A stretch of DNA of 64,000 bases from Anaerotignum faecicola (GTDB taxonomy: Bacteria; Bacillota; Clostridia; Lachnospirales; Anaerotignaceae). Of this stretch, positions 1 to 64,000 are shown in pieces (position 1 is the first letter of the stretch; each line of letters starts with the position of its first letter). Location: contig NZ_BHVZ01000001.1 in NCBI RefSeq assembly GCF_003865035.1, positions 992,001 to 1,056,000 on the forward strand, given 5' to 3'. The notes below the pieces were generated by a model. That model worked only from the letters and a program-made list of their open reading frames with translations, had not been told where the DNA came from and made no database searches. A program made the position numbers and the translations under genes.

Positions 1-65
1 ACCTCTCTTGTTTCACGGATAAAATTTTCTGCATTTTGTTCATAATATAATAAGGTCTTTCTCAT
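1..65 (-). CDS. N-terminus of a probable class I SAM-dependent methyltransferase (partial)
   Basis: The frame starts at an ATG at 65 preceded by GAGGGAG and runs off the left edge, giving only 21 residues: MRKTLLYYEQNAENFIRE and a little more. The pattern LxYYxxNAxxFxxxT is typical of the extreme N-terminus of small class I methyltransferases of Firmicutes, before the Rossmann glycine motif, which would lie outside the window. Substrate cannot be told. It reads leftward, away from lysS, behind a hairpin terminator. Confidence 0.5.
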   Translation of the reverse strand, partial: MRKTLLYYEQNAENFIRETRE

Positions 66-156
66 ACTTTAACTCCCTCATATCAAATAGGCTTTTAAAG
101 CATAATATCATCTTCACTGTCTCTCGGCAAGCCTTCTGCCGATAACCACATAAAAA

Positions 157-192
157 CAGGACTTCCCCTACGAGAAGTCCTCATTTTTTTCT
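157..192 (-). terminator. Rho-independent terminator of the greA-lysS operon
   Basis: AGGACTTC and GAAGTCCT form a stem around a short loop, followed on the minus strand by T-rich sequence just past the lysS stop. T-rich flanks on both sides could let it work in both directions. Confidence 0.7.
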
Positions 193-202
193 CTCTATAA
201 AA

Positions 203-2128
203 TTAGTACAGCTTAGCACCTGCCGGAATGTGGTCATCTACCATCAGAAGGTTCAGTCCTTCGTGACCGTCTTCCTCGTGTACTGCCGAAATCAGCATAC
301 CCTCGGAATCAATGCCCATCATCTTTCTCGGCGGCAAGTTCACGATAGCGATTGCTGTCTTACCAACCAGTTCTTCCGGCTCATAATAGTCGTGAATACC
401 GCTTAAAATCACACGATCCTTACGTTCACCGTCATCCAGTACAAACTTCAGCAGCTTTTTGGATTTTGCAACTGCCTCACATGCCAGAATCTTAACCGCA
501 CGGAAATCGGATTTTGCAAATGTATCGAAATCTACCATTTCTTCAAAAATAGGCTCAATCTTCACATTGGAGAAATCAACCCTCTCAGCGACCTTTGCTG
601 CAGGTGCTGCTTCGGAAGTCTTGGATGCCTTCTTATCAGCGTCCAGAGGCTTCATTGTCGGGAACAAGATAACGTCTCTGATAGAAACGGATTCTGTCAG
701 CAGCATAACAAATCTGTCGATACCAACACCCAGACCGCCTGTAGGGGGCATACCGTATTCCAGCGCAGTCAGGAAGTCCTCATCAATCATATTTGCCTCA
801 TCGTCGCCGTTTTCGCGCAGATATTCCTGATATTCAAAACGCGCACGCTGGTCGATGGGATCGTTCAGCTCGGAGTATGCGTTGCCGTATTCTCTGCCGA
901 CAATAAACAGCTCGAATCTTTCTGTAAATTCCGGTTTATCGGGCTTTCTCTTTGTCAGAGGAGAAATTTCTACAGGGTAATCAATGATGAAGGTAGGCTG
1001 AATCAGGTTCTTTTCTACGAATTCTTCAAAGAACAGGTTCAGAATATCGCCCTTTACATGGCGTTCTTCAAATTCTACGCCCTTTTCTGCCGCGATTTTC
1101 TTTGCTTCCTCTGTATCCTTCACCTGGTCGAAATCAACGCCTGTAAACTGCTTTACGGCATCTGTCATTGTGATTCTTGCGAAGGGCTGACCCAGATCCA
1201 GATCATAGCCGCCGTAGGTAATCTTTGTTGTGCCCAGCACGTTCTGTGCTACGGTGCGGAACATTTCTTCCGTAATATCCATCATGCCCTTGTAATCTGT
1301 GTAGGCCTGATACAGCTCCATCAGGGTAAATTCGGGGTTATGACGAACGGAAATGCCCTCGTTTCTGAATACACGACCAATTTCATATACTCTTTCAAAG
1401 CCGCCGACAATCAGTCTCTTCAGGGGCAGCTCCAGCGCAATACGGCAGTACATATCAATATCCAGTGTATTGTGGTGTGTGATAAAGGGTCTTGCGGACG
1501 CACCGCCGGGGATGGTCTGCAAAACGGGAGTTTCTACCTCTAAGAAGCCCTTTGCGTCCAAAAACCTTCTGATTTCTGTAATAATTTTGGAACGCTTGAT
1601 AAAGGTATCTCTGGATTCGGGGTTTACAATCAGGTCTACATATCTCTGTCTGTAGCGCAGCTCCTGATCCTTCAGACCATGGAACTTTTCGGGCAGAACC
1701 TGCAGGCTCTTGGAAAGCAGAACAACCTCTTTTGCGTGTACGGAAATTTCGCCTGTTTTTGTTTTGAATACAAAGCCCTTAATGCCGATGATATCACCGA
1801 TGTCATATTTTTTGAATGCAGCGTAATCCTCCTCGCCGATGTCATTCTTGCTGACATAGGACTGCATCAGACCGTTTCTGTCCTGAATATTGCAGAAGGA
1901 TGCCTTCCCCATGATACGCTTGCTCATCAGTCTGCCTGCGATGCAAACATCCTTATTCTCCAGCGCATCAAAGTTCGCTCTGATTTCGTCGCTGTGGTGT
2001 GTCACGTCATATTTTACAATCTGGAAGGGGTCCTTGCCTGCTTCCTGCATCTGTGCCAGCTTTTCTCTTCTGATTCTATTCTGTTCACTCAGCTCCTGCT
2101 GGGTCAACTCCTTATTTTCCTCTGCCAC
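203..2128 (-). CDS. lysS: Lysyl-tRNA synthetase, class II, with C-terminal tRNA-binding domain
   Basis: Charges tRNA-Lys with lysine in the cytosol. Residues about 55-150 are the OB-fold anticodon-binding domain and about 165-500 the class II catalytic core (motif 1 around FLEVETP, motif 2 around [14 protein letters not shown], motif 3 [12 protein letters not shown]). Bacterial LysRS usually ends near residue 500. Here a low-complexity linker ([17 protein letters not shown]) leads into a further domain of about 110 residues ([41 protein letters not shown]) of the EMAPII/Arc1p/MetRS C-terminal type, an OB fold that binds tRNA nonspecifically. The start is GTG at 2128 with AGGAGG upstream. It lies 34 bases after greA and probably shares its promoter. 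Family assignment is secure; the role of the extra domain is inferred. Confidence 0.97.
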
Positions 2129-2162
2129 TTTTCTTCCTCCTGTCCGTTCTTTTGTAATGGTT

Positions 2163-2639
2163 TTATTTTGTAAATCTCAGCACCTTGAATTCTACTTCGC
2201 CGTCAGGTGTTTCAATCATAATGATATCGTCCTTTTTATGTCCCAGAAGTGCCATGCCGACAGGGGATTCGTTGGAAATTCTGCCGTTCATGGGGTCTGC
2301 CTCGGCAGAGCCTACAATGGTGTATTCCATTTCCTCGTCAAATTCCACATCCAGTACCGTTACGGTTGTACCCAGGCTGATGGTATCCTTTGCACCCTCT
2401 TCTTCATCGATAACCTCTGCATTGCGCAGCATTTTTTCCAGCTGCACGATACGCGCTTCGATTTCTGCCTGTTCTTCCTTCGCTGCATCATATTCGGCGT
2501 TTTCGGAAAGGTCACCCTGACCTCTTGCTTCTTTAATTTTTTCTGCTACGTCTTTTCTGCGGACGGTTTTCAGGTTTTCCAGCTCCGCCTCCATGTTTTT
2601 CAGACCGTCATAGGTCAAAACAACTTTCTTTTCTGTCAT
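2163..2639 (-). CDS. greA: Transcription elongation factor GreA
   Basis: Binds RNA polymerase through the secondary channel and stimulates cleavage of backtracked transcripts. The 158 residues match the family: an N-terminal antiparallel coiled coil (about 1-75) with the [16 protein letters not shown] signature whose acidic loop reaches the active site, then an FKBP-like domain containing [17 protein letters not shown] at 2639 follows GAGGAGTGAC. First gene of a greA-lysS unit, an arrangement also common in other Firmicutes. Confidence 0.97.
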
Positions 2640-2737
2640 GGGTGTGTCACTCCTCGTTTTAGTCTCATTTCATGCTTTCCTCGTTTTAGACAAGGAAAAA
2701 AGGAAGGCTTGCGATTACCCTCCCGAACTATCGTAAT

Positions 2738-2767
2738 ATTATATACTGATTCCGATCGGATTGTCAA
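2738..2767 (-). promoter_or_regulatory. greA: Sigma-A promoter of greA-lysS
   Basis: On the minus strand a consensus TTGACA (2767-2762) is followed after 18 bases by TATAAT (2743-2738), about 100 bases upstream of greA. Confidence 0.75.
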
Positions 2768-2785
2768 CGCTTTTTCCTTGAAAAA

Positions 2786-3730
2786 TCAAGGCTTCTTATC
2801 CGGATACAGCTTTATTTTTACCCTTTTGCCGAAGGCGGAAAAGCCCGAAACGGAAAAGCCCTTCTCCTGCAAGGCGGAAAACAGCCGCTCCCCGTCCCAA
2901 TCCTCTGCCGAAAAGCCTTCCCGAAACGCCGCGCAGCCAAGGTATGCCCTCGCCTCGGCAAGCCTGCCCTCCATCTGCTCACCGCCCTCTGCCGCCATGC
3001 GGAAAAAGAACCCCTCCGCCGCCGAAATATCCGGACGCAGACTCCTAAGCCGCCGCAGAACAGGGCGATTGCCTGCGAAATCCAGCCAGATGCACCCTCG
3101 CTTCAGAATATGCTCATAGGCACGCTGCTCCATGCCGCAGGAAAGCACCACATCCGCCGCCCCAAGCGCAGCATTTTTCGGGGAGGAAAAGACCTCCGCC
3201 ATCAAGCCGCGCTCCGCATAAAGCCGCTGCACCACGCCCTCTGCCGTTTCCGGCTCCTGCGTAAAAATGGCAAGGCGGTTCACCTCATTTCCCAGAGAGG
3301 AAAGCACCCTCCCCCAGATATGCGGCTCGCCCCCTGCCAGAAGAAATGCCGATTCCTCCGGATTTCTGCCCTGCCGGCGCAATGCCTCTGCCGCACCTGC
3401 GAAGGCAAAAAGCTGTGCCAGCCTGCGCCCCTCGGCAAAGGGAAGCCGTTCTCTGGGAAATTCTCCCTCGGCAGGCGGCACAATGATGGCGGCACCCGCT
3501 TCCTCCAGGGCTGCCAGAAGGCGCACCGCCCCCCTTCTCCAATCTGCTGTCAGTACAGCTGTCCGCTCTGCCTGCAAAATGCCTGTCAGTACCCCGTCCA
3601 CTCGTGTCAGTGTGTACGGGTAAGTGTCCACTGTTTTTCTCTGTCTCCACCGCTGCGGCAGCAGCTTTGTCCACTTAGGAAGGACAGGCTCCTCCCCCTC
3701 TTCCAGAAATCGCACTCTTGCCGATTCCAT
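2786..3730 (-). CDS. Hypothetical protein, possible Rossmann-like fold
   Basis: A 314-residue soluble protein I do not recognise. Basic N-terminal third (LPKWTKLLPQRWRQRKTVDT), then an alternating beta/alpha region with RLAIFTQEPETAEGVVQRLY, AADVVLSCGMEQRAYEHI and CIWLDFAGN, a rhythm like NAD(P)-binding domains of shikimate dehydrogenase or glutamyl-tRNA reductase, but without a clear GxGxxG loop. No signal peptide or membrane segment. The DNA is visibly more GC-rich than its neighbours, as are the long overlapping frames, so coding status rests on length and codon pattern. It stands alone, reading leftward behind the greA promoter. No function is proposed. Confidence 0.6.
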   Translation of the reverse strand: MESARVRFLEEGEEPVLPKWTKLLPQRWRQRKTVDTYPYTLTRVDGVLTGILQAERTAVLTADWRRGAVRLLAALEEAGAAIIVPPAEGEFPRERLPFAEGRRLAQLFAFAGAAEALRRQGRNPEESAFLLAGGEPHIWGRVLSSLGNEVNRLAIFTQEPETAEGVVQRLYAERGLMAEVFSSPKNAALGAADVVLSCGMEQRAYEHILKRGCIWLDFAGNRPVLRRLRSLRPDISAAEGFFFRMAAEGGEQMEGRLAEARAYLGCAAFREGFSAEDWDGERLFSALQEKGFSVSGFSAFGKRVKIKLYPDKKP

Positions 3731-3867
3731 GCTCTATTCCCCCTTTTCCGATAGGCTTTTCCCTGTTTTGTCAGAGAAATTCGCCTGCTTTTTCCTTAAA
3801 ACTCCATACGATTCCAAAAAATTACATCCGTTTGTACTTTTCTTAATGCAAAACTTACAAGTATTTA

Positions 3868-3883
3868 ATTTTGTACACAAAAT
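3868..3883. promoter_or_regulatory. Inverted repeat upstream of the PFOR promoter (possible operator)
   Basis: ATTTTGT-AC-ACAAAAT, a perfect 7-base inverted repeat with a 2-base centre, ends 24 bases before the -35 box at 3908. It lies in an AT-rich 311-base gene-free stretch (3731-4041). The binding protein is unknown; it does not match the Rex consensus well. Confidence 0.35.
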
Positions 3884-3907
3884 ACAAGTTCTTTTTCTCG
3901 TACAGTA

Positions 3908-3936
3908 TTGACAACAAAATTTCAATAATCTAACAT
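3908..3936 (+). promoter_or_regulatory. Promoter of the PFOR gene
   Basis: TTGACA at 3908-3913, 17 bases, then TAACAT at 3931-3936, about 105 bases before the start codon. The -10 is a moderate match. Confidence 0.55.
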
Positions 3937-4041
3937 TAAATTATACAAAAGATAGCAATTCCCCATTCAGACGGGAACCCGATACAGGATAACAAATCAC
4001 TATTTCTATCCCTTACTATTTATATGAAAGGAGTCCACACC

Positions 4042-7000
4042 ATGAACACAAAAATGATGAAAACCATGGATGGTAATGAAGCTGCGGCATACGTTTCCTA
4101 TGCCTTTACAGAGGTCGCAACGATTTACCCCATCACTCCCTCCTCCCCTATGGCGGAGCACGTAGACAGCTGGGCTGCAAACGGCAAAAAGAATATCTTC
4201 GGTCAGACCGTACGTCTGCTGGAGCTGGAATCCGAGGCAGGTGCCGCAGGCGCAATGCACGGCGCTCTGGAGGCAGGCACACTGGCAACAACATATACCG
4301 CATCTCAGGGGCTGCTGCTGATGATTCCCCCGATGTACAGAATCGCAGGGCAGCTGAAGCCCGGCGTATTCCACGTTGCATCCAGAACCGTTGGTACACA
4401 TGCCTTCTCCATCTTCGGCGATCACTCCGACGTTATGTCCTGCCGTCAGATTGGCTGCGCAATGCTTTCCTCCGCATCCGTACAGGAGGTTATGGACTTA
4501 GCAGGTGTGGCACACCTTTCCGCAATCAAGGGCAGCGTTCCCTTCATCCACTTCTTCGATGGCTTCCGCACCTCTCATGAGCTGCAGAAAATCGAAGTAA
4601 TGGACTATGAGGATCTGGAAAAGCTGGTGGATCAGGATGCACTGAAGAAATTCAGAAAGAATGCACTGAATCCCGAACACCCCGTACAGCGCTCCACCGT
4701 ACAGAACCCCGACGTATTCTTCCAGAACAGAGAGGCATGCACACCCTTCTACACCAGACTGCCTGAAATCGTAGAGGAATACATGAACGAAATCAACAAA
4801 ATTACAGGCAGAAATTACAAGCTGTTCAACTACTTCGGCGCAGCTGATGCAGAGCATGTTATCGTAGCGATGGGCTCCGTAACAGGCGTTGCGCAGGAGG
4901 TTGTGGAAAGCCTGACCGCAAAGGGCGAAAAGGTTGGTTTCCTGCAGGTTCACCTGTACAGACCCTTCTCTCTGGCACACTTCGCAGCAGCTCTGCCCGA
5001 AACAGTAAAGGTTCTGACCGTTCTGGACAGAACAAAGGAACCCGGCGCACTGGGCGAGCCTCTTTACGGCGATGTTTGTTCCGCACTGATCGAAACAGGC
5101 AGAACCACAAAGGTTCTGGCAGGCAGATACGGTCTGTCCTCCAAGGATGTGACTCCTGCACAGATTATCGCAGTATTTGACAACATGAAGGGCGCACAGA
5201 AAAACCACTTCACCGTTGGTATCATTGATGATATTTCCAACAGCTCCATCGAGGTTGGCGCAGAGCCCGATCTGGCTGACGCAAGCACCGTATCCTGCAA
5301 ATTCTGGGGTCTTGGCTCCGACGGTACGGTTGGCGCAAACAAAAACTCCATCAAAATCATCGGTGACCACACAGATAAATACGCACAGGCTTATTTTGAA
5401 TATGACACAAAGAAATCCGGCGGTATCACACGTTCTCACCTGCGTTTCGGCGACAAGCCCATCCGCTCCAGCTATCTGGTAACAAAGAACGCAAACTTCG
5501 TTGCTTGTCATAACCAGAGCTACATGGAAAAATATGATATCGTTTCCGAAATCAAGCCCGGCGGCACCTTCCTGCTGAACTGCACATGGACACCCGAAGA
5601 GCTGGATCATCACCTGTCTGCGGAGGTAAAGAGAACCATCGCAAACAACAACATCCACTTCTACACCATTGATGCAATCAAGATTGGTAAGGAAATCGGT
5701 CTGGGTAACAAGACAAACGCAATTTTGCAGTCCGCATTCTTCAAGCTGGCAAACATCATCCCCGTTGATGACGCAGTTACATACATGAAGGCGGCTATCG
5801 TAAAATCCTACGGCAAGAAGGGCGAAAAGGTTGTCAACATGAACTATGCCGCTGTTGACGCAGGGCTTTCCGGTCTGACAAAGATTGACGTTCCCGCAAG
5901 CTGGAAGGATGCAAAGGATGTAGATCACGAAGCAATCAAGAAGGTTCTTCCCGAATATGTAGAAAAGCTGATGGTTCCCATGAACGCACTGAAGGGCGAC
6001 CTGCTGCCTGTATCCGTATTTGCAGGCAGAGAGGACGGCACAGTTCCTCTTGGCACCTCCGCATTTGAAAAACGCGGTGTTGCAATTGACGTTCCCGCAT
6101 GGGATGCAACAAAATGTATCCAGTGTAACCAGTGCTCCTACGTTTGCCCTCACGCTGCAATCCGTCCTTTCCTGCTGACAGAGGAGGAAGCAGCAAACGC
6201 TCCCGCATCCTACGCAGTTCTGGATGCAAACGGCGCAGGCGAAATCAAGCAGTACAAATTCCGTATGCAGGTTGACCCTCTGGATTGTCAGGGCTGCGGT
6301 GTCTGCGTAACAGCCTGCCCTGCAAAGGAAAAGGCACTTGTGATGCATCCTCTGGAAACACAGCTGCACGAACAGGATAACTGGGACTTCTCCCTGACCC
6401 TGTCTGATAAGAAGAACCCCATGAGCAAATTCACCGTAAAGGGCTCTCAGTTCGAACAGCCTCTGCTGGAATTCTCCGGCGCATGTGCAGGCTGCGGCGA
6501 AACAGCTTATGCGAAGCTGATGACACAGCTTTACGGCGACAGAATGTATCTGGCAAACGCAACAGGCTGTACACAGGCTTGGGGTGCAGCAGCTCCCTGC
6601 GTACCTTACACCACAAACAAGGAAGGCTGGGGCCCCGCATGGAGCAACTCCCTGTTTGAAAATAACGCACAGTTCTCCGTTGGTATGGTTCTGGCTGTAG
6701 AGCAGCAGAGAGACCGCGTAACCATGAAGGTAAAGGATCTGCTGGCAATGACCGCAGGCACAGATTTTGCGGCAGCAGCTGAAACATGGCTGGAAAACTG
6801 GGATAACGGCGACAGAAGCAAGGCTGACAGCCGTGCGGTTATCGCAGCACTGAAGGAACTGAAGGTTGACGGTGCAGCAGCAGAGCTGAAGGACTTCATT
6901 CTGGAAAACAGCGAACACCTGACAAAGAAATCCATGTGGATGTACGGCGGTGACGGCTGGGCATACGACATCGGCTACGGCGGTCTGGACCACGTTCTGG

Positions 7001-7575
7001 CAAGCGGTCGTGACGTAAACGTACTGGTTGTAGATACCGAGGTTTACTCCAACACAGGCGGTCAGTCCTCCAAGGCAACCCCCATCGGCGCTGTGGCACA
7101 GTTTGCCGCAGGCGGTAAGCCTACTGTAAAGAAGGATCTGGGTATGCTGGCAATGAGCTATGGCTACATCTATGTTGCACAGGTTGCACTGGGCGCAGAC
7201 CCCAACCAGCTCATCAAAGCACTGAAGGAAGCAGAGGCATACAAAGGGCCTTCCCTGATTATTGCTTACGCACCTTGTATCAACCACGGTATTTCCAAGG
7301 GCATGGCAAATGCACAGCTGGAAGCAAAGCTGGCTGTTCAGGCAGGCTACTGGCATCTGTATCGCTTCAACCCCGACCTCAAGAAGGAAGGCAAGAATCC
7401 CTTCATTCTGGATTCCAAGGAGCCTACACTGGACTTCAATGAATTCCTGATGGGTGAAGTACGTTACGCTTCTCTGGTTCGTACCTTCCCCGAAACCGCA
7501 GAGGTTCTGTTGAAGGAAGCAGCAGAAAATGCAAAGGATAAATATGCATCCTATAAGAAGCTGGCAGAGGCTTAA
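4042..7575 (+). CDS. nifJ: Pyruvate:ferredoxin (flavodoxin) oxidoreductase, single-chain
   Basis: Oxidatively decarboxylates pyruvate with CoA to acetyl-CoA and CO2, passing electrons to ferredoxin; the central fermentation enzyme of strict anaerobes. The 1177-residue length is standard for the fused homodimeric type. In order: N-terminal pyrimidine-binding domain (YPITPSSPMAEH), transketolase C-like domain, gamma domain around 400-600, two [4Fe-4S] ferredoxin motifs (CIQCNQCSYVCP near 690 and CQGCGVCVTACP near 748), then the TPP domain with CAGCGE near 813 (third cluster) and GDGWAYDIGYGG near 967 followed by SNTGGQSSK. I chose ATG 4042 because AAAGGAG (4027-4033) is correctly spaced; an upstream ATG at 4024 overlaps that site. 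Monocistronic, with its own promoter and terminator. Confidence 0.97.
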   Translation: MNTKMMKTMDGNEAAAYVSYAFTEVATIYPITPSSPMAEHVDSWAANGKKNIFGQTVRLLELESEAGAAGAMHGALEAGTLATTYTASQGLLLMIPPMYRIAGQLKPGVFHVASRTVGTHAFSIFGDHSDVMSCRQIGCAMLSSASVQEVMDLAGVAHLSAIKGSVPFIHFFDGFRTSHELQKIEVMDYEDLEKLVDQDALKKFRKNALNPEHPVQRSTVQNPDVFFQNREACTPFYTRLPEIVEEYMNEINKITGRNYKLFNYFGAADAEHVIVAMGSVTGVAQEVVESLTAKGEKVGFLQVHLYRPFSLAHFAAALPETVKVLTVLDRTKEPGALGEPLYGDVCSALIETGRTTKVLAGRYGLSSKDVTPAQIIAVFDNMKGAQKNHFTVGIIDDISNSSIEVGAEPDLADASTVSCKFWGLGSDGTVGANKNSIKIIGDHTDKYAQAYFEYDTKKSGGITRSHLRFGDKPIRSSYLVTKNANFVACHNQSYMEKYDIVSEIKPGGTFLLNCTWTPEELDHHLSAEVKRTIANNNIHFYTIDAIKIGKEIGLGNKTNAILQSAFFKLANIIPVDDAVTYMKAAIVKSYGKKGEKVVNMNYAAVDAGLSGLTKIDVPASWKDAKDVDHEAIKKVLPEYVEKLMVPMNALKGDLLPVSVFAGREDGTVPLGTSAFEKRGVAIDVPAWDATKCIQCNQCSYVCPHAAIRPFLLTEEEAANAPASYAVLDANGAGEIKQYKFRMQVDPLDCQGCGVCVTACPAKEKALVMHPLETQLHEQDNWDFSLTLSDKKNPMSKFTVKGSQFEQPLLEFSGACAGCGETAYAKLMTQLYGDRMYLANATGCTQAWGAAAPCVPYTTNKEGWGPAWSNSLFENNAQFSVGMVLAVEQQRDRVTMKVKDLLAMTAGTDFAAAAETWLENWDNGDRSKADSRAVIAALKELKVDGAAAELKDFILENSEHLTKKSMWMYGGDGWAYDIGYGGLDHVLASGRDVNVLVVDTEVYSNTGGQSSKATPIGAVAQFAAGGKPTVKKDLGMLAMSYGYIYVAQVALGADPNQLIKALKEAEAYKGPSLIIAYAPCINHGISKGMANAQLEAKLAVQAGYWHLYRFNPDLKKEGKNPFILDSKEPTLDFNEFLMGEVRYASLVRTFPETAEVLLKEAAENAKDKYASYKKLAEA

Positions 7576-7593
7576 AAAATAATTAAAAAAACG

Positions 7594-7621
7594 AAGGGCG
7601 GAACCGAAAGGTTCCGCCCTT
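7594..7621 (+). terminator. Terminator of the PFOR gene
   Basis: Perfect 12-bp stem AAGGGCGGAACC / GGTTCCGCCCTT with a GAAA loop, followed by a short T-run. A closely related hairpin recurs at 8724-8755. Confidence 0.85.
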
Positions 7622-7704
7622 TTCAGTGTGTCGATAGAGGGCAGCGTTTCCTTTTCGGCAAGTTTTCAAGAAGTCATTACGTTGCGAGTATAGTCGAAGC
7701 GATG

Positions 7705-7736
7705 AAAAAGTTATCTATCATATTGTATAACTTTTT
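7705..7736. repeat. Inverted repeat ahead of the AT-rich cassette
   Basis: AAAAAGTTAT and ATAACTTTTT flank a 12-base loop just upstream of the promoter at 7748. It could be a weak terminator or an operator for the XRE regulator downstream. Confidence 0.4.
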
Positions 7737-7747
7737 TATCAACTCTA

Positions 7748-7776
7748 TTGACAAGAAAACTTGGCATGAATATAAT
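7748..7776 (+). promoter_or_regulatory. Consensus promoter of the 7.8-8.7 kb cassette
   Basis: TTGACA (7748-7753), exactly 17 bases, TATAAT (7771-7776): a perfect sigma-A promoter 37 bases upstream of the first gene. A promoter this strong in front of a regulator gene usually implies repression. Confidence 0.8.
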
Positions 7777-7799
7777 GAAAGTATGCAAAGAAAACTTGG
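7752..7799. promoter_or_regulatory. Paired AAGAAAACTTGG direct repeats (candidate XRE operators)
   Basis: The 12-mer AAGAAAACTTGG occurs at 7753-7764 and again at 7788-7799, 35 bases apart. The first, within CAAG-AAAA-CTTG, lies in the promoter spacer; the second lies just past the -10. The placement fits repression by the XRE protein encoded at 8140-8346. This is inference from position. Confidence 0.5.
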
Positions 7800-7813
7800 A
7801 ACGGAGGTGTTCT

Positions 7814-8143
7814 ATGAAAAAGGAAGAAATTTTAAATGCAAGCAGAAAAGAGCATCGCAACAAAGATTTGGCTGAAATGGAAGTGGCATATCAAGCAGGA
7901 TGTCACGCAAGCAGAGTTGGTGCCTTAGTGTGTTGTCTGCTTTCTTGGTTATCATCTATGCTTGTCCATATTATGATTTATAGTCCATGGGTTATATACT
8001 TTAGCATTCTTGCAACACAATGGTTGGTCCGTTTTATCAAAATGAAACGAAAGAGCGATTTGGTATTGAGCGTTTTATTTTTCATTCTTGCAATTTTGGC
8101 ATTTGTTGGATTTGTTTGCCGCCTTTTAGAGGTGAGGGTATGA
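7814..8143 (+). CDS. Small membrane protein, DUF6442-like
   Basis: 109 residues: a charged N-terminal segment (MKKEEILNASRKEHRNKDLAEMEV), then about three hydrophobic helices (LVCCLLSWLSSMLVHIMIY; WVIYFSILATQWLV; LVLSVLFFILAILAFVGFV). This matches my recollection of the DUF6442 family, usually encoded beside an XRE regulator in Clostridia. ATG 7814 follows ACGGAGGTG; an in-frame upstream extension has no ribosome site. The gene overlaps the next one by ATGA. Function unknown; genes of this type resemble stress or envelope-sensing modules only by context. Confidence 0.75.
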   Translation: MKKEEILNASRKEHRNKDLAEMEVAYQAGCHASRVGALVCCLLSWLSSMLVHIMIYSPWVIYFSILATQWLVRFIKMKRKSDLVLSVLFFILAILAFVGFVCRLLEVRV

Positions 8144-8346
8144 AAGAACAATTACAACTGAAAAATCACTTGAAGGAATTTCGTACAGAAGCAAACCTTT
8201 CTCAAGCTCAACTTGCAGAAATGGTAGGCGTGTCAAGAAACACGATTAGTTCCATTGAAACAGGGCAATTCAATCCAACTGCAAAATTGGCTCTTATCCT
8301 TTGTATTGCATTAGATAAGAAGTTTGAAGATTTGTTTTATTTTTAG
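8140..8346 (+). CDS. XRE-family transcriptional regulator (short)
   Basis: 68 residues that are essentially a single Cro/C1-type helix-turn-helix: LKEFRTEANLSQAQLAEMVG then VSRNTISSIETGQFNPT, ending in KKFEDLFYF, typical of the stand-alone YozG/YgzD type. ATG at 8140 overlaps the previous stop codon (ATGA), so translation is coupled. Likely represses its own operon through the repeats at 7752-7799 (inference). Confidence 0.9.
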   Translation: MKEQLQLKNHLKEFRTEANLSQAQLAEMVGVSRNTISSIETGQFNPTAKLALILCIALDKKFEDLFYF

Positions 8347-8355
8347 GAGGTTATT

Positions 8356-8658
8356 ATGGAAAATATTGTGTTATTGATTTTGGGAGTGTTCATATCTGTT
8401 ATGGGAATTGTAAATATCAAAGGCAATATCAGCACCATTCACTCTTATAACAGACGAAAAGTAAAGGAAGAAGATATACCGAAGTACGGAAAAGCCGTCG
8501 GCACAGGAACGCTTATAATCGGAGTATCTCTTGTGTTAGGTTTCATAGTTTCGTTTTGGAGTGAGGAAATGATAGCTTATATCACCCATCCGGCAGTTGT
8601 TGTCGGATTAGGCTTTATGCTATATGGACAATTCAAATATAACAAAGGTATTTTTTGA
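8356..8658 (+). CDS. Small membrane protein, DUF3784-like
   Basis: 100 residues with three predicted helices (IVLLILGVFISVMGIVNI; GTLIIGVSLVLGFIVSF; PAVVVGLGFMLYGQF) and a central hydrophilic loop IHSYNRRKVKEEDIPKYGKA. The loop pattern recalls DUF3784 membrane proteins, but the match is from memory only. AGGAGG sits just ahead of the ATG; last gene of the three-gene cassette. Confidence 0.7.
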   Translation: MENIVLLILGVFISVMGIVNIKGNISTIHSYNRRKVKEEDIPKYGKAVGTGTLIIGVSLVLGFIVSFWSEEMIAYITHPAVVVGLGFMLYGQFKYNKGIF

Positions 8659-8723
8659 GAATATAGGTAATTTCAAAGATAATTTCAATTTTCACAAACA
8701 TCAATCAGAATATATCTAACAAA

Positions 8724-8755
8724 AGGGCGAAATCTCTCGGTTCCGCCCTTTTTCA
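8724..8755 (+). terminator. Terminator of the AT-rich cassette
   Basis: AAAAGGGCG and CGCCCTTTTT flank an imperfect hairpin. GGTTCCGCCCTTTT in its right arm is identical to the right arm of the PFOR terminator at 7610-7623, so the cassette sits between two related terminators. Confidence 0.75.
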
Positions 8756-8790
8756 TGCAAAATTCCTCTGCAATTTCTTCTAATTCTTAA

Positions 8791-8815
8791 GACTTTCTTT
8801 CAATTTCCGAAAGTC
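8791..8815. repeat. Short inverted repeat upstream of the lipoprotein gene
   Basis: GACTTTC and GAAAGTC separated by 11 bases, about 70 bases ahead of the start codon at 8884. Possibly an operator. Confidence 0.3.
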
Positions 8816-8883
8816 CCTTTTCTTTGCGGAAACTTTGTGCTACTATGTTATCCGAAAAGAAAACCTGAAAGGAGAAACACCCC

Positions 8884-9540
8884 ATGAAAAAGAAATTTAT
8901 CACCCTTTTGCTCTGTGCTGCTGTCGGCATTGGCGCGCTTTCCGGCTGCGGAGGCAATACCCCTGCAAAGGAACTGCCGGAGGATTCCGTTGCCGCCGAT
9001 ATTACAGTAGATAAGGAGAGCCTGCCTCCGCTGAGCGAGGATTTACAGGAAATTTACGAAGGTGCTTATAAAATTTATTACCAGATCAGCTTTGGCACAT
9101 TTGATTATGATGAAAATGCCACATACGAGAAGGATGAATTGACATACTACAAAATCACTGATCCCCGTTTCCCGACCTATGAGGATTTCCGTACCTATCT
9201 GTTACAGTATTTCACGGAATTTTTCGTAGACAACAGCATCCTCAGCAAGGATAACCTGATGTTCACCAAGGGCGAGGACGGCGGTCTATATTACCTGGGC
9301 GGCGGCAGAGGCTCGAATATCTTCTATGCAGGGCACACCTTTGAAATAGATAAGGAAAGCGAGGACGAAATCGGCTTCGAGGCAACCGCATATTACACCA
9401 ACAGCAACGAGGCATACAAGGGTGATTATTTCTACACCACCCCGGACAATCCCGAAGATTACACCACACAGAAATTTCTGTTTGTACTCTGGAAGGAAGA
9501 TGCAGGCTGGAGATTTAATACCTTCCATCTGTTCTTCTGA
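8884..9540 (+). CDS. Lipoprotein, possible IseA/YoeB-like fold
   Basis: 218 residues. A lipoprotein signal (MKKKFITLLLCAAVGIGALSG then Cys 22, lipobox LSGC) predicts attachment to the outer face of the membrane. The mature part is acidic and aromatic; FPTYEDFRTYLLQYFTEFF, then LMFTKGEDGGLYYLGGGRG, resembles the fold of IseA-type inhibitors of DL-endopeptidases, but this is a weak recollection and the protein could simply be a family of uncharacterised clostridial lipoproteins. GAAAGGAG precedes the ATG. Single gene with its own terminator. Confidence 0.75.
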   Translation: MKKKFITLLLCAAVGIGALSGCGGNTPAKELPEDSVAADITVDKESLPPLSEDLQEIYEGAYKIYYQISFGTFDYDENATYEKDELTYYKITDPRFPTYEDFRTYLLQYFTEFFVDNSILSKDNLMFTKGEDGGLYYLGGGRGSNIFYAGHTFEIDKESEDEIGFEATAYYTNSNEAYKGDYFYTTPDNPEDYTTQKFLFVLWKEDAGWRFNTFHLFF

Positions 9541-9565
9541 TTTTGATATAGCCCCCTTTATGAGA

Positions 9566-9596
9566 AAATGACTTGAGCGAAATGCTCAAGTCATTT
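9566..9596 (+). terminator. Terminator of the lipoprotein gene
   Basis: AAATGACTTGAGC / GCTCAAGTCATTT with a GAAAT loop, followed by TTGTTTT. Confidence 0.85.
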
Positions 9597-9664
9597 TTGT
9601 TTTGGGGAAACGGCGATTGGGCACAGGGGAATCACCTCTCGTGTGCAAGAAAAAGCAGCGGCGC

Positions 9665-9875
9665 AAGCGCCGATTGGGCGCAGTCGCGCCAAAAATTCTT
9701 CTTAGACAATATCAGTCATTCGCCAGTTTGGAACTTTCTCGGCGAAACAGAGGATTTCTTCCTTACTTTTTATGCTAAAAAGTAACAAAAACTTGGAACC
9801 CGTTTCGCTATGGGTTCCAAACCTCCGCACCCGAGGAAAGGGCAACAAGGTTTCCCTTTCCAAACCCTTCCCCGC
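9665..9875 (-). repeat. Dispersed structured element, family 1, copy 1
   Basis: The reverse complement of this segment is nearly identical to 60251-60457 and shares its second half with 10541-10737. Read on the minus strand it contains a GGAAAGGG/CCCTTTCC hairpin, a TTGGAACCC/GGGTTCCAA hairpin (plus-strand positions 9793-9820), a T-run, an invariant TTACTTTTTA/TAAAAAGTAA hairpin and a conserved CTCTGTTTCGCCGA block. It begins just downstream of the leftward XRE gene. The rest of the gap 9597-9664 shows short GCGC-rich hairpins only. Confidence 0.8.
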
Positions 9876-9928
9876 AGACCCGAAAGGGTATGGAGAAAAG
9901 CGGCGCAGGTGCGCCTGCAACCTTTCCT

Positions 9929-10225
9929 CTAAAGTTGAAGTGCTTTTATCAAATCCAATATACGATTCTGATTTTTTTCGCTTAATTTCTGAAATTCGTG
10001 TAAAAAACATTCTTCTTTTTTCGATGGATTTTTTCCAACCAATTCATCTAAAGAAATATCCAAAATAATTGCTATTTTTATCAAATCATCAATCGAAGGC
10101 TCATTTCGACCGCTTTCATAGTTCGCAATCGTCATATGTCCGTAATTTAATTTCCTTGCCAATGTAGCCTGTGAATATTTTTTTCTTTTTCGGAATTGCT
10201 TCAAATTTGCCGCAAACTCGGACAT
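9929..10225 (-). CDS. XRE-family transcriptional regulator
   Basis: 98 residues: a Cro/C1-type helix-turn-helix in the N-terminal 65 (LKQFRKRKKYSQATLARKLN, YGHMTIANYESGRNEPSIDD) and a short C-terminal helical tail (FLHEFQKLSEKNQNRILDLI) likely for dimerisation. ATG 10225 is preferred because GAGGTG lies 5 bases upstream; an upstream TTG would give five more residues. Divergent from a second XRE gene, like a phage-type switch, but no phage genes are present. Directly followed by a family 1 repeat. Confidence 0.9.
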   Translation of the reverse strand: MSEFAANLKQFRKRKKYSQATLARKLNYGHMTIANYESGRNEPSIDDLIKIAIILDISLDELVGKNPSKKEECFLHEFQKLSEKNQNRILDLIKALQL

Positions 10226-10259
10226 ATCATCACCTCTCAAAATCCATTTAATAATATTT

Positions 10260-10302
10260 TAGAACAAATTATTCAAAATATCAATAGAACAAATCGTTCA
10301 AT
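10260..10302. promoter_or_regulatory. Tandem operator-like repeats between divergent XRE genes
   Basis: AGAACAAAT(T/C)-N-TTCAA occurs at 10261 and again at 10286, 25 bases apart. The second copy contains the palindrome GAAC-N5-GTTC. Both lie in the 100-base intergenic region, so one or both regulators probably bind here. Confidence 0.55.
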
Positions 10303-10325
10303 CTATAGTAAAAACGGTGATGAAA

Positions 10326-10535
10326 ATGATTTATAAAAGAATCCGTGATTTACGAGAAGATAACGATATGACACAGGCGCAGGTTGGCGAGAAAATCAAT
10401 GTTCCGCAGAGAACCTATGCCTATTATGAAACAGGCGAGCGTATGATTCCGCCCCATGTATTATGGGCGTTGGCGGATTTATATGACGTTTCTATTGATT
10501 ATCTGTTGGGACGAACAGATGATAAAAAACGATGA
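10326..10535 (+). CDS. XRE-family transcriptional regulator (short)
   Basis: 69 residues forming one Cro/C1 helix-turn-helix (IRDLREDNDMTQAQVGEKIN, VPQRTYAYYETGERMIPPHV) ending in the usual DVSIDYLLGRTDDKK. Start chosen at ATG 10326, with GGTGA 5 bases upstream; in-frame starts at 10317 (GTG) and 10320 (ATG) are possible. Divergent from the regulator at 9929-10225 and, like it, followed directly by a family 1 repeat in the same relative orientation. Confidence 0.88.
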   Translation: MIYKRIRDLREDNDMTQAQVGEKINVPQRTYAYYETGERMIPPHVLWALADLYDVSIDYLLGRTDDKKR

Positions 10536-10540
10536 AGTTT

Positions 10541-10737
10541 TGCCGAAAAGGCACTTTATACTGCCCGAAGGGGCTTGTGGGGAGGGGATATCCAAGGGGA
10601 ACCTTGTTCCTCTTGGACCTCCTGTGGGGGTCCGGGACCCATTGAGGAGGGGTCCCGGGTTTTTGTTACTTTTTAGCATAAAAAGTAAGGAAGGAATCCT
10701 CTGTTTCGCCGAAAAGGTTCTAAACGGGCGAATTTCT
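10541..10737 (+). repeat. Dispersed structured element, family 1, copy 2
   Basis: Starts with the block GGCACTTTATACTGCCCGAA shared with copy 3, then three hairpins whose sequences differ from copies 1 and 3 but whose pairing is kept: CCAAGGGGAA/TTCCTCTTGG (10592-10616), GGACCTCC/GGGGGTCC (10615-10633) and CCGGGACCC/GGGTCCCGG (10632-10658). Then GTTTTTGTTAC, the invariant A/T hairpin and the CTCTGTTTCGCCGA block. Together with copy 1 it brackets the XRE pair as an inverted repeat. Confidence 0.8.
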
Positions 10738-10777
10738 TATCTTCACCAAGCCATATTTTTTGCGCAAATGCGCTTTC

Positions 10778-11578
10778 TTACATCCTTTTATCCTTTTCCA
10801 GAACGGCATCGAAGGCCTTTGTCAGTGTTGCCTCAAAGCCATTTGCCTGCAATGCGGCTACACCCTCGATGGTTGTGCCGCCGGGGGAGCAGACCTGATC
10901 CACCAGAGACATGGGATGCTCGCCGCTTTCGAGTACCATTTTCGCGCTGCCCTCTACGGTTGCCGCCGCGATTTCCAATGCCTGCTTTTTGGACATGCCT
11001 GCCTTGACTGCGGCGCGCGCCAATGCGTCCATATAAAGATAGGCGAACGCAGGGGCAGAGCCTGCCAGAACGGTGAAAATGCCGAATTGGCTTTCCTCCA
11101 CCTCGATAACCGCGCCAATAGTTGCAAACATTTCCTTAACAACGGCTTTTTGTTCCGCCGTTACCAGTGCGTTGGCACAAAGACCACTGGTTGCTGCGCC
11201 GATTTTTGCATTGATATTCGGCATAATACGGACAACCGGTGTCCCTTCGGGCAATAGCTCCGCCAGATATGCCAGCTCCTTTCCTGCCGCAATGGAAACC
11301 ACCAAGGGCTTCTTTGCCGCAATTTCCTCCTTTAACGCAGGCAGAACAGCCGCCAGAATATGCGGCTTCACCGCAAGCACCAGTACATCGCTCGCCGCTA
11401 CAACCTCCGCCGCCGTTGTCACCGCAGTTGCGCCGCAGGTTTCTGCCAGCCTCTGGGCAGAGGTGCCGGATTTACTTGTGATGAAAATATCCTTACCGTC
11501 ATAGCTTTTTGTACCAATGGTCATGCCCCTGATGATGGCGCTTGCCATATTGCCTGCGCCGATAAACCCGAATCGCAT
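10778..11578 (-). CDS. proC: Pyrroline-5-carboxylate reductase
   Basis: Last step of proline synthesis: reduces 1-pyrroline-5-carboxylate to proline with NAD(P)H. The 266 residues match the family length. N-terminal Rossmann motif GFIGAGNMASAIIRGM, the VLAVKP loop near 70, VVRIMPNINAKIGAATSGL, and the C-terminal helical dimer domain with LAGSAPAFAYLYMDALARAA, then VCSPGGTTIEG, the proC signature. ATG 11578 with AGGAGGAG upstream; the longer frame reaching 11698 is leader sequence. Single gene, leftward. Confidence 0.96.
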   Translation of the reverse strand: MRFGFIGAGNMASAIIRGMTIGTKSYDGKDIFITSKSGTSAQRLAETCGATAVTTAAEVVAASDVLVLAVKPHILAAVLPALKEEIAAKKPLVVSIAAGKELAYLAELLPEGTPVVRIMPNINAKIGAATSGLCANALVTAEQKAVVKEMFATIGAVIEVEESQFGIFTVLAGSAPAFAYLYMDALARAAVKAGMSKKQALEIAAATVEGSAKMVLESGEHPMSLVDQVCSPGGTTIEGVAALQANGFEATLTKAFDAVLEKDKRM

Positions 11579-11622
11579 GGAATCTCCTCCTTCGCTTCTT
11601 CCTTTATAAAAAATATAAAAAG

Positions 11623-11647
11623 AAAAGGTCGGGAACACCGACCTTTT
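11623..11647 (-). terminator. Hairpin with T-run in the proC leader
   Basis: AAAAGGTCGG / CCGACCTTTT with a 5-base loop, followed on the minus strand by CTTTTTATATTTTTT, 45 bases upstream of proC. A TTGACA at 11698-11693 lies further upstream but with only a weak -10. It may be an attenuator of proC or a plain terminator. Confidence 0.5.
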
Positions 11648-11767
11648 GTCTTTGTGACTTCCTAATGTAACGGTACTATAAACTACCCTTTCTGTCAATC
11701 ACGGAAAATATATATTATTCGTTTGAAATCTTAATTTCTGAAGGAAATTGAAATTTCGTATCTGGTT

Positions 11768-11815
11768 CCAAGGGAATGATTCCCTTGGCAGGGGAATTGG
11801 GGACAGCGTCCCCAA
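11768..11815 (-). terminator. Two tandem hairpins after the 2-hydroxyacid dehydrogenase gene
   Basis: CCAAGGGAAT/ATTCCCTTGG (11768-11788) and TTGGGGAC/GTCCCCAA (11797-11815) lie just beyond the stop at 11826. No long T-run follows, so these may be processing or repeat-derived structures rather than a classical terminator. Confidence 0.5.
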
Positions 11816-11825
11816 GGTTTTAAGC

Positions 11826-12779
11826 TTAGCAGATTACATTCTGGGGCTTGCCATCCTCCCATTTCAGGATGTTTTCGCTCACAATCTGTGCTCTGGTAAA
11901 CAGCGCTTCATGAGACGCGAATGCAACGTGAGGGGTTACCACAGTGTGCTTGCTGTGCAGCAGAGGATGCTCCGCAGGAACGGGAGGTTCCATTTCAAAT
12001 ACATCAATGCCTGCGCCTGCAATCCTTTCTTCATTCAAAGCCTTTGCCAGTGCTTCGCTGTCCACAACAGGGCCGCGCGCAGTATTCAGCAGGATTGCGT
12101 TTTTCTTCATCAGCGCGATTTCCTTTTCACCAATCAGACCCTTTGTTTTATCATTCAAAGGCACATGCAGGGAAACGATATCGCTCACCTTCAGCACCTC
12201 CTCCAGAGACAGATATTCGATGCCTGCACCCTGCATCTCAGGCTTTACGGTTCTGCTGTACGCAACAACCTTGCAGCCGAAAGCCTGTGCAATTTTTGCA
12301 ACCTTGCTGCCGATGGCACCTGTGCCGACAACACCGAAGGTTTTACCGAACAGCTCGCCGCCAACCAGACCTGCCTTTGTGCCTTCCTTACGGCAAACCG
12401 CATCACACGCAGGGATATTTCTCAAAACGGAGATTGCCAGACCGAATGCCAATTCTGCAACGGCATTTGTGGAATAGCCTGCCGCATTGCAGACGCAGAT
12501 GCCTTTTTCCTTGCAGAAATCCACGTCAATATGGTCTACACCTGTGAATGCAACGGAAAGCAGCTTCAGATTCTTGCATTTTTCGATAACATTTTTACGG
12601 AAGGGCTGATTTGCGATGATAATGATATCGGCATCCTTGCCGCGTTCTGCCAGCTTATCCTGATCCTCCTCCTTTGTGTCATACGCCACAATTTCATGAC
12701 CTCTTGCCTTCACTGCCGCGGTTGCTTCTGCCAGCTTTTCGGGTGTGATACCCAAGGGTTCGATAATAACGATTTTCAT
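11826..12779 (-). CDS. D-isomer-specific 2-hydroxyacid dehydrogenase
   Basis: NAD(P)-dependent interconversion of a 2-oxoacid and a D-2-hydroxyacid; members include phosphoglycerate dehydrogenase, hydroxypyruvate reductase and D-lactate dehydrogenase. 317 residues, normal length. Substrate domain at both ends, NAD domain with GVVGTGAIGSKVAKIAQAFG near 146. Catalytic residues are present: Arg in NTARGPVVD, Glu in DVFEMEPP, His in TPHVAFAS. No C-terminal ACT domain, so it is not a classical long SerA. ATG 12779 follows AAGGAGG. Single gene; exact substrate cannot be assigned. Confidence 0.9.
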   Translation of the reverse strand: MKIVIIEPLGITPEKLAEATAAVKARGHEIVAYDTKEEDQDKLAERGKDADIIIIANQPFRKNVIEKCKNLKLLSVAFTGVDHIDVDFCKEKGICVCNAAGYSTNAVAELAFGLAISVLRNIPACDAVCRKEGTKAGLVGGELFGKTFGVVGTGAIGSKVAKIAQAFGCKVVAYSRTVKPEMQGAGIEYLSLEEVLKVSDIVSLHVPLNDKTKGLIGEKEIALMKKNAILLNTARGPVVDSEALAKALNEERIAGAGIDVFEMEPPVPAEHPLLHSKHTVVTPHVAFASHEALFTRAQIVSENILKWEDGKPQNVIC

Positions 12780-12881
12780 TGGAACAAGCCTCCTTATTGG
12801 GTGTGTTTTTTTATAGTAACTGCAATAAATTTCACTGTATAATGGTATGATAACGCAGTTTTTTCAAAAAAACAATAGCAC

Positions 12882-12910
12882 TTGTGGAAAAAACATAAAA
12901 AGTTTATACT
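12882..12910 (+). promoter_or_regulatory. Promoter of the ArsC/Spx-like gene
   Basis: TTGTGG (12882-12887), 17 bases, TATACT (12905-12910), 33 bases before the start codon. Confidence 0.65.
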
Positions 12911-12942
12911 ATAGGAAAAATTCATGGAAAGGAAGCGAAAAA

Positions 12943-13296
12943 ATGCGTATTTTGTTTTTAGAATACCCCAAATGCAGCACCTGCAAAAAGGCGAAGGCAT
13001 GGCTTACGGAAAACGGCGTTGCCTTTGATGACAGACACATCGTAGAGGACAACCCTACAGCCGAGGAATTAAAGGCATGGTGGGAGAAAAGCGGACTGCC
13101 GCTCAAAAAATTTTTCAATACAAGCGGTCTGGTTTATAAGGAGCAGAACCTCAAGGAAAGGCTGCCCGATATGAGTGAGGAGGAACAGCTTGCCCTGCTG
13201 GCAACAAACGGGATGCTGGTAAAACGCCCACTGGTGATTGGGGAGGATTTTGTACTGATTGGATTCAAAGAGGCGGAATGGGAACGGCTGAAATAA
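12943..13296 (+). CDS. ArsC/Spx-family thioredoxin-fold protein
   Basis: 117 residues, the length of the ArsC/Spx/MgsR/YffB group. N-terminal YPKCSTCKKAKAWL has the CxxC redox motif; then the family pattern ENPTAEELKAWWEKSG-like helix, LKKFFNTSG and RPLVIGEDFVLIGF. The group contains both glutaredoxin-dependent arsenate reductases and RNA-polymerase-binding Spx regulators; I cannot decide between them, and no ars genes are nearby. The real start is ATG 12943 (AAAGGAAG upstream). Confidence 0.9.
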   Translation: MRILFLEYPKCSTCKKAKAWLTENGVAFDDRHIVEDNPTAEELKAWWEKSGLPLKKFFNTSGLVYKEQNLKERLPDMSEEEQLALLATNGMLVKRPLVIGEDFVLIGFKEAEWERLK

Positions 13297-13304
13297 GTTT
13301 CCGC

Positions 13305-13333
13305 TTGACATGGATTTTCTAAAATCGTATACT
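13305..13333 (+). promoter_or_regulatory. Promoter of the antitoxin RNA
   Basis: TTGACA (13305-13310), 17 bases, TATACT (13328-13333), directed towards the 3' end of the toxin frame on the opposite strand. Confidence 0.75.
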
Positions 13334-13339
13334 AATAAA

Positions 13340-13430
13340 TAAGAAAAGGATTGTCGCTCGTGAGAAGGCGGTCAGTCCTAAGTTAGGTGTTTGACCGTCT
13401 AACTTTTGTTAGGCGGTCGTTTTATTTATC
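13340..13430 (+). ncRNA. Candidate antisense antitoxin RNA of a type I toxin-antitoxin locus
   Basis: A rightward transcript from the promoter at 13305-13333 would begin near 13340 and contain GGATTGTCGCTC and GCGGTCAGTC. It would end at the hairpin 13393-13418, which also terminates the convergent toxin mRNA, or run on into the toxin frame. Overlap with the toxin 3' end gives the base pairing expected of fst/RatA-type antitoxins. End points are estimates. Confidence 0.6.
13393..13418. terminator. Bidirectional terminator shared by toxin and antitoxin RNAs
   Basis: GACCGTCTAAC / GTTAGGCGGTC with a TTTT loop and one G-U pair; T-rich sequence (GTTTTATTT) follows on the plus side. Confidence 0.7.
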
Positions 13431-13509
13431 GCCCTGTTTTACACAGGGCGATAATCGCTACGATAAGTATTCCAAACTGGATCAAATCCGAGTATGTAAC
13501 ATAATTCAT
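13426..13509 (-). CDS. Putative holin-like toxin of a type I toxin-antitoxin system
   Basis: 27 residues starting MNYVTYSDLIQFGILIVAII and ending ALCKTGR. One hydrophobic helix with a short charged tail, the form of the holin-like toxin family (Hol_Tox) of Firmicutes; these peptides insert in the membrane and are kept silent by antisense RNA. ATG 13509 has an unusually strong ribosome site, AAAGGGGGTGAT, fully complementary to the 16S 3' end. Its promoter lies inside the 3' end of the neighbouring gene. Too short for ordinary gene finders; supported by sequence pattern, ribosome site, promoter and the convergent RNA. Confidence 0.82.
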   Translation of the reverse strand: MNYVTYSDLIQFGILIVAIIALCKTGR

Positions 13510-13567
13510 AGCATCACCCCCTTTGCAGAGAGTGACTGAACCGCCAGAGCAACAATCCTCTGTCCCT

Positions 13568-13596
13568 ATTCTACATAAAATTTCCTATTTCGGCAA
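13568..13596 (-). promoter_or_regulatory. Promoter of the toxin mRNA
   Basis: Minus-strand TTGCCG (13596-13591), 17 bases, TAGAAT (13573-13568), about 58 bases upstream of the toxin ATG. The transcript begins with GGATTGTTGCTC and GCGGTTCAGTC, almost the same as the start of the antitoxin RNA. Confidence 0.6.
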
Positions 13597-13602
13597 GGGG
13601 CA

Positions 13603-14310
13603 TCAATCCTCCGCCGCTGTAATCTGCACAAGCTGACCGCCCTTAGGGTCGGCGGCAATCTGCCAGATCTGTCCATCCTTTTTCGCTTGAAAAACGTAGT
13701 ATTTCTTCTCGTTATTTTCATCCAAATCAAGCCAACGGCCATACATCCATGTATTATATTCCACATCCGTAAAACCTTCCGCCGCAATCTTCTTTTCCAC
13801 GGCGGGCAGGGTTGTCAGCCCCATCAGCTTTACGCCGACAAAGGTGCCGACCAGAACCATGACCGTCATCAGGATAAACATGCAGGCAAGCAGGCAATTT
13901 TCATCGCAATCCGCTTTCCGTTTTTTGAGAATCCAAAAAATCGGAATGTAAGCACACAAAAGCTGTACCGCCGCCAGTCGAAATTCCTCCAAAAAGATTG
14001 CTCCACCAATTACCAGAACAATGAAAATACCAATAAGAGCCATCTCGAATTTCTTCCGTTTTTCCGATGACGTTGCCCATGTTTCCCCTGTTGTACTTCG
14101 CACAAAAAGCCCGATGGCCACGCCGATAAAGCTACAGCCATAGGCAGCCGCGCCTGTCCGCACCACATCCCCGTAAAGCTTATCCTGCACGAGCCAAAGC
14201 ACCGCGCACATCGCAATGACGCAGACAATGGCAACACTCATCAGCCGAGATTGCTTCTGCTCCTGTTTCGCTACGGTTTCTTCCCATTGTGTCAGTTTTC
14301 GTAAACCCAT
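13603..14310 (-). CDS. Membrane protein of unknown function
   Basis: 235 residues with five to six hydrophobic segments (SVAIVCVIAMCAVLWLV; CSFIGVAIGLFV; ALIGIFIVLVIGGAIF; LLCAYIPIFWIL; LLACMFILMTVMVLVGTFVG) and a C-terminal soluble part of about 65 residues (YNTWMYGRWLDLDENNEKKY, then VFQAKKDGQIWQIAAD). I do not recognise the family. ATG 14310 with CGGAGGGAG upstream. Its last codons carry the toxin promoter. Leftward, same direction as the UDG gene 45 bases upstream, probably co-transcribed. Confidence 0.75.
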   Translation of the reverse strand: MGLRKLTQWEETVAKQEQKQSRLMSVAIVCVIAMCAVLWLVQDKLYGDVVRTGAAAYGCSFIGVAIGLFVRSTTGETWATSSEKRKKFEMALIGIFIVLVIGGAIFLEEFRLAAVQLLCAYIPIFWILKKRKADCDENCLLACMFILMTVMVLVGTFVGVKLMGLTTLPAVEKKIAAEGFTDVEYNTWMYGRWLDLDENNEKKYYVFQAKKDGQIWQIAADPKGGQLVQITAAED

Positions 14311-14355
14311 ACGCTCTCCCTCCGTTTCGCCTCGTTCTCATTCTTCCGCAAAATA

Positions 14356-14946
14356 CTACAGTAAGCCCTCCTTCTGCAAAAATGCCTTCAGCTCCAGTAA
14401 ATCCGCATCATACACCGCCTGCAACGCGCGGTTATAAATGACCGCCGCAGGGTGATAAAGAGCAAACAGGATACGTCCGTCCGCCAGCGCGACAGGTCTG
14501 CCATGATAGTCCCCGATGACGGCTTTTTTCTCCCCTGTGACCGCCTTGAGGGGGACATTTCCCAGTGTAACAAGCACCTTCGGCGCAATCGTTTGGATTT
14601 CCGCCTGCAAAAAGGGCAGGAAAAACACAATCTCCTCCGCAGAGGGGGGACGATTCACCGCCTTGCCCGTTTTGGGGCTTTCCTTTGTTGGGCGCAGCTT
14701 GACTACGTTGGAAATATAAATCTCCTCTCGTTTCAGACCGACCACCTCCAGAAAGGCGGAAAGGTTCTTCCCTGCCTTGCCGACGAAGGGGCGGCCCTGC
14801 TTTTCCTCATCACCGCCGGGGGCTTCGCCAATCATCATCAGCAGAGGGGCTTCGGCACCCTCACCAAAGACGATGGTCTTTTCCCGATAGGGCGAGGTCT
14901 GCACAGCTGTCAGCAGGTTTTCCTGCAATTTTGTGATATGGTTCAT
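14356..14946 (-). CDS. Uracil-DNA glycosylase, family 4-like, lacking Fe-S cysteines
   Basis: Base-excision repair enzyme removing uracil from DNA. 196 residues. Motif A is MIGEAPGGDEEKQGRPFVGKAG, containing the water-activating loop of family 4/5 enzymes, and motif B is ALYHPAAVIYNR. Typical family 4 UDGs hold a [4Fe-4S] cluster through four cysteines, two near the N-terminus. This protein has no cysteine at all; the N-terminal region reads LLTAVQTSPYREKTIVFGEG where CxxC would be. So either it is a cluster-free branch or its activity has changed. ATG 14946 follows AAAGGAG; an upstream in-frame GTG overlaps that site. Confidence 0.85.
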   Translation of the reverse strand: MNHITKLQENLLTAVQTSPYREKTIVFGEGAEAPLLMMIGEAPGGDEEKQGRPFVGKAGKNLSAFLEVVGLKREEIYISNVVKLRPTKESPKTGKAVNRPPSAEEIVFFLPFLQAEIQTIAPKVLVTLGNVPLKAVTGEKKAVIGDYHGRPVALADGRILFALYHPAAVIYNRALQAVYDADLLELKAFLQKEGLL

Positions 14947-14960
14947 AAAATTTCTCCTTT

Positions 14961-15212
14961 TTTCCACAGTTCAGATGGGTTATCCACAGGATGTAGGGGT
15001 TATCCACAATATTTTTGGGGATAACTGATTCTGTAAACCCAAGATATAGTGTCTGTTTTTTCTTTTTCACGCAAAACTAACCGAAAATTCCTTGATTTTA
15101 CGGCAAATCATAATATTCATCTTGTATTGCATAATTTTTCTGGGGATAAATACCCCCTTATCCACAGCTTTTTTGGGGATAACTCCACAGGTTATCCATA
15201 GCTTGTCCACAG
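14961..15212. other. DnaA-box cluster 1 (candidate origin-like or DnaA-titrating region)
   Basis: The 272-base gene-free stretch between the UDG and rhomboid genes holds perfect TTATCCACA at 14980-14988, 15000-15008 and 15158-15166; TTATCCCCA on the minus strand at 15016-15024, 15141-15149 and 15174-15182; and variants TTATCCATA (15192-15200), TTGTCCACA (15204-15212) and TTTTCCACA (14961-14969). An AT-rich stretch lies between about 15050 and 15140. More boxes continue at 15985-15993 and 16377-16397. Confidence 0.65.
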
Positions 15213-15218
15213 CTTTGC

Positions 15219-16229
15219 TCATTTTTTGCGCAGAAGCAGGGAAAACACTGCAATGCCGCCCAGAAAACCGCCGATATGCGCGAAGTTATCCACGCCCTCC
15301 TGCAAAAAGCCGAACCCAATCGCCGTTGCCGCCAGAAGAAGCATGGTGGAATAATTCATACCCGTATACCGTGCGCCGCGCTTTTTGGTGAGCAGGAGCA
15401 TTGCGCCAAGCAGACCATAGATTGCCCCCGATGCGCCGATGGAAACGCCTGCATTGCCACTGAACAGCACGCTGAACACGCCGCCGCAAAGCCCCGAAAC
15501 CAGATACAGCACCAGAAATTTTCCCGTACCCAGAAGGCGTTCCGCCCGCACGCCAAAATAATACAAATAAATGCTGTTGGATGCCAGATGGAGCAGTCCT
15601 GCATGGAGGAACATACAAGTAAAAAAGCGGTAATATTCGCCTGCGAGAATCCCCTCTCGGCTCAAACCATAGGCGGAAAGAATTTCCTCTCTCTGCCCCG
15701 AAAGCATGCACCACGCCAGAAGCGCCGCACAGATGACGAAAATCACTGCCGTTGCAACAGGCGTTTTCTGCTCCTTCGTATCCCTGAGAACGAGAACCTC
15801 CGGCTCCCTGCCTGCCGCCGCCGCGCGCAGAAGCTTCTCCACACCAAGAAGCTGTGTCGGCTGTCCCTGTGCGGCGGAAAGCCTGCCCGTTTCGGGCGAA
15901 AAATGCCAAAAAACACGATAAAGCCTGTTATCATAGGCCTGAAATGCAGTTTCCACAGAATCCACAGGCAAAGTCCCTTCCTGGTTATCCACAAGGACGC
16001 TCAGCGCGACCACCCTTGTGCAATGAAATTCCTCGACACTGCCTTCCATTTTTCCCGCAAAATCGGCAAAGGTCATGTTTTCCTCGCGCCAGCCTTCCTC
16101 TGCCCCATCCAGCAGGCAGATGAGATACAGAACAGGGTTTTCCTCCTGCCAGTACCAGTTCTTTTTATTTTCTACCCTGCAAAAGCCCTTATGCTCCAGC
16201 TGCATTTGCAGGTGATTCCAAAATTCCAC
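15219..16229 (-). CDS. Rhomboid-family intramembrane serine protease
   Basis: Cleaves transmembrane segments of substrate proteins within the membrane. 336 residues: a cytosolic N-terminal domain of about 160 residues, then seven predicted helices. Catalytic dyad: Ser in GASGAIYGLLG and His in NFAHIGGFLGG; the oxyanion-side motif FLHAGLLHLASNS carries the conserved HxxxN. The N-terminal domain has no family I can name. ATG 16229 with AGGAGAG upstream. Flanked on both sides by DnaA boxes, one of which (15985-15993) lies inside the coding sequence. Confidence 0.92.
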   Translation of the reverse strand: MEFWNHLQMQLEHKGFCRVENKKNWYWQEENPVLYLICLLDGAEEGWREENMTFADFAGKMEGSVEEFHCTRVVALSVLVDNQEGTLPVDSVETAFQAYDNRLYRVFWHFSPETGRLSAAQGQPTQLLGVEKLLRAAAAGREPEVLVLRDTKEQKTPVATAVIFVICAALLAWCMLSGQREEILSAYGLSREGILAGEYYRFFTCMFLHAGLLHLASNSIYLYYFGVRAERLLGTGKFLVLYLVSGLCGGVFSVLFSGNAGVSIGASGAIYGLLGAMLLLTKKRGARYTGMNYSTMLLLAATAIGFGFLQEGVDNFAHIGGFLGGIAVFSLLLRKK

Positions 16230-16376
16230 GGAGTTCTCTCCTCCTTTTGCTTGTTTTCCCCTATTTTATCATAAGAAGCACCTGCGTTTGTGAACAAAAT
16301 TTAAAAATAGACGACAAAACAAAAAAACCTGCCGGGCGACAGGTTTATTCAGGTGTTACTCACAAGCTTTTTTCAG

Positions 16377-16397
16377 TTATCCACAAAGTTATCCACA
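16377..16397. other. Two further DnaA boxes
   Basis: Perfect TTATCCACA at 16377-16385 and 16389-16397, 12 bases apart, between the rhomboid and bofA genes; TTTCTCCACA follows. They extend cluster 1 to about 1.4 kb. Confidence 0.6.
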
Positions 16398-16432
16398 TTT
16401 TCAACAGATTTCTCCACAATGCCCTTCCGCTT

Positions 16433-16693
16433 CTACAAGAAAAAACTCAGCAGAAAAATACCTGCCACGCCGGGCAGCCCCAGAAATGCGGAAACCGCAA
16501 GCGTTGCGGCATTGATACCCACCGCCGCGCCAAGGCTTTTGCCCAGAAAGAGCAAAAACGCGCCCAAAACGGCAGAAATACCGCATTTGCACAGCATCCG
16601 CAGAGGTCTTGCCAGCGCAAGAAGTGCAAGCGCAAACAGACAAACAAAAATTGCACAGAACATGATTGCTTCCCCCGGTGTGTAATTCGCCAT
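16433..16693 (-). CDS. bofA: BofA-family protein (pro-sigma-K processing inhibitor)
   Basis: 86 residues, three hydrophobic stretches (AIMFCAIFVCLFALALLAL; ISAVLGAFLLFLGKSLG; LAVSAFLGLPGVAGIFLLSF). The closing pattern GINAATLAVSAFLGLPGVAG matches the BofA family, whose Bacillus member restrains the SpoIVFB protease in the mother cell during sporulation. ATG 16693 follows GGGGGAAGG. It sits 15 bases after a yaaL-like gene, the order also seen in Bacillus subtilis near oriC, which supports the call. Confidence 0.85.
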   Translation of the reverse strand: MANYTPGEAIMFCAIFVCLFALALLALARPLRMLCKCGISAVLGAFLLFLGKSLGAAVGINAATLAVSAFLGLPGVAGIFLLSFFL

Positions 16694-16708
16694 AAAGCCT
16701 TCCCCCTT

Positions 16709-16936
16709 TTAAATTGCCCTTCTCTGCACCCCGTTCGTCAGCCCCATTTTCTTCGCCGCCCTAAGAAAATATTCATATTTCTTCTGCAAGGCAATGATTT
16801 CGTAAATATAGCTGTCGATGAGGCTCTCATCCGTCACATCCTCGAACGCACTTTGGGCACATTCCAGCTGTAATTGAATCCGCCGCAGGGTGGAAAGGAT
16901 TTCCTCTCCTTCCAATTTAAGCCGTTCTCTTTGCAT
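16709..16936 (-). CDS. yaaL: YaaL/DUF2508-family protein
   Basis: 75 residues, mostly helical and charged: an N-terminal helix (GEEILSTLRRIQLQLECAQS), then FEDVTDESLIDSYIYEIIAL and LRAAKKMGLTNGV. The FxxVTDxxLIDxYIYE pattern is the DUF2508 signature. No known biochemical role. ATG 16936 with AGGAGGG upstream; the frame upstream of it is not coding. Co-transcribed with bofA. Confidence 0.8.
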   Translation of the reverse strand: MQRERLKLEGEEILSTLRRIQLQLECAQSAFEDVTDESLIDSYIYEIIALQKKYEYFLRAAKKMGLTNGVQRRAI

Positions 16937-17000
16937 GGAAAAACCCTCCTTTTCCCTTTTAATATAGGCGAAAAAGGGGGTTTTTATTCCAAAAAATAAT

Positions 17001-17292
17001 GGTGCCGACAAAGTCGGCACCGCAGACTGTAGACAAAGTAATTTTTGAGGTAGCGGAAGGGCTTGGGAAACAAACTGTTCATTACTTTGCTACGCAAAGC
17101 AGGCTTCGCCTGCCGCCCCTTCTTGGGCGGTAAGTAGTTTCCCAAATGGAATCCGCAGTCGGAATTCACTTCCGACGAGGAAAACAGCGAGTTTCAAGGC
17201 TTTTAAGCTGATGGAACTCGTCTGTTTATTCCTCTGTTTCAACAAGTCGAAAACCTGTTTTCGACTTAGGGTGCCGACAAAGTCGGCACCGA
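17001..17292 (-). repeat. Dispersed structured element, family 2, copy A
   Basis: Bounded at both ends by the same 21-base palindrome GGTGCCGAC-AAA-GTCGGCACC (17001-17021 and 17271-17291). Inside are hairpins GCAGGC/GCCTGC, CTTTGC/GCAAAG, GTCGGAA/TTCCGAC and AAGTCGAAAA/TTTTCGACTT. The minus strand of 17147-17292 matches 37847-37990 closely. It fills the gene-free stretch 16937-17300. Confidence 0.75.
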
Positions 17293-17300
17293 AGTCAGAA

Positions 17301-18008
17301 TCAGGATTCGTGCATTTGCAGCCGGTTCAGCTCCTCTGCGGTCAGCTCTCTGCATTCCCCCTCGGGCAAATCCACAGGCAGATAGAGATTTCCCATCGCC
17401 AAACGGTGCAGGGAAACCACCTTTGCGCCGAAGCAGCCGAACATCCGCTTAATCTGGTGATAGCGACCCTCCTGCAGGGTTACCTCGGCGGTTTTTTCGC
17501 CAAGAATGACAAGCTTTGCCGCCTTGCAGACACCATCATTGAGTGCCACGCCTGCCGCAAAGCCCTCCTGCATTTCCTTTGTAACGGGAATATCCAGCTC
17601 CACACGGTAAACCTTTTGGACATGCTTTCGGGGAGAAAGGATATTGTGCGCAAGAACGCCGTCATCCGTCAGAATCATCAGCCCCGTGGTGTCCTTATCC
17701 AATCTGCCGGCAGGGAAAAGCTCTCTGCCCTTATATGCCTGTGGCACAAGCGCGAGAACGGTCGGCTGTGTTTTATCCTCGGTTGCGGAAACATAGCCCT
17801 GCGGCTTATGCAGCATGAGGTAAACCTGCTTTTTGAAAATGAGCGGCTTGCCGTCAATGGTAATGACGCTTGCTTCGGGGTCTGCCTTCCGAGAGGAGGA
17901 GGTCACAGCCTCCCCATCTACAGCAACCCGCTTATGCTTCACCAGATATTTCACATCACTGCGGGAATAAAGCCCCTGTGATGCTATGATTTTATCAATT
18001 CTTTCCAT
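17301..18008 (-). CDS. rsuA: RsuA-family 16S rRNA pseudouridine synthase
   Basis: Isomerises a uridine in rRNA; RsuA acts at position 516 of 16S rRNA. 235 residues: S4-like RNA-binding domain at residues 1-60 (RIDKIIASQGLYSRSDVKYL), then the catalytic domain with the RsuA/RluB signature AGRLDKDTTGLMILTDDG, whose Asp is catalytic, and GRYHQIKRMF. Length and the short C-terminus favour RsuA over RluB. The stop codon falls next to the palindrome ending the family 2 element. 23 bases after the patatin gene. Confidence 0.9.
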   Translation of the reverse strand: MERIDKIIASQGLYSRSDVKYLVKHKRVAVDGEAVTSSSRKADPEASVITIDGKPLIFKKQVYLMLHKPQGYVSATEDKTQPTVLALVPQAYKGRELFPAGRLDKDTTGLMILTDDGVLAHNILSPRKHVQKVYRVELDIPVTKEMQEGFAAGVALNDGVCKAAKLVILGEKTAEVTLQEGRYHQIKRMFGCFGAKVVSLHRLAMGNLYLPVDLPEGECRELTAEELNRLQMHES

Positions 18009-18031
18009 GCCGTTTCTCCTTTATTCCGCTT

Positions 18032-18889
18032 TTATTCCGCTAAAAACGCCTGCAAGGCAGGAAACGCCTTTTCCGCCTGTGTATAACCATGCCGATAGAA
18101 ATTACTCAGCTTCTGATAATCCTTCTCCAAACGCTTGACCTCAGGCTGCTCAGGGCGGATGACAAAGACCCTGCCTGCCGCTTCCATCTCGTGAATGAAA
18201 TCAAGCGTCGCATTATATCGTTCGGGGCGATTGCGCATTGCCGCCGCAAAGGCAGGATATTTCTTTTCATTGCGCTTCGCCAGAAATTTTGTTCCCTTGG
18301 AAAGCTGCATCCGAAATTCCCTTCTTCTGGTTTCCACAATGACCACCTTATCACAGCCCCTTGCGAAGGCACGGCGGACAGAAATGGAATCCGCAACACC
18401 GCCATCTGCGTAGGGAATCCCATTGATGACAACGGCAGGCGTTGCACCGGGCAGGGCGGAGGATGCCATGCCGATATTCATCAGATAGCGGCGGTCTGTG
18501 CCGTAATCCGTCAGATATTCCGCCTGTCCCGTCAGGCAGTTTGTGGCGGTATATTCCCGTTCTATGGGGTTTCTGAAATACGCATCGAAATCAAAGAGAT
18601 TATATTCTGTGGGCACCCTCCAGTAGATATTTTCCATATCGAACAGATGCCCTGTCCGAATGATATTTTTCAAGCCAAAATAGGCATATCGCTTATCCTT
18701 TGTGATCGTGGTATCACGGGAGCGCCCATGCTGTCCCGAAATAAAATTCATGGCATTGCCTGCGCCGGCGGAGGTGCCGATGACATACCGAAACGCCTTT
18801 CCCAAATCCTGTTCCATAAAATAATCCAAAACACCGGAGGTAAATACGCCGCGGTTTGCGCCTCCCTCCAGAACCAAGCCGATTTTCAT
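18032..18889 (-). CDS. Patatin-like phospholipase (YjjU type)
   Basis: A lipid acyl hydrolase by family. 285 residues. Oxyanion loop GLVLEGGANRGVF, nucleophile elbow GTSAG (residues about 38-42) and the second dyad residue Asp in YADGGVADS. The C-terminal region with RRREF and a lysine-rich helix is typical of the short bacterial YjjU-like branch. No signal peptide, so probably cytosolic or peripheral at the inner face. ATG 18889. Upstream of rsuA in the same direction. Confidence 0.9.
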   Translation of the reverse strand: MKIGLVLEGGANRGVFTSGVLDYFMEQDLGKAFRYVIGTSAGAGNAMNFISGQHGRSRDTTITKDKRYAYFGLKNIIRTGHLFDMENIYWRVPTEYNLFDFDAYFRNPIEREYTATNCLTGQAEYLTDYGTDRRYLMNIGMASSALPGATPAVVINGIPYADGGVADSISVRRAFARGCDKVVIVETRRREFRMQLSKGTKFLAKRNEKKYPAFAAAMRNRPERYNATLDFIHEMEAAGRVFVIRPEQPEVKRLEKDYQKLSNFYRHGYTQAEKAFPALQAFLAE

Positions 18890-18940
18890 AAGACCCTCTG
18901 CTCCTTTTTTCTATGTGAAATCAAATTTTTGTTTACGAAA

Positions 18941-18969
18941 AAGCCGTCGGGAAAAGCTCCCAACGGCTT
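18941..18969 (-). terminator. Terminator after the RND efflux operon
   Basis: AAGCCGT / ACGGCTT stem with an inner GGGA/TCCC pairing, 25 bases beyond the RND stop codon, followed on the minus strand by TTTTTCG. Confidence 0.7.
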
Positions 18970-18994
18970 CATTATACCATTTTCTATCGGTATT

Positions 18995-21900
18995 TTATAC
19001 CGGTTTTGCATTGTTTTGTGCAGCTCTTTCCCTTGCCAGCTCCTCAGCATGCTGCTTTGCGTTTTTCGCAATCCGCTTTGCTGTTTTTCTGGCATTGGAT
19101 TTTCTCTTTCTTTCATTCATCCACATATACAGAACGGGGATGAAAATCAGCGTAACCACTGTGGACAGCGTCAGACCGAAGATAACCGCAATGGCAAGCG
19201 CCTGCATCATTTCGGAGCCTTCGCTCGTTGCCAGCGCCATAGGCACCATGCCCAGAACGGTTGTCAGCGTTGTCATGAGGATGGGACGCAGACGGCGCGG
19301 CCCTGCACTGGTCAGCGCGTCATAGCAGTTCATGCCGCGATCCATCAGCTGATTCGTATAGTCTACCAGAACGATACCGTTATTTACTACCATACCAATC
19401 AGCATGACAAAGCCCATCATGGCAGGCATGGTGATGGTATTGCCTGTAATCAAGAGACCGATAATCGCACCCGTAATCGCCAGAGGCATGGAGAACATCA
19501 CGATGAAGGGATAGCGCAGGGATTCAAACTGGGATGCCATAATCATGTATACCAGCAGAACCGCTACCACCATTGCAATTTCCAGACTGCGGAAGGTATC
19601 ATTCATTTTTTCCATCATGCCGCTGAATTGATAGGTGCAGCCATCGGGCAGCTCGATATCCGCCATGGCCTTCTCTACCAGCTTCTGTGCCTCACTGGTG
19701 CTCATGTTATCGGCATTCGCGCTGATGGTAATATAGTTCTTCTGATTTTCACGCATGATGGTGGTTGCACTTTCGTCCATCGTTATGGTAGCGACATCGC
19801 TCAGAGGAACCTGTGTGCCGTAAGCAGAGGTTACGGTCAGATTATTCAAATCCGTCAGATAATTTACGCTGTTCGTATCATAGCGGATAACAACGTCGAT
19901 TTCTGTGCCGTCCAGCTTATACTGGGTTGCAGTAGAGCCGGAAATGGCTGTACTCAGCGCGCCGGCAACAGACGCGGTCGTGATGCCGTACTGGGATGCC
20001 TTTGCGCGGTCAATCGTTACCTTTGCTTCGGGAACGGTATCCCCTGTAGAGCCTTCCACATCGGAAAGACCATCCACCTGAGAAAGCTTATCAATCAGCT
20101 CATCCTCCACATCAACCAGCGTTGCGGCATCGTAGCCATATACATTCATCGTCACATCGGCAGATGCCAGAGAGCCCATTGCGGAATCGGAGGAGGATAC
20201 GGTAATATCCGCACCGGGGATATCCGCCAGCAGCTTTTCGATATCGTCACAGACCTCCTCTGTAGAACGCTTTCTGTCCTTCGCATCCACAAGATTCATG
20301 GTGATGGAGGCGGAGTTTGTGCCGGAGCTGAGCATACCGGAGCCAACATTGGCATAAACCACATCCGCTTCAGGGATATCCTGCAGGCGATACAGCACCT
20401 CAAGGGTGGTTTCCTCTGTGGTATCCAAATCCGTACCGTTCGGCAGGTCTACGGAAATGGTGGCAACGCCTTCATCCATGCTCGCCATGAAGTCCATCCC
20501 TGCAAGGGGAATACTGCAAAGGCTGAGAATGAATACCAGAAGCACCGTCAGAACCGTTTTCTTTCTATGGCGCAATGCCCATTTCAGCAGCTTTTCATAT
20601 TTTCTGGAAAGGGTATCAATCGCGCCCTCCCAACGATCCAGGAAGGAAAGGAACTTGAGATTCTTCCAGACGAAGGTTTTTGTTTCTCTCTTTAACAGGA
20701 GCGCACATGCCATAGGCACGAAGGTCAGCGCAACCACAACGGATGCAATCAGCGCATACATAATGGTAAAGGAAAGGTTTTTCATCATGGCACCAGTTGT
20801 ACCGCCGATGAGTGCCATAGGCAGGAATACGGCTACGGTTGTCAGCGTCGAGGCGATAATTGCCATGGAAACCTCTTTCGCACCGATTTCCGCCGATTCT
20901 GCGGCAGTGTAGCCTCTTTCGTAATACTGATAGATACTATCCAGAACAACGACGGAGTTATCTACCAGCATACCGATACCAATCGCGACACCGCCCATAG
21001 AAATCATGTTCATATTGATATCTGTCACATGCATCAGGGCGAAGGTTGCCATGATGGACGTAGGGATGGAAACGGCAATGATGCCTGCCGTTACTGCGTT
21101 TTTCAGGAACAGCAGCAGAACGAAGAACGCAATGACTGCCGCCAGCAGCGCTGTCTCTGTGATATTGGACAGGGACATTTCGATATAATCGGAGGTATCG
21201 GACAGCATATCAATTTCCAGTTCGGGATAATCCCGCTGTAATTTTGCAATTTCATCCTTCAGGGACTGGCTGACCTTAACCAGATTTGCCGTGGACTGCT
21301 TATCTACAGAAAGCAGAATCCCCTTTTCGCCGTTGATATAGGTGAAGGAATCTCTATCCGCTTCGACCTGCTCAACCCTTGCAACGTCACTCAGATGGAT
21401 GACTGCGCCGGTAGAGGTGGGAATCGGCAAATTATTGATTTCCTGCACGGAAGTAAATTCACCGATGGTACGCACGGCAACGGTTGTGTTGCCCTGTGTC
21501 AGGTCACCGGAGGGCAGGTTCATGTTTTCTGCCGCCAGCAGACCGGAAAGCGTAGAGGTTGTCAGTCCGTAGCCCGCCAGCTTGACAGGGTCAACGGTAA
21601 TGCGCACCTCATTGGTGATACCGCCGGAAAGGCTGACAGAGGCAACGCCCTCAATACGCTCCAAACGATTGGCTACATTATCCTCCAGAAGGTCATTCAA
21701 GGCCTCCAGATCCATATTTTCCGCCTTTACGCCGATGGTGATTGGCATGGCATTGATATCCATTTTAATCACCATTGGGTCGCCTGCGGCATCGGGCAGG
21801 GTGGACTTCATTTGGTCGATTTTATCTCGCATATCCACCGCAGCCATGTCGATGTCCGTACCGTCCACAAACTGCAGCAGCACCATGGACGAATTGGTTG

Positions 21901-22150
21901 AGGAATAGGAGGTAACTGTATCCACATTTGCGATGGAGCCAAGGCTTTCCTCCATTGGCTTGGAAATAAGCTCCTCGATTTCCTCAGGGGATGCGCCCAC
22001 ATAGGTTGTCATAACAACGGCAATGGGCAAATCCATATCGGGCATCAATGCCTGATCCAGATTAAAATAAGAAACGATACCCGCGATAAATACCATCAGC
22101 GTTACCATGATGGTCGTTACGGGCTTTCTAATACAAAGCTTGGAGAACAT
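18995..22150 (-). CDS. RND-family efflux transporter permease (AcrB/HAE-like)
   Basis: Proton-driven exporter. 1051 residues, standard length, twelve helices in two repeats. Starts FSKLCIRKPVTTIMVTLMVF, the usual first helix. The helix 4 proton-relay motif reads GIGMLVDNSVVVLDS near residue 395; the second half repeats GMVVNNGIVLVDYTN. ASPEEIEELISKPMEESL is the pore-domain start signature. The C-terminal tail is basic. In a Gram-positive-type cell it works without an outer-membrane channel. Third gene of marR-adaptor-RND; the substrate is probably a drug or toxic small molecule, inferred from MarR control. Confidence 0.95.
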   Translation of the reverse strand: MFSKLCIRKPVTTIMVTLMVFIAGIVSYFNLDQALMPDMDLPIAVVMTTYVGASPEEIEELISKPMEESLGSIANVDTVTSYSSTNSSMVLLQFVDGTDIDMAAVDMRDKIDQMKSTLPDAAGDPMVIKMDINAMPITIGVKAENMDLEALNDLLEDNVANRLERIEGVASVSLSGGITNEVRITVDPVKLAGYGLTTSTLSGLLAAENMNLPSGDLTQGNTTVAVRTIGEFTSVQEINNLPIPTSTGAVIHLSDVARVEQVEADRDSFTYINGEKGILLSVDKQSTANLVKVSQSLKDEIAKLQRDYPELEIDMLSDTSDYIEMSLSNITETALLAAVIAFFVLLLFLKNAVTAGIIAVSIPTSIMATFALMHVTDINMNMISMGGVAIGIGMLVDNSVVVLDSIYQYYERGYTAAESAEIGAKEVSMAIIASTLTTVAVFLPMALIGGTTGAMMKNLSFTIMYALIASVVVALTFVPMACALLLKRETKTFVWKNLKFLSFLDRWEGAIDTLSRKYEKLLKWALRHRKKTVLTVLLVFILSLCSIPLAGMDFMASMDEGVATISVDLPNGTDLDTTEETTLEVLYRLQDIPEADVVYANVGSGMLSSGTNSASITMNLVDAKDRKRSTEEVCDDIEKLLADIPGADITVSSSDSAMGSLASADVTMNVYGYDAATLVDVEDELIDKLSQVDGLSDVEGSTGDTVPEAKVTIDRAKASQYGITTASVAGALSTAISGSTATQYKLDGTEIDVVIRYDTNSVNYLTDLNNLTVTSAYGTQVPLSDVATITMDESATTIMRENQKNYITISANADNMSTSEAQKLVEKAMADIELPDGCTYQFSGMMEKMNDTFRSLEIAMVVAVLLVYMIMASQFESLRYPFIVMFSMPLAITGAIIGLLITGNTITMPAMMGFVMLIGMVVNNGIVLVDYTNQLMDRGMNCYDALTSAGPRRLRPILMTTLTTVLGMVPMALATSEGSEMMQALAIAVIFGLTLSTVVTLIFIPVLYMWMNERKRKSNARKTAKRIAKNAKQHAEELARERAAQNNAKPV

Positions 22151-22155
22151 TTATT

Positions 22156-23265
22156 TTATTCCCCCTTTTCTGTTGTTTTTGTTTTTTCTTTTGTTTTAGC
22201 AGCAGTATTGGCAATGGTAACCTCCTCGCCATCAGAAAGGTAGGTCTGCCCTTTGGTTACAACATTATCGCCCTTTTTCAGCCCGCTTTTGATTTCGATG
22301 GTATCCTCTGCTTCGATACCCAGTTCAACTGCTGTCTTTTTCGCCTTGCCGTTATTGATGAGATAAACATAGGTTTCGTTATCCTTTTCAATGACTGCAT
22401 TTCTGGGCAGAAGGATGGTATCATCGGAGGCTGCCATGGTGAAGGAAACCTCTGCCATCATGCCGGATTTGATTTTGCCGTCCTTATTATCCAGCTCCAC
22501 CTTTACGGTATACATGCCTGTCTGCTCTGCGGCAGGGGCAATCGTTGCAACCGTGCCTGTCAGCGGTGTTTCGGATGCTGCTGTCATAAGAACGGATACT
22601 TTATCACCAACCTGAATGGTATTGAGAACCTGTTCGGAAACGCTGACCTCAACCTTGATGGTAGACAAATCCATAACCGTATATGCAGGGGCCGCCTGAG
22701 AGGCAAAGCTGCCCTTCTCTACTCCTCTTGTGGCAATGACACCCGTCATGGGAGAGGTAACGGTGCAGTCGCTGATATTCTTTTTCAGGTTATCCATCTG
22801 CACCTGAATGGAGGCAAGCTGTGCATCCGCGGATTCATACGCATATTTAATCTGATCAAATTCATTTTTGGAGATAATCTCCTCATCATACAGGAGTTTA
22901 TTGCTATCGTATGTACTTTTTGCATTATCGCGTCCCAGCTTTGCGGCATTGTAGCTTGCCTGCAGGGAGCGCATGTTATTTTGCAAATCGGTGCTGTCTA
23001 CGGTAAAGAGAACCGCGCCCTGACCAACCTTATCGCCAACATCATAATTGAAGCTCAGCACCTTGCCGGGAACGGTAGGCACAACGGAAACCTCCTTCGC
23101 AGGGGCTGCCTTGCCGGTATAGGAAAATTCACTTGCAATATCCCCCTTGCCGACCGTTGTTACCTCAACAGAGCGCAGGGTCTTTTCCTCCTCTACCTCT
23201 TTCTTGCCGCAGGCTGTGCCAAGTGCCATGCACAGCGCAAGTGCAATCAAAATACGCTTTTTCAT
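22156..23265 (-). CDS. RND efflux adaptor (membrane fusion) lipoprotein
   Basis: Links the RND pump to its substrate path. 369 residues: lipoprotein signal with Cys in MALGTACGKK, barrel-sandwich (lipoyl) half VPTVPGKVLSFNYDVGDKVG near 75, a coiled-coil hairpin (about 95-165), the second lipoyl half near VTSPMTGVIATRGVEKGSF, then beta-barrel and membrane-proximal domains. ATG 23265 is chosen since AGGAGG is 9 bases upstream; the ATG at 23274 is too close to that site. Overlaps the marR stop codon as ATGA and lies 5 bases before the RND gene. Confidence 0.93.
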   Translation of the reverse strand: MKKRILIALALCMALGTACGKKEVEEEKTLRSVEVTTVGKGDIASEFSYTGKAAPAKEVSVVPTVPGKVLSFNYDVGDKVGQGAVLFTVDSTDLQNNMRSLQASYNAAKLGRDNAKSTYDSNKLLYDEEIISKNEFDQIKYAYESADAQLASIQVQMDNLKKNISDCTVTSPMTGVIATRGVEKGSFASQAAPAYTVMDLSTIKVEVSVSEQVLNTIQVGDKVSVLMTAASETPLTGTVATIAPAAEQTGMYTVKVELDNKDGKIKSGMMAEVSFTMAASDDTILLPRNAVIEKDNETYVYLINNGKAKKTAVELGIEAEDTIEIKSGLKKGDNVVTKGQTYLSDGEEVTIANTAAKTKEKTKTTEKGE

Positions 23266-23741
23266 TCTCTCCATCCTCCTGTATTGAATAATTCCAATAA
23301 TTCCTGTACTTTTGTATAAATCTGCATGCGCCGATGCGCATCCATACGGTCAAACACAACCGCAGCCGCTTCTGCCAAAAGCTCTACCATTTCCTGAACT
23401 GCCGATTCGCCCTTCGCCGTCAGGGAAATATAAATCTTTCTGCCGTCATCGCCATCCTTTGCCGCTTTTTTCTGCACAAAGCCGCCTGCCTCCAGCTTGG
23501 AAAGCATTAAGGACAGACTGCCCTTGCTGACATGCAGCCGCGCGGATAAAGCCGACACCGTATCCAACTCCGGATTGCCGTATAAAAAGCCAAGAACCTG
23601 CGCCTGATGCTGTGTCAGCCCCAGCTCCTCTATCCTCTTGGCAACCTTATCCTCTGTGGCATACGCTTTATTCCAGTTGGACATTTCCGTAGCCAAACGC
23701 ATCATGCTTGTCACGATAGCCTTACCTGTAACAGCCTCCAT
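23262..23741 (-). CDS. MarR-family transcriptional regulator of the efflux operon
   Basis: 159 residues, winged helix-turn-helix at about 40-110 (LTQHQAQVLGFLY; VSALSARLHVSKGSLSLMLS; then a wing with KDGDDGRKIYISLT). Probably represses its own promoter and is released by efflux substrates, as in other marR-led pump operons. ATG 23741 with GAGGAG upstream. First gene of the operon; translation of the adaptor is coupled to it by a 4-base overlap. An operator-like palindrome touches its -35 box. Confidence 0.93.
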   Translation of the reverse strand: MEAVTGKAIVTSMMRLATEMSNWNKAYATEDKVAKRIEELGLTQHQAQVLGFLYGNPELDTVSALSARLHVSKGSLSLMLSKLEAGGFVQKKAAKDGDDGRKIYISLTAKGESAVQEMVELLAEAAAVVFDRMDAHRRMQIYTKVQELLELFNTGGWRE

Positions 23742-23834
23742 TTTTTTGCTCCTCTCCCCGAAACATTAAGCCGAAATAAAATTTCGACTTGTTAAAAAGG
23801 AAGAACCTTCCTTTTCTTAACACAATATGAATTG

Positions 23835-23863
23835 ATTTTAATATAAAACTAATTATAAGTCAA
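23835..23863 (-). promoter_or_regulatory. Promoter of the marR-adaptor-RND operon
   Basis: Minus-strand TTGACT (23863-23858), 17 bases, TAAAAT (23840-23835), about 95 bases upstream of marR. Confidence 0.65.
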
Positions 23864-23878
23864 TTACTTTTAAAGTAA
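23864..23878. promoter_or_regulatory. Probable MarR operator
   Basis: Perfect palindrome TTACTTT-T-AAAGTAA directly abutting the -35 box; ATTAGTTTTA is repeated on both sides. Position suggests autoregulation. The remaining gap to 24070 is AT-rich, with an extended -10 (TGCTAATAT near 23914-23922) that may serve degV. Confidence 0.5.
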
Positions 23879-24070
23879 AACTAATTTTTCTCTGGTAAAT
23901 CGGAAAATAGTATGCTAATATGGGTTACAATTATAAATGGAACTAGAAGAAAGTACCAAGAAGGGGCAAGCCAAAAGGGAAATTTTTCTCATTTTTTCGG
24001 CAAAATCCCTACGAAACCCTTACCAACCCTTATTTTATTATAACCTACACTTATCGGAGGCTTGATTTTT

Positions 24071-24958
24071 ATGAAATTTCGTGTGCTCAGCGACAGCTCC
24101 TGCGACATCACAAAGGAGCAGGAGGAACAATACCACATCGGCATCATTCCATATTATGTTTCCATGGATGGCGTGCATTATAAAAAAGACCGTGTAGAAA
24201 TCACCGCGGAGGAATTTTACAGGGAAATGGCGGAAAATCCCGGCGTTTATCCAAAAACCTCCACCCCCACGCAGGTGGATCTCTATAATTTCTTTCTGCC
24301 CTATGCAAAGGCAGGCGAGCAGGTGCTTTATTTCAACCTGACTGCAAAATTCAGCAGCTCCTATCAGAGCATTACGCTGATTGCTGAGGAGCTGATGGAG
24401 GAATACCCTGCCTGCAAAATCATCGTAGTTGACAGCTATTCCGCGACGGTGCAGGAGGGGCTTCTGGTGACAGAGGCGGCAAGAATGGCGGAGGACGGAC
24501 TGACGCTGGAGGAAGCGGCAAAGCGCATCGAAACGCTGAAAATGACCTCCCGTATTTTCTTTACCACCGCAGACCTTTCCTATCTGCAAAAGGGCGGACG
24601 CGTGGGCAAGGCAATGATTCAGGTGGCAAGCATGCTGAAAATCAAGCCCATGATTCAGCTGTACGAAGGGGAGTTGCAGGCGGCAGGCATTGTGCGCAGC
24701 AGAAAAAAATCCCTGCAGCGCTTTATTGACGATACCAAGCGATTTTTCAAGGATAAGAATATCAACGATTACCGCATCTGCACAGGCTACGGCTATGACA
24801 AAGAGGAATTTGATGCCCTTTATGCGGAAGTGGTTGAGGAAATGCGGCAGCTTGGCTTTCAGGGCGAGGTGGAGCAGTATCACATCGGTTGCACGATTGG
24901 CGTGCATACAGGGCCTACACCCATCGGTATTGCGGTCATCAAAAAATATGACGCATAA
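24071..24958 (+). CDS. DegV-family fatty-acid-binding protein
   Basis: Binds a fatty acid; FakB members present it to the FakA kinase for phospholipid synthesis. 295 residues. N-terminal FRVLSDSSCDITKEQ carries the DegV SDSxxD motif; the KTSTPTQ motif near 68 and the FSSSYQS-type serine region near 97 line the lipid pocket; RIFFTTADLSYLQKGGRVGK closes the core, with HTGPTPIGIAVIKKY at the C-terminus. ATG 24071 with GGAGG 10 bases upstream. Single gene. Confidence 0.93.
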   Translation: MKFRVLSDSSCDITKEQEEQYHIGIIPYYVSMDGVHYKKDRVEITAEEFYREMAENPGVYPKTSTPTQVDLYNFFLPYAKAGEQVLYFNLTAKFSSSYQSITLIAEELMEEYPACKIIVVDSYSATVQEGLLVTEAARMAEDGLTLEEAAKRIETLKMTSRIFFTTADLSYLQKGGRVGKAMIQVASMLKIKPMIQLYEGELQAAGIVRSRKKSLQRFIDDTKRFFKDKNINDYRICTGYGYDKEEFDALYAEVVEEMRQLGFQGEVEQYHIGCTIGVHTGPTPIGIAVIKKYDA

Positions 24959-24984
24959 AGATACGCCGAAAACAGGATTTTGAC

Positions 24985-25014
24985 TTGTTGAACGTCTGAA
25001 GGATATGCTATACT
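24985..25014 (+). promoter_or_regulatory. Probable promoter of the Ig-like lipoprotein gene
   Basis: TTGTTG (24985-24990), 18 bases, TATACT (25009-25014), 44 bases ahead of the ATG. Confidence 0.5.
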
Positions 25015-25057
25015 TTTTATCAGACAACGAAACAGACAAGAAAGGGATGGACATAAC

Positions 25058-25480
25058 ATGAAAAAAAGAGGCTTTGTACTGCTTGCAATTCTGACACTGC
25101 TGCTGACCGGCTGCGGCAATGATGATACAACGGTTTTTGATAAGGTGAATACCATTGACGGCGTAACGCTGACCCTGAAGGAGGATACGCTGAAGGCATC
25201 CAAGGCTACCTTTGTTCTGAAAAACGATTCCGACAGGGATGTGGAATTTGATCCTGCGGAATATCATCTGGAAACGAAGAAGGGTGATGTTTGGAAGGAA
25301 AACATCGGCACAAGGGTGTCCCAATGGAAACGGGACGAAACGGAAACCCTGCCCGCAGGCGAATCTCTGGAAACAACAGTGGAATGGAAGGGGCTTTGCG
25401 GCACAATCGGCAAGGGTGAGCATCGGATTATTCTGATTGTAGATGAGCAGCCGATTGCATGTGAATTTGAAAAGGATTAA
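25058..25480 (+). CDS. Lipoprotein with bacterial Ig-like (Big_14-type) domain
   Basis: 140 residues. Signal MKKRGFVLLAILTLLLTGC with lipobox LTGC, so surface-anchored. The mature part is one beta-sandwich: GVTLTLKEDTLKASKATFVL, KNDSDRDVEFDPAEYHLE, then LPAGESLETTVEWKGLCGTI and GEHRIILIV, the pattern of small Ig-like domains found in many clostridial lipoproteins. Role unknown. AAAGGGATGG lies before the ATG; single gene with its own terminator. Confidence 0.8.
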   Translation: MKKRGFVLLAILTLLLTGCGNDDTTVFDKVNTIDGVTLTLKEDTLKASKATFVLKNDSDRDVEFDPAEYHLETKKGDVWKENIGTRVSQWKRDETETLPAGESLETTVEWKGLCGTIGKGEHRIILIVDEQPIACEFEKD

Positions 25481-25497
25481 AAATTAAGCTGAAAAAA

Positions 25498-25524
25498 AGC
25501 TCCTATCCATTCGGATAGGGGCTT
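25498..25524 (+). terminator. Terminator between the lipoprotein and hsp20 genes
   Basis: AGCTCCTATCC / GGATAGGGGCT around ATTC, with A-rich left and T-rich right flanks; it may serve both converging genes. Confidence 0.8.
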
Positions 25525-25553
25525 TCGTTATGTAGCTGATTTCGACTTAAGCG

Positions 25554-26000
25554 TTAGCCTTCAATCGCAATCTGGCTTCTCTGTTCGATTGCTTCGGGAG
25601 CCTTCTTGGACAGGCTGACTACCAGAACACCGTCCTCATATTTTGCCTTGACATCATCGGGTTTCAAAGCATCGCCTACATAGAAGGTACGGCTGACTGT
25701 GCCGGAATACCGTTCCTGACGCAGGTATTTGCCCTTGCCTGCCTGTTTATCGGCATGCTTTTCTGCGGAAACGGTCAGATAGCCATTTTCCAGATGTACC
25801 TGAATTTCGTCTTTCTTGAAGCCGGGCAGGTCAATGTCTGCCTCAATCGCATCTTCTGTTTCTCTTACATCGGTACGCAGCAGATGTTTTGCGTGCTTGC
25901 CATACAGGAAATTGCCTTTCCCGAAGTACTCTCTCATCAGTGGAGTATCTGCCCAATCTTCATCAAATAAGTTGTCGCCCAAATAATTATGCATCATCAT
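25554..26000 (-). CDS. Small heat-shock protein, Hsp20/alpha-crystallin family
   Basis: ATP-independent holdase preventing aggregation of unfolded proteins. 148 residues: N-terminal arm (MMMHNYLGDNLFDEDW), alpha-crystallin domain about 40-140 (RETEDAIEADIDLPGFKKDE; SGTVSRTFYVGDALKPDD; YEDGVLVVSLSKK) and a C-terminal tail ending IAIEG in place of the usual IxI/V motif (QIAIEG). ATG 26000 follows AAAGGAG. Controlled by a CIRCE element and so by HrcA. The stop codon belongs to a TAAGTCGAAA-like motif (see findings). Confidence 0.95.
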   Translation of the reverse strand: MMMHNYLGDNLFDEDWADTPLMREYFGKGNFLYGKHAKHLLRTDVRETEDAIEADIDLPGFKKDEIQVHLENGYLTVSAEKHADKQAGKGKYLRQERYSGTVSRTFYVGDALKPDDVKAKYEDGVLVVSLSKKAPEAIEQRSQIAIEG

Positions 26001-26125
26001 AAGTCATATCTCCTTTCAAAAGATACTTAAAAATTGATTTGCACAATCGGTTCAAATCCGATGTGTTGATTGAGAACAAGAGAAGATATCTTCTTGATTT
26101 TTCTCTCTCTCTTTTGTTCGAATAC

Positions 26126-26154
26126 AATATATCACCGGATATTAGCACTGTCAA
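26126..26154 (-). promoter_or_regulatory. Promoter of hsp20
   Basis: Minus-strand TTGACA (26154-26149), 17 bases, TATATT (26131-26126). The -35 box lies inside the CIRCE element. Confidence 0.8.
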
Positions 26155-26168
26155 TAGGCGAGTGCTAA
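26142..26168. promoter_or_regulatory. CIRCE element (HrcA operator)
   Basis: TTAGCACTG-N9-GAGTGCTAA, differing from the consensus TTAGCACTC-N9-GAGTGCTAA at one base. Overlapping the hsp20 -35 box, it predicts HrcA repression relieved by heat. The rest of 26169-26410 is AT-rich with no clear promoter for the SIMPL gene. Confidence 0.92.
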
Positions 26169-26410
26169 TATTAACAAAAACTTAACATAATTATTTTGAT
26201 AAAGAAATGGTGAGAATTCTCCATTGAAAAAGCTTTGTATTTCCTACAATTTTATTCCATATTCCTCTCATATTGATTTACATAATATTATATTTTGCCC
26301 TATGAATTTTTCGGAAAATTTTCAAAAAAACGAAAAACAACGGAACTATTTTCATTTTCCCTCGTCCAATAAAAAACCAATATTCGATATTTGAAAGGAG
26401 TGTATGTATT

Positions 26411-27142
26411 ATGAAGAAATGGGCAAGAGGATTGGTCGTATGTGCGGCGACGGCAGTATTATCCATCGGGGCGGCGTGCATGGCGTATGCGGCTGAAGGC
26501 GAAATCAACGTAAACGGTACAGGTGTGGTGCAGGCAGACCCCGATACAGCGGATATCTCCCTTGAAATCAGCACGGACGGCAAAGCAGCACAGGCGGCAC
26601 AGAAGGAAAACAACCGCATTACCGCGGCAGTGACAAAAGCCATGACCGACCTGAATGTAAAAAAGGACGATATCGTAACGGCGTATACCTCCGTATACCC
26701 CACCTATCGTTACAATGACGAAACAGGCAAGCGCACCATCACAGGCTACCATGCAGAAACCCATTTGCAGGTGAAAACAAAGGACATCAACAACACAGGC
26801 AAATATATTGATGCGGCATTGCAGGCAGGCGCAACCGGCACAAACGGCGTTTCCTTCTCCATCGCAGACCAGAGCAAATATTACGGGCAGGCATTGCAGG
26901 CAGCTGTGAAAAATGCAGAAAAATCCGCAGCCGCAATCGCACAGGCATACGGCAAGCCTCTGGGTGCCGTGAAAAATGTCAGCGAGATTTCCAGAAATTA
27001 CTATTATATGAATACCGATTCCAATGCAAAGAGCAGCATGATGGCAACAGAGGATGCTGTGGCAGACGGCGGTCTCGGCACAACCATCAGCTACGGCAAA
27101 ATTGAAATTACCGCGAATATCTCCGTTACTTATGGGTTTTAA
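26411..27142 (+). CDS. SIMPL (DUF541) domain secreted protein
   Basis: 243 residues. Sec signal peptide (MKKWARGLVVCAATAVLSIG; AACMAYAAEG) with cleavage probably after AYA. The mature region begins INVNGTGVVQADPDTADISL, the SIMPL start, and contains YRYNDETGKRTITGYHAETH and NTGKYIDAALQAGATGTNGV, ending KIEITANISVTYGF. Members are often found at the cell surface or periplasm, with no single established function. GAAAGGAG 11 bases before the ATG. Single gene. Confidence 0.92.
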   Translation: MKKWARGLVVCAATAVLSIGAACMAYAAEGEINVNGTGVVQADPDTADISLEISTDGKAAQAAQKENNRITAAVTKAMTDLNVKKDDIVTAYTSVYPTYRYNDETGKRTITGYHAETHLQVKTKDINNTGKYIDAALQAGATGTNGVSFSIADQSKYYGQALQAAVKNAEKSAAAIAQAYGKPLGAVKNVSEISRNYYYMNTDSNAKSSMMATEDAVADGGLGTTISYGKIEITANISVTYGF

Positions 27143-27181
27143 TGGATTTCGGACCGATTGGAATTGAATTTTGGACGACAG

Positions 27182-27213
27182 AAAGCCCTCTCGGTTCTCA
27201 CCGAGAGGGCTTT
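27182..27213 (+). terminator. Terminator of the SIMPL gene
   Basis: AAAGCCCTCTCGGT / ACCGAGAGGGCTTT with a TCTC loop and a T-run. Confidence 0.88.
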
Positions 27214-27214
27214 T

Positions 27215-27409
27215 TTATGTGCCGATGCTGATTTCCGCTCCATCGGCACCCTTCCCCTTTTCCGTCCACAAAGCTGCCCATAAAAACAAAAGGCTGCCAA
27301 AATTACACCCGAACAGGAGCCTCTTTGTTCTGAAAGGAAACCACTTCTGTTTCTTGCTTTCCACGATCCTCCGGGCTTCTTTTCTATAAAGCTCCATTTT
27401 CTCTTGCAT
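27215..27409 (-). CDS. Possible small membrane protein under MerR control
   Basis: Up to 64 residues, basic N-terminus (MQEKMELYRKEARRIVESKK) and one hydrophobic segment (LLFGCNFGSLLFLWAALW). The start is uncertain: ATG 27409 or 27397, neither with a good ribosome site. Support comes mainly from position: a leftward promoter with a 19-base spacer and central palindrome, the hallmark of MerR-activated promoters, points at this frame and nothing else lies between it and the SIMPL terminator. It may instead be untranslated. Confidence 0.35.
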   Translation of the reverse strand: MQEKMELYRKEARRIVESKKQKWFPFRTKRLLFGCNFGSLLFLWAALWTEKGKGADGAEISIGT

Positions 27410-27436
27410 TTTGGGCGAAGCACTTTGTATAATGCT

Positions 27437-27467
27437 AGTATACATCGTACACCGATGTACGATACAA
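27437..27467 (-). promoter_or_regulatory. MerR-type promoter with 19-base spacer and central palindrome
   Basis: Minus-strand TTGTAT (27467-27462), 19 bases, TATACT (27442-27437). The palindrome ATCGTACA-CCGA-TGTACGAT (27444-27463) fills the spacer. Long spacers remodelled by an activator are characteristic of MerR-family targets. Confidence 0.75.
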
Positions 27468-27498
27468 GTCCTTTTCTGCATTTTTGGGGGTACCTTTT

Positions 27499-28266
27499 AT
27501 GAAAAAAGAGAAAAATTTATTTTCGATTGGCGAAATTGCAAAAGCACTCGGTGTGACACGCCGCATCATTCTCAACTATGAGCAGCGCGGACTGATTCAG
27601 CCGGATATCAAGGAAGGCACTACCGGCAACCGCTACTATACCATCGACAGCTTCACGAAGCTGCGCAGCATCCGCATCTTTCAAAATCTGGGGCTTTCTC
27701 TGGATGAAATCCGCGCATATTTCAACGATTCCTCCGATATTCTGCCGCTGATCCGCCGTCTGGAAAAGCTGCGTGATGAGCTGAATCTGAACATCGAGAA
27801 GCTATATGAACGGGTGCAGACAGGCGAGGCACAGATTAAGACCATCCGACTGGAGCGGCAGCGCATCTACCGCCGCAGCTATCACAGCGAAACGATTGCA
27901 GAGCGAACGGTGGCACTGCGGAATACCGCCTTAGAAGCCATGCATGCCTACGGAACAGATACCACGCGGCGGATGTACTTCACAGAATACCCTGTCACCG
28001 CAAAGGCAGAGGTTTCCTTCTGCGTGGCGATTCCGCCCGAAAGCGAGGGGGAATTTGTCGAATGGACAGAGTCTATGCCTGCGCTCTGCATTTATCACCA
28101 CGGGGCGTATGAGGAGATGTATGACGTGGTGCAAAAGCTTTTGGAATATGCCAAGGAAAACGGCTTAGAGCCGCGCGGTATGGTGCGGAACACCTATCTG
28201 GAGGGGCCGCCGCAGCATAAGGACCCACACAAGTTTATCACACAGGTGGCACTGCCATTAGGCTAA
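27499..28266 (+). CDS. MerR-family regulator with GyrI-like effector domain
   Basis: 255 residues. N-terminal MerR winged helix (FSIGEIAKALGVTRRIILNY; EQRGLIQPDIKEGTTGNRYY), a dimerisation coiled coil (LIRRLEKLRDELNLNIEKLY), then a C-terminal GyrI/BmrR-like ligand domain (about 115-255) with FCVAIPPESEGEF and IYHHGAYEEMYDVVQKLLEY. BmrR relatives sense hydrophobic cations and activate efflux genes. ATG 27499 follows GGGGGT; a TTG at 27484 is possible. The stop codon is part of CTAAGTCGAAATCAGG, a motif shared with other gene ends. Confidence 0.93.
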   Translation: MKKEKNLFSIGEIAKALGVTRRIILNYEQRGLIQPDIKEGTTGNRYYTIDSFTKLRSIRIFQNLGLSLDEIRAYFNDSSDILPLIRRLEKLRDELNLNIEKLYERVQTGEAQIKTIRLERQRIYRRSYHSETIAERTVALRNTALEAMHAYGTDTTRRMYFTEYPVTAKAEVSFCVAIPPESEGEFVEWTESMPALCIYHHGAYEEMYDVVQKLLEYAKENGLEPRGMVRNTYLEGPPQHKDPHKFITQVALPLG

Positions 28267-28272
28267 GTCGAA

Positions 28273-28316
28273 ATCAGGCTTTCTCTGCAGCACAAATCAG
28301 GGAAAGCCTTTTTTAA
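28273..28316. terminator. Bidirectional terminator between merR and the Nudix gene
   Basis: AGGCTTTCTCTG / CAGGGAAAGCCT with a 10-base loop and a TTTTTT run on the plus side. Confidence 0.75.
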
Positions 28317-28696
28317 TATTCCTGCTTCAGCCTTCTGAGGATTTCCACATCCGCAGGGCAGAAGGGGTAAGCATCAATCTCCTTTGTGGTGATCCAGCGG
28401 ATATCGTGATGCTCCAGCTTCTGCGGCTCGCCCTCTGCGATTTTCGCATGAAAGAGCGTCAGATGGACGGTCAAATCGGGGTATTCATGCACAACCTCCA
28501 TGAAAACCGCGCCGACTGCGACCGTAATGCCGAGCTCCTCCCGACATTCGCGGATGAGCGCCGCTTCCTTTGTCTCTCCCTGCTCCACCTTGCCGCCGAC
28601 AAATTCCCACAAAAGCCCTCTTGCTTTATTTGCAGGACGCTGACAGGCAAGAAATTTATTTCCGTTCCAAATGAGTGCCGCTACCACTTCTGTCAT
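28313..28696 (-). CDS. Nudix hydrolase, MutT-like (8-oxo-dGTP diphosphatase type)
   Basis: 127 residues, the MutT length. The Nudix box is intact: G-x5-E-x7-REUxEExGU appears as GKVEQGETKEAALIRECREE followed by LGI. N-terminal MTEVVAALIWNGNKFLACQR and the HHDIRWITTKEIDAYPFCPA tail are typical of MutT enzymes that sanitise oxidised nucleotides, though other nucleotides cannot be excluded. ATG 28696 with AGAAAGG upstream. Confidence 0.92.
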   Translation of the reverse strand: MTEVVAALIWNGNKFLACQRPANKARGLLWEFVGGKVEQGETKEAALIRECREELGITVAVGAVFMEVVHEYPDLTVHLTLFHAKIAEGEPQKLEHHDIRWITTKEIDAYPFCPADVEILRRLKQEY

Positions 28697-28820
28697 GCCT
28701 TTCTCCCCTTCCGTTTTTCCTTTCATTATAAAAGCCGCAAGGGGGAATTGCAAGGCTCGCCTTTCGTTCTGTTTTCCGCCCCTTTCTCATAGAATAGCAA
28801 GAGGAAAGGAGGCAGCTATC

Positions 28821-29855
28821 GTGCAAAAAAAGAACAAAGGAGCCTTAAATCTGGCAGGTCTGGTGCTTTTTCTGCTGGCACTGCCCTTCTTCTTCGGCAT
28901 GGGGGGCGGCGCATTTGCCATGGCGGAGGTTCTGCCGGGACAAGCTGCGGCTTCCTTCCTCCCTTACACAGAAAAGACAGAATCGCTTTCCGCAAAGGTT
29001 TTCGGTACGAAGGATGTGGAATTTTCCCAAACACCTGCCGTCACCAAGGGCGGACGCACGCTTTCTGTTTCCGCAGAGGAGATGGCAAGGCTCAGGGATT
29101 TTTCCTACCTCAGAAGCAGCTATTACATCATTGACAGCCGTACCGCCCTGCTTCCCTCGGACATTGACGCAGAAGAAGCATTGGCGCTTGATTTTAGCAT
29201 AAAAAAGACCACGAAGGAGCCAAAAATATTGATTTTCCACACCCATGCCCATGAAGGCTTTGCCGACAGCGACATGAGTAAGGGGCTTTCCGAGGGCATC
29301 TGGGGCGCAGGAGAGGAGCTGAAGCGGATTCTGGAGGAGGAATATGGCATCGGGGTACTGCATGATGACGGGCAATATGACGTGGTGAACGGCAAGGGGC
29401 AAATCACAGGGGCATACGAGCGGATGGAGCCGCCGATTCGCAAAATTCTGGCAGAGCATCCCTCCATTGAGGTCTGCATCGACCTGCATCGGGACGGCGT
29501 GGGAGACAGCACACGGCTTGTGACGAACATAAACGGCAGACCCTGCGCGCAGGTGATGTTTTTCAATGGGCTTTGCCGCCTGAATAAAAACGGCACAACG
29601 CAGGCAATCAGCGGCTTGGAAAACCCGTATTTAAAGGAAAATCTTGCCTTCAGCCTACAGATGAAAAAGGCGGCGGATGCGCTTTACCCCGGCTTCAGCC
29701 GCAAAATTTATCTCAATGCGTATCGGTTCAGCCTGCACATGCTGCCGCGCTCCACGCTGATTGAGGTCGGCGCGCAGACAAATACGAAGGCGGAAATATG
29801 GAATGCTATGGAACCGTTGGCAAAAACGCTTGCAAGCGTGCTGACGGAGCAATAG
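28821..29855 (+). CDS. spoIIP: Stage II sporulation protein P (SpoIIP)
   Basis: Peptidoglycan amidase/endopeptidase of the SpoIID-SpoIIM-SpoIIP engulfment machine on the mother-cell membrane. 344 residues: one N-terminal membrane segment (LNLAGLVLFLLALPFFFG) and the catalytic domain at about 130-340 with the zinc ligands in ILIFHTHAHEGF, the IDLHRDGVGDS loop and the terminal STLIEVGAQTNT. Starts with GTG 28821, AGGAGG 8 bases upstream. Just upstream is CATAGAATA, which may be a sigma-E-type -10, but no clear -35 is visible. Confidence 0.93.
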   Translation: MQKKNKGALNLAGLVLFLLALPFFFGMGGGAFAMAEVLPGQAAASFLPYTEKTESLSAKVFGTKDVEFSQTPAVTKGGRTLSVSAEEMARLRDFSYLRSSYYIIDSRTALLPSDIDAEEALALDFSIKKTTKEPKILIFHTHAHEGFADSDMSKGLSEGIWGAGEELKRILEEEYGIGVLHDDGQYDVVNGKGQITGAYERMEPPIRKILAEHPSIEVCIDLHRDGVGDSTRLVTNINGRPCAQVMFFNGLCRLNKNGTTQAISGLENPYLKENLAFSLQMKKAADALYPGFSRKIYLNAYRFSLHMLPRSTLIEVGAQTNTKAEIWNAMEPLAKTLASVLTEQ

Positions 29856-29927
29856 GCGAAAGCGGATTTCAGCTTGAAAAACAGTTTTTGCTAAAATAAA
29901 ACGAACCGATTCTGCCATATTAAAATT

Positions 29928-30338
29928 ATGACAAAAAGATTTCTGATATTCGGCTGCTTAGGCTGGTGCATCGAAATCCTCTGGACGGGATTCCATTCCC
30001 TGCTTCTGGGAGATGGCGCACTCACAGCGAAAACATATTTATGGATGTTTCCCATTTACGGTGCGGCGGCGTTTGCTTCGCCTCTATTTCTGGCGGTACG
30101 GAAAAGCTGTCCGCTTTGGCAGAAGCTTGGGCTATACAGCGTGACCATCTTTCTGGTGGAATTTGCCGCAGGAGGGCTGATTCGTCTGGCAACAGGCGTT
30201 TGCCCCTGGGATTATGGGAACAATCCCCTTTCCGTTCTGGGGTTAATCCGTCTGGATTACGCGCCGCTTTGGGCAGCCTTGGGGTGTTTTTTCGAGGAGG
30301 TCAGCTTGCTTCTGGCAAAGAAAGGAGAATTGGCGTAG
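29928..30338 (+). CDS. Putative ABC-transporter-type membrane protein (CmpB family)
   Basis: 136 residues with four predicted helices (RFLIFGCLGWCIEILWTG; FPIYGAAAFASPLFLAV; LGLYSVTIFLVEFAAGGLI; LWAALGCFFEEVSLLL). CLGWCIEILWTG at the start and CPWDYGNNPLSVLGLIRLDY match the small CmpB-like family often labelled putative ABC permease; no ATPase is encoded nearby and the true role is unknown. No clear ribosome site before ATG 29928, which is unusual here. Confidence 0.8.
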   Translation: MTKRFLIFGCLGWCIEILWTGFHSLLLGDGALTAKTYLWMFPIYGAAAFASPLFLAVRKSCPLWQKLGLYSVTIFLVEFAAGGLIRLATGVCPWDYGNNPLSVLGLIRLDYAPLWAALGCFFEEVSLLLAKKGELA

Positions 30339-30342
30339 GGCA

Positions 30343-30371
30343 TTGCAGTTCCGATTGATTTCTGCTAGAAT
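30343..30371 (+). promoter_or_regulatory. Promoter of the HAD hydrolase gene
   Basis: TTGCAG (30343-30348), 17 bases, TAGAAT (30366-30371), 38 bases before the start codon. Confidence 0.65.
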
Positions 30372-30409
30372 AATGCAGGTTACAGAGCAAAAAACAAGGA
30401 GAAATTGAT

Positions 30410-31060
30410 ATGGATACATTGAAGCAAAGCATCATCCTCTTCGATCTGGACGGCACATTGACCGATTCTGAGGAAGGCATCATCCGTTCCACGCAGTATA
30501 TGCAGGAAAAAATGGGACAGCGCATCTGGTCTGCTGAGGAGCTGCATTTTATCGTAGGGCCGCCGCTGATACAGTCCTTTACGAAGGAATTCGGCATGGC
30601 GCAGGAAATGGCGGAAAAAGCCGTTGCCATCTTCCGCGAACGCTATGCAACGATTGGGCTGTTTGAAAACAGCGTGTTCCCCGGCGTGGTAGAGCTGTTG
30701 CAGGCACTGCGAAAAAAGGGGAAACGCCTTGCCGTTGCAACCTCGAAAAAGGAGGACTTGGCAGTGCGGATTCTGGAGCATTTTGAAATTGCGGACTATT
30801 TTGAGGTCATCGGCGGTGACAGGAGAGAGGTCGGCAGGGACAATAAGGCGAAGGTCATTGATTATGTGCTGGAGACCATGCAGGCGAAGAAAGACGATGT
30901 CATCATGATTGGCGACAGAAAATTCGATATCGAGGGCGCACATGCCATCGGGATTCCCTGCATTGCTGTGGAGTACGGCTATGGGGACAGGGATGAGTTT
31001 GAGGCGCATGGCGCGGATTATATTGCAAAAACCACGGAGGATGTGGAAAAACTGTTTTAA
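30410..31060 (+). CDS. HAD-superfamily hydrolase, phosphoglycolate phosphatase-like
   Basis: 216 residues. HAD motif I FDLDGTLTDSEEGI (nucleophile Asp), cap domain about 20-90, motif II VATSKK near 107, motif III Lys in RDNKAKVI and motif IV MIGDRKFDIEGA. The cap type and VVELLQALRKKGKRLAVATS are those of Gph/PpaX-like phosphatases acting on small phosphorylated metabolites. Substrate uncertain. ATG 30410 follows AAGGAG. Confidence 0.9.
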   Translation: MDTLKQSIILFDLDGTLTDSEEGIIRSTQYMQEKMGQRIWSAEELHFIVGPPLIQSFTKEFGMAQEMAEKAVAIFRERYATIGLFENSVFPGVVELLQALRKKGKRLAVATSKKEDLAVRILEHFEIADYFEVIGGDRREVGRDNKAKVIDYVLETMQAKKDDVIMIGDRKFDIEGAHAIGIPCIAVEYGYGDRDEFEAHGADYIAKTTEDVEKLF

Positions 31061-31072
31061 GAGAATTTACAA

Positions 31073-31096
31073 AAAAGGAGTCTTTCGACTCCTTTT
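31073..31096. terminator. Terminator between the HAD and folA genes
   Basis: AAAAGGAGTC / GACTCCTTTT with a TTTC loop; symmetrical A/T flanks suggest use from both sides. Confidence 0.85.
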
Positions 31097-31098
31097 CT

Positions 31099-31587
31099 TT
31101 ATCTCTTTTTATACACATCGAAGGAAAACCTTACTCCCTTCTCCTCCTGCATTTCGCCCTTTTCCTCCAGCTCCCAATCGGGGTTTTCATCCAGATTCGG
31201 GAAGGCGGTATCCGCGGGATAGGTCTGATAAATCTTCGTGACATAGGCACGTTCGCACTGTGGCAAAAGCTGTGCATAAACCGTGCCGCCGCCGGCAACA
31301 AAAACCTGCTTCCCGGCGTAATTTTCCAGAACGGCAGGCAGCTCTGCCAAATCATGGCACAACACAACGCCCTCCGCCTGATAGTCCTTATTTTTCGTCA
31401 GCACGATATTCACCCGATTCGGCAGGGGCTTTTTATTCGGAAAGGATTCCAGCGTTTTCCGCCCCATCACAAGCACATTTCCCGTCGTTTTCTCACGAAA
31501 ATATTTCATATCTGCGGAAATGCGCTGCAAAAGGTCTCCATCCTTGCCAATACCCCAGTCTGCATCAACGGCAACAATTATATCCAT
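31099..31587 (-). CDS. folA: Dihydrofolate reductase
   Basis: Reduces dihydrofolate with NADPH, recycling the cofactor oxidised by thymidylate synthase. 162 residues. IIVAVDADWGIGKDGDLLQR is the N-terminal signature, the catalytic acid is Asp in ISADMKYFREKT, NVLVMGRKTLESFP is the NADPH loop and VFVAGGGTVYAQLL the second nucleotide loop. ATG 31587 with AAGGAGG upstream. Lies 21 bases after thyA in the same transcript, the classic thyA-folA pair. Confidence 0.96.
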   Translation of the reverse strand: MDIIVAVDADWGIGKDGDLLQRISADMKYFREKTTGNVLVMGRKTLESFPNKKPLPNRVNIVLTKNKDYQAEGVVLCHDLAELPAVLENYAGKQVFVAGGGTVYAQLLPQCERAYVTKIYQTYPADTAFPNLDENPDWELEEKGEMQEEKGVRFSFDVYKKR

Positions 31588-31608
31588 GTTTTTCCTCCTT
31601 ATCGGCAA

Positions 31609-32439
31609 TCAAATCGCAACAGGCACACGCCCCATGGATTTGCCGTACTCGTAATCCTCCACAATGAAATCGTCCACGGTGAAATCATAGAAATTCTTTA
31701 CCTCCGGATTTAGGCGCACCTTGGGTGCAGGCAATGGCTCACGGTCAAGCATGGTCTTTACCATATCAATATGTCTGTCATAAATGTGCATATCGCTGAT
31801 GACATGCACCAGCTCGCCCGGCTCTAAGCCGCTCACCTGCGCGAACATCATCAGCAGCGCGGAATACTGTACCACGTTCCAGTTATTTGCGGTCAGCGTA
31901 TCCTGCGAGCGCTGATTGAGAATCCCATTCAGACGATTGCCCGTTACATTAAAGGTCATGCTATAGGCGCAGGGCTCCAGACCCATTTCCGTCAAATCGG
32001 CAAAATTATAGATATTCGTCATGATACGTCTGGAGGCAGGTGTATTTTTGAGCTGCCACAGCACGTTATCCACCTGATCCATTTCACCATGAGGGAATTT
32101 ATACTTCACGCCAAGCTGATAGCCATACGCCTTGCCGATGGAACCGTTTTCATCCGCCCAGGAATCCCAGATATGGCTGTTCAAATCGTTTACATTATTG
32201 GATTTTTTCTGCCAGATCCAGAGGATTTCATCAATCGCCGCCTTCCAGTTGGTATAACGCAGCGTCATCAGCGGAAATTCCTCCTGCAAATTATAGCGAT
32301 TCACCACGCCAAAGGTCTTAATCGTGTGGGCAGGGGTGCCGTCCTCCCAGACTGCACGCACCTTTTCATTTTCCGTTGAAAAGCCATGCTCCAGAATCTG
32401 TCTGCAGTTTGCCTTAAAAATTTCATCTACCTTAGCCAA
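31609..32439 (-). CDS. thyA: Thymidylate synthase, divergent ThyA
   Basis: Methylates dUMP to dTMP using methylenetetrahydrofolate. 276 residues. The nucleophile Cys is present in LEPCAYSMTFNV, but the residue after it, His in most ThyA proteins (PCH), is Ala. NQRSQDTLTANNWNVVQYSA replaces the usual RSxDxxLGxPFNI block, and DMHIYDRHIDMV matches the dUMP-binding HxY. So it is a recognisable but divergent branch. The start is TTG: AGGAGG lies 8 bases before TTG 32439, while TTG 32445 is too close. Upstream of folA. Confidence 0.92.
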   Translation of the reverse strand: MAKVDEIFKANCRQILEHGFSTENEKVRAVWEDGTPAHTIKTFGVVNRYNLQEEFPLMTLRYTNWKAAIDEILWIWQKKSNNVNDLNSHIWDSWADENGSIGKAYGYQLGVKYKFPHGEMDQVDNVLWQLKNTPASRRIMTNIYNFADLTEMGLEPCAYSMTFNVTGNRLNGILNQRSQDTLTANNWNVVQYSALLMMFAQVSGLEPGELVHVISDMHIYDRHIDMVKTMLDREPLPAPKVRLNPEVKNFYDFTVDDFIVEDYEYGKSMGRVPVAI

Positions 32440-32553
32440 AAGCAATTCCTCCTTTTTTCCTTTTCATCTCTGTCGTTTACAAAAAACCGACCAAATTCCC
32501 CTTTTATTATACTGAAAAAAAATGAACTTTACCAGTCCCAAGATATCCGTTTC

Positions 32554-32582
32554 TTGCGCCGAAGGACATCTTATGGTAATAT
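32554..32582 (+). promoter_or_regulatory. Promoter of the LivJ-type gene
   Basis: TTGCGC (32554-32559), 17 bases, TAATAT (32577-32582), giving a leader of about 115 bases. Confidence 0.55.
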
Positions 32583-32589
32583 TTTTAGG

Positions 32590-32690
32590 AACACAAAAGC
32601 ATCCCTTCTTCCGGTTTGGGCAAAGAAGGCCCTTCGGTTCCTTTCAAAAACGACATTTTCCGGTTTGATGCTTTCCGGAATCCATTTATG
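32590..32690 (+). promoter_or_regulatory. Structured 5' leader of the LivJ-type gene (riboswitch-like)
   Basis: An outer stem AAAGCATC/GATGCTTT (32596-32603 with 32667-32674) encloses an inner hairpin CCTTCTT/AAGAAGG (32604-32610 with 32623-32629); TTCCGGTTTG occurs twice, in the inner loop and just inside the outer stem. The shape is that of a junction RNA, but I do not recognise a known riboswitch class, and it has no clear terminator. Confidence 0.4.
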
Positions 32691-32703
32691 GGAGGTTGTA
32701 AGA

Positions 32704-33960
32704 ATGAAAAAAATGACTGCGCTTCTGCTTGCCTCTGTGATGACAGTTTCTCTGGCGGCATGCGGCGGCAATGACGATGACGATGCGGCTTCTTCCGGCC
32801 CCGGCACGCAGATTACGGCGGCAGAGAAGGATGAAACCGAAGCCACGCACACCATCAAAATCGGCGTATTTGAGCCAACCACGGGCGAAAACAGCAACGG
32901 CGGCAAGCAGGAGGTTCTGGGCATCCGCTATGCCAATGCAATCGTGCCAACCGTGGAGCTAAACGGTACGGTATACAACATTGAGCTGGTGGAGGCAGAC
33001 AATCAATCCGACAAGGTAGCGGCTGTTGCTGCGGCAGAAAGCCTGATTGTGGAAGGCGTTGCAGGGGTAATCGGCTCCTACGGCTCAGGTGTTTCCAATG
33101 CCGCAGGACAGACCTTTGCGGACGCAAACGTGCCTGCCATCGGCGCATCCTGCACAAATCCGCAGGTAACCGCAGGCAATAAATATTATTTCCGCACAAC
33201 ATTCATGGACCCCTTTCAGGGCAGAGTAATCGCATCCTATGCGGCAGAGCAGGGATATCGGACTGCGGCTGTTATCAGCCAGAACGGGGATGATTATTCC
33301 ACAGGGATTGCGGCTTATTTCCGACAGGCATTTACAGATGAAAAAATCGGCGGCAAGGTGGTTGCAGACGAGGCCTACCACGCAGGCGAAACCGAGTTTG
33401 ACGAAATTTTGCAGAAAATTCAGAAAACCAATCCCGACTGCATCTTCCTGCCCTGCTCCACAGCTATGGCGGAGGTTCTGCTGCCCCAGATTCGCGAAAG
33501 CGGCATTACTGCACCCGTTCTTGCGGCAGATACCTGGGAAAACCTTTCCATGGTAAAGGCAATCGGCGAGGCGGCAGAGGGCGTTGTATTCTCCTCCCCC
33601 TTCGAAGTAAGCGCGACCACGCAGGCGAAAACCTTCGTCCGCGGCTTTCAGTCCTACCTGCGGCAGAACGCGGAGCGCATTGCGCTGAACGGCGGCACAG
33701 ACGAGGTTGCGGCGGTTTCCGCGCTGGGCTATGATGCCTATATGACGATGGTGACAGCACTGGAAAGTCTGGACGGGACGAAGGATGTGCTGACAAGCGT
33801 GGATCTGCGAAACGCACTGTATGAGGTGGATTATGAGGGCGTAACGGGGGATATCAGCTTCGACGATAACGGCGATGCCATCCGCGATACGGCTTATCTG
33901 AAACAGATTCAGAACGGAAAATTCGTGTTCCTGAAAAAACAGGTGGATGAAACAGAGTAA
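32704..33960 (+). CDS. LivJ-type ABC transporter substrate-binding lipoprotein (orphan)
   Basis: Extracytoplasmic receptor of the branched-chain amino acid/urea/amide family. 418 residues: lipobox LAAC (Cys 20), acidic linker (GGNDDDDAAS), then a Peripla_BP_6 fold starting HTIKIGVFEPTTGENSNGGK, with VEGVAGVIGSYGSGVSNAAG and VPAIGASCTNPQVT forming the ligand cleft and a DIxxALYEVDYEGVTG-type C-terminus. No permease or ATPase is adjacent and a terminator follows, so it works with a transporter encoded elsewhere or as a sensor. ATG 32704 with GGGAGG upstream. Confidence 0.93.
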   Translation: MKKMTALLLASVMTVSLAACGGNDDDDAASSGPGTQITAAEKDETEATHTIKIGVFEPTTGENSNGGKQEVLGIRYANAIVPTVELNGTVYNIELVEADNQSDKVAAVAAAESLIVEGVAGVIGSYGSGVSNAAGQTFADANVPAIGASCTNPQVTAGNKYYFRTTFMDPFQGRVIASYAAEQGYRTAAVISQNGDDYSTGIAAYFRQAFTDEKIGGKVVADEAYHAGETEFDEILQKIQKTNPDCIFLPCSTAMAEVLLPQIRESGITAPVLAADTWENLSMVKAIGEAAEGVVFSSPFEVSATTQAKTFVRGFQSYLRQNAERIALNGGTDEVAAVSALGYDAYMTMVTALESLDGTKDVLTSVDLRNALYEVDYEGVTGDISFDDNGDAIRDTAYLKQIQNGKFVFLKKQVDETE

Positions 33961-33967
33961 TAGAAAA

Positions 33968-33992
33968 GGAGTTCGCAATTTCTGCGAACTCC
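33968..33992 (+). terminator. Terminator of the LivJ-type gene
   Basis: GGAGTTCGCA / TGCGAACTCC with an ATTTC loop, A-rich before and CTTTTCTTTTTT after; it can also end the converging flavodiiron gene. Confidence 0.88.
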
Positions 33993-34002
33993 CTTTTCTT
34001 TT

Positions 34003-36537
34003 TTATACCTTTTCAAGCATTTCCTTCAGCGTTTTCTTTTCCTGAATTGCGGTTGTTACCTCTGCCATGCGGGAGGTATCTCCCAAGAGGATTGCACCGC
34101 AAAGAATTCCGTGGTGGAAATAGGCTCTTCTCAGAACCTGATTCTGTTCATCCTTGATTTCAACGGTTTTATAGGGGATTTCCGCCCTTGTGCCGATATC
34201 TCCGATGGCATAAAGGGAAGTACCCATGCCGTGGAAGCTGAGTGCGTTTATCTCAGGCTGATAGGAAAGGGCTTCTCCTGCCGCATTCGCCCCTGCAATG
34301 CGCCCCATTTCCTGCGCTACAGGCCAGAGGGCAATATTTGCGCCTGCGTACTGCGCACAGTCCCCTGCGGCATAAATGCCTGCCACGTTGGTTTCCATAT
34401 TTTCATTTACGATAACGGCTCTGTCTGCTGCCAATCCTGCCGCCTGCGCCACTGCGATATTTGCTCTCACACCGGTGGAGAAAATCACCAGATCCGCCGC
34501 TACGGTTTCTCCGCCTGCCAGCTTCACGCCTGTCACACGCTCCGTGCCGCTAATTTCCGCAATCTGTACACCTGTCAGAATGGAAATACCCTTACATTCC
34601 GCAATGCCTGTCAACATTCTGACTGTAGGCGCGTCAATCTTGCCTGCCATCAGCACAGGTGCGCTTTCCAGAACCGTAACATCCAGACCGAAGCGACGCA
34701 GCTCCCAAGCCGCCTCCAGCCCAAGCACGCCGCCGCCGATGACAACGGCATTTTTTGCGTCCTGCACCAACGCATTGACTCTTTCCACATCTGCAATGGA
34801 ACGCACAACGGCTACCTGCGGCAAATCATTGCCCTTGATGGGCGGCACAAAGCTATGCGCGCCGAGTGCATAGATGCACTTATCGAAGGGATAAACCGTG
34901 CCGTCTGTGAGGACAACCTCTTTTTTCTCCGCATCCAGAGCTGCAACCCTGCTTTCCAGCTGCAGGTTAATGCGATTTTCTTGATACCATTTTGCAGAAA
35001 CGCTTGCAATCGCGCCGCCGCTGACTGCGCCGAACAGGTTCTTTGTCAGCATAGGGCGATCATAGGGCAGCTCCTTTTCCTCGGAAAGCATGGTAATTTC
35101 TGCGGTTCGGTTGCGTAGACGAATCGCCTTTGCCGCCTGCAGCGCCGCTGTACCGCCGCCCAGAATCACAAAGCGTTCCTCTGTATCCCTGCAGAAATCT
35201 GTATCCTGCGATGCCACAGGCACGAAATTTTCAGCCCCAACGCCGCAGACAGGACAAGTTTCGATGGAGGAATCGAAAATTTCACCGCAGACCAGACATT
35301 TCACGAGCGTCCCTCTTGCAGAAGGCTTTTTCTTTTCCTCGCCCTTTAACAGCTTCAGACCGAACTGATAGCCGAAGGAAACCGCTTCTGCCAATTCCCG
35401 CTCAGAGGGCTTGAAGCGCACGCGGAACCCATCTACCACACGCAGATGAATCTGCTTCAGACGTGCAATGATATGCGGCACGCCTTCGCCGCTCCAGCCA
35501 TAGCTGCCGAAGGCAGATGCCAGCTTGCCGCCATGAATCGGCGGATACATGCCTGTTGTCAGATCCCAGATGGGCTTTAATGCCTCCTGCAGAATGGTCG
35601 GCGTACCGAAAAGGATACCATCCGCTGCGCCGATTTCTGCCGCAACCTCTGCCGCGTCTGCCGTAACTAAATCGTAACGTTTGACCGCGATGTCGCCCGC
35701 CTCAAGGATACCCTCGGTAATCTTTTCCGCCAGCTGCTCTGTATAGCCATACGCACTGACATAGGGGATGACAACGGTTGTTTTCTCATTCGTGGGGATT
35801 TTGCACCATTCGGCATAGATTGCCAGAAGCTCCGGAATATGGCTATCCAGAACGGGACCATGCCCGGGACAAATCATGTCGATATCCAGGGAATGCACCA
35901 GCTCCAGCGCATTTGTCATATAGGGCTGCTTGAAGGGGCCGAGGATGTTGTCAAAATAATATTTTGTTGCTCTGAGGTAGCCCTCCGTATCGGTTACGGT
36001 GCTTCTGAGAATCCCCTCATGGGCATAATGAGAGCCAAAGGAATCACAGGTAACAAGGGTTTTATCCTCCTTGATATAGGTATACATGGTATCGGGCCAA
36101 TGCAGATTCGGCAGAAGGAAGAACTGCAGGGTTTTATTGCCGATTTTCAGCTCATCTCCATTTTTGACGGGAATGCTGTAGAAATCCTCATTCACGATAT
36201 TTTTCAGAAAGCTGATTGCCGTAGGGGTCGCGATGATTTTCGCCTGAGGGTTTTCCGCAATGATATGGGCGATGGAACCGGCATGATCCGGCTCGGTATG
36301 ATCTACAACAATATAATCAATCTGCGCGATATCCAGCTGCTCGGACAATGCCGCTCTGTAATCTCCGAAGAATTTTTCCTTCGCGGTTTCAAAAAGAATC
36401 GTTTCATCCCCCGCCTTGAGAATGTAGGAATTATAGGTGGTGCCGAATTCCGTATACATGATGATGTCAAATACACGCAGGTTCTTATCCAAAATCCCTG
36501 CCCAATAAAAATCCTGTTTCAGCTGTAAGGTTTTCAT
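34003..36537 (-). CDS. Flavodiiron protein fused to rubredoxin and NADH:rubredoxin reductase (class F-like)
   Basis: Reduces O2 to water and/or NO to N2O, protecting an anaerobe. 844 residues: metallo-beta-lactamase diiron domain 1-250 with HTEPDHAGS near 79 and distal ligands in NLHWPDTM and GHGP; flavodoxin domain about 255-395 (VVIPYVSAYGYTEQLAEKI; AFGSYGWSGEG); rubredoxin about 412-435 (CLVCG, CPVCG); then a FAD/NAD(P) oxidoreductase from about 455 (FVILGGGTAALQAAKAIR; NAVVIGGGVLGLEAAWELRR; GIYAAGDCAQY). The whole electron path from NADH to the diiron site is in one chain, as in class F enzymes. Divergent from a Crp/Fnr regulator, its likely controller. Confidence 0.95.
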   Translation of the reverse strand: MKTLQLKQDFYWAGILDKNLRVFDIIMYTEFGTTYNSYILKAGDETILFETAKEKFFGDYRAALSEQLDIAQIDYIVVDHTEPDHAGSIAHIIAENPQAKIIATPTAISFLKNIVNEDFYSIPVKNGDELKIGNKTLQFFLLPNLHWPDTMYTYIKEDKTLVTCDSFGSHYAHEGILRSTVTDTEGYLRATKYYFDNILGPFKQPYMTNALELVHSLDIDMICPGHGPVLDSHIPELLAIYAEWCKIPTNEKTTVVIPYVSAYGYTEQLAEKITEGILEAGDIAVKRYDLVTADAAEVAAEIGAADGILFGTPTILQEALKPIWDLTTGMYPPIHGGKLASAFGSYGWSGEGVPHIIARLKQIHLRVVDGFRVRFKPSERELAEAVSFGYQFGLKLLKGEEKKKPSARGTLVKCLVCGEIFDSSIETCPVCGVGAENFVPVASQDTDFCRDTEERFVILGGGTAALQAAKAIRLRNRTAEITMLSEEKELPYDRPMLTKNLFGAVSGGAIASVSAKWYQENRINLQLESRVAALDAEKKEVVLTDGTVYPFDKCIYALGAHSFVPPIKGNDLPQVAVVRSIADVERVNALVQDAKNAVVIGGGVLGLEAAWELRRFGLDVTVLESAPVLMAGKIDAPTVRMLTGIAECKGISILTGVQIAEISGTERVTGVKLAGGETVAADLVIFSTGVRANIAVAQAAGLAADRAVIVNENMETNVAGIYAAGDCAQYAGANIALWPVAQEMGRIAGANAAGEALSYQPEINALSFHGMGTSLYAIGDIGTRAEIPYKTVEIKDEQNQVLRRAYFHHGILCGAILLGDTSRMAEVTTAIQEKKTLKEMLEKV

Positions 36538-36652
36538 GCTGCCGCTCTCCTTTCAAATACGCGTTTTCTCTCCGTCTATCTTCTCTTTTCTTTTTTTATT
36601 TTCTGCTTTTCTTTTGTTTATTTATATGATATCATTGTTTTAGAAAAAGAAG

Positions 36653-36668
36653 TGTTGCATTTGCAACA
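36653..36668. promoter_or_regulatory. Palindrome between flavodiiron and Crp/Fnr genes (candidate operator)
   Basis: TGTTGCA-TT-TGCAACA, a perfect 7-2-7 palindrome, 15 bases before the regulator's start codon and just ahead of its AAGGAG ribosome site. Probably the autoregulatory site. TATGATATCAT (36625-36635) nearby may supply -10 boxes on both strands. Confidence 0.55.
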
Positions 36669-36682
36669 AGGAGCGAAAAAAT

Positions 36683-37327
36683 ATGGAAAATTTATTGAAA
36701 AATGAACTCTTTACGCACGTTTCGACAGAAGAACTGGAAAAAATGATTCCCTGCTTTGAAATGACGAAGCGCAGCTTTCGGGAAAAGGACATCATTCCCA
36801 CGCACGAGGGGGAAAAAAATTATATCTGCCTGCTGCTTTCGGGGACAGTTTCTGTCAACCGCATCAGCATAGACGGCTCGTTGGACTTACTGGAATACCT
36901 GGAGGATACGGGCGTATTCGGGGCAGCGTTTGCCTTTGCCAATCAGGAGGATGCGTTTCTGACCATCTGCGAAAAGGACTGCACGGTGCTCTTTATCGAA
37001 AAGCACCATATTTCCAAGCGGTGCCTGAATGCCTGTCCGCACCATACGCAGGTGGCGGAAAATATGCTGCAGCTGATGGGGAATAAGGTTGTCACGCTGA
37101 CGGAAAAGGTGGATATCCTCAGCCATCGCTCCATTCGCGGCAAGCTGATGAGCTATTTCCGCATCCAGAGCACAAAGACGGGGGAATTGAGCTTTTTACT
37201 GCCCTTTTCTCTGCTCAAGCTTGCGAATTATCTCTGCATTGACCGCAGCGCCATGATGCGCGAAATCAAAAAAATGAAGGAGGAGGAGCTGATTGCAATA
37301 GAAGGAAAACGGGTGACACTGCTGTGA
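36683..37327 (+). CDS. Crp/Fnr-family transcriptional regulator
   Basis: 214 residues: cyclic-nucleotide-like sensor fold at about 15-115, dimer helix, and C-terminal winged helix with SLLKLANYLCIDRSAMMREI as recognition region. There is no N-terminal Fnr cysteine cluster; scattered cysteines (CFEM, CEKDC, CLNAC) might matter. The long divergent overlap with the flavodiiron gene suggests it senses NO, O2 or a related stress, as similar regulators of hcp and norV-like genes do; this is inference. AAGGAG upstream of ATG 36683. Confidence 0.92.
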   Translation: MENLLKNELFTHVSTEELEKMIPCFEMTKRSFREKDIIPTHEGEKNYICLLLSGTVSVNRISIDGSLDLLEYLEDTGVFGAAFAFANQEDAFLTICEKDCTVLFIEKHHISKRCLNACPHHTQVAENMLQLMGNKVVTLTEKVDILSHRSIRGKLMSYFRIQSTKTGELSFLLPFSLLKLANYLCIDRSAMMREIKKMKEEELIAIEGKRVTLL

Positions 37328-37328
37328 A

Positions 37329-37368
37329 AAAATAAGGCTATATCAGAAAAATCTGAGATAGCCTTATT
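37329..37368. terminator. Bidirectional terminator between the crp-like gene and spoIIID
   Basis: AAATAAGGCTATATCAGA / TCTGAGATAGCCTTATTT, a long stem with one mismatch and a 4-base loop. Confidence 0.85.
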
Positions 37369-37370
37369 TT

Positions 37371-37628
37371 TTATTTCGTTTTATTGTGCAGGTATTTCTC
37401 TCTCGTTGCCAAGCCGCCGCGGATATGCCGCTCCGCTTTATTGACCTCCAGAACCGCACGGACGGATTTTGCCAGCTCCGGGTCAATGCGCTCCACACGG
37501 TCGGTGATATCTTTATGCACGGTAGATTTTGAAATGCCAAATTTTTTCGCCGTTTCTCTCACTGTTGCATTGGTGTGTATCATAAATTTCGCAACCTCAA
37601 CCGCCCTTTCCTCAATATACGTTTTCAA
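37371..37628 (-). CDS. spoIIID: Sporulation transcriptional regulator SpoIIID
   Basis: Mother-cell DNA-binding protein that switches sigma-E genes on or off before sigma-K. 85 residues. KTYIEERAVEVAKFMIHTNA then TVRETAKKFGISKSTVHKDI is the SpoIIID helix-turn-helix, followed by RHIRGGLATREKY with the basic tail that contacts the minor groove. I place the start at TTG 37628, 8 bases after GAGGAG, which aligns with the family N-terminus; GTG 37637 would abut the ribosome site. Single gene, leftward. Confidence 0.94.
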   Translation of the reverse strand: MKTYIEERAVEVAKFMIHTNATVRETAKKFGISKSTVHKDITDRVERIDPELAKSVRAVLEVNKAERHIRGGLATREKYLHNKTK

Positions 37629-37687
37629 GCCAAGCACTCCTCTGATTATCGCTTGGTTATGTATATGCAGGCAGTAGGAAAGATATG

Positions 37688-37718
37688 AAAAGCGGCTATC
37701 CGAGGAGATAGCCGCTTT
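37688..37718 (-). terminator. Hairpin upstream of spoIIID
   Basis: AAAGCGGCTATC / GATAGCCGCTTT around CGAGGA. Read leftward it could terminate transcripts arriving from the shikimate operon and insulate spoIIID. Confidence 0.6.
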
Positions 37719-37846
37719 CTATATGAGTTAGGGAATTTAGAATAGTTTTCGTTTCTTTATTGTTTATACACAAGCATAATGTTTTTGAGGTTTTTGTTTC
37801 TTATTTTAAATCTTTAAATTTGAATGGAGAAGGTATTTCATTGCGG

Positions 37847-37990
37847 TGTCGACTGAGTCGACACCTTAAGTCGAAATCAGGATTTCGACTTGTTTGAAAC
37901 AGAGGAATAAACTGACAAGTTCCGTCAGCATAAATGCTTAGAAACTTGCAGTTTTCCTCGAGTGAGCAAAGCCCCCTCTGCGGATTCCAT
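37847..37990 (+). repeat. Dispersed structured element, family 2, copy B
   Basis: Matches the minus strand of 17147-17292 with compensatory differences: GGTGTCGAC/GTCGACACC for GGTGCCGAC/GTCGGCACC, AAGTCGAAAT/ATTTCGACTT for AAGTCGAAAA/TTTTCGACTT, and CAAGTT/AACTTG for CGAGTT/AACTCG. Shared unpaired blocks include GAAACAGAGGAATAAAC and CTGCGGATTCCAT. It occupies most of the gene-free stretch 37720-38037. Confidence 0.75.
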
Positions 37991-38037
37991 TCGGGGAATA
38001 AAACTTCCCCGAACCCCTCCGCAAATTCCGTTCTTTT

Positions 38038-38910
38038 TTATTTAAAGAACAGTTCGTATACTTCCTTGGTGGGCATATCCTTACCTGTAAAGAGGTTGAA
38101 TGCCGCAGCACCCTGCCACATCAGCATACCTGTGCCGCCGACAGCGACCTTACAGCCTGCCGCCTTTGCGGACTGCACGAATTTTGTTTCCTTGGGATTA
38201 TAAACCGCATCTGCTACCACCAGATCGGGGTGGAATACGGATACATCCTCAACCAGAGACTGGTCATCCAGAGGCTTCATGCCAACCTTTGTTGCATTTA
38301 CCAGAATATCGCTATCCTTGATTGCGGCATACAATGCATCTGTTTCCTCCAGAGGATGGATGCTGACCTCGCAGTCGGGCACCATCTGCTGAATTTTTTT
38401 CACTGTTTTTTCGCCGTTTGCGTAAAATTCATCTTTTCTGTTGAAGATGGAAAGCTTCTTTGCGCCATCCAGTGCGCACTGCACCTGAATTGCAGTTGCG
38501 GCACCGCCTGCACCCATCACGGTGATTTTCTTACCCTTCACATCAACACCGTTTTCCTTCAGGTTTCTGACAAAGCCCATGCCGTCTGTGTTATTGCCGT
38601 AGAGCTTGCCATCCTTTACCACAACGGTATTGCAGGCACCAATCAGCTTTGCCGCATCGGAAAGCTCGTCCACCAGCTCCGCAACTCTTGTTTTGCAGGG
38701 CATGGTTACGTTAAAGCCCTTGCAGCCCAGCACCTTCAGTGCATTGACTGCCTCCTCTGTTTTTTCCAGAGGCACATCGTATGCCAGATAAGCATAGTCC
38801 AGACCGGTCTGTGCGAAGCTGTAGTTATACATGGCGGGAGAGCCGCTATGCCCTACAGGAGTACCGATCAAACAAAACATGCCTGTTCTGCCTGTGATTC
38901 TTTTTTCCAT
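38038..38910 (-). CDS. Shikimate/quinate dehydrogenase, YdiB-like (copy 1)
   Basis: NAD(P)-dependent interconversion of shikimate and 3-dehydroshikimate (and, for YdiB, quinate and dehydroquinate). 290 residues. Substrate motif CLIGTPVGHSGSPAMYNYSF, catalytic Lys in NVTMPCKTRV and Asp in GNNTDGMGF; nucleotide loop VMGAGGAATAIQVQ followed by IFNRKDEF. The acidic residue after NRK and blocks such as SDILVNATKVGMKPLDDQSL and AVYNPKETKF resemble E. coli YdiB more than AroE, suggesting NAD use and catabolic duty. Last gene of the seven-gene operon. Confidence 0.93.
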   Translation of the reverse strand: MEKRITGRTGMFCLIGTPVGHSGSPAMYNYSFAQTGLDYAYLAYDVPLEKTEEAVNALKVLGCKGFNVTMPCKTRVAELVDELSDAAKLIGACNTVVVKDGKLYGNNTDGMGFVRNLKENGVDVKGKKITVMGAGGAATAIQVQCALDGAKKLSIFNRKDEFYANGEKTVKKIQQMVPDCEVSIHPLEETDALYAAIKDSDILVNATKVGMKPLDDQSLVEDVSVFHPDLVVADAVYNPKETKFVQSAKAAGCKVAVGGTGMLMWQGAAAFNLFTGKDMPTKEVYELFFK

Positions 38911-38941
38911 TGTATTTTTCCTCCTTTATTTTTTTCTTTTG

Positions 38942-40867
38942 TTAGATTTCCAGTGCGGCATTCAGCCCTTCTGCGGTTGCATCCAGTGCCTTTCTTGCCT
39001 TCACTGCGTCACCGATGACATAGGTCTCCGCAACGATTTTCTTGATTTCCTCGCTGATGGTATCGTTATTGCGATAGCCCATCGCCAGAACCACGTTGTC
39101 GAAGCCTTCCAATCTGCCCTCGGTGCCGTCTGCCAGTGTGTAGGATACGCCGTCTGTGAAGAACTGCGCTACCTTTGCACCTGTTACACCCTGTACTTTA
39201 TAAGTATCAAAATCCTTCATGAGGAATTTGCGGTGTTCGGGAATCACATCGGGGCCAAGCTGATCTCTCAGTTCGATTACGGATACCTCGTGACCCAGCT
39301 CGCCCAGGAAATCTGCAACCTCGCAGCCAACCATGCCGCCGCCGACAACCAAAACCTTTTTGCCCACAGCTGCCTTACCATCCAGAAGGTCGCCTGCATG
39401 GATGACACCTGTATCATTGATACCGGGGATAGGCAGTACCAGAGGATTGGAGCCTGTTGCAACGATAACTGCATCGGGCTTTGCTTCTGCAACCATAGCA
39501 GGAGTCACTTCCGTGTTCATAACCATTTTTACGCCATATTCTTCGCATTTTGCGATATAGCTTCTTACCATATTTGTGATATCGCCCTTTCCGGGAGGGT
39601 ATGCAGCCAGACGCATATTGCCGCCGAGAATGTCGCCTTTTTCATACAGGGCTACAGCATGACCTCTCTGTGCCGCAGTGAAGGCTGCGTACAGACCGCC
39701 GGGGCCGCCGCCGATAACCATAACGTTTTTCTTTGTCTGTGCAGGCTTGAAATCTGCTTCTCTGCCTGCCAGAGGGTTTACCAGACAGGTGATGGGTTCG
39801 CCCTTGAACATATTGGGAACACAGCCCTGCAAACAACCGATACAGGGGTTCATCAAATCCAATCTGCCTGCCTTTGCCTTATTGGGCATTTCGGGGTCTG
39901 CGATGCTCTGTCTGCCGAAGGCAACCAGATCTGCTCTGCCCTCTGCAATCATCAGCTCCGCAAACTGGGGTTCTGTATAACGACCGACTGTGATAATGGG
40001 AACGGAAACTGCGCGCTTGATTTCTGTGACATAATCTGCGCTGAAGCCGCCATGAATCAGGCTGGGAGCCCACATACATTCATCATGCAAATGTACGGCT
40101 CTGGAAAGGTGCAGTCCATCTACGCCACATTCCTTCTCCAGATAGGAGGCAACTGCTGCGGCATCCTGTGCAGTCTGACCGCCCTCAACGTCATCTGTTG
40201 CATTGATACGGCAGAGGATTGCCAGAGAATCGCCTGCTTTCTTACGGATATTTTCGATAATCAGCTTCGGCAGACGCATACGGTTTTCAAAGGAGCCGCC
40301 GAATTCGTCCACACGCTTATTGGTTCTTGCGGAGATAAATGTGCTGACCAGATAGCCATGTGCGCAATGAATTTCTACGGCATCTGCGCCTGCTTTTTTT
40401 GCTCTGACTGCTGCATCACCGTAGCATTCAATCAGGCGATAAAGCTCTTCCTTTGTGATGGCTTCGGGTGTTTCTCTGCCACAGGAGGCAGGGATAGCAC
40501 TTGCTGCCTTCAGAGGGTAGCCTGTGATTTTTGTATTGCCTTCGGGGCCTGCGTGCTGCAGCTGGATGGAAACCTTCGCCCCTGCCTGATGACAGGCTGC
40601 GATGGCTGCCTGAAAGCTGCTGACTGTGCTGTCATCATACAGACAGGGCTTTCTGGGGCCGCCCTTTGCTTCTTTATAAACAACGGTTGCCTCGAATGTA
40701 ATCAGACCAAAGCCGCCCTTTGCTCTTGCGCCGTAATAGGATGCGGAGCGTTCGCTCATGGTGCCGTCTGTGTTTGCGAAGTTATTGCCCATGGGAGACA
40801 TAACAAAGCGGTTTGCCACTGTCATGGGACCAATCTGAATGGGCTGAAACATAGCTTCAAATTTCAT
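38942..40867 (-). CDS. Old yellow enzyme-type FMN/FAD/4Fe-4S enoate reductase
   Basis: Reduces activated C=C bonds with NAD(P)H; relatives include 2,4-dienoyl-CoA reductase FadH, cinnamate/enoate reductases and BaiCD/BaiH. 641 residues: FMN TIM barrel 1-340 (FQPIQIGPMTVANRFVMSPM; EIHCAHGYLVSTFISARTNK), cysteines for a [4Fe-4S] cluster (CIGCLQGC, then CLVNP), then FAD and NAD(P) domains (VMVIGGGPGGLYAAFTAAQR; KVLVVGGGMVGCEVADFLGE). Placed next to dehydrogenases for shikimate-type acids, it may reduce a cyclohexene-carboxylate double bond; that substrate is inferred only from context. Confidence 0.92.
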   Translation of the reverse strand: MKFEAMFQPIQIGPMTVANRFVMSPMGNNFANTDGTMSERSASYYGARAKGGFGLITFEATVVYKEAKGGPRKPCLYDDSTVSSFQAAIAACHQAGAKVSIQLQHAGPEGNTKITGYPLKAASAIPASCGRETPEAITKEELYRLIECYGDAAVRAKKAGADAVEIHCAHGYLVSTFISARTNKRVDEFGGSFENRMRLPKLIIENIRKKAGDSLAILCRINATDDVEGGQTAQDAAAVASYLEKECGVDGLHLSRAVHLHDECMWAPSLIHGGFSADYVTEIKRAVSVPIITVGRYTEPQFAELMIAEGRADLVAFGRQSIADPEMPNKAKAGRLDLMNPCIGCLQGCVPNMFKGEPITCLVNPLAGREADFKPAQTKKNVMVIGGGPGGLYAAFTAAQRGHAVALYEKGDILGGNMRLAAYPPGKGDITNMVRSYIAKCEEYGVKMVMNTEVTPAMVAEAKPDAVIVATGSNPLVLPIPGINDTGVIHAGDLLDGKAAVGKKVLVVGGGMVGCEVADFLGELGHEVSVIELRDQLGPDVIPEHRKFLMKDFDTYKVQGVTGAKVAQFFTDGVSYTLADGTEGRLEGFDNVVLAMGYRNNDTISEEIKKIVAETYVIGDAVKARKALDATAEGLNAALEI

Positions 40868-40941
40868 GTTTTCTCCTCCGTTTCTTACTCTCTTTTTGTT
40901 TTTTCCTTCGTGCTTCAGTTCCGTTTTTCTTTTATTTATTG

Positions 40942-41229
40942 TTATTCCACAACGGTGCAGGTGCTGACCTCGGAGGGCTTCACACGCAGCGCCGCAATTT
41001 TTGGTACTAAGGTTTGGAAATACTCGGTTGCCCGATGAAATTCCACCGCCTTTTCATCCTGATATTTTTCGATAAAGTAGAACACCTGCGTATCGTTTTG
41101 GTCGCCTGCCAAATCATAGCTGATACAGCCTGCTTCCTCTCTGGTTCTTGCAATCATTTCCTTCGCAATTTCCAGAAATTCCTCCTGCAAGCCTTCCTTT
41201 ACGGTGTTTTTCGCAATCAGTACAACCAT
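40942..41229 (-). CDS. Antibiotic biosynthesis monooxygenase (ABM/YgiN-like) domain protein
   Basis: 95 residues forming one dimeric alpha+beta barrel: MVVLIAKNTVKEGLQEEFLE, TREEAGCISYDLAGDQNDTQ, FYFIEKYQDEKAVEFHRATE. The family includes cofactor-free quinol monooxygenases (YgiN), heme-degrading proteins and proteins of unknown role. An oxygen-dependent reaction is unlikely in this anaerobe, so a binding or isomerase-like role is possible. 14 bases after the TIM-barrel gene, tightly within the operon. Confidence 0.85.
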   Translation of the reverse strand: MVVLIAKNTVKEGLQEEFLEIAKEMIARTREEAGCISYDLAGDQNDTQVFYFIEKYQDEKAVEFHRATEYFQTLVPKIAALRVKPSEVSTCTVVE

Positions 41230-41243
41230 CTTTTTTCCTCCTT

Positions 41244-42092
41244 TTATTTTTCGGGCATTGCCTCGGGCCAGCCCTCCTGCAGCACCTTTACGGTATTGTC
41301 AAAGTTAAATTTTGCCGCTTCCGCTACACCCTTTGCCAGAATAGCGTCGCTGATAACCTCAACGCCCATTGCCTTGGGTTCGATGCCCTTTTCCTTCAGC
41401 ATACGGCAGAATGCTGCTGTATTGCCGCAGCCTGTGCCGGGTGCCAGTCTGTCATGCATGGATTCATCTCTCAGAATGGATGCCGCATAGGGTCTTTCAT
41501 AAACGTCGTTAATCTGTACGGAAACGATTTTTTCTGCGGGAATCCCTTCCAGAACGGAGAGATCTACCGGCTGATTTGCTCTCAGCCAATGCCAGCTATC
41601 CAGAATCAGCTTTGCATTTTCGCAGCCGCTTTCCTTTACCACTGCCCACGCCTTTTTCACATCGGGCAGGCCGCTGTAAGGCATAGGCTCAACGCCGATG
41701 GTGTATTTGCCTGCTCTGTGGCACAGCTCCTTCAGCTTCTGTGCAGTATGTGCAACGGAATAATTTTCCATCAGACCACAGTTGATGTGGTTCACGCCGA
41801 ACAGCTCGCACATGTGGAAGCACATCTGTTCCTTATATTTCTGTTCATAGGAACGGTGATCCTCCGCCCACTGCACGATATATTCCACTTCTGTAACCTT
41901 CATATCGTATTTTTCAAGAATTGCCAGAATATCTGCATCAAACAGACCTTCGTTCAGTGCATCCACATAGGTTTCCGCACGCAGACCGATACCTTCAAAG
42001 CCTGCCTCCTTGGCTGCTTTTACTCTTTCCTCAAAGCTGCACTGATCGCCCAGTGTCCAAGAGCTGACTGTGATGGGATATTTTTTAGACAT
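41244..42092 (-). CDS. Sugar phosphate isomerase/epimerase-type TIM-barrel protein (possible 3-dehydroshikimate dehydratase)
   Basis: 282 residues of the AP-endonuclease-2-like TIM barrel. Putative metal ligands appear at the usual strand ends: Glu in YTIGVEPMPYSG, Asp in AKLILDSWHW, Gln in VSVQINDVY and Glu in MGVEVIS. The family contains xylose isomerase-like epimerases and the AsbF/QuiC/QsuB-type 3-dehydroshikimate dehydratases, which use the same ligand pattern. With shikimate dehydrogenases and a shikimate kinase beside it, a dehydratase making protocatechuate is attractive but unproven. Confidence 0.85.
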   Translation of the reverse strand: MSKKYPITVSSWTLGDQCSFEERVKAAKEAGFEGIGLRAETYVDALNEGLFDADILAILEKYDMKVTEVEYIVQWAEDHRSYEQKYKEQMCFHMCELFGVNHINCGLMENYSVAHTAQKLKELCHRAGKYTIGVEPMPYSGLPDVKKAWAVVKESGCENAKLILDSWHWLRANQPVDLSVLEGIPAEKIVSVQINDVYERPYAASILRDESMHDRLAPGTGCGNTAAFCRMLKEKGIEPKAMGVEVISDAILAKGVAEAAKFNFDNTVKVLQEGWPEAMPEK

Positions 42093-42131
42093 AAGATAGT
42101 TCCTCCTTTGTATCTCTCTTTTGTAGTTTTT

Positions 42132-42917
42132 TTATTTTCTTAGTGCGGAAAGCTTTTGCAGCAGTTCCTCACAAATCGACTCAATTTCCTTTCCGGTAGT
42201 ATCAATCACGATATCTGCCGCTCTTTCGTATTTTTCTCTGCGGCTTTCCATCAGGTTTTGAATAAAGGGCACGTTCATATTGCCATTTAAAAGAGGACGC
42301 TCTGTGCTGTCCTTTACTCTATCGTAGATGGCTTCGGGCGTTGCCGTCAGCCAGACCACATAGCCGCTGTTTTTCATCAGCTCCACGTTTTTCTCTCTGA
42401 GGGGTACACCGCCGCCGCAGGAGACAACCATGTGCTTTTTCTCGCGTAATTCGATGAGGGTATTGCTTTCGCAGTTGCGGAAATATTCCTCCCCGTTGAC
42501 TGCGAAGATTTCCTTGATGCTCATGCCCTCCTTTTCCTGAATATGGGCATCCATTTCCATGATTTCCATTGCCAGAAGCTCGCTCAGCTTGGCGGAAACA
42601 GTGCTTTTGCCTGCACCCATGAAGCCGATGAGCAGGATATTTTTATCAAACAGCGTTTTCGCCTGAATCCGCTTGCTGTTTTCGATAATGCCCTCGAAGA
42701 TATGCAGGATTTCCTCCTCAAATATGGTACCTGCTACCTCAGCGGCAACCCGTTCCAGCTGCTTTTTCTCCTGCTCCGGCTGCAAAACGGGCAGACCGTT
42801 TTCTCTTTTGTATGTAATGATGCCTTCGATACATTCCATTCTGGTTTTCAGTGCGGCGGTGATGCGCTCATCGCAATCCGCAATAATGCTTCTCAGGCAG
42901 GTAAGCTCTTTTTCCAT
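42132..42917 (-). CDS. aroK: Chorismate mutase-like domain fused to shikimate kinase
   Basis: 261 residues. The first 90 (LRSIIADCDERITAALKTRM; then a CxEGIITYKRENGLPVLQPE-like helix and EEEILHIFEGIIENSKRIQ) form an AroQ-type all-helical chorismate mutase fold. Residues from about 92 are shikimate kinase: P-loop LIGFMGAGKSTVSAKLSELL, MDAHIQEKEGMSIKEIF, FRNCESNTLIEL (substrate Arg), VVSCGGGVPLR and the lid ERPLLNG. Shikimate is phosphorylated by the C-terminal part; the N-terminal part may be catalytic or a regulatory sensor. Sits inside the operon between MFS and TIM-barrel genes. Confidence 0.92.
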   Translation of the reverse strand: MEKELTCLRSIIADCDERITAALKTRMECIEGIITYKRENGLPVLQPEQEKKQLERVAAEVAGTIFEEEILHIFEGIIENSKRIQAKTLFDKNILLIGFMGAGKSTVSAKLSELLAMEIMEMDAHIQEKEGMSIKEIFAVNGEEYFRNCESNTLIELREKKHMVVSCGGGVPLREKNVELMKNSGYVVWLTATPEAIYDRVKDSTERPLLNGNMNVPFIQNLMESRREKYERAADIVIDTTGKEIESICEELLQKLSALRK

Positions 42918-42976
42918 TTGGTTCCTCTTTTCTGCTGCAAGGTTTTTCTGTAATTTTTATCTTTTGTAAAAGGTGA

Positions 42977-44179
42977 TTACTGTGCGTCCTTTTCAAAGCG
43001 CAGGTTCAGAATGATGGCAAACACAATCCCGATTGCCGTTACCACTGCATTGAACAGCAGGATATATCTGGGGCCCTGTACGCCGCCCACCTTGGAAAGC
43101 AGGCTTGCGACATTCAGCACCGCATAGTTTGCAATGGAGGATGCAATCATAACAACTGCTGTGATTTTCCCTTTATCTCTGGGGAACATTTCATTCGCCG
43201 TAGAGGTTGCCAGCTGCAATACGCCGCCTGCCGCAAAATAGCCGATTAAGAAGCCGCCGATCATACAAATTTGCGGAATCTGCACGAAATACATCAGCAG
43301 CAGTGCGCAGAACGCAACACAAGGATAGATAACCAGAACGCGGATGGGCTTCAGACCCTTTTTCATCAGTGCCGCTGTCAGAAGGACTGCACAAATGATG
43401 CCTGCGGAATAGAAGGACTGAATCATGGAGGGGTTTGTCATGCCGTAAAGCTTGCCCAGCTCCTGATTGCAGTTCATAAACAGCATGAAGGTTGTGGATG
43501 CCGTAAAGCCGATGCAAACCAGCAAAATTGCGGAGGGTGTCAGCTTCATTTTTCTCTTTTCCACAGTGCCGTCTGCCGCCTTGGGTGCCTCCTCCTTGGG
43601 AGGGAAGGGCAGAATTGCCAAAAAGATACCGTCTACGATGATGATGCCTGCCGCCAAGAAATACAGTGTGCGGAAGGACATATCTCTTGCTGCAACGAAG
43701 GTGATTAGGAATGGCAGCAGGAACTGTGCCATAGAAATTGCGAATTTTGTAAACAGGTTTGCAATCGCACCGTTTTCCTTGAAGATTTCCATGCAGGAGG
43801 GCGTAATGCTTGTATCCAAAAAGGAGTTTGCCATGCCGCTGCAAATCATCAGGATGTATGCCAAAACCGTGCTGTGTGTAAAGGTAATGCCGATAAAGAA
43901 GATGGCAAAGAACACAACGCCAACCAATGCGCTCAGTCGTCTGCCGTATTTATCGGAGAAGGGCCCTGCAAACGGGAAGGCAATTAACCGCCCCAGACCG
44001 ACAGCCGCAATGATTGCCATAACCTTGCTGACATCGAAGCTGCCGTCTGCAAGCTGATTTGCGCCCCACATGGCTGCAAAACTTTGCTTATACTGACCCA
44101 TAATCGTTACGGCAATACCAAGAATGAAGTAGGTGATGTATAACGCCACCGCCGTAGGATAATACTTTTTCTGATTCAT
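42977..44179 (-). CDS. MFS transporter, YdiM/YdiN-like
   Basis: 400 residues, 12 predicted helices. Helix 1 YITYFILGIAVTIMGQYKQS, the loop motif GLGRLIAFPFAGPFSDKYGRR split across helix 2-3, and SGMANSFLDTSITPSCMEIF strongly recall E. coli YdiM/YdiN, whose genes flank ydiB-aroD. By that link and by its neighbours it probably imports shikimate, quinate or a related hydroxylated cyclohexane acid (inference). Second gene of the operon, 48 bases after the copy 2 dehydrogenase. Confidence 0.9.
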   Translation of the reverse strand: MNQKKYYPTAVALYITYFILGIAVTIMGQYKQSFAAMWGANQLADGSFDVSKVMAIIAAVGLGRLIAFPFAGPFSDKYGRRLSALVGVVFFAIFFIGITFTHSTVLAYILMICSGMANSFLDTSITPSCMEIFKENGAIANLFTKFAISMAQFLLPFLITFVAARDMSFRTLYFLAAGIIIVDGIFLAILPFPPKEEAPKAADGTVEKRKMKLTPSAILLVCIGFTASTTFMLFMNCNQELGKLYGMTNPSMIQSFYSAGIICAVLLTAALMKKGLKPIRVLVIYPCVAFCALLLMYFVQIPQICMIGGFLIGYFAAGGVLQLATSTANEMFPRDKGKITAVVMIASSIANYAVLNVASLLSKVGGVQGPRYILLFNAVVTAIGIVFAIILNLRFEKDAQ

Positions 44180-44227
44180 TTCTTCCCTCTTTTCTCAAAT
44201 TTCTGACTCTCTTATTTTTGAAGCATT

Positions 44228-45094
44228 TTATTTTTTGAAAAATTTTTCCTTGACCTCTTCTACAGGCATATCCAAGCCGGTATACAGCTTTGCTGCCGCT
44301 GCGCCCTGATAGATGAGCATCCCCAGACCGCCGACTGTTTTGCAGCCTGCCGCTTCGGCATCCTGTAAAAGCTTTGTTTTTTCGGGCTCATAGACCACAT
44401 CGGTGACTACCAGCTCCTTACGGAACAAGGAGTGGTCTGTGATGATGCTGATATTCTCCAAGGGGTGCATCCCAACCCTTGTGGCATTGGAAAGGATATC
44501 GCTTGTGCGGATTTCCGCTGCCAGCCTTTCGGCATCGTCCATATCGTATACCGTAATCTTCTGAGAAGGAAAGGCCTTCTGATATTCCGCCGCCTTCGCA
44601 ACCGCCTTCTCCCAGAAGGCATCCTTCTTATTAAAAACGGCAATCTCTCTTGCGCCGTCCAGCAATGCCTGTGCCTGAATGGCGGAGGAAACACCGCCTG
44701 CCCCCAAAAGGGTAATTTTCTTTCCCTTGACCTCTACGCCCTCGTGGCGCAGGTTTTCAATGTAGCCCTCGCCGTCTGTGATGTAGCCTGTCAGAACACC
44801 GTCGTGGTTCACAATGGTGTTGCACGCGCCGACCAGACGTGCCGCCGGGGAAATTTCATCCAGATACTTGAGTACCTCCTGCTTACAGGGCATCGTGATG
44901 TTTGCCCCCTTCATTTGAAAGGTACGGAAGGCTTGGATGGCATCCGATGTCTGATTTTTGTCTACATCAAACGCAAGATACTTATAATCCAATTTCCACT
45001 TATCAAAGCAATAATTATACATGGCAGGGGATTTTGAATGTTCTACGGGAGAACCGATTAACCCGAAAAGCCTTGTTTTTCCTGAAATATCCAT
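44228..45094 (-). CDS. Shikimate/quinate dehydrogenase, YdiB-like (copy 2)
   Basis: 288 residues; about half identical by eye to copy 1 at 38038-38910. LIGSPVEHSKSPAMYNYCF, Lys in NITMPCKQEV, Asp in GYITDGEGY, nucleotide loop LLGAGGVSSAIQAQ and VFNKKDAF. SDILSNATRVGMHPLENIS and the YQGAAAAKLYTGLDMP end are YdiB-like. Two paralogues at the two ends of one operon suggest different substrates (for example quinate and shikimate) or cofactors. First gene of the operon, next to the LysR-box promoter. Confidence 0.93.
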   Translation of the reverse strand: MDISGKTRLFGLIGSPVEHSKSPAMYNYCFDKWKLDYKYLAFDVDKNQTSDAIQAFRTFQMKGANITMPCKQEVLKYLDEISPAARLVGACNTIVNHDGVLTGYITDGEGYIENLRHEGVEVKGKKITLLGAGGVSSAIQAQALLDGAREIAVFNKKDAFWEKAVAKAAEYQKAFPSQKITVYDMDDAERLAAEIRTSDILSNATRVGMHPLENISIITDHSLFRKELVVTDVVYEPEKTKLLQDAEAAGCKTVGGLGMLIYQGAAAAKLYTGLDMPVEEVKEKFFKK

Positions 45095-45194
45095 GAGAGG
45101 ATTCTCCTTTTCTTTCGTGTTTTGAATTCTTTTTTTGCGCGCTTTGTCTTACAGGCTCAGTGTATCGCAGAAATTAAAAAAGCACAAATTGATT

Positions 45195-45223
45195 ATTTTA
45201 TATGTTTTGATAGATTTTGTCTA
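45195..45223 (-). promoter_or_regulatory. Promoter of the shikimate/quinate operon
   Basis: Minus-strand TAGACA (45223-45218), 17 bases, TAAAAT (45200-45195), about 100 bases upstream of the first gene. The weak -35 is consistent with need for an activator. Confidence 0.6.
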
Positions 45224-45224
45224 T
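45210..45224. promoter_or_regulatory. LysR-type operator (T-N11-A) at the operon -35
   Basis: ATAGA-TTTTG-TCTAT, a palindrome containing T-N11-A, overlapping the -35 box and lying between the operon and the divergent lysR gene. Confidence 0.65.
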
Positions 45225-45308
45225 AGCGTATGGTATACTGAAAATAGAAAAATCAGATGGCATATTATTTGCTGATTCTAAAATTATTTGAAAAATGGGG
45301 GGATCTCT

Positions 45309-46190
45309 ATGAATCTGTATCAGCTGCGCTATTTTGTCACGCTGGCGGAAACGAAGCACTTCGGCAAGGCAGCGGAGCGTCTGTGTATTGCACAGCCAAG
45401 TCTGAGCCATGCCATCGCACAGCTGGAGGCGGAGCTTGGGGTAGTGCTTTTTGAACGCAAAAACCGCTCCTCCACGCTAACCAAGGAGGGACTGCAATTC
45501 CTTTCCTATGTGGAAAAATCCTTGGAAATCCTCGATAACGGCATTTCATCCATGGCGCATATCTCTCGTGGGGAGGGCTGTATTGAGCTTGGCTTTCTGC
45601 GTACCTTGGGGCTTTCTCTCATTCCGGAGCTGGCAAACGGCTTTTTACAGGAGCAGAGGGACAAGCACATCCAGTTCAAGTTCTACACAGACGTGACACA
45701 GCCGCTTTTGCAGGGCCTAAAGGATGAAAAATACGACATGGTTTTCTGCACACAGCTGGAAAACGAGAAAACCATTGAATTTATCCCTGTTTCCAAGCAG
45801 GATTTAGTCCTCATCGTGCCGAGAAATCACCCTCTGGCGAACCGCTACACCGTTGACCTGACGGAAACCCTGCCCTATCCGCATGTTTATTTTGCGGAAA
45901 AATCGGGTCTGCGCATCGTCATTGACCGTCTGTTTGAAAAAATCGGAAAACGTCCGAATATTGCTTACGAGATTCAGGAGGATCAGGTAATCGCAGGGCT
46001 GGTAGCGCAGGGGTTTGGCATTGCCGTTGTGCCTTACATGGAGGAGCTGCTGCGGCTGAATGTCAAAATCATCCAGATTTCCTACCCCTATTGGGAGCGA
46101 AATTTCTATATGGCAACCCTCAAGGACAGATATCTCCCCCCTGTGGTACAAAGATTTAAGCAGTTCGTGATTACGCATTGCAGGGTATAA
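45309..46190 (+). CDS. LysR-family regulator of the shikimate/quinate operon
   Basis: 293 residues. N-terminal winged helix NLYQLRYFVTLAETKHFGKA, then RLCIAQPSLSHAIAQLEAEL, linker helix, and a periplasmic-binding-like effector domain from about 90 (GCIELGFLRTLGLSLIPELA; VAQGFGIAVVPYMEELLRL). It is the CbbR/CynR-type length. Divergent from the operon and sharing a 214-base control region with a T-N11-A palindrome, so it very likely activates the operon in response to a pathway compound. ATG 45309 with GGGGG upstream; the frame from 45288 starts with TTG and lacks a site. Confidence 0.93.
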   Translation: MNLYQLRYFVTLAETKHFGKAAERLCIAQPSLSHAIAQLEAELGVVLFERKNRSSTLTKEGLQFLSYVEKSLEILDNGISSMAHISRGEGCIELGFLRTLGLSLIPELANGFLQEQRDKHIQFKFYTDVTQPLLQGLKDEKYDMVFCTQLENEKTIEFIPVSKQDLVLIVPRNHPLANRYTVDLTETLPYPHVYFAEKSGLRIVIDRLFEKIGKRPNIAYEIQEDQVIAGLVAQGFGIAVVPYMEELLRLNVKIIQISYPYWERNFYMATLKDRYLPPVVQRFKQFVITHCRV

Positions 46191-46225
46191 AAAGCAGCTA
46201 AAAGCGGGATAAAAATAGACAAAAA

Positions 46226-46299
46226 AAGCAGCACTTTTTTGACATATCGAAGGTGTCTATAAAAGAATAGATACTTTCTATCAAAAAAGTGCTGCTTTG
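46226..46299. repeat. Long near-perfect hairpin between lysR and the hybrid kinase
   Basis: AAAGCAGCACTTTTTTGA (46226-46243) pairs perfectly with TCAAAAAAGTGCTGCTTT (46282-46299); an inner stem of about 12 bp continues the helix. It can terminate both converging genes, but the 18-bp arms plus inner stem are longer than other terminators here. Confidence 0.7.
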
Positions 46300-46364
46300 C
46301 CGTGTGTCAGCACGCGTCAGTTGAAAACAGGGTTCCCGAACCCCTCCACAGTGAAAATTTCGAC

Positions 46365-48530
46365 TTAAGCGCATAGCCGCGCTAAGATGGCAACCAGCTC
46401 CTCCATGCAGAGCGGCTTTGCCAAATGCACATTCATCCCTGCAGCAAGGCATTGGCGGGCATCCTCCTCAAAGGCATTGGCGGTCATGGCAATGATGGGG
46501 ATGGTTTTCGCATCCGCACGTTCCAGTGCGCGAATGGCTCTGGTTGCGGTCAGCCCATCCATCACAGGCATCATAATATCCATAATGATGCCTGCGTAGG
46601 TGCCGGCAGGCGCTTCACGGAACATCCGCACCGCCTCACTGCCATCCCTCGCAAGCTCCACGCTGACACCGCGGTCAGCAAGAAGTGCCGCGGCAATCTC
46701 CGCATTCAGCGCATTATCCTCTACTAAGAGCAGGTGCAGACCGCTGATATCCTTTGCCTTGGCAGGGGCAGGCTGTTCTGTCTGCGGCTGCTCTGCTGCA
46801 ATTTCAAAGGGCAGCGTGATGGTGAAAACAGAGCCTACGCCCTCCTCGCTTTCAATCGTAATCGTTCCCTGCATTTCATCAATCAGGCTTTTCACAATCG
46901 CCATGCCAAGCCCCGTTCCCTGACGGGTGCTGTCGCTGCGCTCCTGCGAGAAGGGCGTGAAGATATGCTGTAAAAAGTCCTTGCTCATGCCGATACCCGT
47001 ATCACGGATAACCCAACGATAGGTAACCCTTCCGTCCGCAACGCCAAGACAGCTGACAGCCGTTTCCACCCTGCCGCAGCTTTTATTATATTTGATGCAG
47101 TTGCCATAAATATTCAGGAAAATCTGCCGCAGATGGAGGGGACTGCCATAGACTCTGCTGATTTCCATGCGCTCGAAGCCTCCTTCATATCGCAGCGTGA
47201 TGCCTGCTTCCGCGGCACGCTGTTCCATAATGGTCAGAATATCCCTCGCCAGTTGATTTAAGTCAATGATTTCATGGGAAAGGATAACCTCGCCGCTTTC
47301 CAGCTTGCTCATCTGCAAAATATCATTGATGAGAGAAAGCAGATGCTTGGCGGCAACCTTCATTTTCTTCTGATTAGAACGGATGAGGGCATGATCCTCC
47401 GCATGCGCTTCATCAATTTCCAGCAGACCGATGATGCCGTTTAAGGGCGTACGAATATCGTGGCTCATGCGCGAAAGAAAGCTTGTCTTTGCGGCATTGG
47501 CACGATCTGCCTGCTCCACCGCTGCATAAAGCTGTTCATTTTTCAGCTGCAGCTGCTCTGTATATTCCTTTTGGATGGCAAGCTGCTCTTCTCGATAGCT
47601 TTGTGCCGTTTTCCAGCGCACCATACGAATAGCCGCAAGAATAACAAGATAAATCACCATGGCGAAAAGCATATTTTCAGGCGTGGTGCGGAAAACAGCG
47701 CGTTGCGGCAGGTAAGCATAAACATACACATCCCGTCCATGCTCCATCAGCCCAAAATAGCGCACGCCGTTCTCCCTCGCAGAAACAAGCCTGTCGCTTA
47801 CGGCGGCGGCTCTGATTTCTTCAAGCACTGCGGATGCATCCGTATTTTCACCAATGAAGCTTTCCTCATTCGAAGCAATGATTTCATTCCCACTGCTGAC
47901 CACAATCGTCCCGTTTTCCGCAGGGTCATAGCCCGAAAGAAGCGAGGAAATCGAAAGACTGAAGGAATTGATATAATCCAGAGGTGTATGATAATAGGCA
48001 ACAACAATGCCGGGTGCATCCAGTCTTTGTACTGCCGCCAGATCCAGATAACACCCCTCAGGGCAGAAAAGCCGCACGGCATAGCGCTTTTCGGGATACT
48101 GCGCCGTATTCAGCAGGGCTTCGGAATCCAGATTTTCATGCACGAAAGCTGCCATATCCGCCGCTTCGCTTGCGGCAGTAATATTTCCCGCTTCATCCAG
48201 AAGCAGAATCCCCGAAACGTAGCAGTCCTTCACACAGGTATGCAGAAAATCCGCACTGACAGGCCTTGTGGCTTCCTCCAATCGGTGCGCCGTCTGGTTT
48301 GCGCTTTCCACAATCCGCATCAGGCTCTTGGATTCATCCGCAAGCCCAATGCGGCTATAGCGGTTACACTGCTCCTTCACATAATTGACCGTATTCACCA
48401 TGGTGCGCTGTGTGGTAGCGATATCCTCATTTACGGCAAGCAAAAATACGCCGCCCAAAAGCAAAACGCCCAGTAAAATCTGTAAAAAAAGGATACGCGT
48501 GCAGGGCTTTGCAGAGGATTCATTCCACAT
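46365..48530 (-). CDS. Membrane hybrid histidine kinase with receiver domain
   Basis: 721 residues. Two membrane helices (ILFLQILLGVLLLGGVFLLA near 15; MLFAMVIYLVILAAIRMVRW near 295) enclose an extracellular sensor of about 255 residues. Then a coiled coil, HisKA with the phosphorylated His in MSHDIRTPLNGIIG near 356, HATPase (NCIKYNK; DTGIGMSKDFL; GTGLGMAIVKSL) and a receiver whose Asp lies in GIIMDIMMPVMDG near 653, with Lys in HLAKP. No output domain follows. ATG 48530 preceded by GGGGGTGAT. It overlaps the binding-protein gene by 11 bases, so the two are coupled and probably form one sensor. Confidence 0.94.
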   Translation of the reverse strand: MWNESSAKPCTRILFLQILLGVLLLGGVFLLAVNEDIATTQRTMVNTVNYVKEQCNRYSRIGLADESKSLMRIVESANQTAHRLEEATRPVSADFLHTCVKDCYVSGILLLDEAGNITAASEAADMAAFVHENLDSEALLNTAQYPEKRYAVRLFCPEGCYLDLAAVQRLDAPGIVVAYYHTPLDYINSFSLSISSLLSGYDPAENGTIVVSSGNEIIASNEESFIGENTDASAVLEEIRAAAVSDRLVSARENGVRYFGLMEHGRDVYVYAYLPQRAVFRTTPENMLFAMVIYLVILAAIRMVRWKTAQSYREEQLAIQKEYTEQLQLKNEQLYAAVEQADRANAAKTSFLSRMSHDIRTPLNGIIGLLEIDEAHAEDHALIRSNQKKMKVAAKHLLSLINDILQMSKLESGEVILSHEIIDLNQLARDILTIMEQRAAEAGITLRYEGGFERMEISRVYGSPLHLRQIFLNIYGNCIKYNKSCGRVETAVSCLGVADGRVTYRWVIRDTGIGMSKDFLQHIFTPFSQERSDSTRQGTGLGMAIVKSLIDEMQGTITIESEEGVGSVFTITLPFEIAAEQPQTEQPAPAKAKDISGLHLLLVEDNALNAEIAAALLADRGVSVELARDGSEAVRMFREAPAGTYAGIIMDIMMPVMDGLTATRAIRALERADAKTIPIIAMTANAFEEDARQCLAAGMNVHLAKPLCMEELVAILARLCA

Positions 48531-49329
48531 CTGCAATCACCCCCATATCATTTTCATCCAGATACCTCCCGATGATTTCCTCCATCGTGCCATCCGCACG
48601 CATTTCTTCAAAGGTTTCGGAAAGCTTCTGTTCCAGACCGCGATCATCCTGTTTGGAAAACGCCACGCCCAAGCCGACCGTCAGCAGCGGTTCCTCCAGA
48701 ATCCGATAATCCAGCTTATAATCGGACATGCACTGCAAAATTGCCGTTTCGTGCGCGGCAATCGCATCCGCATAGCCCTTGCTCAGACAGGGATAAATCA
48801 ATTCCCGATTCTGCATGGAAAACACCTCGCGCAGAGCAGGAAGCCTTGCATCCGTATGCGAAAGAAAAAGCTCCTCCGGCTTTGTGGTGGACTGCACCGC
48901 AATGCGCTTGCCCTCCAAATCCGCCAGTGTTTTTATTTCGCTGTCCCGATTGACTGCCACCACCTGACGGCTCATCATATAGGGCGCACTCCAACGGTAT
49001 TCCTCCTCGCGCCCATCGATGGAAAAGCTGCCCCAGATGCAGTCGATTTTTCCGCTGTCAACCAGCTCCTTCTTTTTCTCCCAGTCGATATAGGTAAACA
49101 CCGCCTGATACCCCATGCGTCGAAAGGCTTCTGTCGCTAAATCCACATCTATCCCCGTTGGTTTGCCGTCCACATTCTCATAATTATAGGGCGGATAATT
49201 ATCACTGCCGATGATAATATTCGGCAAATCTGTCTGCTGTGCCGTTTTTTCCGCCGCGCCGCAGCCGGACAGGCTGACACAGCAGACCACAGCCGCCAAA
49301 ACCATGCCCCTGATTTTCTGTTTCTGCAT
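48520..49329 (-). CDS. Amino-acid-type solute-binding lipoprotein, likely sensory partner
   Basis: 269 residues: lipobox LSGC in VVCCVSLSGCGAA, then the SBP_bac_3 fold: NIIIGSDNYPPYNYENVDGK, PTGIDVDLATEAFRRMGY, KIDCIWGSFSIDGREEEYRW, SAPYMMSRQVVAVN and LEGKRIAVQSTTKPEELFL. Such proteins bind amino acids or similar polar ligands outside the cell. No ABC permease is nearby; instead the stop codon is overlapped by a membrane histidine kinase gene, so it probably presents ligand to the kinase. Close relatives are also built into kinases as sensor domains. Confidence 0.92.
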   Translation of the reverse strand: MQKQKIRGMVLAAVVCCVSLSGCGAAEKTAQQTDLPNIIIGSDNYPPYNYENVDGKPTGIDVDLATEAFRRMGYQAVFTYIDWEKKKELVDSGKIDCIWGSFSIDGREEEYRWSAPYMMSRQVVAVNRDSEIKTLADLEGKRIAVQSTTKPEELFLSHTDARLPALREVFSMQNRELIYPCLSKGYADAIAAHETAILQCMSDYKLDYRILEEPLLTVGLGVAFSKQDDRGLEQKLSETFEEMRADGTMEEIIGRYLDENDMGVIADVE

Positions 49330-49365
49330 AACACCCTCTCCTCTTTTTTATGCCCATTTATAAAT

Positions 49366-49399
49366 AATAAGGCAGTCAGCGGACTGCTGACTGCCTTAT
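49366..49399 (-). terminator. Hairpin in the leader of the binding-protein gene
   Basis: AATAAGGCAGTCAGC / GCTGACTGCCTTAT around a 5-base loop, between the promoter at 49463-49491 and the start codon at 49329. A strong hairpin in this place suggests attenuation, though the T-run is interrupted. Confidence 0.55.
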
Positions 49400-49462
49400 G
49401 ATCCACAGGATTGCGATTTGTCCGTTTCCCCTGTCCATATATCACAGTTCGTGTATATTAAA

Positions 49463-49491
49463 ATTATATGAAAGAAATTTGTCTATTTCAA
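49463..49491 (-). promoter_or_regulatory. Promoter of the binding-protein/kinase operon
   Basis: Minus-strand TTGAAA (49491-49486), 17 bases, TATAAT (49468-49463). Confidence 0.65.
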
Positions 49492-49606
49492 GTATTTCTT
49501 GTCAAAAAACAGACAGAAAAGGAGGCTTTTTATCAAATACAATATCATGTTTTGCAAAAATCCATCGCCTTCAGCAGTTTTTTTGACAAAACCTGCTAAT
49601 TTAGCA

Positions 49607-49635
49607 TTGTCCGCCGCGCGCAGATATGGTATGAT
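49607..49635 (+). promoter_or_regulatory. hydG: Promoter of hydG
   Basis: TTGTCC (49607-49612), 17 bases, TATGAT (49630-49635). It predicts a leader of about 200 bases. Confidence 0.6.
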
Positions 49636-49641
49636 GTGGTA

Positions 49642-49843
49642 AATTTCTCCGCACAGCAAGCCACGCGCTTTCTGCAAGGAGACAAAATAAAAATCAAACA
49701 GCTGCTGACACAAAGAAAGGCTTCTGCGTGAAAGGGTAGGTCATACATACGTTTTACAGAATTTCTGCGCCCTTTCTCCATATTTTTTCGGGGCGTTTTT
49801 TATTGTCTGCAAAAAAAAGATAAAAAGAAAGGAAGATAAAGCA
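49642..49843 (+). promoter_or_regulatory. hydG: Long structured leader of hydG (possible attenuator)
   Basis: CCCTTTCT (49770-49777), followed closely by a T6 run (49782-49788), can pair with either AGAAAGG (49714-49720) or GAAAGGG (49730-49736). Such mutually exclusive pairing ahead of a T-run is what an attenuator needs. TCTCC/GGAGA form an earlier hairpin. No known riboswitch motif is recognised. Confidence 0.35.
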
Positions 49844-51268
49844 ATGTATCCCTACAACCCCCACTCCCAAAAGGCAGAGGAATTCATCAACCACGAGGAA
49901 ATTCTGGAAACCCTTGCCTATGCAGAGGAAAATAAGCACAACATTCCCTTAATCGACAGCATTATCGAAAAGGCAAAGCTCCGAAAGGGACTTTCTCACA
50001 GAGAGGCAATGGTGCTTCTGGACTGCGATATTCCCGAAAAAAACGAAGAAATTTACGCGTTGGCAAAGCAGATTAAGCAGGATTTTTACGGCAACCGTAT
50101 TGTGATGTTTGCGCCGCTGTATCTTTCCAATTACTGCGTCAACGGCTGTGTATACTGTCCGTACCATGCGAAAAATAAGCACATCCGCAGGAAAAAGCTG
50201 ACACAGGAGGAAATTGTCAGAGAGGTAACGGCTTTACAGGATATGGGGCATAAGCGTCTGGCACTGGAAACCGGCGAGGACCCCGTCAATAACCCCATTG
50301 AATATGTACTGGAAAGCATTCAAACGATTTACAGCATCAAGCATAAAAACGGCGCAATTCGCCGCGTGAATGTCAATATTGCGGCAACAACCGTTGAAAA
50401 CTATCGTAAACTGAAGGAGGCAGGCATCGGCACCTATATCCTCTTCCAAGAAACCTATCATAAGGAAAGCTATGAACGTCTGCACCCCACAGGCCCTAAG
50501 CATGATTATGCCTACCACACCGAAGCGATGGACAGAGCCATGGAGGGCGGCATTGATGATGTCGGGATTGGCGTTTTGTTCGGCTTGGAGCTGTATCGCT
50601 ATGAATTTGCAGGGCTTTTGATGCACGCAGAGCATCTGGAAAGCGTATTCGGCGTAGGCCCGCACACCATCAGCGTACCCAGAATCCGCCATGCCGACGA
50701 TATTGACCCCTCCGCCTTCGATAACGGCATTGATGATGATACCTTTGCAAAAATCGTTGCCTGTATCCGTGTTGCCGTTCCCTACACAGGCATGATTGTT
50801 TCCACAAGAGAAAGTCAGGAAAGCAGAGAACGTGTGCTGAGCCTTGGGGTATCCCAAATCAGCGGCGGCTCCAGCACGAGTGTCGGCGGCTATTATGAAA
50901 AGGAGGCAGAGGAGGATAATTCCGCGCAGTTTGATGTCAGTGATAACCGCACACTGGATGAAATCGTGAAATGGCTGATGGATTTGGGCTATGTCCCCAG
51001 CTTCTGCACCGCCTGCTATCGTGAGGGCAGGACGGGCGACCGCTTCATGAGCCTTTGCAAAAGCGGACAGATTCAGAATTGCTGCCTGCCTAATGCGCTG
51101 ATGACGCTCAAGGAATATCTGATTGACTACGCCGCACCGAAAACAAAGGAAATCGGGGAAAAGCTGATTTTAGAGGAAATCAAATCCATCCCGAAGGAAA
51201 AAATTCAGGAGATTGTACGGAAAAATCTGGTTGAAATCGAAAAGGGAAATCGGGATTTCCGCTTCTGA
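49844..51268 (+). CDS. hydG: [FeFe]-hydrogenase maturase HydG, radical SAM tyrosine lyase
   Basis: Cleaves tyrosine to give CO and cyanide ligands for the hydrogenase H-cluster. 474 residues, the HydG length. Radical SAM cluster motif CVNGCVYCPYHAKN near 98 (CX3CX2C), the LALETGEDPVNNP loop, a TIM barrel, and the C-terminal domain with CTACYREGRTGDRFM and SLCKSGQIQNCC that holds the auxiliary cluster and separates HydG from ThiH. hydE, hydF and the hydrogenase are outside the window. ATG 49844 with AAAGGAAG upstream. Confidence 0.96.
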   Translation: MYPYNPHSQKAEEFINHEEILETLAYAEENKHNIPLIDSIIEKAKLRKGLSHREAMVLLDCDIPEKNEEIYALAKQIKQDFYGNRIVMFAPLYLSNYCVNGCVYCPYHAKNKHIRRKKLTQEEIVREVTALQDMGHKRLALETGEDPVNNPIEYVLESIQTIYSIKHKNGAIRRVNVNIAATTVENYRKLKEAGIGTYILFQETYHKESYERLHPTGPKHDYAYHTEAMDRAMEGGIDDVGIGVLFGLELYRYEFAGLLMHAEHLESVFGVGPHTISVPRIRHADDIDPSAFDNGIDDDTFAKIVACIRVAVPYTGMIVSTRESQESRERVLSLGVSQISGGSSTSVGGYYEKEAEEDNSAQFDVSDNRTLDEIVKWLMDLGYVPSFCTACYREGRTGDRFMSLCKSGQIQNCCLPNALMTLKEYLIDYAAPKTKEIGEKLILEEIKSIPKEKIQEIVRKNLVEIEKGNRDFRF

Positions 51269-51282
51269 AAAAATTCTATGTA

Positions 51283-51317
51283 GCAAAAAAGAGGATGTTA
51301 AAAAACATCCTCTTTTT
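51283..51317. terminator. Bidirectional terminator between hydG and serS
   Basis: AAAAGAGGATGTT / AACATCCTCTTTT with an AAAA loop; runs of A and T on the two sides. Confidence 0.9.
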
Positions 51318-51325
51318 TGTTTCCA

Positions 51326-52621
51326 TTATTTCTTTTTGTTGGGAATCAGCTTCTTTGTGCCGCCCATATAAGGCCACAGAACTTCAGGGATATTTACAGT
51401 ACCATCTGCCTGCAAATTGTTTTCAAGGAAAGCAATCAGCATACGGGGAGGTGCTGCAACGGTGTTGTTCAGTGTGTAAGCGAAGTATTTCTTGCCTTCT
51501 GCATCCTGTACGCGGATACCCAGTCTTCTTGCCTGTGCATCGCCCAGGTTGGAGCAGCTACCGACTTCAAAGTATTTTTTCTGTCTGGGAGACCAAGCCT
51601 CAACGTCAACGGATTTTACCTTCAGGTCAGCCAAATCGCCGGAGCAGCATTCCAGTGTTCTTACGGGGATATCCATGGAACGGAACAGGTCTACGGTGTT
51701 CTGCCACAGCTTATCATACCACATGGGAGCTTCCTCAGGATTACATACAACAATCATTTCCTGTTTTTCAAACTGGTGAATACGGTAAACGCCTCTTTCT
51801 TCAATACCGTGTGCGCCTTTTTCCTTACGGAAGCAAGGGCTATAGCTTGTCAGGGTCTGCGGCAGGTCTTCTGCTTTATTCAGCGTATCGATAAATTTAC
51901 CAATCATGGAATGTTCGGATGTACCAATCAGATACAGGTCTTCGCCTTCGATTTTATACATCATTGCATCCATTTCCGCAAAGCTCATAACACCTGTTAC
52001 AACGTTGGAACGAATCATGAAGGGAGGAATACAATATTTGAAGCCTCTGCCAATCATGAAATCTCTTGCGTAAGCCAGAACTGCGGAATGCAGACGCGCA
52101 ATATCGCCCATCAGGTAATAGAAGCCATTGCCTGCAACCTTTCTTGCGCTATCCAGATCGATACCGTCGAAGGTTTCCATAATATCTGTGTGATAAGGAA
52201 TCTCAAAATCGGGAACAACGGGTTCGCCGAATCTTTCTACCTCTACGTTTTCGCTGTCATCCTTACCAATGGGAACGGTTGGATCAATGATGTTGGGAAT
52301 GGTCATCATGATAACCTTGATGCGTTCCTCAACCTCTTTTTCTCTTGCGGAAAGGGTTTCTACGCGTTCTGCGTCTGCGCCAATCTGTGCTTTTACCTTT
52401 TCGGCTTCTTCCTTTTCGCCCTTTGCCATCAGCGCACCAATCTGCTTGGAAAGCTTATTTCTCTGCGCTCTGAGTGCTTCAACCTCCTGCTTGATGGTTC
52501 TGTTTTCCTTATCCAGCACCAGAACCTCATCTACCAGAGGCAGCTTTGCATCCTGAAATTTTTTGCGGATGTTTTCCTTTACGATATCAGGGTTTTCTCT
52601 TACAAATTTAATGTCTAACAT
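51326..52621 (-). CDS. serS: Seryl-tRNA synthetase
   Basis: Charges tRNA-Ser (and tRNA-Sec). 431 residues, normal length. N-terminal long antiparallel coiled coil (about 25-105, VLDKENRTIKQEVEALRAQR) that grips the tRNA long arm, then the class II core with the serine-binding TSEHSMIGKF region, RKEKGAHGIEERGVYRIHQF (motif 2) and NNTVAAPPRMLIAFLENN (motif 3). ATG 52621 with AGGAGG upstream. Controlled by a T-box in its 500-base leader. Neighbour of DUF4446-parAB, as often in Clostridia. Confidence 0.97.
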   Translation of the reverse strand: MLDIKFVRENPDIVKENIRKKFQDAKLPLVDEVLVLDKENRTIKQEVEALRAQRNKLSKQIGALMAKGEKEEAEKVKAQIGADAERVETLSAREKEVEERIKVIMMTIPNIIDPTVPIGKDDSENVEVERFGEPVVPDFEIPYHTDIMETFDGIDLDSARKVAGNGFYYLMGDIARLHSAVLAYARDFMIGRGFKYCIPPFMIRSNVVTGVMSFAEMDAMMYKIEGEDLYLIGTSEHSMIGKFIDTLNKAEDLPQTLTSYSPCFRKEKGAHGIEERGVYRIHQFEKQEMIVVCNPEEAPMWYDKLWQNTVDLFRSMDIPVRTLECCSGDLADLKVKSVDVEAWSPRQKKYFEVGSCSNLGDAQARRLGIRVQDAEGKKYFAYTLNNTVAAPPRMLIAFLENNLQADGTVNIPEVLWPYMGGTKKLIPNKKK

Positions 52622-52730
52622 TTCATGACCTCCTAAAAATAGTATTTTTTCGGATGGAAGTTTTTCGTATATCTTATGAAAGGTTTTTCAATCAGAAAAA
52701 AGAATTGTAAGCAATTCTTCTCTATAAACA

Positions 52731-52790
52731 GCAATAAAAAATATCTGCAAGCAGCTATTTTTTCATCACCGCTTACAGATATGCTTTTCT
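52731..52790 (-). terminator. Second terminator-like hairpin in the serS leader
   Basis: On the minus strand ATATCTGTAAGC pairs with GCTTGCAGATAT and is followed by TTTTTTATT, downstream of the T-box terminator and upstream of serS. Confidence 0.6.
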
Positions 52791-52816
52791 GTTGCAATCG
52801 CTTATGCTTTCATAAC

Positions 52817-53078
52817 AAAAAAACTCCCGATCCCGGTAATAAAACAGGGACGAGAGTATATTTCCCGCGTTGCCACCCAGATTGCTCGGAGCATCCTCCG
52901 AACCTCTTGAACAGCTATAAAGGGCTTACCCTTCCGACTTTCATCGGCAGCTTGGAAAGTGGAACATTCTCTTTTCTCCGCCGATTCGCACCAACCACCG
53001 GCTCTCTGTGGGAGTTTTACAAGAACTTAGCTTTCCTTTCGGCTTTCGCCTGCGCTATTTTGTCTTGTTTGACTTTTT
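52817..53078 (-). ncRNA. T-box riboswitch controlling serS
   Basis: Senses uncharged tRNA-Ser. Reading leftward: Stem I apical region GGTGGTTGGTGCGAATC, a probable serine specifier TCC in GTTCCAC, the T-box core GGGTGGCAACGCGGG, whose TGGC can pair with the GCCA end of tRNA-Ser, then the terminator ACTCTCGTCCC/GGGATCGGGAGT with T7 (52817-52858). The specifier is my best reading. Confidence 0.9.
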
Positions 53079-53085
53079 GGTGTAT

Positions 53086-53113
53086 ATTATATCATATTAT
53101 TTTAAAATTGCAA
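53086..53113 (-). promoter_or_regulatory. serS: Promoter of the T-box/serS transcript
   Basis: Minus-strand TTGCAA (53113-53108), 16 bases, TATAAT (53091-53086). The stretch 53114-53210 is very AT-rich and shows nothing else. Confidence 0.6.
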
Positions 53114-53235
53114 GCCTAAATTTTTTTCTTTTTTTTGTACAATTTTTTCCATAAATCCTATCTTTTTGCTAAAATATATAGAAAATGTTAAAAAAATTAT
53201 ATTTTTTTCTATGTGCAAAATAGCGTCCATTGTGG

Positions 53236-53241
53236 TATACT
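53236..53241 (+). promoter_or_regulatory. -10 box of the candidate small RNA
   Basis: TATACT, with a poor -35 (GTGCAA) 17 bases upstream. Confidence 0.45.
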
Positions 53242-53247
53242 ATGTGA

Positions 53248-53380
53248 GTACAAGAAAACCCCTTTTCCTGTACCACAATATGCCCCGGGGTTTGTGCGCA
53301 CAACCCCATAGAATGGTGTCTCCCCTGGCACCATTCTTTTCCCTAGTCAAAAAGGACAATCAAGCATGATTGTCCTTTTT
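53248..53380 (+). ncRNA. Candidate structured small RNA
   Basis: About 130 bases between a TATACT box and a strong terminator, with no reading frame. Hairpins in order: GTACA/TGTAC; GGGGTTTGTGC/GCACAACCCC; AGAATGGTG/CACCATTCT; then the terminator AAAAGGACAATC/GATTGTCCTTTT (53350-53379). It does not show the GGAAGGAAGCAG core of SRP RNA nor the shape of 6S or tmRNA. Class not recognised. Confidence 0.55.
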
Positions 53381-53416
53381 TTATACTTTTCCATCATGAA
53401 AATTCCCGCACCCTTT

Positions 53417-54223
53417 TTATTTCAGAATAAATTTCTCAATGACCTCTGCCACGCCGTTTTCCTCACAGCTTCGCTCCGTTATGTAATCCGCGGCAGCCTT
53501 CACATGCGCCTCGCCGTTTTTCATTGCAACGCCAAGCCCTGCCTGCAATATCATAGAAAGATCATTATCACTGTCACCAATGGCAATCGTTTCGGCAAGC
53601 GGCACATTTGCCTCCTGCGCAGTCGCAGCCAGTGCATTGCCCTTGCTTACGCCTTTTTTCACCAGCTCCAGATAGGTTTCCGAGGAATAAAACAAATCAA
53701 AGATATCCCCTGCCGTTTTCTCCACATAGCGCTTCAGCGCCGAAAGATTTTTCCGCTCTCCGCTGATTAAGCATTTTGTAAACTCGCCCGCATAATCGGT
53801 CGGCTCCTGCAAAATGCGCGGATTTGCTTGCATCATCCAGCAATAGGATTTCACCTCGTCTGTCAATTTTTCAATCATAAAATTGCGATCATCATAGTAA
53901 AACAGCTCCAAGCCAAGTGCTCTCGCCCGCTCTGCGATTGGTTGCACCACAGACGGTGAAAAGCTGCTTTTCAGCACCAGATGCATATCCCTTAAATCAT
54001 ACACCGCCGCACCATTCTGGCAGATGACATAGCCCTTTTTGCCCAGAAGATGCAATTCCTGCAAATGCTTTTCCACGCCAAAAACACCTCTGCCTGTGCA
54101 GATGACAAACTCCACGCCTTTATCCACAGCCTTTCGGATTGCAGCAGAGTTTTCCACAGAAACCCGTACACCTTTCCATAATAATGTGCCATCCATATCG
54201 GAAAATACCATTTTATAGCCCAT
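53417..54223 (-). CDS. Cof-type HAD-IIB hydrolase
   Basis: 268 residues. HAD motif I FSDMDGTLLWKG, a C2B-type cap in the middle (FSPSVVQPIAERARALGLEL), Lys in VSKGNALAA and motif IV AIGDSDNDLSMI followed by VAMKNGEAHVKAAADYIT, the Cof signature. Members dephosphorylate sugar phosphates, FMN or pyridoxal phosphate; substrate unknown here. ATG 54223 with AGGAGGAG upstream. Reads leftward, separated from DUF4446 by the DnaA-box cluster. Confidence 0.93.
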   Translation of the reverse strand: MGYKMVFSDMDGTLLWKGVRVSVENSAAIRKAVDKGVEFVICTGRGVFGVEKHLQELHLLGKKGYVICQNGAAVYDLRDMHLVLKSSFSPSVVQPIAERARALGLELFYYDDRNFMIEKLTDEVKSYCWMMQANPRILQEPTDYAGEFTKCLISGERKNLSALKRYVEKTAGDIFDLFYSSETYLELVKKGVSKGNALAATAQEANVPLAETIAIGDSDNDLSMILQAGLGVAMKNGEAHVKAAADYITERSCEENGVAEVIEKFILK

Positions 54224-54250
54224 TTTCTCCTCCTTTGTTTACATAATACA

Positions 54251-54359
54251 TTACCCACAGCCTGTGGATAACCTGTTGATATTGTGGAAAACCCTCTGGA
54301 CAACTTTTCTTTTTCACAAGTTATCCACAAAATGTGGATAAGATTTCAACTTATCCACA
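54251..54359. other. DnaA-box cluster 2
   Basis: Perfect TTATCCACA boxes at 54263-54271 (minus), 54321-54329, 54333-54341 (minus) and 54351-54359, with near matches TTACCCACA (54251-54259) and TTTTCCACA (54283-54291, minus). Six boxes in 110 bases within the 207-base gap between DUF4446 and Cof genes. Confidence 0.7.
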
Positions 54360-54430
54360 GAAATTTTCCTGTATCTGATAAGGAAAAAGGAGGAAAATCT
54401 CCTCCCTTTCGTCTGTTTTTGCTTTTATTT

Positions 54431-55345
54431 TTATTCTTCTTCGTCTGTTTCTTCCTGTTTTTCCACGAAAACGGGTTCCTGAAAAATCGGTTCGCTGATT
54501 TTTGCTTCCGCAATCGCGCGTTCCACGGCACTTTCCATGGCATCCCCCAGATTTTCCTCCTCAGGCAAATGCGCCTTCTCCGCAGCCGCTCTTGCTTCCT
54601 CTCTCTTTTTCAGAATGGATTCCGCAGCCGCAATCTTGCCTGCAAGCGTTTCCTCCTTCAAAATCAGCTCTTTTTCCGCCTCTGTTACATCACCGATAGA
54701 GGATTTCGCCTGTTTTTCCTTCGTTTCATCCACTTCGACCATTTCCACCTGATCCAGTGTAATCTGCTCATCCATGGCTCTGTCCTTATCCTTTTTGCGG
54801 AAGGTCGGCTTAAAGCGCACCTTAACCACCTTTTCATGCTCCGGCTGATAGGTATTATTTTTTGCCACCTCAACCGCTTTTAATTCCTCCTCGGAAAGCA
54901 TGTAGGTGCTGACACCCATTTCAATCGGCTTCGCATAGGTAAAAGAGCCTGTACGGCTATGAATACCGTTCAGCACCACGCCGTTGTCATTCCCATCCAA
55001 AAGTGCCAAAGCAAAACAAAGATTGCCGCCCATTTCATCAAAGGGGTTATAGCGAATCAGCCCAACCTTTTGGATTTTGGATTTATCGGTTTTATCCATA
55101 TCCGTCACCATATCCAACAGCTTAGAATATTGCGATTCAATTTTCTTTGAGGTTTCAAAATATTCTTCAATTTTCATTTCCAGGTTATGGGTTGGTCTGC
55201 GATTAGAGCCCATAAAATAATCATATCGTTTCTTCTGCCCGTTCAGCTTCACAAACAGAACAATGCAGAGTATAAATAATATGAATATTGCTGCCGCCAG
55301 AGCGGCAAAAAGAATCAATATCGTTTGCTGCGTCAATTCCATCAT
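54431..55345 (-). CDS. DUF4446 membrane protein with extended C-terminus
   Basis: 304 residues. One N-terminal membrane helix (ILILFAALAAAIFILFILCI), a short coiled segment, then the DUF4446 core QKVGLIRYNPFDEMGGNLCF, ALALLDGNDNGVVLNGIHSR, YAKPIEMG, ending around LSEEELKAV. Family members usually stop near residue 170. Here about 130 further charged residues form a likely coiled coil rich in Ala, Glu and Lys. Encoded directly after parB, a conserved clostridial arrangement; a role near chromosome segregation or division is possible but unknown. Confidence 0.85.
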   Translation of the reverse strand: MMELTQQTILILFAALAAAIFILFILCIVLFVKLNGQKKRYDYFMGSNRRPTHNLEMKIEEYFETSKKIESQYSKLLDMVTDMDKTDKSKIQKVGLIRYNPFDEMGGNLCFALALLDGNDNGVVLNGIHSRTGSFTYAKPIEMGVSTYMLSEEELKAVEVAKNNTYQPEHEKVVKVRFKPTFRKKDKDRAMDEQITLDQVEMVEVDETKEKQAKSSIGDVTEAEKELILKEETLAGKIAAAESILKKREEARAAAEKAHLPEEENLGDAMESAVERAIAEAKISEPIFQEPVFVEKQEETDEEE

Positions 55346-55357
55346 ATTTCACATTCC

Positions 55358-56245
55358 TTATCGTTTCAGGAGCACCAAAAGGCGTTCCAAATCTTCCTCA
55401 GAATAATATTCTATTTCTATTTTACCCTTTTTCCGCTTACCGATAGGCTTCAGATTTACCTTTGTGGCAAACAGAGATTTCAAATCCTCCTCTATCGCAC
55501 GATAGGCGGTTTCATCCGCTTTTTCGGCTTTTTCCGCAGGCGCGGGTGCATCTTCCTTCGCCAGATATGCCTTGACCAGAGCCTCAACTGCGCGCACACT
55601 CAGCCCTTCCTCGATGATATGCTCTGCCAATTCAAACTGTGCGTCCCCATCGGATACAGGCAGAAGCGAACGGGCATGTCCGCCTGTCAGCTTATTTTCC
55701 GTCACAAAATTACGCACACGGGCATCCAACTGCAACAAGCGCAGGGAATTTGTAATCGCGGAACGGCTTTTCCCGACCTTTTCTGCAATTTTTTCCTGAC
55801 TGAGCTGAAATTCCTCCTGCAAACGCTGATAGCTTTCGGCTTCTTCAATGGGATTTAAGTCCTCACGTTGGAGATTTTCCACCAGTGCGGCTTCAAAGGC
55901 TTCACTGCCTTCCCATGCCTTCAGCACAACAGGCACCTTTTCCATTCCGGCGATTTTTGCGGCACGCCAACGGCGTTCCCCTGCAATGATTTCATAGTAT
56001 TCCCCATTTTTCTTCACAACAATGGGCTGAATCATGCCATAGGCCTTCAGGGATGCCGCCAGCTCCTCCAAAGCGATTTCATCAAAATATTTTCTCGGCT
56101 GCTTGCGGTTGGGTTCGATTAAATCCAAATCCAGCTCCGTCACCGCTTCATTCGATTTTGCTGTTTTCAGATCCTGTACTTCTGTATTGATGAGGGCGTT
56201 GATTCCAAGACCTTTTGCACCAAGACCTCTTTTCTTTTCTGCCAT
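55358..56245 (-). CDS. parB: Chromosome partitioning protein ParB (Spo0J)
   Basis: Binds parS and spreads as a CTP-dependent clamp, loading SMC and stimulating ParA. 295 residues: N-terminal RGLGAKGLGINALI (ParA-contact end), CTP-binding ParB/Srx domain with EIIAGERRWRAAKIAG and ENLQREDLNPIEEA, helix-turn-helix QEKIAEKVGKSRSAITNSLR and a C-terminal dimer domain after an Ala/Glu linker. ATG 56245 with GGAGTGG upstream; longer frames upstream overlap parA. 1 base from parA. Confidence 0.96.
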   Translation of the reverse strand: MAEKKRGLGAKGLGINALINTEVQDLKTAKSNEAVTELDLDLIEPNRKQPRKYFDEIALEELAASLKAYGMIQPIVVKKNGEYYEIIAGERRWRAAKIAGMEKVPVVLKAWEGSEAFEAALVENLQREDLNPIEEAESYQRLQEEFQLSQEKIAEKVGKSRSAITNSLRLLQLDARVRNFVTENKLTGGHARSLLPVSDGDAQFELAEHIIEEGLSVRAVEALVKAYLAKEDAPAPAEKAEKADETAYRAIEEDLKSLFATKVNLKPIGKRKKGKIEIEYYSEEDLERLLVLLKR

Positions 56246-56246
56246 A

Positions 56247-57020
56247 TCAATTCCACTCCTTTTCCATGACTTCCTCTGCCAGCAATGCGTAAGCCTCTGC
56301 GCCCTTGGATTTCGGGTCATAGAGATTGATAGGCAGACCATGGCTCGGAGATTCCCCAAGGCGCACATTTCTGGGGATAATTGTGCGATAAACACTCTGC
56401 CCCAAAGAACGCTTGACCTCCTCCACAACCTGCAAGGAGAGGTTTGTTCTTGCGTCATACATGGTGAAAACAATTCCCTCAATTTCCAGTTCTGGATTCA
56501 AACGTTTTTTCACCAGATTCACCGTATGCAGCAGCTGCTCCAGACCTTCCAACGCAAAATATTCGCACTGAATGGGAACTAAAACCGTATTTGCCGCCAC
56601 AAGTGCATTCACGGTAATCATATTTAAGGAAGGCGGACAGTCGATGATAATAAAATCGTATGCGTCCTTTACCTCTGCCAACGCCTCCTGCAAAATATAT
56701 TCCCTGCGGTCGTTGCCAATCAGCTCAATCTCTGCTCCTGTCAAATTGATATTTGCAGGAATCACCTCCAAGCCATCCATACAGGTCGGCTGCTTCACCT
56801 CTGTAATCGTGGCTTCGCCCAAAAACACATCATAAATCGTCAGAGGGACATCATTTTTATCCAGACCAAGTCCGCTGGTGGTATTTCCCTGTTGATCTGC
56901 ATCAACGGCAAGCACACGCTTTCCCTCTGCGGCAAGGCAGGCGGAAAGATTGATGGCTGTGGTGGTCTTTCCCACGCCGCCCTTCTGGTTCGTCACTGCA
57001 ATGACTCTAACTTTGCTCAT
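56247..57020 (-). CDS. parA: Chromosome partitioning ATPase ParA (Soj)
   Basis: Nucleoid-bound ATPase that moves ParB-parS complexes and regulates DnaA in Bacillus. 257 residues, deviant Walker A NQKGGVGKTTTAINLSACLA, Walker B FIIIDCPPSLNMITVNAL and the Soj signature LEGLEQLLHTVNLVKKRLNP. No N-terminal DNA-binding extension, so chromosomal rather than plasmid type Ia. Just upstream are the parA promoter and two parS sites. Confidence 0.97.
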   Translation of the reverse strand: MSKVRVIAVTNQKGGVGKTTTAINLSACLAAEGKRVLAVDADQQGNTTSGLGLDKNDVPLTIYDVFLGEATITEVKQPTCMDGLEVIPANINLTGAEIELIGNDRREYILQEALAEVKDAYDFIIIDCPPSLNMITVNALVAANTVLVPIQCEYFALEGLEQLLHTVNLVKKRLNPELEIEGIVFTMYDARTNLSLQVVEEVKRSLGQSVYRTIIPRNVRLGESPSHGLPINLYDPKSKGAEAYALLAEEVMEKEWN

Positions 57021-57077
57021 AAATTCCCGCCTTTCCTTCTCGTTTTTCCTTCTCGTTTTTTCTTCTTTTTATATAAT

Positions 57078-57106
57078 AGTATAATCAATATGAAAAAGCA
57101 ATGCAA
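57078..57106 (-). promoter_or_regulatory. parA: Promoter of parAB
   Basis: Minus-strand TTGCAT (57106-57101), 17 bases, TATACT (57083-57078); parS site 1 begins 9 bases beyond the -35 box. Confidence 0.65.
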
Positions 57107-57114
57107 AAACACGA

Positions 57115-57130
57115 TGTTTCACGTGAAACA
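57115..57130. promoter_or_regulatory. parS site 1
   Basis: TGTTTCACGTGAAACA, a perfect match to the bacterial parS consensus bound by ParB/Spo0J. Confidence 0.95.
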
Positions 57131-57204
57131 TCAGAAATTTATGTAAAAATAGAAAAAGCCACTCTATTTTGTGAAATAAAATGGCTTTTGTTTGTCGTGC
57201 GCTA

Positions 57205-57220
57205 TGTTTCACGTGAAACA
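57205..57220. promoter_or_regulatory. parS site 2
   Basis: Second perfect TGTTTCACGTGAAACA, 90 bases from site 1 and ending 1 base before the stop codon of the lipid kinase gene. Confidence 0.95.
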
Positions 57221-57221
57221 A

Positions 57222-58187
57222 TTATAGTTTTGCAGGCTTTGCAGGGCTTTTCAAAAGAGACATGATAATATTCTCCTTCGGTTCCTTTTCAAATTTCCCA
57301 AAAACAGGGATTGCCTTCGGAATCACCTTAATTTCAAACGGCATATCCGGCCCCAGCTCCCCATCAACCGTAGATTCCATAATTTTGAAATCGGGATCTA
57401 AGCACTCAATCTTAAAATAATGATCTCTGAGATACAACACATTCTTATCATGAATATGTTCCCCAGTCAGCATTTTCATCAAAACAGGTGTCATTTCAAT
57501 CAGAGGCTTTCCTTTGATAGCAATAAATTCAAACTTCCCATCCGTAATGGATGCTTCGGGGGAAAGGTTCGTAAAACCACCCGTCCCTGCTGAATTCATA
57601 ATCATATAGAAATACAAATCCTCCTTTATGACATCTTCGCTTGTCGTAATGCGAAACGGCACCTTTCTGAACTGCGGCAGCTGCTCCACGCCCTTTAAAT
57701 AATAGGAAAGGCTGCCAAGTGCGTTTTTCACATCCTTATCCACAATCTGTGAAACATTTGTGAAAAAGCCGCCTGCGCAGACATTGATAAAGAAAATGGA
57801 ATCATTCACCAAACCCAAATCAATATCCACCGGCTTTGTAGAAACAATCGTTCTGCAAACATCCTCCACCTCGCCGCTTTTGAAGCCAAGGTAGGTCGCA
57901 AAATCATTTGCCGTGCCGGAAGGAATGATACCCAAAGGAATATGCAGACCACGGCGCATCATAGCATTCAGCACAATATTCACTGTACCGTCACCACCGG
58001 AGGCAACAATAATATCATAATTCGGGTCCATTGTGGCAATATGCGTGTCAATGTCTCCGGGATGGAGCGTGCGGAAGGGATGCACCTCATAGCCGCCCTC
58101 CTGAAAGATACCAATACAAACATCTAAGTCAAATTTAAAGCTTTTATTCCCCGAAAAGGGATTATAAAATAATTTCAACTTTTTCAT
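57222..58187 (-). CDS. Diacylglycerol kinase-family lipid kinase
   Basis: Phosphorylates a lipid such as diacylglycerol. 321 residues: N-terminal catalytic domain with KLFYNPFSGNKSF, VASGGDGTVNIVLNAM (nucleotide-binding GGDGT) and GIIPSGTANDFATYLG; C-terminal beta-sandwich domain with INVCAGGFFT and MNSAGTGGFTNLSPEA. DgkB/YegS group. ATG 58187 with GGAAGG upstream; the longer frame to 58271 is leader. Between argS and the parS sites, all leftward. Confidence 0.93.
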   Translation of the reverse strand: MKKLKLFYNPFSGNKSFKFDLDVCIGIFQEGGYEVHPFRTLHPGDIDTHIATMDPNYDIIVASGGDGTVNIVLNAMMRRGLHIPLGIIPSGTANDFATYLGFKSGEVEDVCRTIVSTKPVDIDLGLVNDSIFFINVCAGGFFTNVSQIVDKDVKNALGSLSYYLKGVEQLPQFRKVPFRITTSEDVIKEDLYFYMIMNSAGTGGFTNLSPEASITDGKFEFIAIKGKPLIEMTPVLMKMLTGEHIHDKNVLYLRDHYFKIECLDPDFKIMESTVDGELGPDMPFEIKVIPKAIPVFGKFEKEPKENIIMSLLKSPAKPAKL

Positions 58188-58323
58188 ACAAATACCTTCC
58201 TTTATAAAGAGAATTTCTATTTTAAGATGATTAAAAGCCCCTTGGTTAGGTTTTATAATCTCTGAAAACAAAATCCTGCAAGCAGTTTTTGTTTCAGAAG
58301 ATTGAAAACGCTTTTATAGCACA

Positions 58324-60024
58324 TCACATTTGTTCGGGTGCTTCGATACCTAAGAGTGCCAGACCCTTTTTCAGCACTGTTTTTACAGAGAAAACAACCG
58401 CCAGACGCGCCTGTCTTACCTCAGGTTCACTGCTGAGAATCGGGTTATCGTGATAAAATTTATTGAACGCCTGTGCAATCGCAACCAAATGTCTGGTAAC
58501 AACAGAGGGCTCCAGCTTTGCCGCCGCATCCTTAATTTTATCAGGGAATGCCTCCAGCAGCTTGCAGACATCCAAAGATGCCTCGTCAGAAAGTGCCTCA
58601 AAATGGATATCACTGAAATCCGTTTCACCTGCACGCTTCAGAATGGAGCAGGCACGCGCATGCGTATACTGCACATAGGGGCCTGTTTCACCATCGAAAT
58701 TTAACATCCTTTCCCAGCTGAACACAACATCCTTGATTCTTGTGTTATACAGGTCATTGAAAATGACCGCGCCAATGCCGACTTGCTTCGCGATTTCCTC
58801 TTTATTTTCCAGATTGGGATTCTTTTCCTCAATAATACGCTTTGTTTCCGCGCACGCCTGATTTAACAAATCCTCCATCAGCACAACATGCCCATGACGG
58901 GTAGAAAGCTTCCCACTATCCAGAGAAACCAGACCGAAAGGCACATGAATCAAATCCTTGTACCAATCATAGCCCATTTTATGAATGACCTCAAACCACT
59001 GTGCGAAATGCAGGTTTTGGTCAAGCGCAGTCAGATAAATGCACTTGTCAAAATTGTAGGTTTTCTTGCGGTAAAGCGCCGCAGTAATATCTCTGGTTGC
59101 ATAAAGCGTGCCGCCATCCTTACGGATAATCAGGCAGGGAGGCATATTTTTATCCTCTAAATCCACAATCATCGCGCCTTCGGATTCCTTGAGCAGGTTT
59201 TTGTCCTTTAATTCCTGCACAACCGCATCCATCTTGTCATTATAGAAGGACTCTCCTGTGTACGCATCAAATTTCACACCAAGCATTTCATATACACGCT
59301 CGAATTCCTTGATAGAAATATCATAGAACCATTTCCACAGCGTCAATGCTTCTTCATCGCCCTCCTGCATTTTTACAAACCACAGGCGCGCTTCATCGTC
59401 CATTTTCAGCTCGGGATGCTTTTCTGCTTCATCATGGAACTTTACATAAATCCGCATCAGCTCCTGAATCCCGTCCTTCTCTACTGCTTCCTTGCTGCCC
59501 CATTTTTTATACGCAACAATCAGCTTGCCGAACTGTGTCCCCCAGTCCCCCAGATGGTTGATGCCCTCGCAATGGTAGCCCAGCTCCTCGTGAATTTTAT
59601 AAATCGCGTTGCCGATTACGGTAGAACGCAGATGCCCAACATGGAAGGGCTTTGCAATATTGGGAGAGGAATAGTCGATCACAACGGTTTTGCCTGCACC
59701 CATATCGCTCTTGCCATAGCTTTCCTTCTGCTCCAGAACGGCAGAAAGCACCTGCTCCGCGTATACACTCTTGTCCACAAAAAAGTTGATATATGCACCG
59801 ACCACCTGCATCCTTGCGATAAACGCAGGCTTTTCGATTTTTTCGATTAACTCCGCAGCAATCATCGGGGGTGCCTTGCGGAATACCTTCGCCAAACGAA
59901 AACAGGGATACGCAAAATCGCCCATTTCCTTTTTGGCAGGAATTTCCACTGCCGCCGCCGCATCCTCAACGGAAATTTCCGCTGCCGCCGCCAAAAGTTT
60001 TGCAATTTCTATTTTAAAATCCAT
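58324..60024 (-). CDS. argS: Arginyl-tRNA synthetase
   Basis: Charges tRNA-Arg. 566 residues: N-terminal Add-1 domain (tRNA D-loop recognition), class I Rossmann core with the HIGH motif as HVGHLRST near 128, EGINHLGDWGTQFGKLI, the KMSKS region degenerated to GKLSTRHGHVV, and a C-terminal helical anticodon domain (DALR type). ATG 60024 with GGAGGTAT upstream. The gap 60025-60212 contains only a short GC-rich palindrome (GCAGGTGTGCCTGC) before the repeat element. Confidence 0.97.
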   Translation of the reverse strand: MDFKIEIAKLLAAAAEISVEDAAAAVEIPAKKEMGDFAYPCFRLAKVFRKAPPMIAAELIEKIEKPAFIARMQVVGAYINFFVDKSVYAEQVLSAVLEQKESYGKSDMGAGKTVVIDYSSPNIAKPFHVGHLRSTVIGNAIYKIHEELGYHCEGINHLGDWGTQFGKLIVAYKKWGSKEAVEKDGIQELMRIYVKFHDEAEKHPELKMDDEARLWFVKMQEGDEEALTLWKWFYDISIKEFERVYEMLGVKFDAYTGESFYNDKMDAVVQELKDKNLLKESEGAMIVDLEDKNMPPCLIIRKDGGTLYATRDITAALYRKKTYNFDKCIYLTALDQNLHFAQWFEVIHKMGYDWYKDLIHVPFGLVSLDSGKLSTRHGHVVLMEDLLNQACAETKRIIEEKNPNLENKEEIAKQVGIGAVIFNDLYNTRIKDVVFSWERMLNFDGETGPYVQYTHARACSILKRAGETDFSDIHFEALSDEASLDVCKLLEAFPDKIKDAAAKLEPSVVTRHLVAIAQAFNKFYHDNPILSSEPEVRQARLAVVFSVKTVLKKGLALLGIEAPEQM

Positions 60025-60212
60025 AAATTGATACCTCCAAAAACCCTGTAAAAAAGGGACATACTTCTATTTACTATAGCATGAAAAAAGGGGAAAAACA
60101 AGGGTTTTAGGGCGAAAAGCGGCGCAGGTGTGCCTGCAAACTTTTGTGCAACAGAATGAAAGCTTTCAGAAAAATTCAAAACAGCCTACCGGAAGGATAT
60201 GACAGCAAGCCA

Positions 60213-60457
60213 TGCCGGAAAGGCACTTTATACTGCCCGAAGGGGCTTGAAGGGAAGGGTTTGGAAAGGGAAACCGTGTTGCCCTTTCCTCGGTTGCGGA
60301 GGTTTGGAACCCATTGCGAAACGGGTTCCAAGTTTTTGTTACTTTTTAGCATAAAAAGTAAGGGAGAACGCCTCTGTTTCGCCGAAAAAGTTCCAAACGG
60401 GCGAACTTCTAATGTTGTCAAAGAAACTTCCTTGACGCGACCGCGCCCAACCAGCCG
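60213..60457 (+). repeat. Dispersed structured element, family 1, copy 3
   Basis: The most complete copy: shared 5' block GGCACTTTATACTGCCCGAA, hairpin GGAAAGGG/CCCTTTCC (60263-60289), CCTC/GAGG (60288-60302), TTGGAACCC/GGGTTCCAA (60304-60331), a T5 run, invariant hairpin TTACTTTTTA/TAAAAAGTAA (60339-60361), CTCTGTTTCGCCGAAAA and a 3' part shared with copy 1 only. It is antisense to the flanking argS and GntR genes. Confidence 0.8.
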
Positions 60458-60466
60458 CTATTCCAC

Positions 60467-60493
60467 AAAAAAAGACCCTTTTCGGGTCTTTTT
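60467..60493 (-). terminator. Terminator of the GntR gene
   Basis: AAAAAAGACCC / GGGTCTTTTT with a short loop, directly beyond the stop at 60497; T-rich on the minus strand. Confidence 0.8.
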
Positions 60494-60496
60494 CCA

Positions 60497-61228
60497 TCAA
60501 CCATACTTCACCGTCAGGTTCACATAAGAAATATGCTCCCGCATGGCAGTATACGCCGTCTGATAATCTCCGCCCTTAATCGCTTCGATAATCTTTCCAT
60601 GCAGCTCAATCGTCACATCAATGACTCTGGGGTTCTGCGTCAGCGATTCACGCATTGCCAGACGAATCCCGTTTTCAAAGGAATCCTTCGATGCAAGCAT
60701 CGTGCTCATCAAGAGCTTATTATGCGTTGCCACCGCCACCTGCATGTGAAACATAGAGTCATAATCCACGAACTGATTCACGTCATGGCGAAATTCCTTC
60801 ATTTTTTCATAATAATACTCCAGCTGGGCAATGTCATCCTTCGTTGCGCGCTTCGCGGCATAGCTCGCCGTTTCTCCCTCTAGCATATAGCGAAATTCCA
60901 GCAGGTCATTCAGGTCAGAATTTTCAACCGTAATGCTGAAAGGCGCAATATTTACGATATTATCAATTTCATTTACAAACGTGCCTGCCTTCGAACGGCG
61001 AATAAAGCCAAACACCGCCAGTGCCGTATATGCCTCGCGCAGCGTACTTCTGCCGATGCCAAGCTGCTCGCTCACCACATTTTCATTCGGCATCATATAG
61101 CCTGCCGGCAGCTGTCCGTTTGTAATCAGCTCCTTAAAACGCTGAAATAAATTCTGGGAGATATTATTTTTTCCCAAATCTTTTTTCAGATATGCGGCAT
61201 TTTCTGCTAAATAGTCTCTTTCTTCCAT
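60497..61228 (-). CDS. GntR-family (FadR subfamily) transcriptional regulator
   Basis: 243 residues. N-terminal winged helix: LFQRFKELITNGQLPAGYMM, PNENVVSEQLGIGRSTLREA, LAVFGFIRRSKAGTFV. C-terminal FCD ligand domain, all helical, with the metal-binding pattern Asp in VDYDSMFHMQVAVATHN and later His in ELHGKIIEAI and MREHISYVN. FadR-type regulators usually control sugar-acid or carboxylate catabolism; no such genes are adjacent, so targets are unknown. ATG 61228 has only a weak upstream site. A palindrome on its own -10 suggests autoregulation. Confidence 0.92.
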   Translation of the reverse strand: MEERDYLAENAAYLKKDLGKNNISQNLFQRFKELITNGQLPAGYMMPNENVVSEQLGIGRSTLREAYTALAVFGFIRRSKAGTFVNEIDNIVNIAPFSITVENSDLNDLLEFRYMLEGETASYAAKRATKDDIAQLEYYYEKMKEFRHDVNQFVDYDSMFHMQVAVATHNKLLMSTMLASKDSFENGIRLAMRESLTQNPRVIDVTIELHGKIIEAIKGGDYQTAYTAMREHISYVNLTVKYG

Positions 61229-61274
61229 TCAGGATGCGCCTCCCCTTTCTCATTTGTGTTTTGTATTTTTATAC

Positions 61275-61288
61275 ATACCTCATGGTAT
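61275..61288. promoter_or_regulatory. GntR operator-like palindrome on the GntR promoter
   Basis: ATACC-TCAT-GGTAT overlaps the -10 box TACCAT of a leftward promoter (TTGTCA at 61310-61305, 17-base spacer). Confidence 0.55.
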
Positions 61289-61310
61289 CATAAATATACT
61301 TGCATGACAA
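61282..61310 (-). promoter_or_regulatory. Promoter of the GntR gene
   Basis: TTGTCA (61310-61305), 17 bases, TACCAT (61287-61282) on the minus strand. The stretch 61311-61477 is AT-rich with no further feature seen. Confidence 0.55.
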
Positions 61311-61477
61311 GAAATTTTTCATATTTTTTTATAAATATCTCTTATGTTTTCAAAAAAATTCCTAATATCCCTGTCTTTGCAAAGCACTGTGTTTACACGA
61401 AAAACAAAGCCTTCTATTTGTATTTTTTCCTGTTGTCTGATAAAAAGAGGACTTCCTTCCCTTTCTGCAATAAAAAA

Positions 61478-61506
61478 AGCCTTGGTATTCATTAGCCAAG
61501 GCTTAT
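61478..61506 (-). terminator. Terminator of the small membrane protein gene
   Basis: AAGCCTTGG / CCAAGGCTT with a loop of about 10 bases, followed leftward by TTTTTTT. Confidence 0.85.
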
Positions 61507-61518
61507 TATACAAAAATT

Positions 61519-61863
61519 TCAATTCTTTTCCATTTTTTTAAGTTCTTCCTCAATCAGTCCGTCCTTGTTATATTTTATGCCCTTCGCAATATTTTTTTCT
61601 CTTGTCTTTCTGGCAATGAAAAACGCAATCAGGCACATCGCAACAGGAATCAGCATAAAGACGAAGAAGCTGATATCGTGGAACATAACGCCGACAAAGA
61701 CCGCCAGCAGGAATACCAGAAAAATAAACACCAGCCCCGGCTTTGCCGTTTCGGATTTTGCGGCAATCATGCCCTCAAAAATCACAAAGACCAGAAACAG
61801 AGAAATCATCTGCCCATAGGACAAAACAACCTCTAATATACCATCAACGGGAAATAAAAACAT
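61519..61863 (-). CDS. Small membrane protein of unknown function
   Basis: 114 residues with three predicted helices (LSYGQMISLFLVFVIFEGMI; PGLVFIFLVFLLAVFVGVMF; ISFFVFMLIPVAMCLIAFFI) and a charged tail (GIKYNKDGLIEEELKKMEKN). Family not recognised. ATG 61863 with GAGGTG 9 bases upstream; a longer frame to 61893 lacks a site. Confidence 0.7.
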   Translation of the reverse strand: MFLFPVDGILEVVLSYGQMISLFLVFVIFEGMIAAKSETAKPGLVFIFLVFLLAVFVGVMFHDISFFVFMLIPVAMCLIAFFIARKTREKNIAKGIKYNKDGLIEEELKKMEKN

Positions 61864-61942
61864 ACCCAACACCTCAATTCTCAATTTTATCACTTAAAAG
61901 ACATTGTAGCATTTCGTATACATAATGTCAAATCGTTTGGGT

Positions 61943-62779
61943 TTAAAACTTTCCGCCGCCCCCGCCGAAGCTTCTGCCGCCGCCGGAAAAGGAGCCGCCG
62001 CCGCTGAAGCCGCCTGTATGGTGGTGATTGTTGTCATCCTCCCGCGGAATCGGCACCATAGTCGTATGCGTATTTGCAAAGGTATCCTGATTCGTCCGCA
62101 GGTAACAGCCGTTTTCCTTCAGATACGCTCTGCCGTCCGTAAAGGGATGCACATTTTTACAAGCCTTACGCATGCTCATAACCGAAACGCCGGCAATCAC
62201 TGCAGAAAAAGCTGCCGCAAGCAGAATAATCATCGCAATGCCGCCACCACTCGAAACAGGACTTTCCGAGAAAAACGCATCCGATTTTGGTCTGCCTTCT
62301 GCGCCGTAGGTCTGATAATCCGCACAAAGGGAATCCACGTCCCACCAAAGCTGCTCCATGCCGCCATAATAATCTCCATTGGAAAAATAGCCGCTGATTT
62401 CGTCCCAGATGGCATCTGCATCCGCATCCGTAATCATTTCCATTGCTTCGCCGCAGGTCACAAGCTGCCCTTCTCGCTCGCCCATATCCAGAACGAAAAT
62501 TGCGCCGCTGTAATCCTCCCCAACGCCCAGATTCTGTTCTATATAAAATTGTGCGCCGTATTCCCTTGTTGATAAGCCTTCGGTATCCTTCGTGGTGAGG
62601 TATGCAAAATCAATATCATATTCCTCCTTCGCATCCTCACAGAACTGCTGCAAATTCTGCTCCTCCTCCGCCGTCAGCAGGTCAGCATTGTCAAATACCC
62701 TCTGCTCCGCCGCAGAAGCAGGCAGAACGGAAAGCAGGAGAAACACCATCATCAAAAGCACAAATCCTTTTTTCTTCAT
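61943..62779 (-). CDS. TPM-domain membrane protein with glycine-rich tail
   Basis: 278 residues: signal peptide (KKKGFVLLMMVFLLLSVLPA, then SAA), TPM domain about 25-170 (VFDNADLLTAEEEQNLQQFC; DYSGAIFVLDMGEREGQLVT), one membrane helix (GGIAMIILLAAAFSAVIAGV), a cytosolic part and a tail of Gly/Ser/Phe repeats ending RSFGGGGGKF. TPM proteins occur in photosystem repair and in many bacterial membrane complexes. ATG 62779 shares one base with the preceding stop (TGATG), so it is translationally coupled to the zinc-ribbon protein. Confidence 0.9.
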   Translation of the reverse strand: MKKKGFVLLMMVFLLLSVLPASAAEQRVFDNADLLTAEEEQNLQQFCEDAKEEYDIDFAYLTTKDTEGLSTREYGAQFYIEQNLGVGEDYSGAIFVLDMGEREGQLVTCGEAMEMITDADADAIWDEISGYFSNGDYYGGMEQLWWDVDSLCADYQTYGAEGRPKSDAFFSESPVSSGGGIAMIILLAAAFSAVIAGVSVMSMRKACKNVHPFTDGRAYLKENGCYLRTNQDTFANTHTTMVPIPREDDNNHHHTGGFSGGGSFSGGGRSFGGGGGKF

Positions 62780-63912
62780 CACAGCACACCTCCCATCGCC
62801 AGCAGAGCAAGCACAATCATAACAATCACAAAGGAAATGCAGAAAATAATCACAAACCATTTCGCGCTCCGGCTGTTGCTGACAGGCAGCTCCCCGACGA
62901 TTTTCCCTGTCTGTCCGTTCATCGCAAAGAGATATTCCTTCCCATCATATTTGCTCATCAGCATCCAAACGGGCAGGAGCATATAGCTTTGCTGCTTAGA
63001 GGAAAAATCCGTATGACATTTCACGCCGTAAACACGCTGATAGCTTTTGCCGCCCTCCGCCGCCTTATGCTCCACGCCGGGGGTAATGCGTTTTGTCATG
63101 CGGTCATACAAATCCTTCGGCTCGTATGTATATTTTTCCGCCAGAAAGCCGCTCAGATAGCTCATGTCAAATTGTTTTTTCTTTTCCAGATGAAACGGTT
63201 CCAACGCATCCATCAGGTCATCCTGCATTTTTTCCGAAGCATCCAGAGGAATATTTTCAAATTCCATCGTTCCCGCGCGATGAATGTGATACAAATCCGT
63301 TTTCGTATAAATAAAACGCGTATCCGACCATGTGATGACATTTTCGCCCGTCGCATGGTAATCAAAATCCGCTTTGCAGTCAAAGAGCCAGAACGGCACA
63401 TATACGCCCGTAATCTTTTCCAACCGCTGCTCAGAGGTATAGCCCTTCGGAAGCAGCCTTTTTCCCTTGCAAAGCTGCAAAAACGCCTTTCTTGCGTCCT
63501 CCTTATCCGTCTCAAACGGCAGAATCGCAGAGGGGCGGTATTCCCCCTCCAGCTGTGTCGGCAGAATCGTCGGGTTGCCGCAGAAAACGCAGAAGGTTGC
63601 CGCCGTTACATCATCCGTCACAATCTCGCCGCCGCAGGAGGGGCAGTGATACGCGCGCAGATGGCTCAGATCTTCGTCCGTCTCAGTAATATTTTCCTCA
63701 TAATGATAGGAAATCTCCGCCGTATTTTCCGCAGCCTCGGCTCTGGGCTTGACTTCATAATCATCCTGCTTCGTCTCGGCCCCTCTCTGCTCCAGCTCCT
63801 CTCTGGTAAATTTGCCGCCGCAGTAATCGCAGACCCATTTCTGCTCCTTCCCATCATAGCGCAGATACGCCATGCAGTCGGGGCAAAGGTAGGTCAATGC
63901 TGTCTGTTCCAT
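62779..63912 (-). CDS. Zinc-ribbon membrane protein
   Basis: 377 residues. Two zinc ribbons: CPDCMAYLRYDGKEQKWVCD(Y)C near 10-31 and YHCPSCGG with FCVFCGNP near 90-112. A long soluble domain (ILPFETDKEDARKAFLQLCK; VYVPFWLFDCKADFDYHATG; YMLLPVWMLMSKYDGKEYLF) and a single C-terminal membrane helix (WFVIIFCISFVIVMIVLALL). Often labelled TFIIB-type zinc-ribbon protein; function unknown. Overlaps the TPM gene by one base; the two likely act together. Confidence 0.85.
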   Translation of the reverse strand: MEQTALTYLCPDCMAYLRYDGKEQKWVCDYCGGKFTREELEQRGAETKQDDYEVKPRAEAAENTAEISYHYEENITETDEDLSHLRAYHCPSCGGEIVTDDVTAATFCVFCGNPTILPTQLEGEYRPSAILPFETDKEDARKAFLQLCKGKRLLPKGYTSEQRLEKITGVYVPFWLFDCKADFDYHATGENVITWSDTRFIYTKTDLYHIHRAGTMEFENIPLDASEKMQDDLMDALEPFHLEKKKQFDMSYLSGFLAEKYTYEPKDLYDRMTKRITPGVEHKAAEGGKSYQRVYGVKCHTDFSSKQQSYMLLPVWMLMSKYDGKEYLFAMNGQTGKIVGELPVSNSRSAKWFVIIFCISFVIVMIVLALLAMGGVL

Positions 63913-63940
63913 TTTTTATTCACATCCCTTCGGATTCCCG

Positions 63941-64000
63941 TTATCGTTTATGCTTTGGTTTCAGCTCCGCCAGATAGCCTGCCGTAATAATGCCTGTCGG
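63941..64000 (-). CDS. C-terminal end of an unidentified protein (partial)
   Basis: The frame entering from the right edge ends PTGIITAGYLAELKPKHKR and a TAA at 63941, 29 bases before the zinc-ribbon gene, in the same direction. Too short to assign. Confidence 0.5.
   Translation of the reverse strand, partial: PTGIITAGYLAELKPKHKR

Follow-up and report, generated by a model that had tools for sequence, protein, structure and literature searches.

A probable non-autonomous interspersed hairpin repeat in the chromosome of gut Anaerotignum

A 64,000-nucleotide stretch of Anaerotignum faecicola DNA (the window, by which we mean the whole of the sequence analysed) holds three related sequences whose stems change in sequence while keeping their pairing. 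This raises the question of what is being maintained at these places: a structured RNA, or a mobile element that is not autonomous and is under selection for its RNA or its hairpin DNA, these being the two readings offered by a preliminary description of the locus. The three copies reported there are real. Comparison by blastn within the window aligns them at 75-87% over 204-234 nt (copies 1 and 3, 87% over 213 nt, E 9e-68; copies 2 and 3, 76% over 234 nt, E 3-4e-50; copies 1 and 2, 75% over 204 nt, E 5-7e-40). The covariance model that had been proposed as a check was built from four DNA copies (copies 1-4) and finds the same three in the window at 164-180 bits, the next match, at 16.5 bits, being the reverse strand of hairpin 3 of copy 3. 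Copy 1, a whole element from left-end hairpin to right-end hairpins, occupies 9656-9919 on the minus strand (model match 9719-9870, 179.4 bits). Copy 2, of the type called IV below, lies at 10541-10773 on the plus strand (10582-10732, 163.9 bits), and copy 3 at 60213-60457, also on the plus strand (60254-60405, 179.9 bits). A solitary left-end-hairpin module, 89% like that of copy 1 over 37 nt, is found upstream of copy 3 in the opposite orientation (60108-60144, minus strand).

The fourth copy stands at the end of MT836496.1 (L002), a scaffold from human faeces, and is 91% like copy 3 over 171 nt; it is the only match among phage records. This scaffold was deposited as an unverified 'Bacteriophage sp.' sequence. 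By eye, the 5.2 kb fetched encode LytTR-like regulator, XRE-type and ABC-like proteins, and look like a bacterial chromosome, not a virus. The element is known as DNA from these four copies only. Three DNA copies in 64 kb and one elsewhere, together with the read-through matches described below, agree with what defines a small interspersed repeat, namely a short non-coding sequence in many dispersed copies. Pattern scans and a profile scan of viral contigs yielded no copy (32 stretches fitted the pattern in the profile scan and none was confirmed), and plasmids gave no match at E 1e-5 (DNA) or 0.01 (protein), a match of ~30 nt at E 0.9 being discarded. One pattern scan of genome contigs, a weak negative in that its pattern would also miss copy 4, matched a single Bacteroidales MAG (L001). 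We set this down to chance: the covariance model is silent there and the genome has no match to the copy 2 core.

The unit is longer than first given, a chain of hairpins of ~220-270 nt in which four paired helices were counted. In copy 1, read along the plus strand of the element (minus strand of the window), it begins with the left-end hairpin GGCGC-ACCT-GCGCC (9902-9915, read from the sequence and also matched in the terminator-like scan), followed by a spacer, CCC-TTTC-GGG, hairpin 1 (GGAAAGGG/CCCTTTCC; 9835-9861, from the fold and the pair count) and hairpin 3 (TTGGAACCC/GGGTTCCAA; 9793-9820, from the fold, pair count and terminator check) with its T-run. After these come an A/T palindrome, TTACTTTTTA-GCA-TAAAAAGTAA (9763-9785, from the alignment and pair count), hairpin C (TTCGCC/GGCGAA; 9720-9746, from the pair count) and a tail, and the unit closes at 9659-9690 with two right-end hairpins and a T-run. 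These last hairpins, GGCGC-GACT-GCGCC (9677-9690) and CGGCGC-TT-GCGCCG (9659-9672), were read from the sequence, the second being also in the terminator-like scan. Both ends of copy 1 are GGCGC..GCGCC hairpins and each is its own palindrome, from which a separate terminal inverted repeat is indistinguishable. At the start of copies 2 and 3 stands GCC-GAAAA-GGC (or GCC-GGAAA-GGC); a spacer like that of copy 1 and GCCC-GAAG-GGGC come next, an arrangement that by eye is the layout of copy 1 in other letters. In copy 2 (plus strand) hairpin 1 lies at 10591-10617, hairpin 3 at 10632-10658 with the T-run after it, the A/T palindrome at 10666-10688, hairpin C at 10705-10732 and a right-end hairpin, GCGC-AAAT-GCGC, read from the sequence, at 10762-10773. 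The corresponding parts of copy 3 (plus strand) are hairpin 1 at 60263-60289, hairpin 3 followed by its T-run at 60304-60331, the palindrome at 60339-60361 and hairpin C at 60378-60405. In both copies the pair count supports the four helices, the alignment also supports the palindrome, and hairpin 3 was also seen in the terminator check.

Two features of the preliminary description fared less well. Its second hairpin amounts to ~4 bp in type I copies (by eye) and is missing from the minimum-energy fold of all four copies as drawn. The near-invariance it saw downstream of the stems holds for the T-run and for the TTACTTTTTA/TAAAAAGTAA palindrome, neither of which differs among the four DNA copies, and fails for CTCTGTTTCGCCGA, which copy 4 carries as CCTTGTTTTGCCGT. 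An unvarying A/T palindrome suggests recognition by sequence and is uninformative on pairing. The motif TTTTTGTTACTTTTT-n-AAAAAGTAA also occurs in three otherwise unrelated viral contigs (L003 2307-2338, L004 1691-1720 and L005 9881-9910), which have just the A/T hairpin in common with the element and no full copy; the hairpin may be a wider motif.

Pairing was counted on a four-copy alignment (A2) with 33 pairs in four helices. Our results show that all 132 pair cells (33 pairs in four copies) are standard, whereas sliding the partner by one column lowers this to 64-66%. Six pairs carry double-sided compensations, against a shuffle mean of 1.5, and none of 500 shuffles reaches six; the only one-sided changes, two in number, both give G-U on the plus strand. 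Hairpin 3 is as the preliminary description wrote it, TTGGAACCC/GGGTTCCAA in copies 1 and 3 (and also in copy 4) and CCGGGACCC/GGGTCCCGG in copy 2, with three double-sided changes. Hairpin 1 likewise changes sequence with its pairing kept, through three double-sided changes (G-C to T-A, G-C to C-G and A-T to C-G) and one of G-C to G-U that set copy 2 apart from copies 1, 3 and 4. Since all six double-sided changes separate copy 2 from copies 1, 3 and 4, few independent events lie behind the covariation seen in DNA. The sequence is highly base-paired by folding as well, with z-scores of -3.1 to -5.6 over both strands. In each of the four copies the plus strand has the lower fold energy (-42.5 to -57.7 kcal/mol, against -37.0 to -46.6 for the minus strand), but the z-scores are stronger for the minus strand (-4.7 to -5.6, against -3.1 to -4.3), so that a strand preference is no more than suggested. 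In copies 1 and 3 the left arm of hairpin 3 and the loop of hairpin C are, by eye, complementary and would allow a pseudoknot, but the complementarity is absent from copy 2 and the idea was abandoned for that reason.

A further source of copies comes from an accident of reading frame: one plus-strand frame is open through the core, and gene callers predict 'proteins' there. A protein search with that frame gave 162 matches, of which the 120 listed are 70-142 aa long, and a second one with a longer carrier as query gave again 162, the 120 listed being 143-237 aa. The core is present in 238 of the 240 distinct sequences among the matches listed (P0208 and P0216 are without the strict core), where 240 listed records (P0121-P0360) do not mean 240 separate loci. 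A lack of further copies had been named beforehand as grounds for abandoning the element; copies beyond the window do exist, seen as predicted protein. The hosts named among the listed records are Anaerotignum faecicola (P0186, P0212) and Clostridium sp. (P0195). The arms of hairpin 3 fall mainly into four types, RRFGTH..TGSKF (I), RGFGTHYETGPEF (II), RGSGTHYETGPGF (III) and GVRDPLRRGPGF (IV, like copy 2). In types I-III a single base pair can be read from both arms; of 214 in-frame units, 213 have T-A or C-G there and P0204 is the exception, against a shuffle mean of 185 and with none of 10,000 shuffles reaching the observed count. A unit was counted if it kept the frame and showed F or S at -10 together with K, E or G at -1, which leaves aside odd units and those of the frame-shifted type IV; the 214 units collapse to 24 distinct 14-mers, so here again few independent events lie behind the pairing. 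Selection on pairing is supported by the DNA copies and, at one base pair, by the read-through records.

The same records show that the number of units varies. Two cores are present in 27 of the 240 listed records, spaced in 22 of them by 73 codons (219 nt), and adjoining units in the tandem records seem to share a hairpin that closes one unit at its right end and opens the next (TGCGCAAATGCGCTT, translated as CANAL, with the nucleotides deduced from copy 2). One 3' flank (LSAFSANPPTAPS) ends 47 listed records, 34 with one core and 13 with two. A shared type-IV stretch opens 21 of these, 9 of them with one core and 12 with two. The counts cover the cores within the ORF, the 5' flank lying beyond it in both forms. 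The one-core P0221 occurs in 19 contigs (longest 230,007 bp) and the two-core P0253 in 26 (longest 248,644 bp). As both one-core (P0221, P0220) and two-core (P0253, P0252) forms are found in contigs longer than 200 kb, they are no artefact of short contigs.

Neighbouring sequences bear on whether the unit inserts. The copy 2 site is occupied in four other listed records, one of them in an 88 kb contig, and the left flank of copy 3 is present in 11, which indicates insertions common to several strains. Among the listed records there are 39 left-context strings, not all of them separate loci and some perhaps chimeric. In P0176 (5 contigs, longest 3,372 bp) the right end of the element continues into the C-terminal ~49 residues of a large terminase (match to phrog_2699 with E 9.5e-9, over positions 250-298 of 315); this ORF begins inside the element, its left side is outside the ORF, and a chimeric assembly is possible. 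No other believable fused domain was found in 121 + 120 members scanned, where weak unrelated matches at E 0.005 to 0.085 (for example IRK_C, 4 + 4 members) were taken as chance. The 5' flank of copy 1 appears in 42 listed records with 26 distinct tail strings, some nearly alike. We do not accept this mixing of flanks as proof of rearrangement, since the contigs are mostly short (37 of the 42 records in contigs below 2 kb, the other five in contigs of 3.9-11.7 kb), as chimeric assembly would give.

The placement of the copies relative to genes was then compared with the geometry of hairpin 3. In all four copies this is a G+C-rich stem of -13.9 to -20.0 kcal/mol (the lowest value in copy 2) followed immediately by a T-run with 7 T in 8 nt, as in an intrinsic terminator; its loop exceeds the limit of 8 allowed in the terminator-like scan, where it is consequently unlisted. 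The first hairpin of copy 1 lies 13 nt behind the stop codon of an HTH gene (9929-10240) and that of copy 2 lies 6 nt behind the stop codon of another (10326-10535), both in the sense direction, and both copies lie between convergent genes. The two small divergent HTH_3 genes (9929-10535) have copy 1 on one side and copy 2 on the other, both facing outward. No gene in the sense direction precedes copy 3 or copy 4. Copy 3 is located between a GntR-family gene (60497-61228, minus strand) and argS (58324-60024, minus strand). The GntR gene has immediately behind it a separate hairpin with T-runs (AAAAAAAGACCC..GGGTCTTTTT; 60469-60493) and so probably does not depend on copy 3 as its terminator. 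Elsewhere in the window a pair of similar hairpins, 80% alike (AAGGGCGGAACC..GGTTCCGCCCTTTT; 7594-7623 and 8723-8752), are probably terminators. By their Pfam domains, from which the gene names given here are read, the 37 window ORFs scanned have the look of an ordinary chromosome, with aminoacyl-tRNA synthetases, PFOR, an AcrB-type pump, SpoIIP, proC and argS, and five without a family. Among the listed relatives of the proC protein, the few that carry a name belong to Anaerotignum sp. (P0064, P0090, P0111) and Bacillota (P0038). None of the 37 is a transposase by Pfam in this 64-kb window, and neither an empty site nor a target duplication was seen in the window data.

We consider it probable that these sequences are a small chromosomal non-autonomous interspersed hairpin repeat of gut Anaerotignum (Clostridia, Lachnospirales), terminator-like when read along its plus strand. 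Its arrangement suggests that it is probably mobile. The unit would be bounded by short hairpins (GGCGC..GCGCC in copy 1) that hold the hairpin chain between them, and its copies may have been spread by a trans-acting enzyme encoded elsewhere, and also through exchange between copies, by recombination or gene conversion. On transcription in the plus orientation, hairpin 3 and TTTTTGTTACTTTTT would form a predicted intrinsic terminator. We propose that this would be why an insertion close behind a stop codon is tolerated and persists, the element being retained where it would serve as one or where it would be harmless as one, and that pairing is kept because the folded single strand matters, as RNA for termination and/or as single-stranded DNA for movement. 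Of the two readings offered at the outset, the selected pairing they share has stood (six compensations, 132 of 132 cells and 213 of 214 record units), and the mobile repeat is favoured over a dedicated RNA gene because of the dispersal, the tandem copies and the one record joined to a phage terminase.

Other explanations account for parts of these observations. On one of these, the sequence is no more than a transcription terminator that has been duplicated, its copies arising through gene conversion, segmental duplication and slippage in tandem arrays and never by transposition; the terminator geometry of all four copies, the two copies directly behind stop codons, and the tandem and modular variation at one flank would then be expected. 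Hairpin modules at both ends, the left-context strings (with the reservations given for them) and the terminase junction of P0176 point instead to insertion, and we hold this account to be rather unlikely. Movement as single-stranded DNA, in the manner of an IS200/IS605-REP-type element whose terminal hairpins are recognised by a Y1 (HUH) transposase, agrees with the hairpins at both ends, with the fact that both one-sided changes are G-U on the plus strand, and with passages of PMC6006769 that name Clostridia among the groups rich in IS200-type TnpA. It is nevertheless unlikely, given that the window ORFs scanned include no transposase, that the unit is far above the REP length of 21-65 nt stated in that source, and that no GTAG, GTGG or CGTC tag is conserved over whole elements (plus strand, GTAG 0/4, GTGG 2/4, CGTC 1/4; minus strand, GTAG 0/4, GTGG 1/4, CGTC 1/4). 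Membership of the REPs proper, with one hairpin in 20-65 nt, was ruled out on tag and length, the unit having four helices in ~220-270 nt.

The compensatory changes would also suit regulation by RNA, whether as a discrete sRNA or in cis as a leader or riboswitch, and a RybB-like match covers hairpin 3, weakly (E 1.6) and probably by chance. The neighbour genes differ at all four copies, copies sit behind genes or point against their neighbours, some are in tandem, and no Rfam family matches at its gathering score in the window (sub-threshold E 1.6, 2.6 and 4.9), on which ground a known RNA family was rejected; a regulatory RNA is therefore very unlikely. We give hardly any credence to a decayed or in-frame inserted protein-coding sequence in the style of the Rickettsia palindromic elements. 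In each of the four DNA copies one plus and one minus frame cross the ~162-nt core without a stop, and the listed predicted ORFs read through it, but a pair of open frames is unremarkable for such a composition (P 0.18-0.33, dinucleotide shuffles), and the records are open because the query was that very frame. Differences by codon position (9/3/2, 6/6/7 and 5/8/7) show no third-position excess, and the terminase is the sole believable fused family in 241 scanned members, so that neither a conserved peptide nor repeated in-frame insertion is apparent. The absent third-position excess and the unexceptional frames led us to reject a protein-coding remnant, and with it the concern, raised in the preliminary description, that the copies are decayed pieces of a gene. 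A bolder form of the repeat reading would make it a distinct class of chromosomal mobile hairpin array, in which units share terminal hairpins so that arrays grow end to end, the folded plus strand moves, a dedicated protein has its site at the unvarying A/T palindrome, and the re-joining of gene flanks in gut populations is a true effect of recombination among copies and not an assembly artefact; this we think quite improbable.

A non-autonomous interspersed repeat, the reading we prefer, has known counterparts, to which it is likened here by general layout as they are described in the parts of the sources cited. The closest in kind appear to be BOX and SPRITE of Streptococcus pneumoniae. BOX has boxA and boxC, of some 50 nt each, on either side of a boxB module repeated in tandem a variable number of times, according to the section of PMC3049150 that treats it, and is likewise a modular small interspersed hairpin repeat of a Firmicute chromosome with a tandem module; the Anaerotignum repeat, unlike BOX, which repeats boxB, duplicates its whole ~219-nt unit, bounded by short G+C-rich hairpins. 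SPRITE, in the same section, has a long stem and then a U-rich tract and is enriched near the 3' ends of convergent genes. It thereby resembles the terminator-like stem and U-rich tract found here, with copies 1 and 2 likewise near convergent 3' ends, but in the longer Anaerotignum unit the terminator-like hairpin is one of several and the A/T palindrome comes after it. REPs, of 20-65 nt with a GTAG/GTGG or CGTC tag, and BIMEs, with their RAYT transposases, are intergenic hairpins in high copy, single or clustered, in the passages available from PMC6006769 and PMC3733652; the present unit shares this and differs in being longer and without a conserved GTAG/GTGG/CGTC tag. The Rickettsia palindromic elements, which in the text excerpted from PMC10969869 code for a conserved peptide and are often found as in-frame insertions, are comparable as a ~150 bp palindromic repeat with an open frame, whereas the Anaerotignum repeat has no sign of frame selection and a believable gene fusion in one of 241 members. 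Intrinsic terminators and hairpin clusters, as outlined in portions of PMC8040213 and PMC8355165, share the hairpin and T-run behind stop codons, but the Anaerotignum sequence is repeated, modular and tandem-forming.

No earlier description of an intergenic or palindromic repeat in Anaerotignum was found in the open-licence literature, and nothing relevant under non-coding RNA either. This is a new repeat family, real, structurally selected and repeated, of a general kind already known. It adds a hairpin repeat family to a genus of the human gut, where it may set where transcripts end and may break or mis-join short-read assemblies. Read-through of the repeat lies behind many public database entries for 'hypothetical proteins', which are probably spurious. 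As its stems change with pairing kept and its number of units varies before one flank, it would make a good system in which to ask whether it is RNA or single-stranded DNA that is under selection in bacterial repeats.
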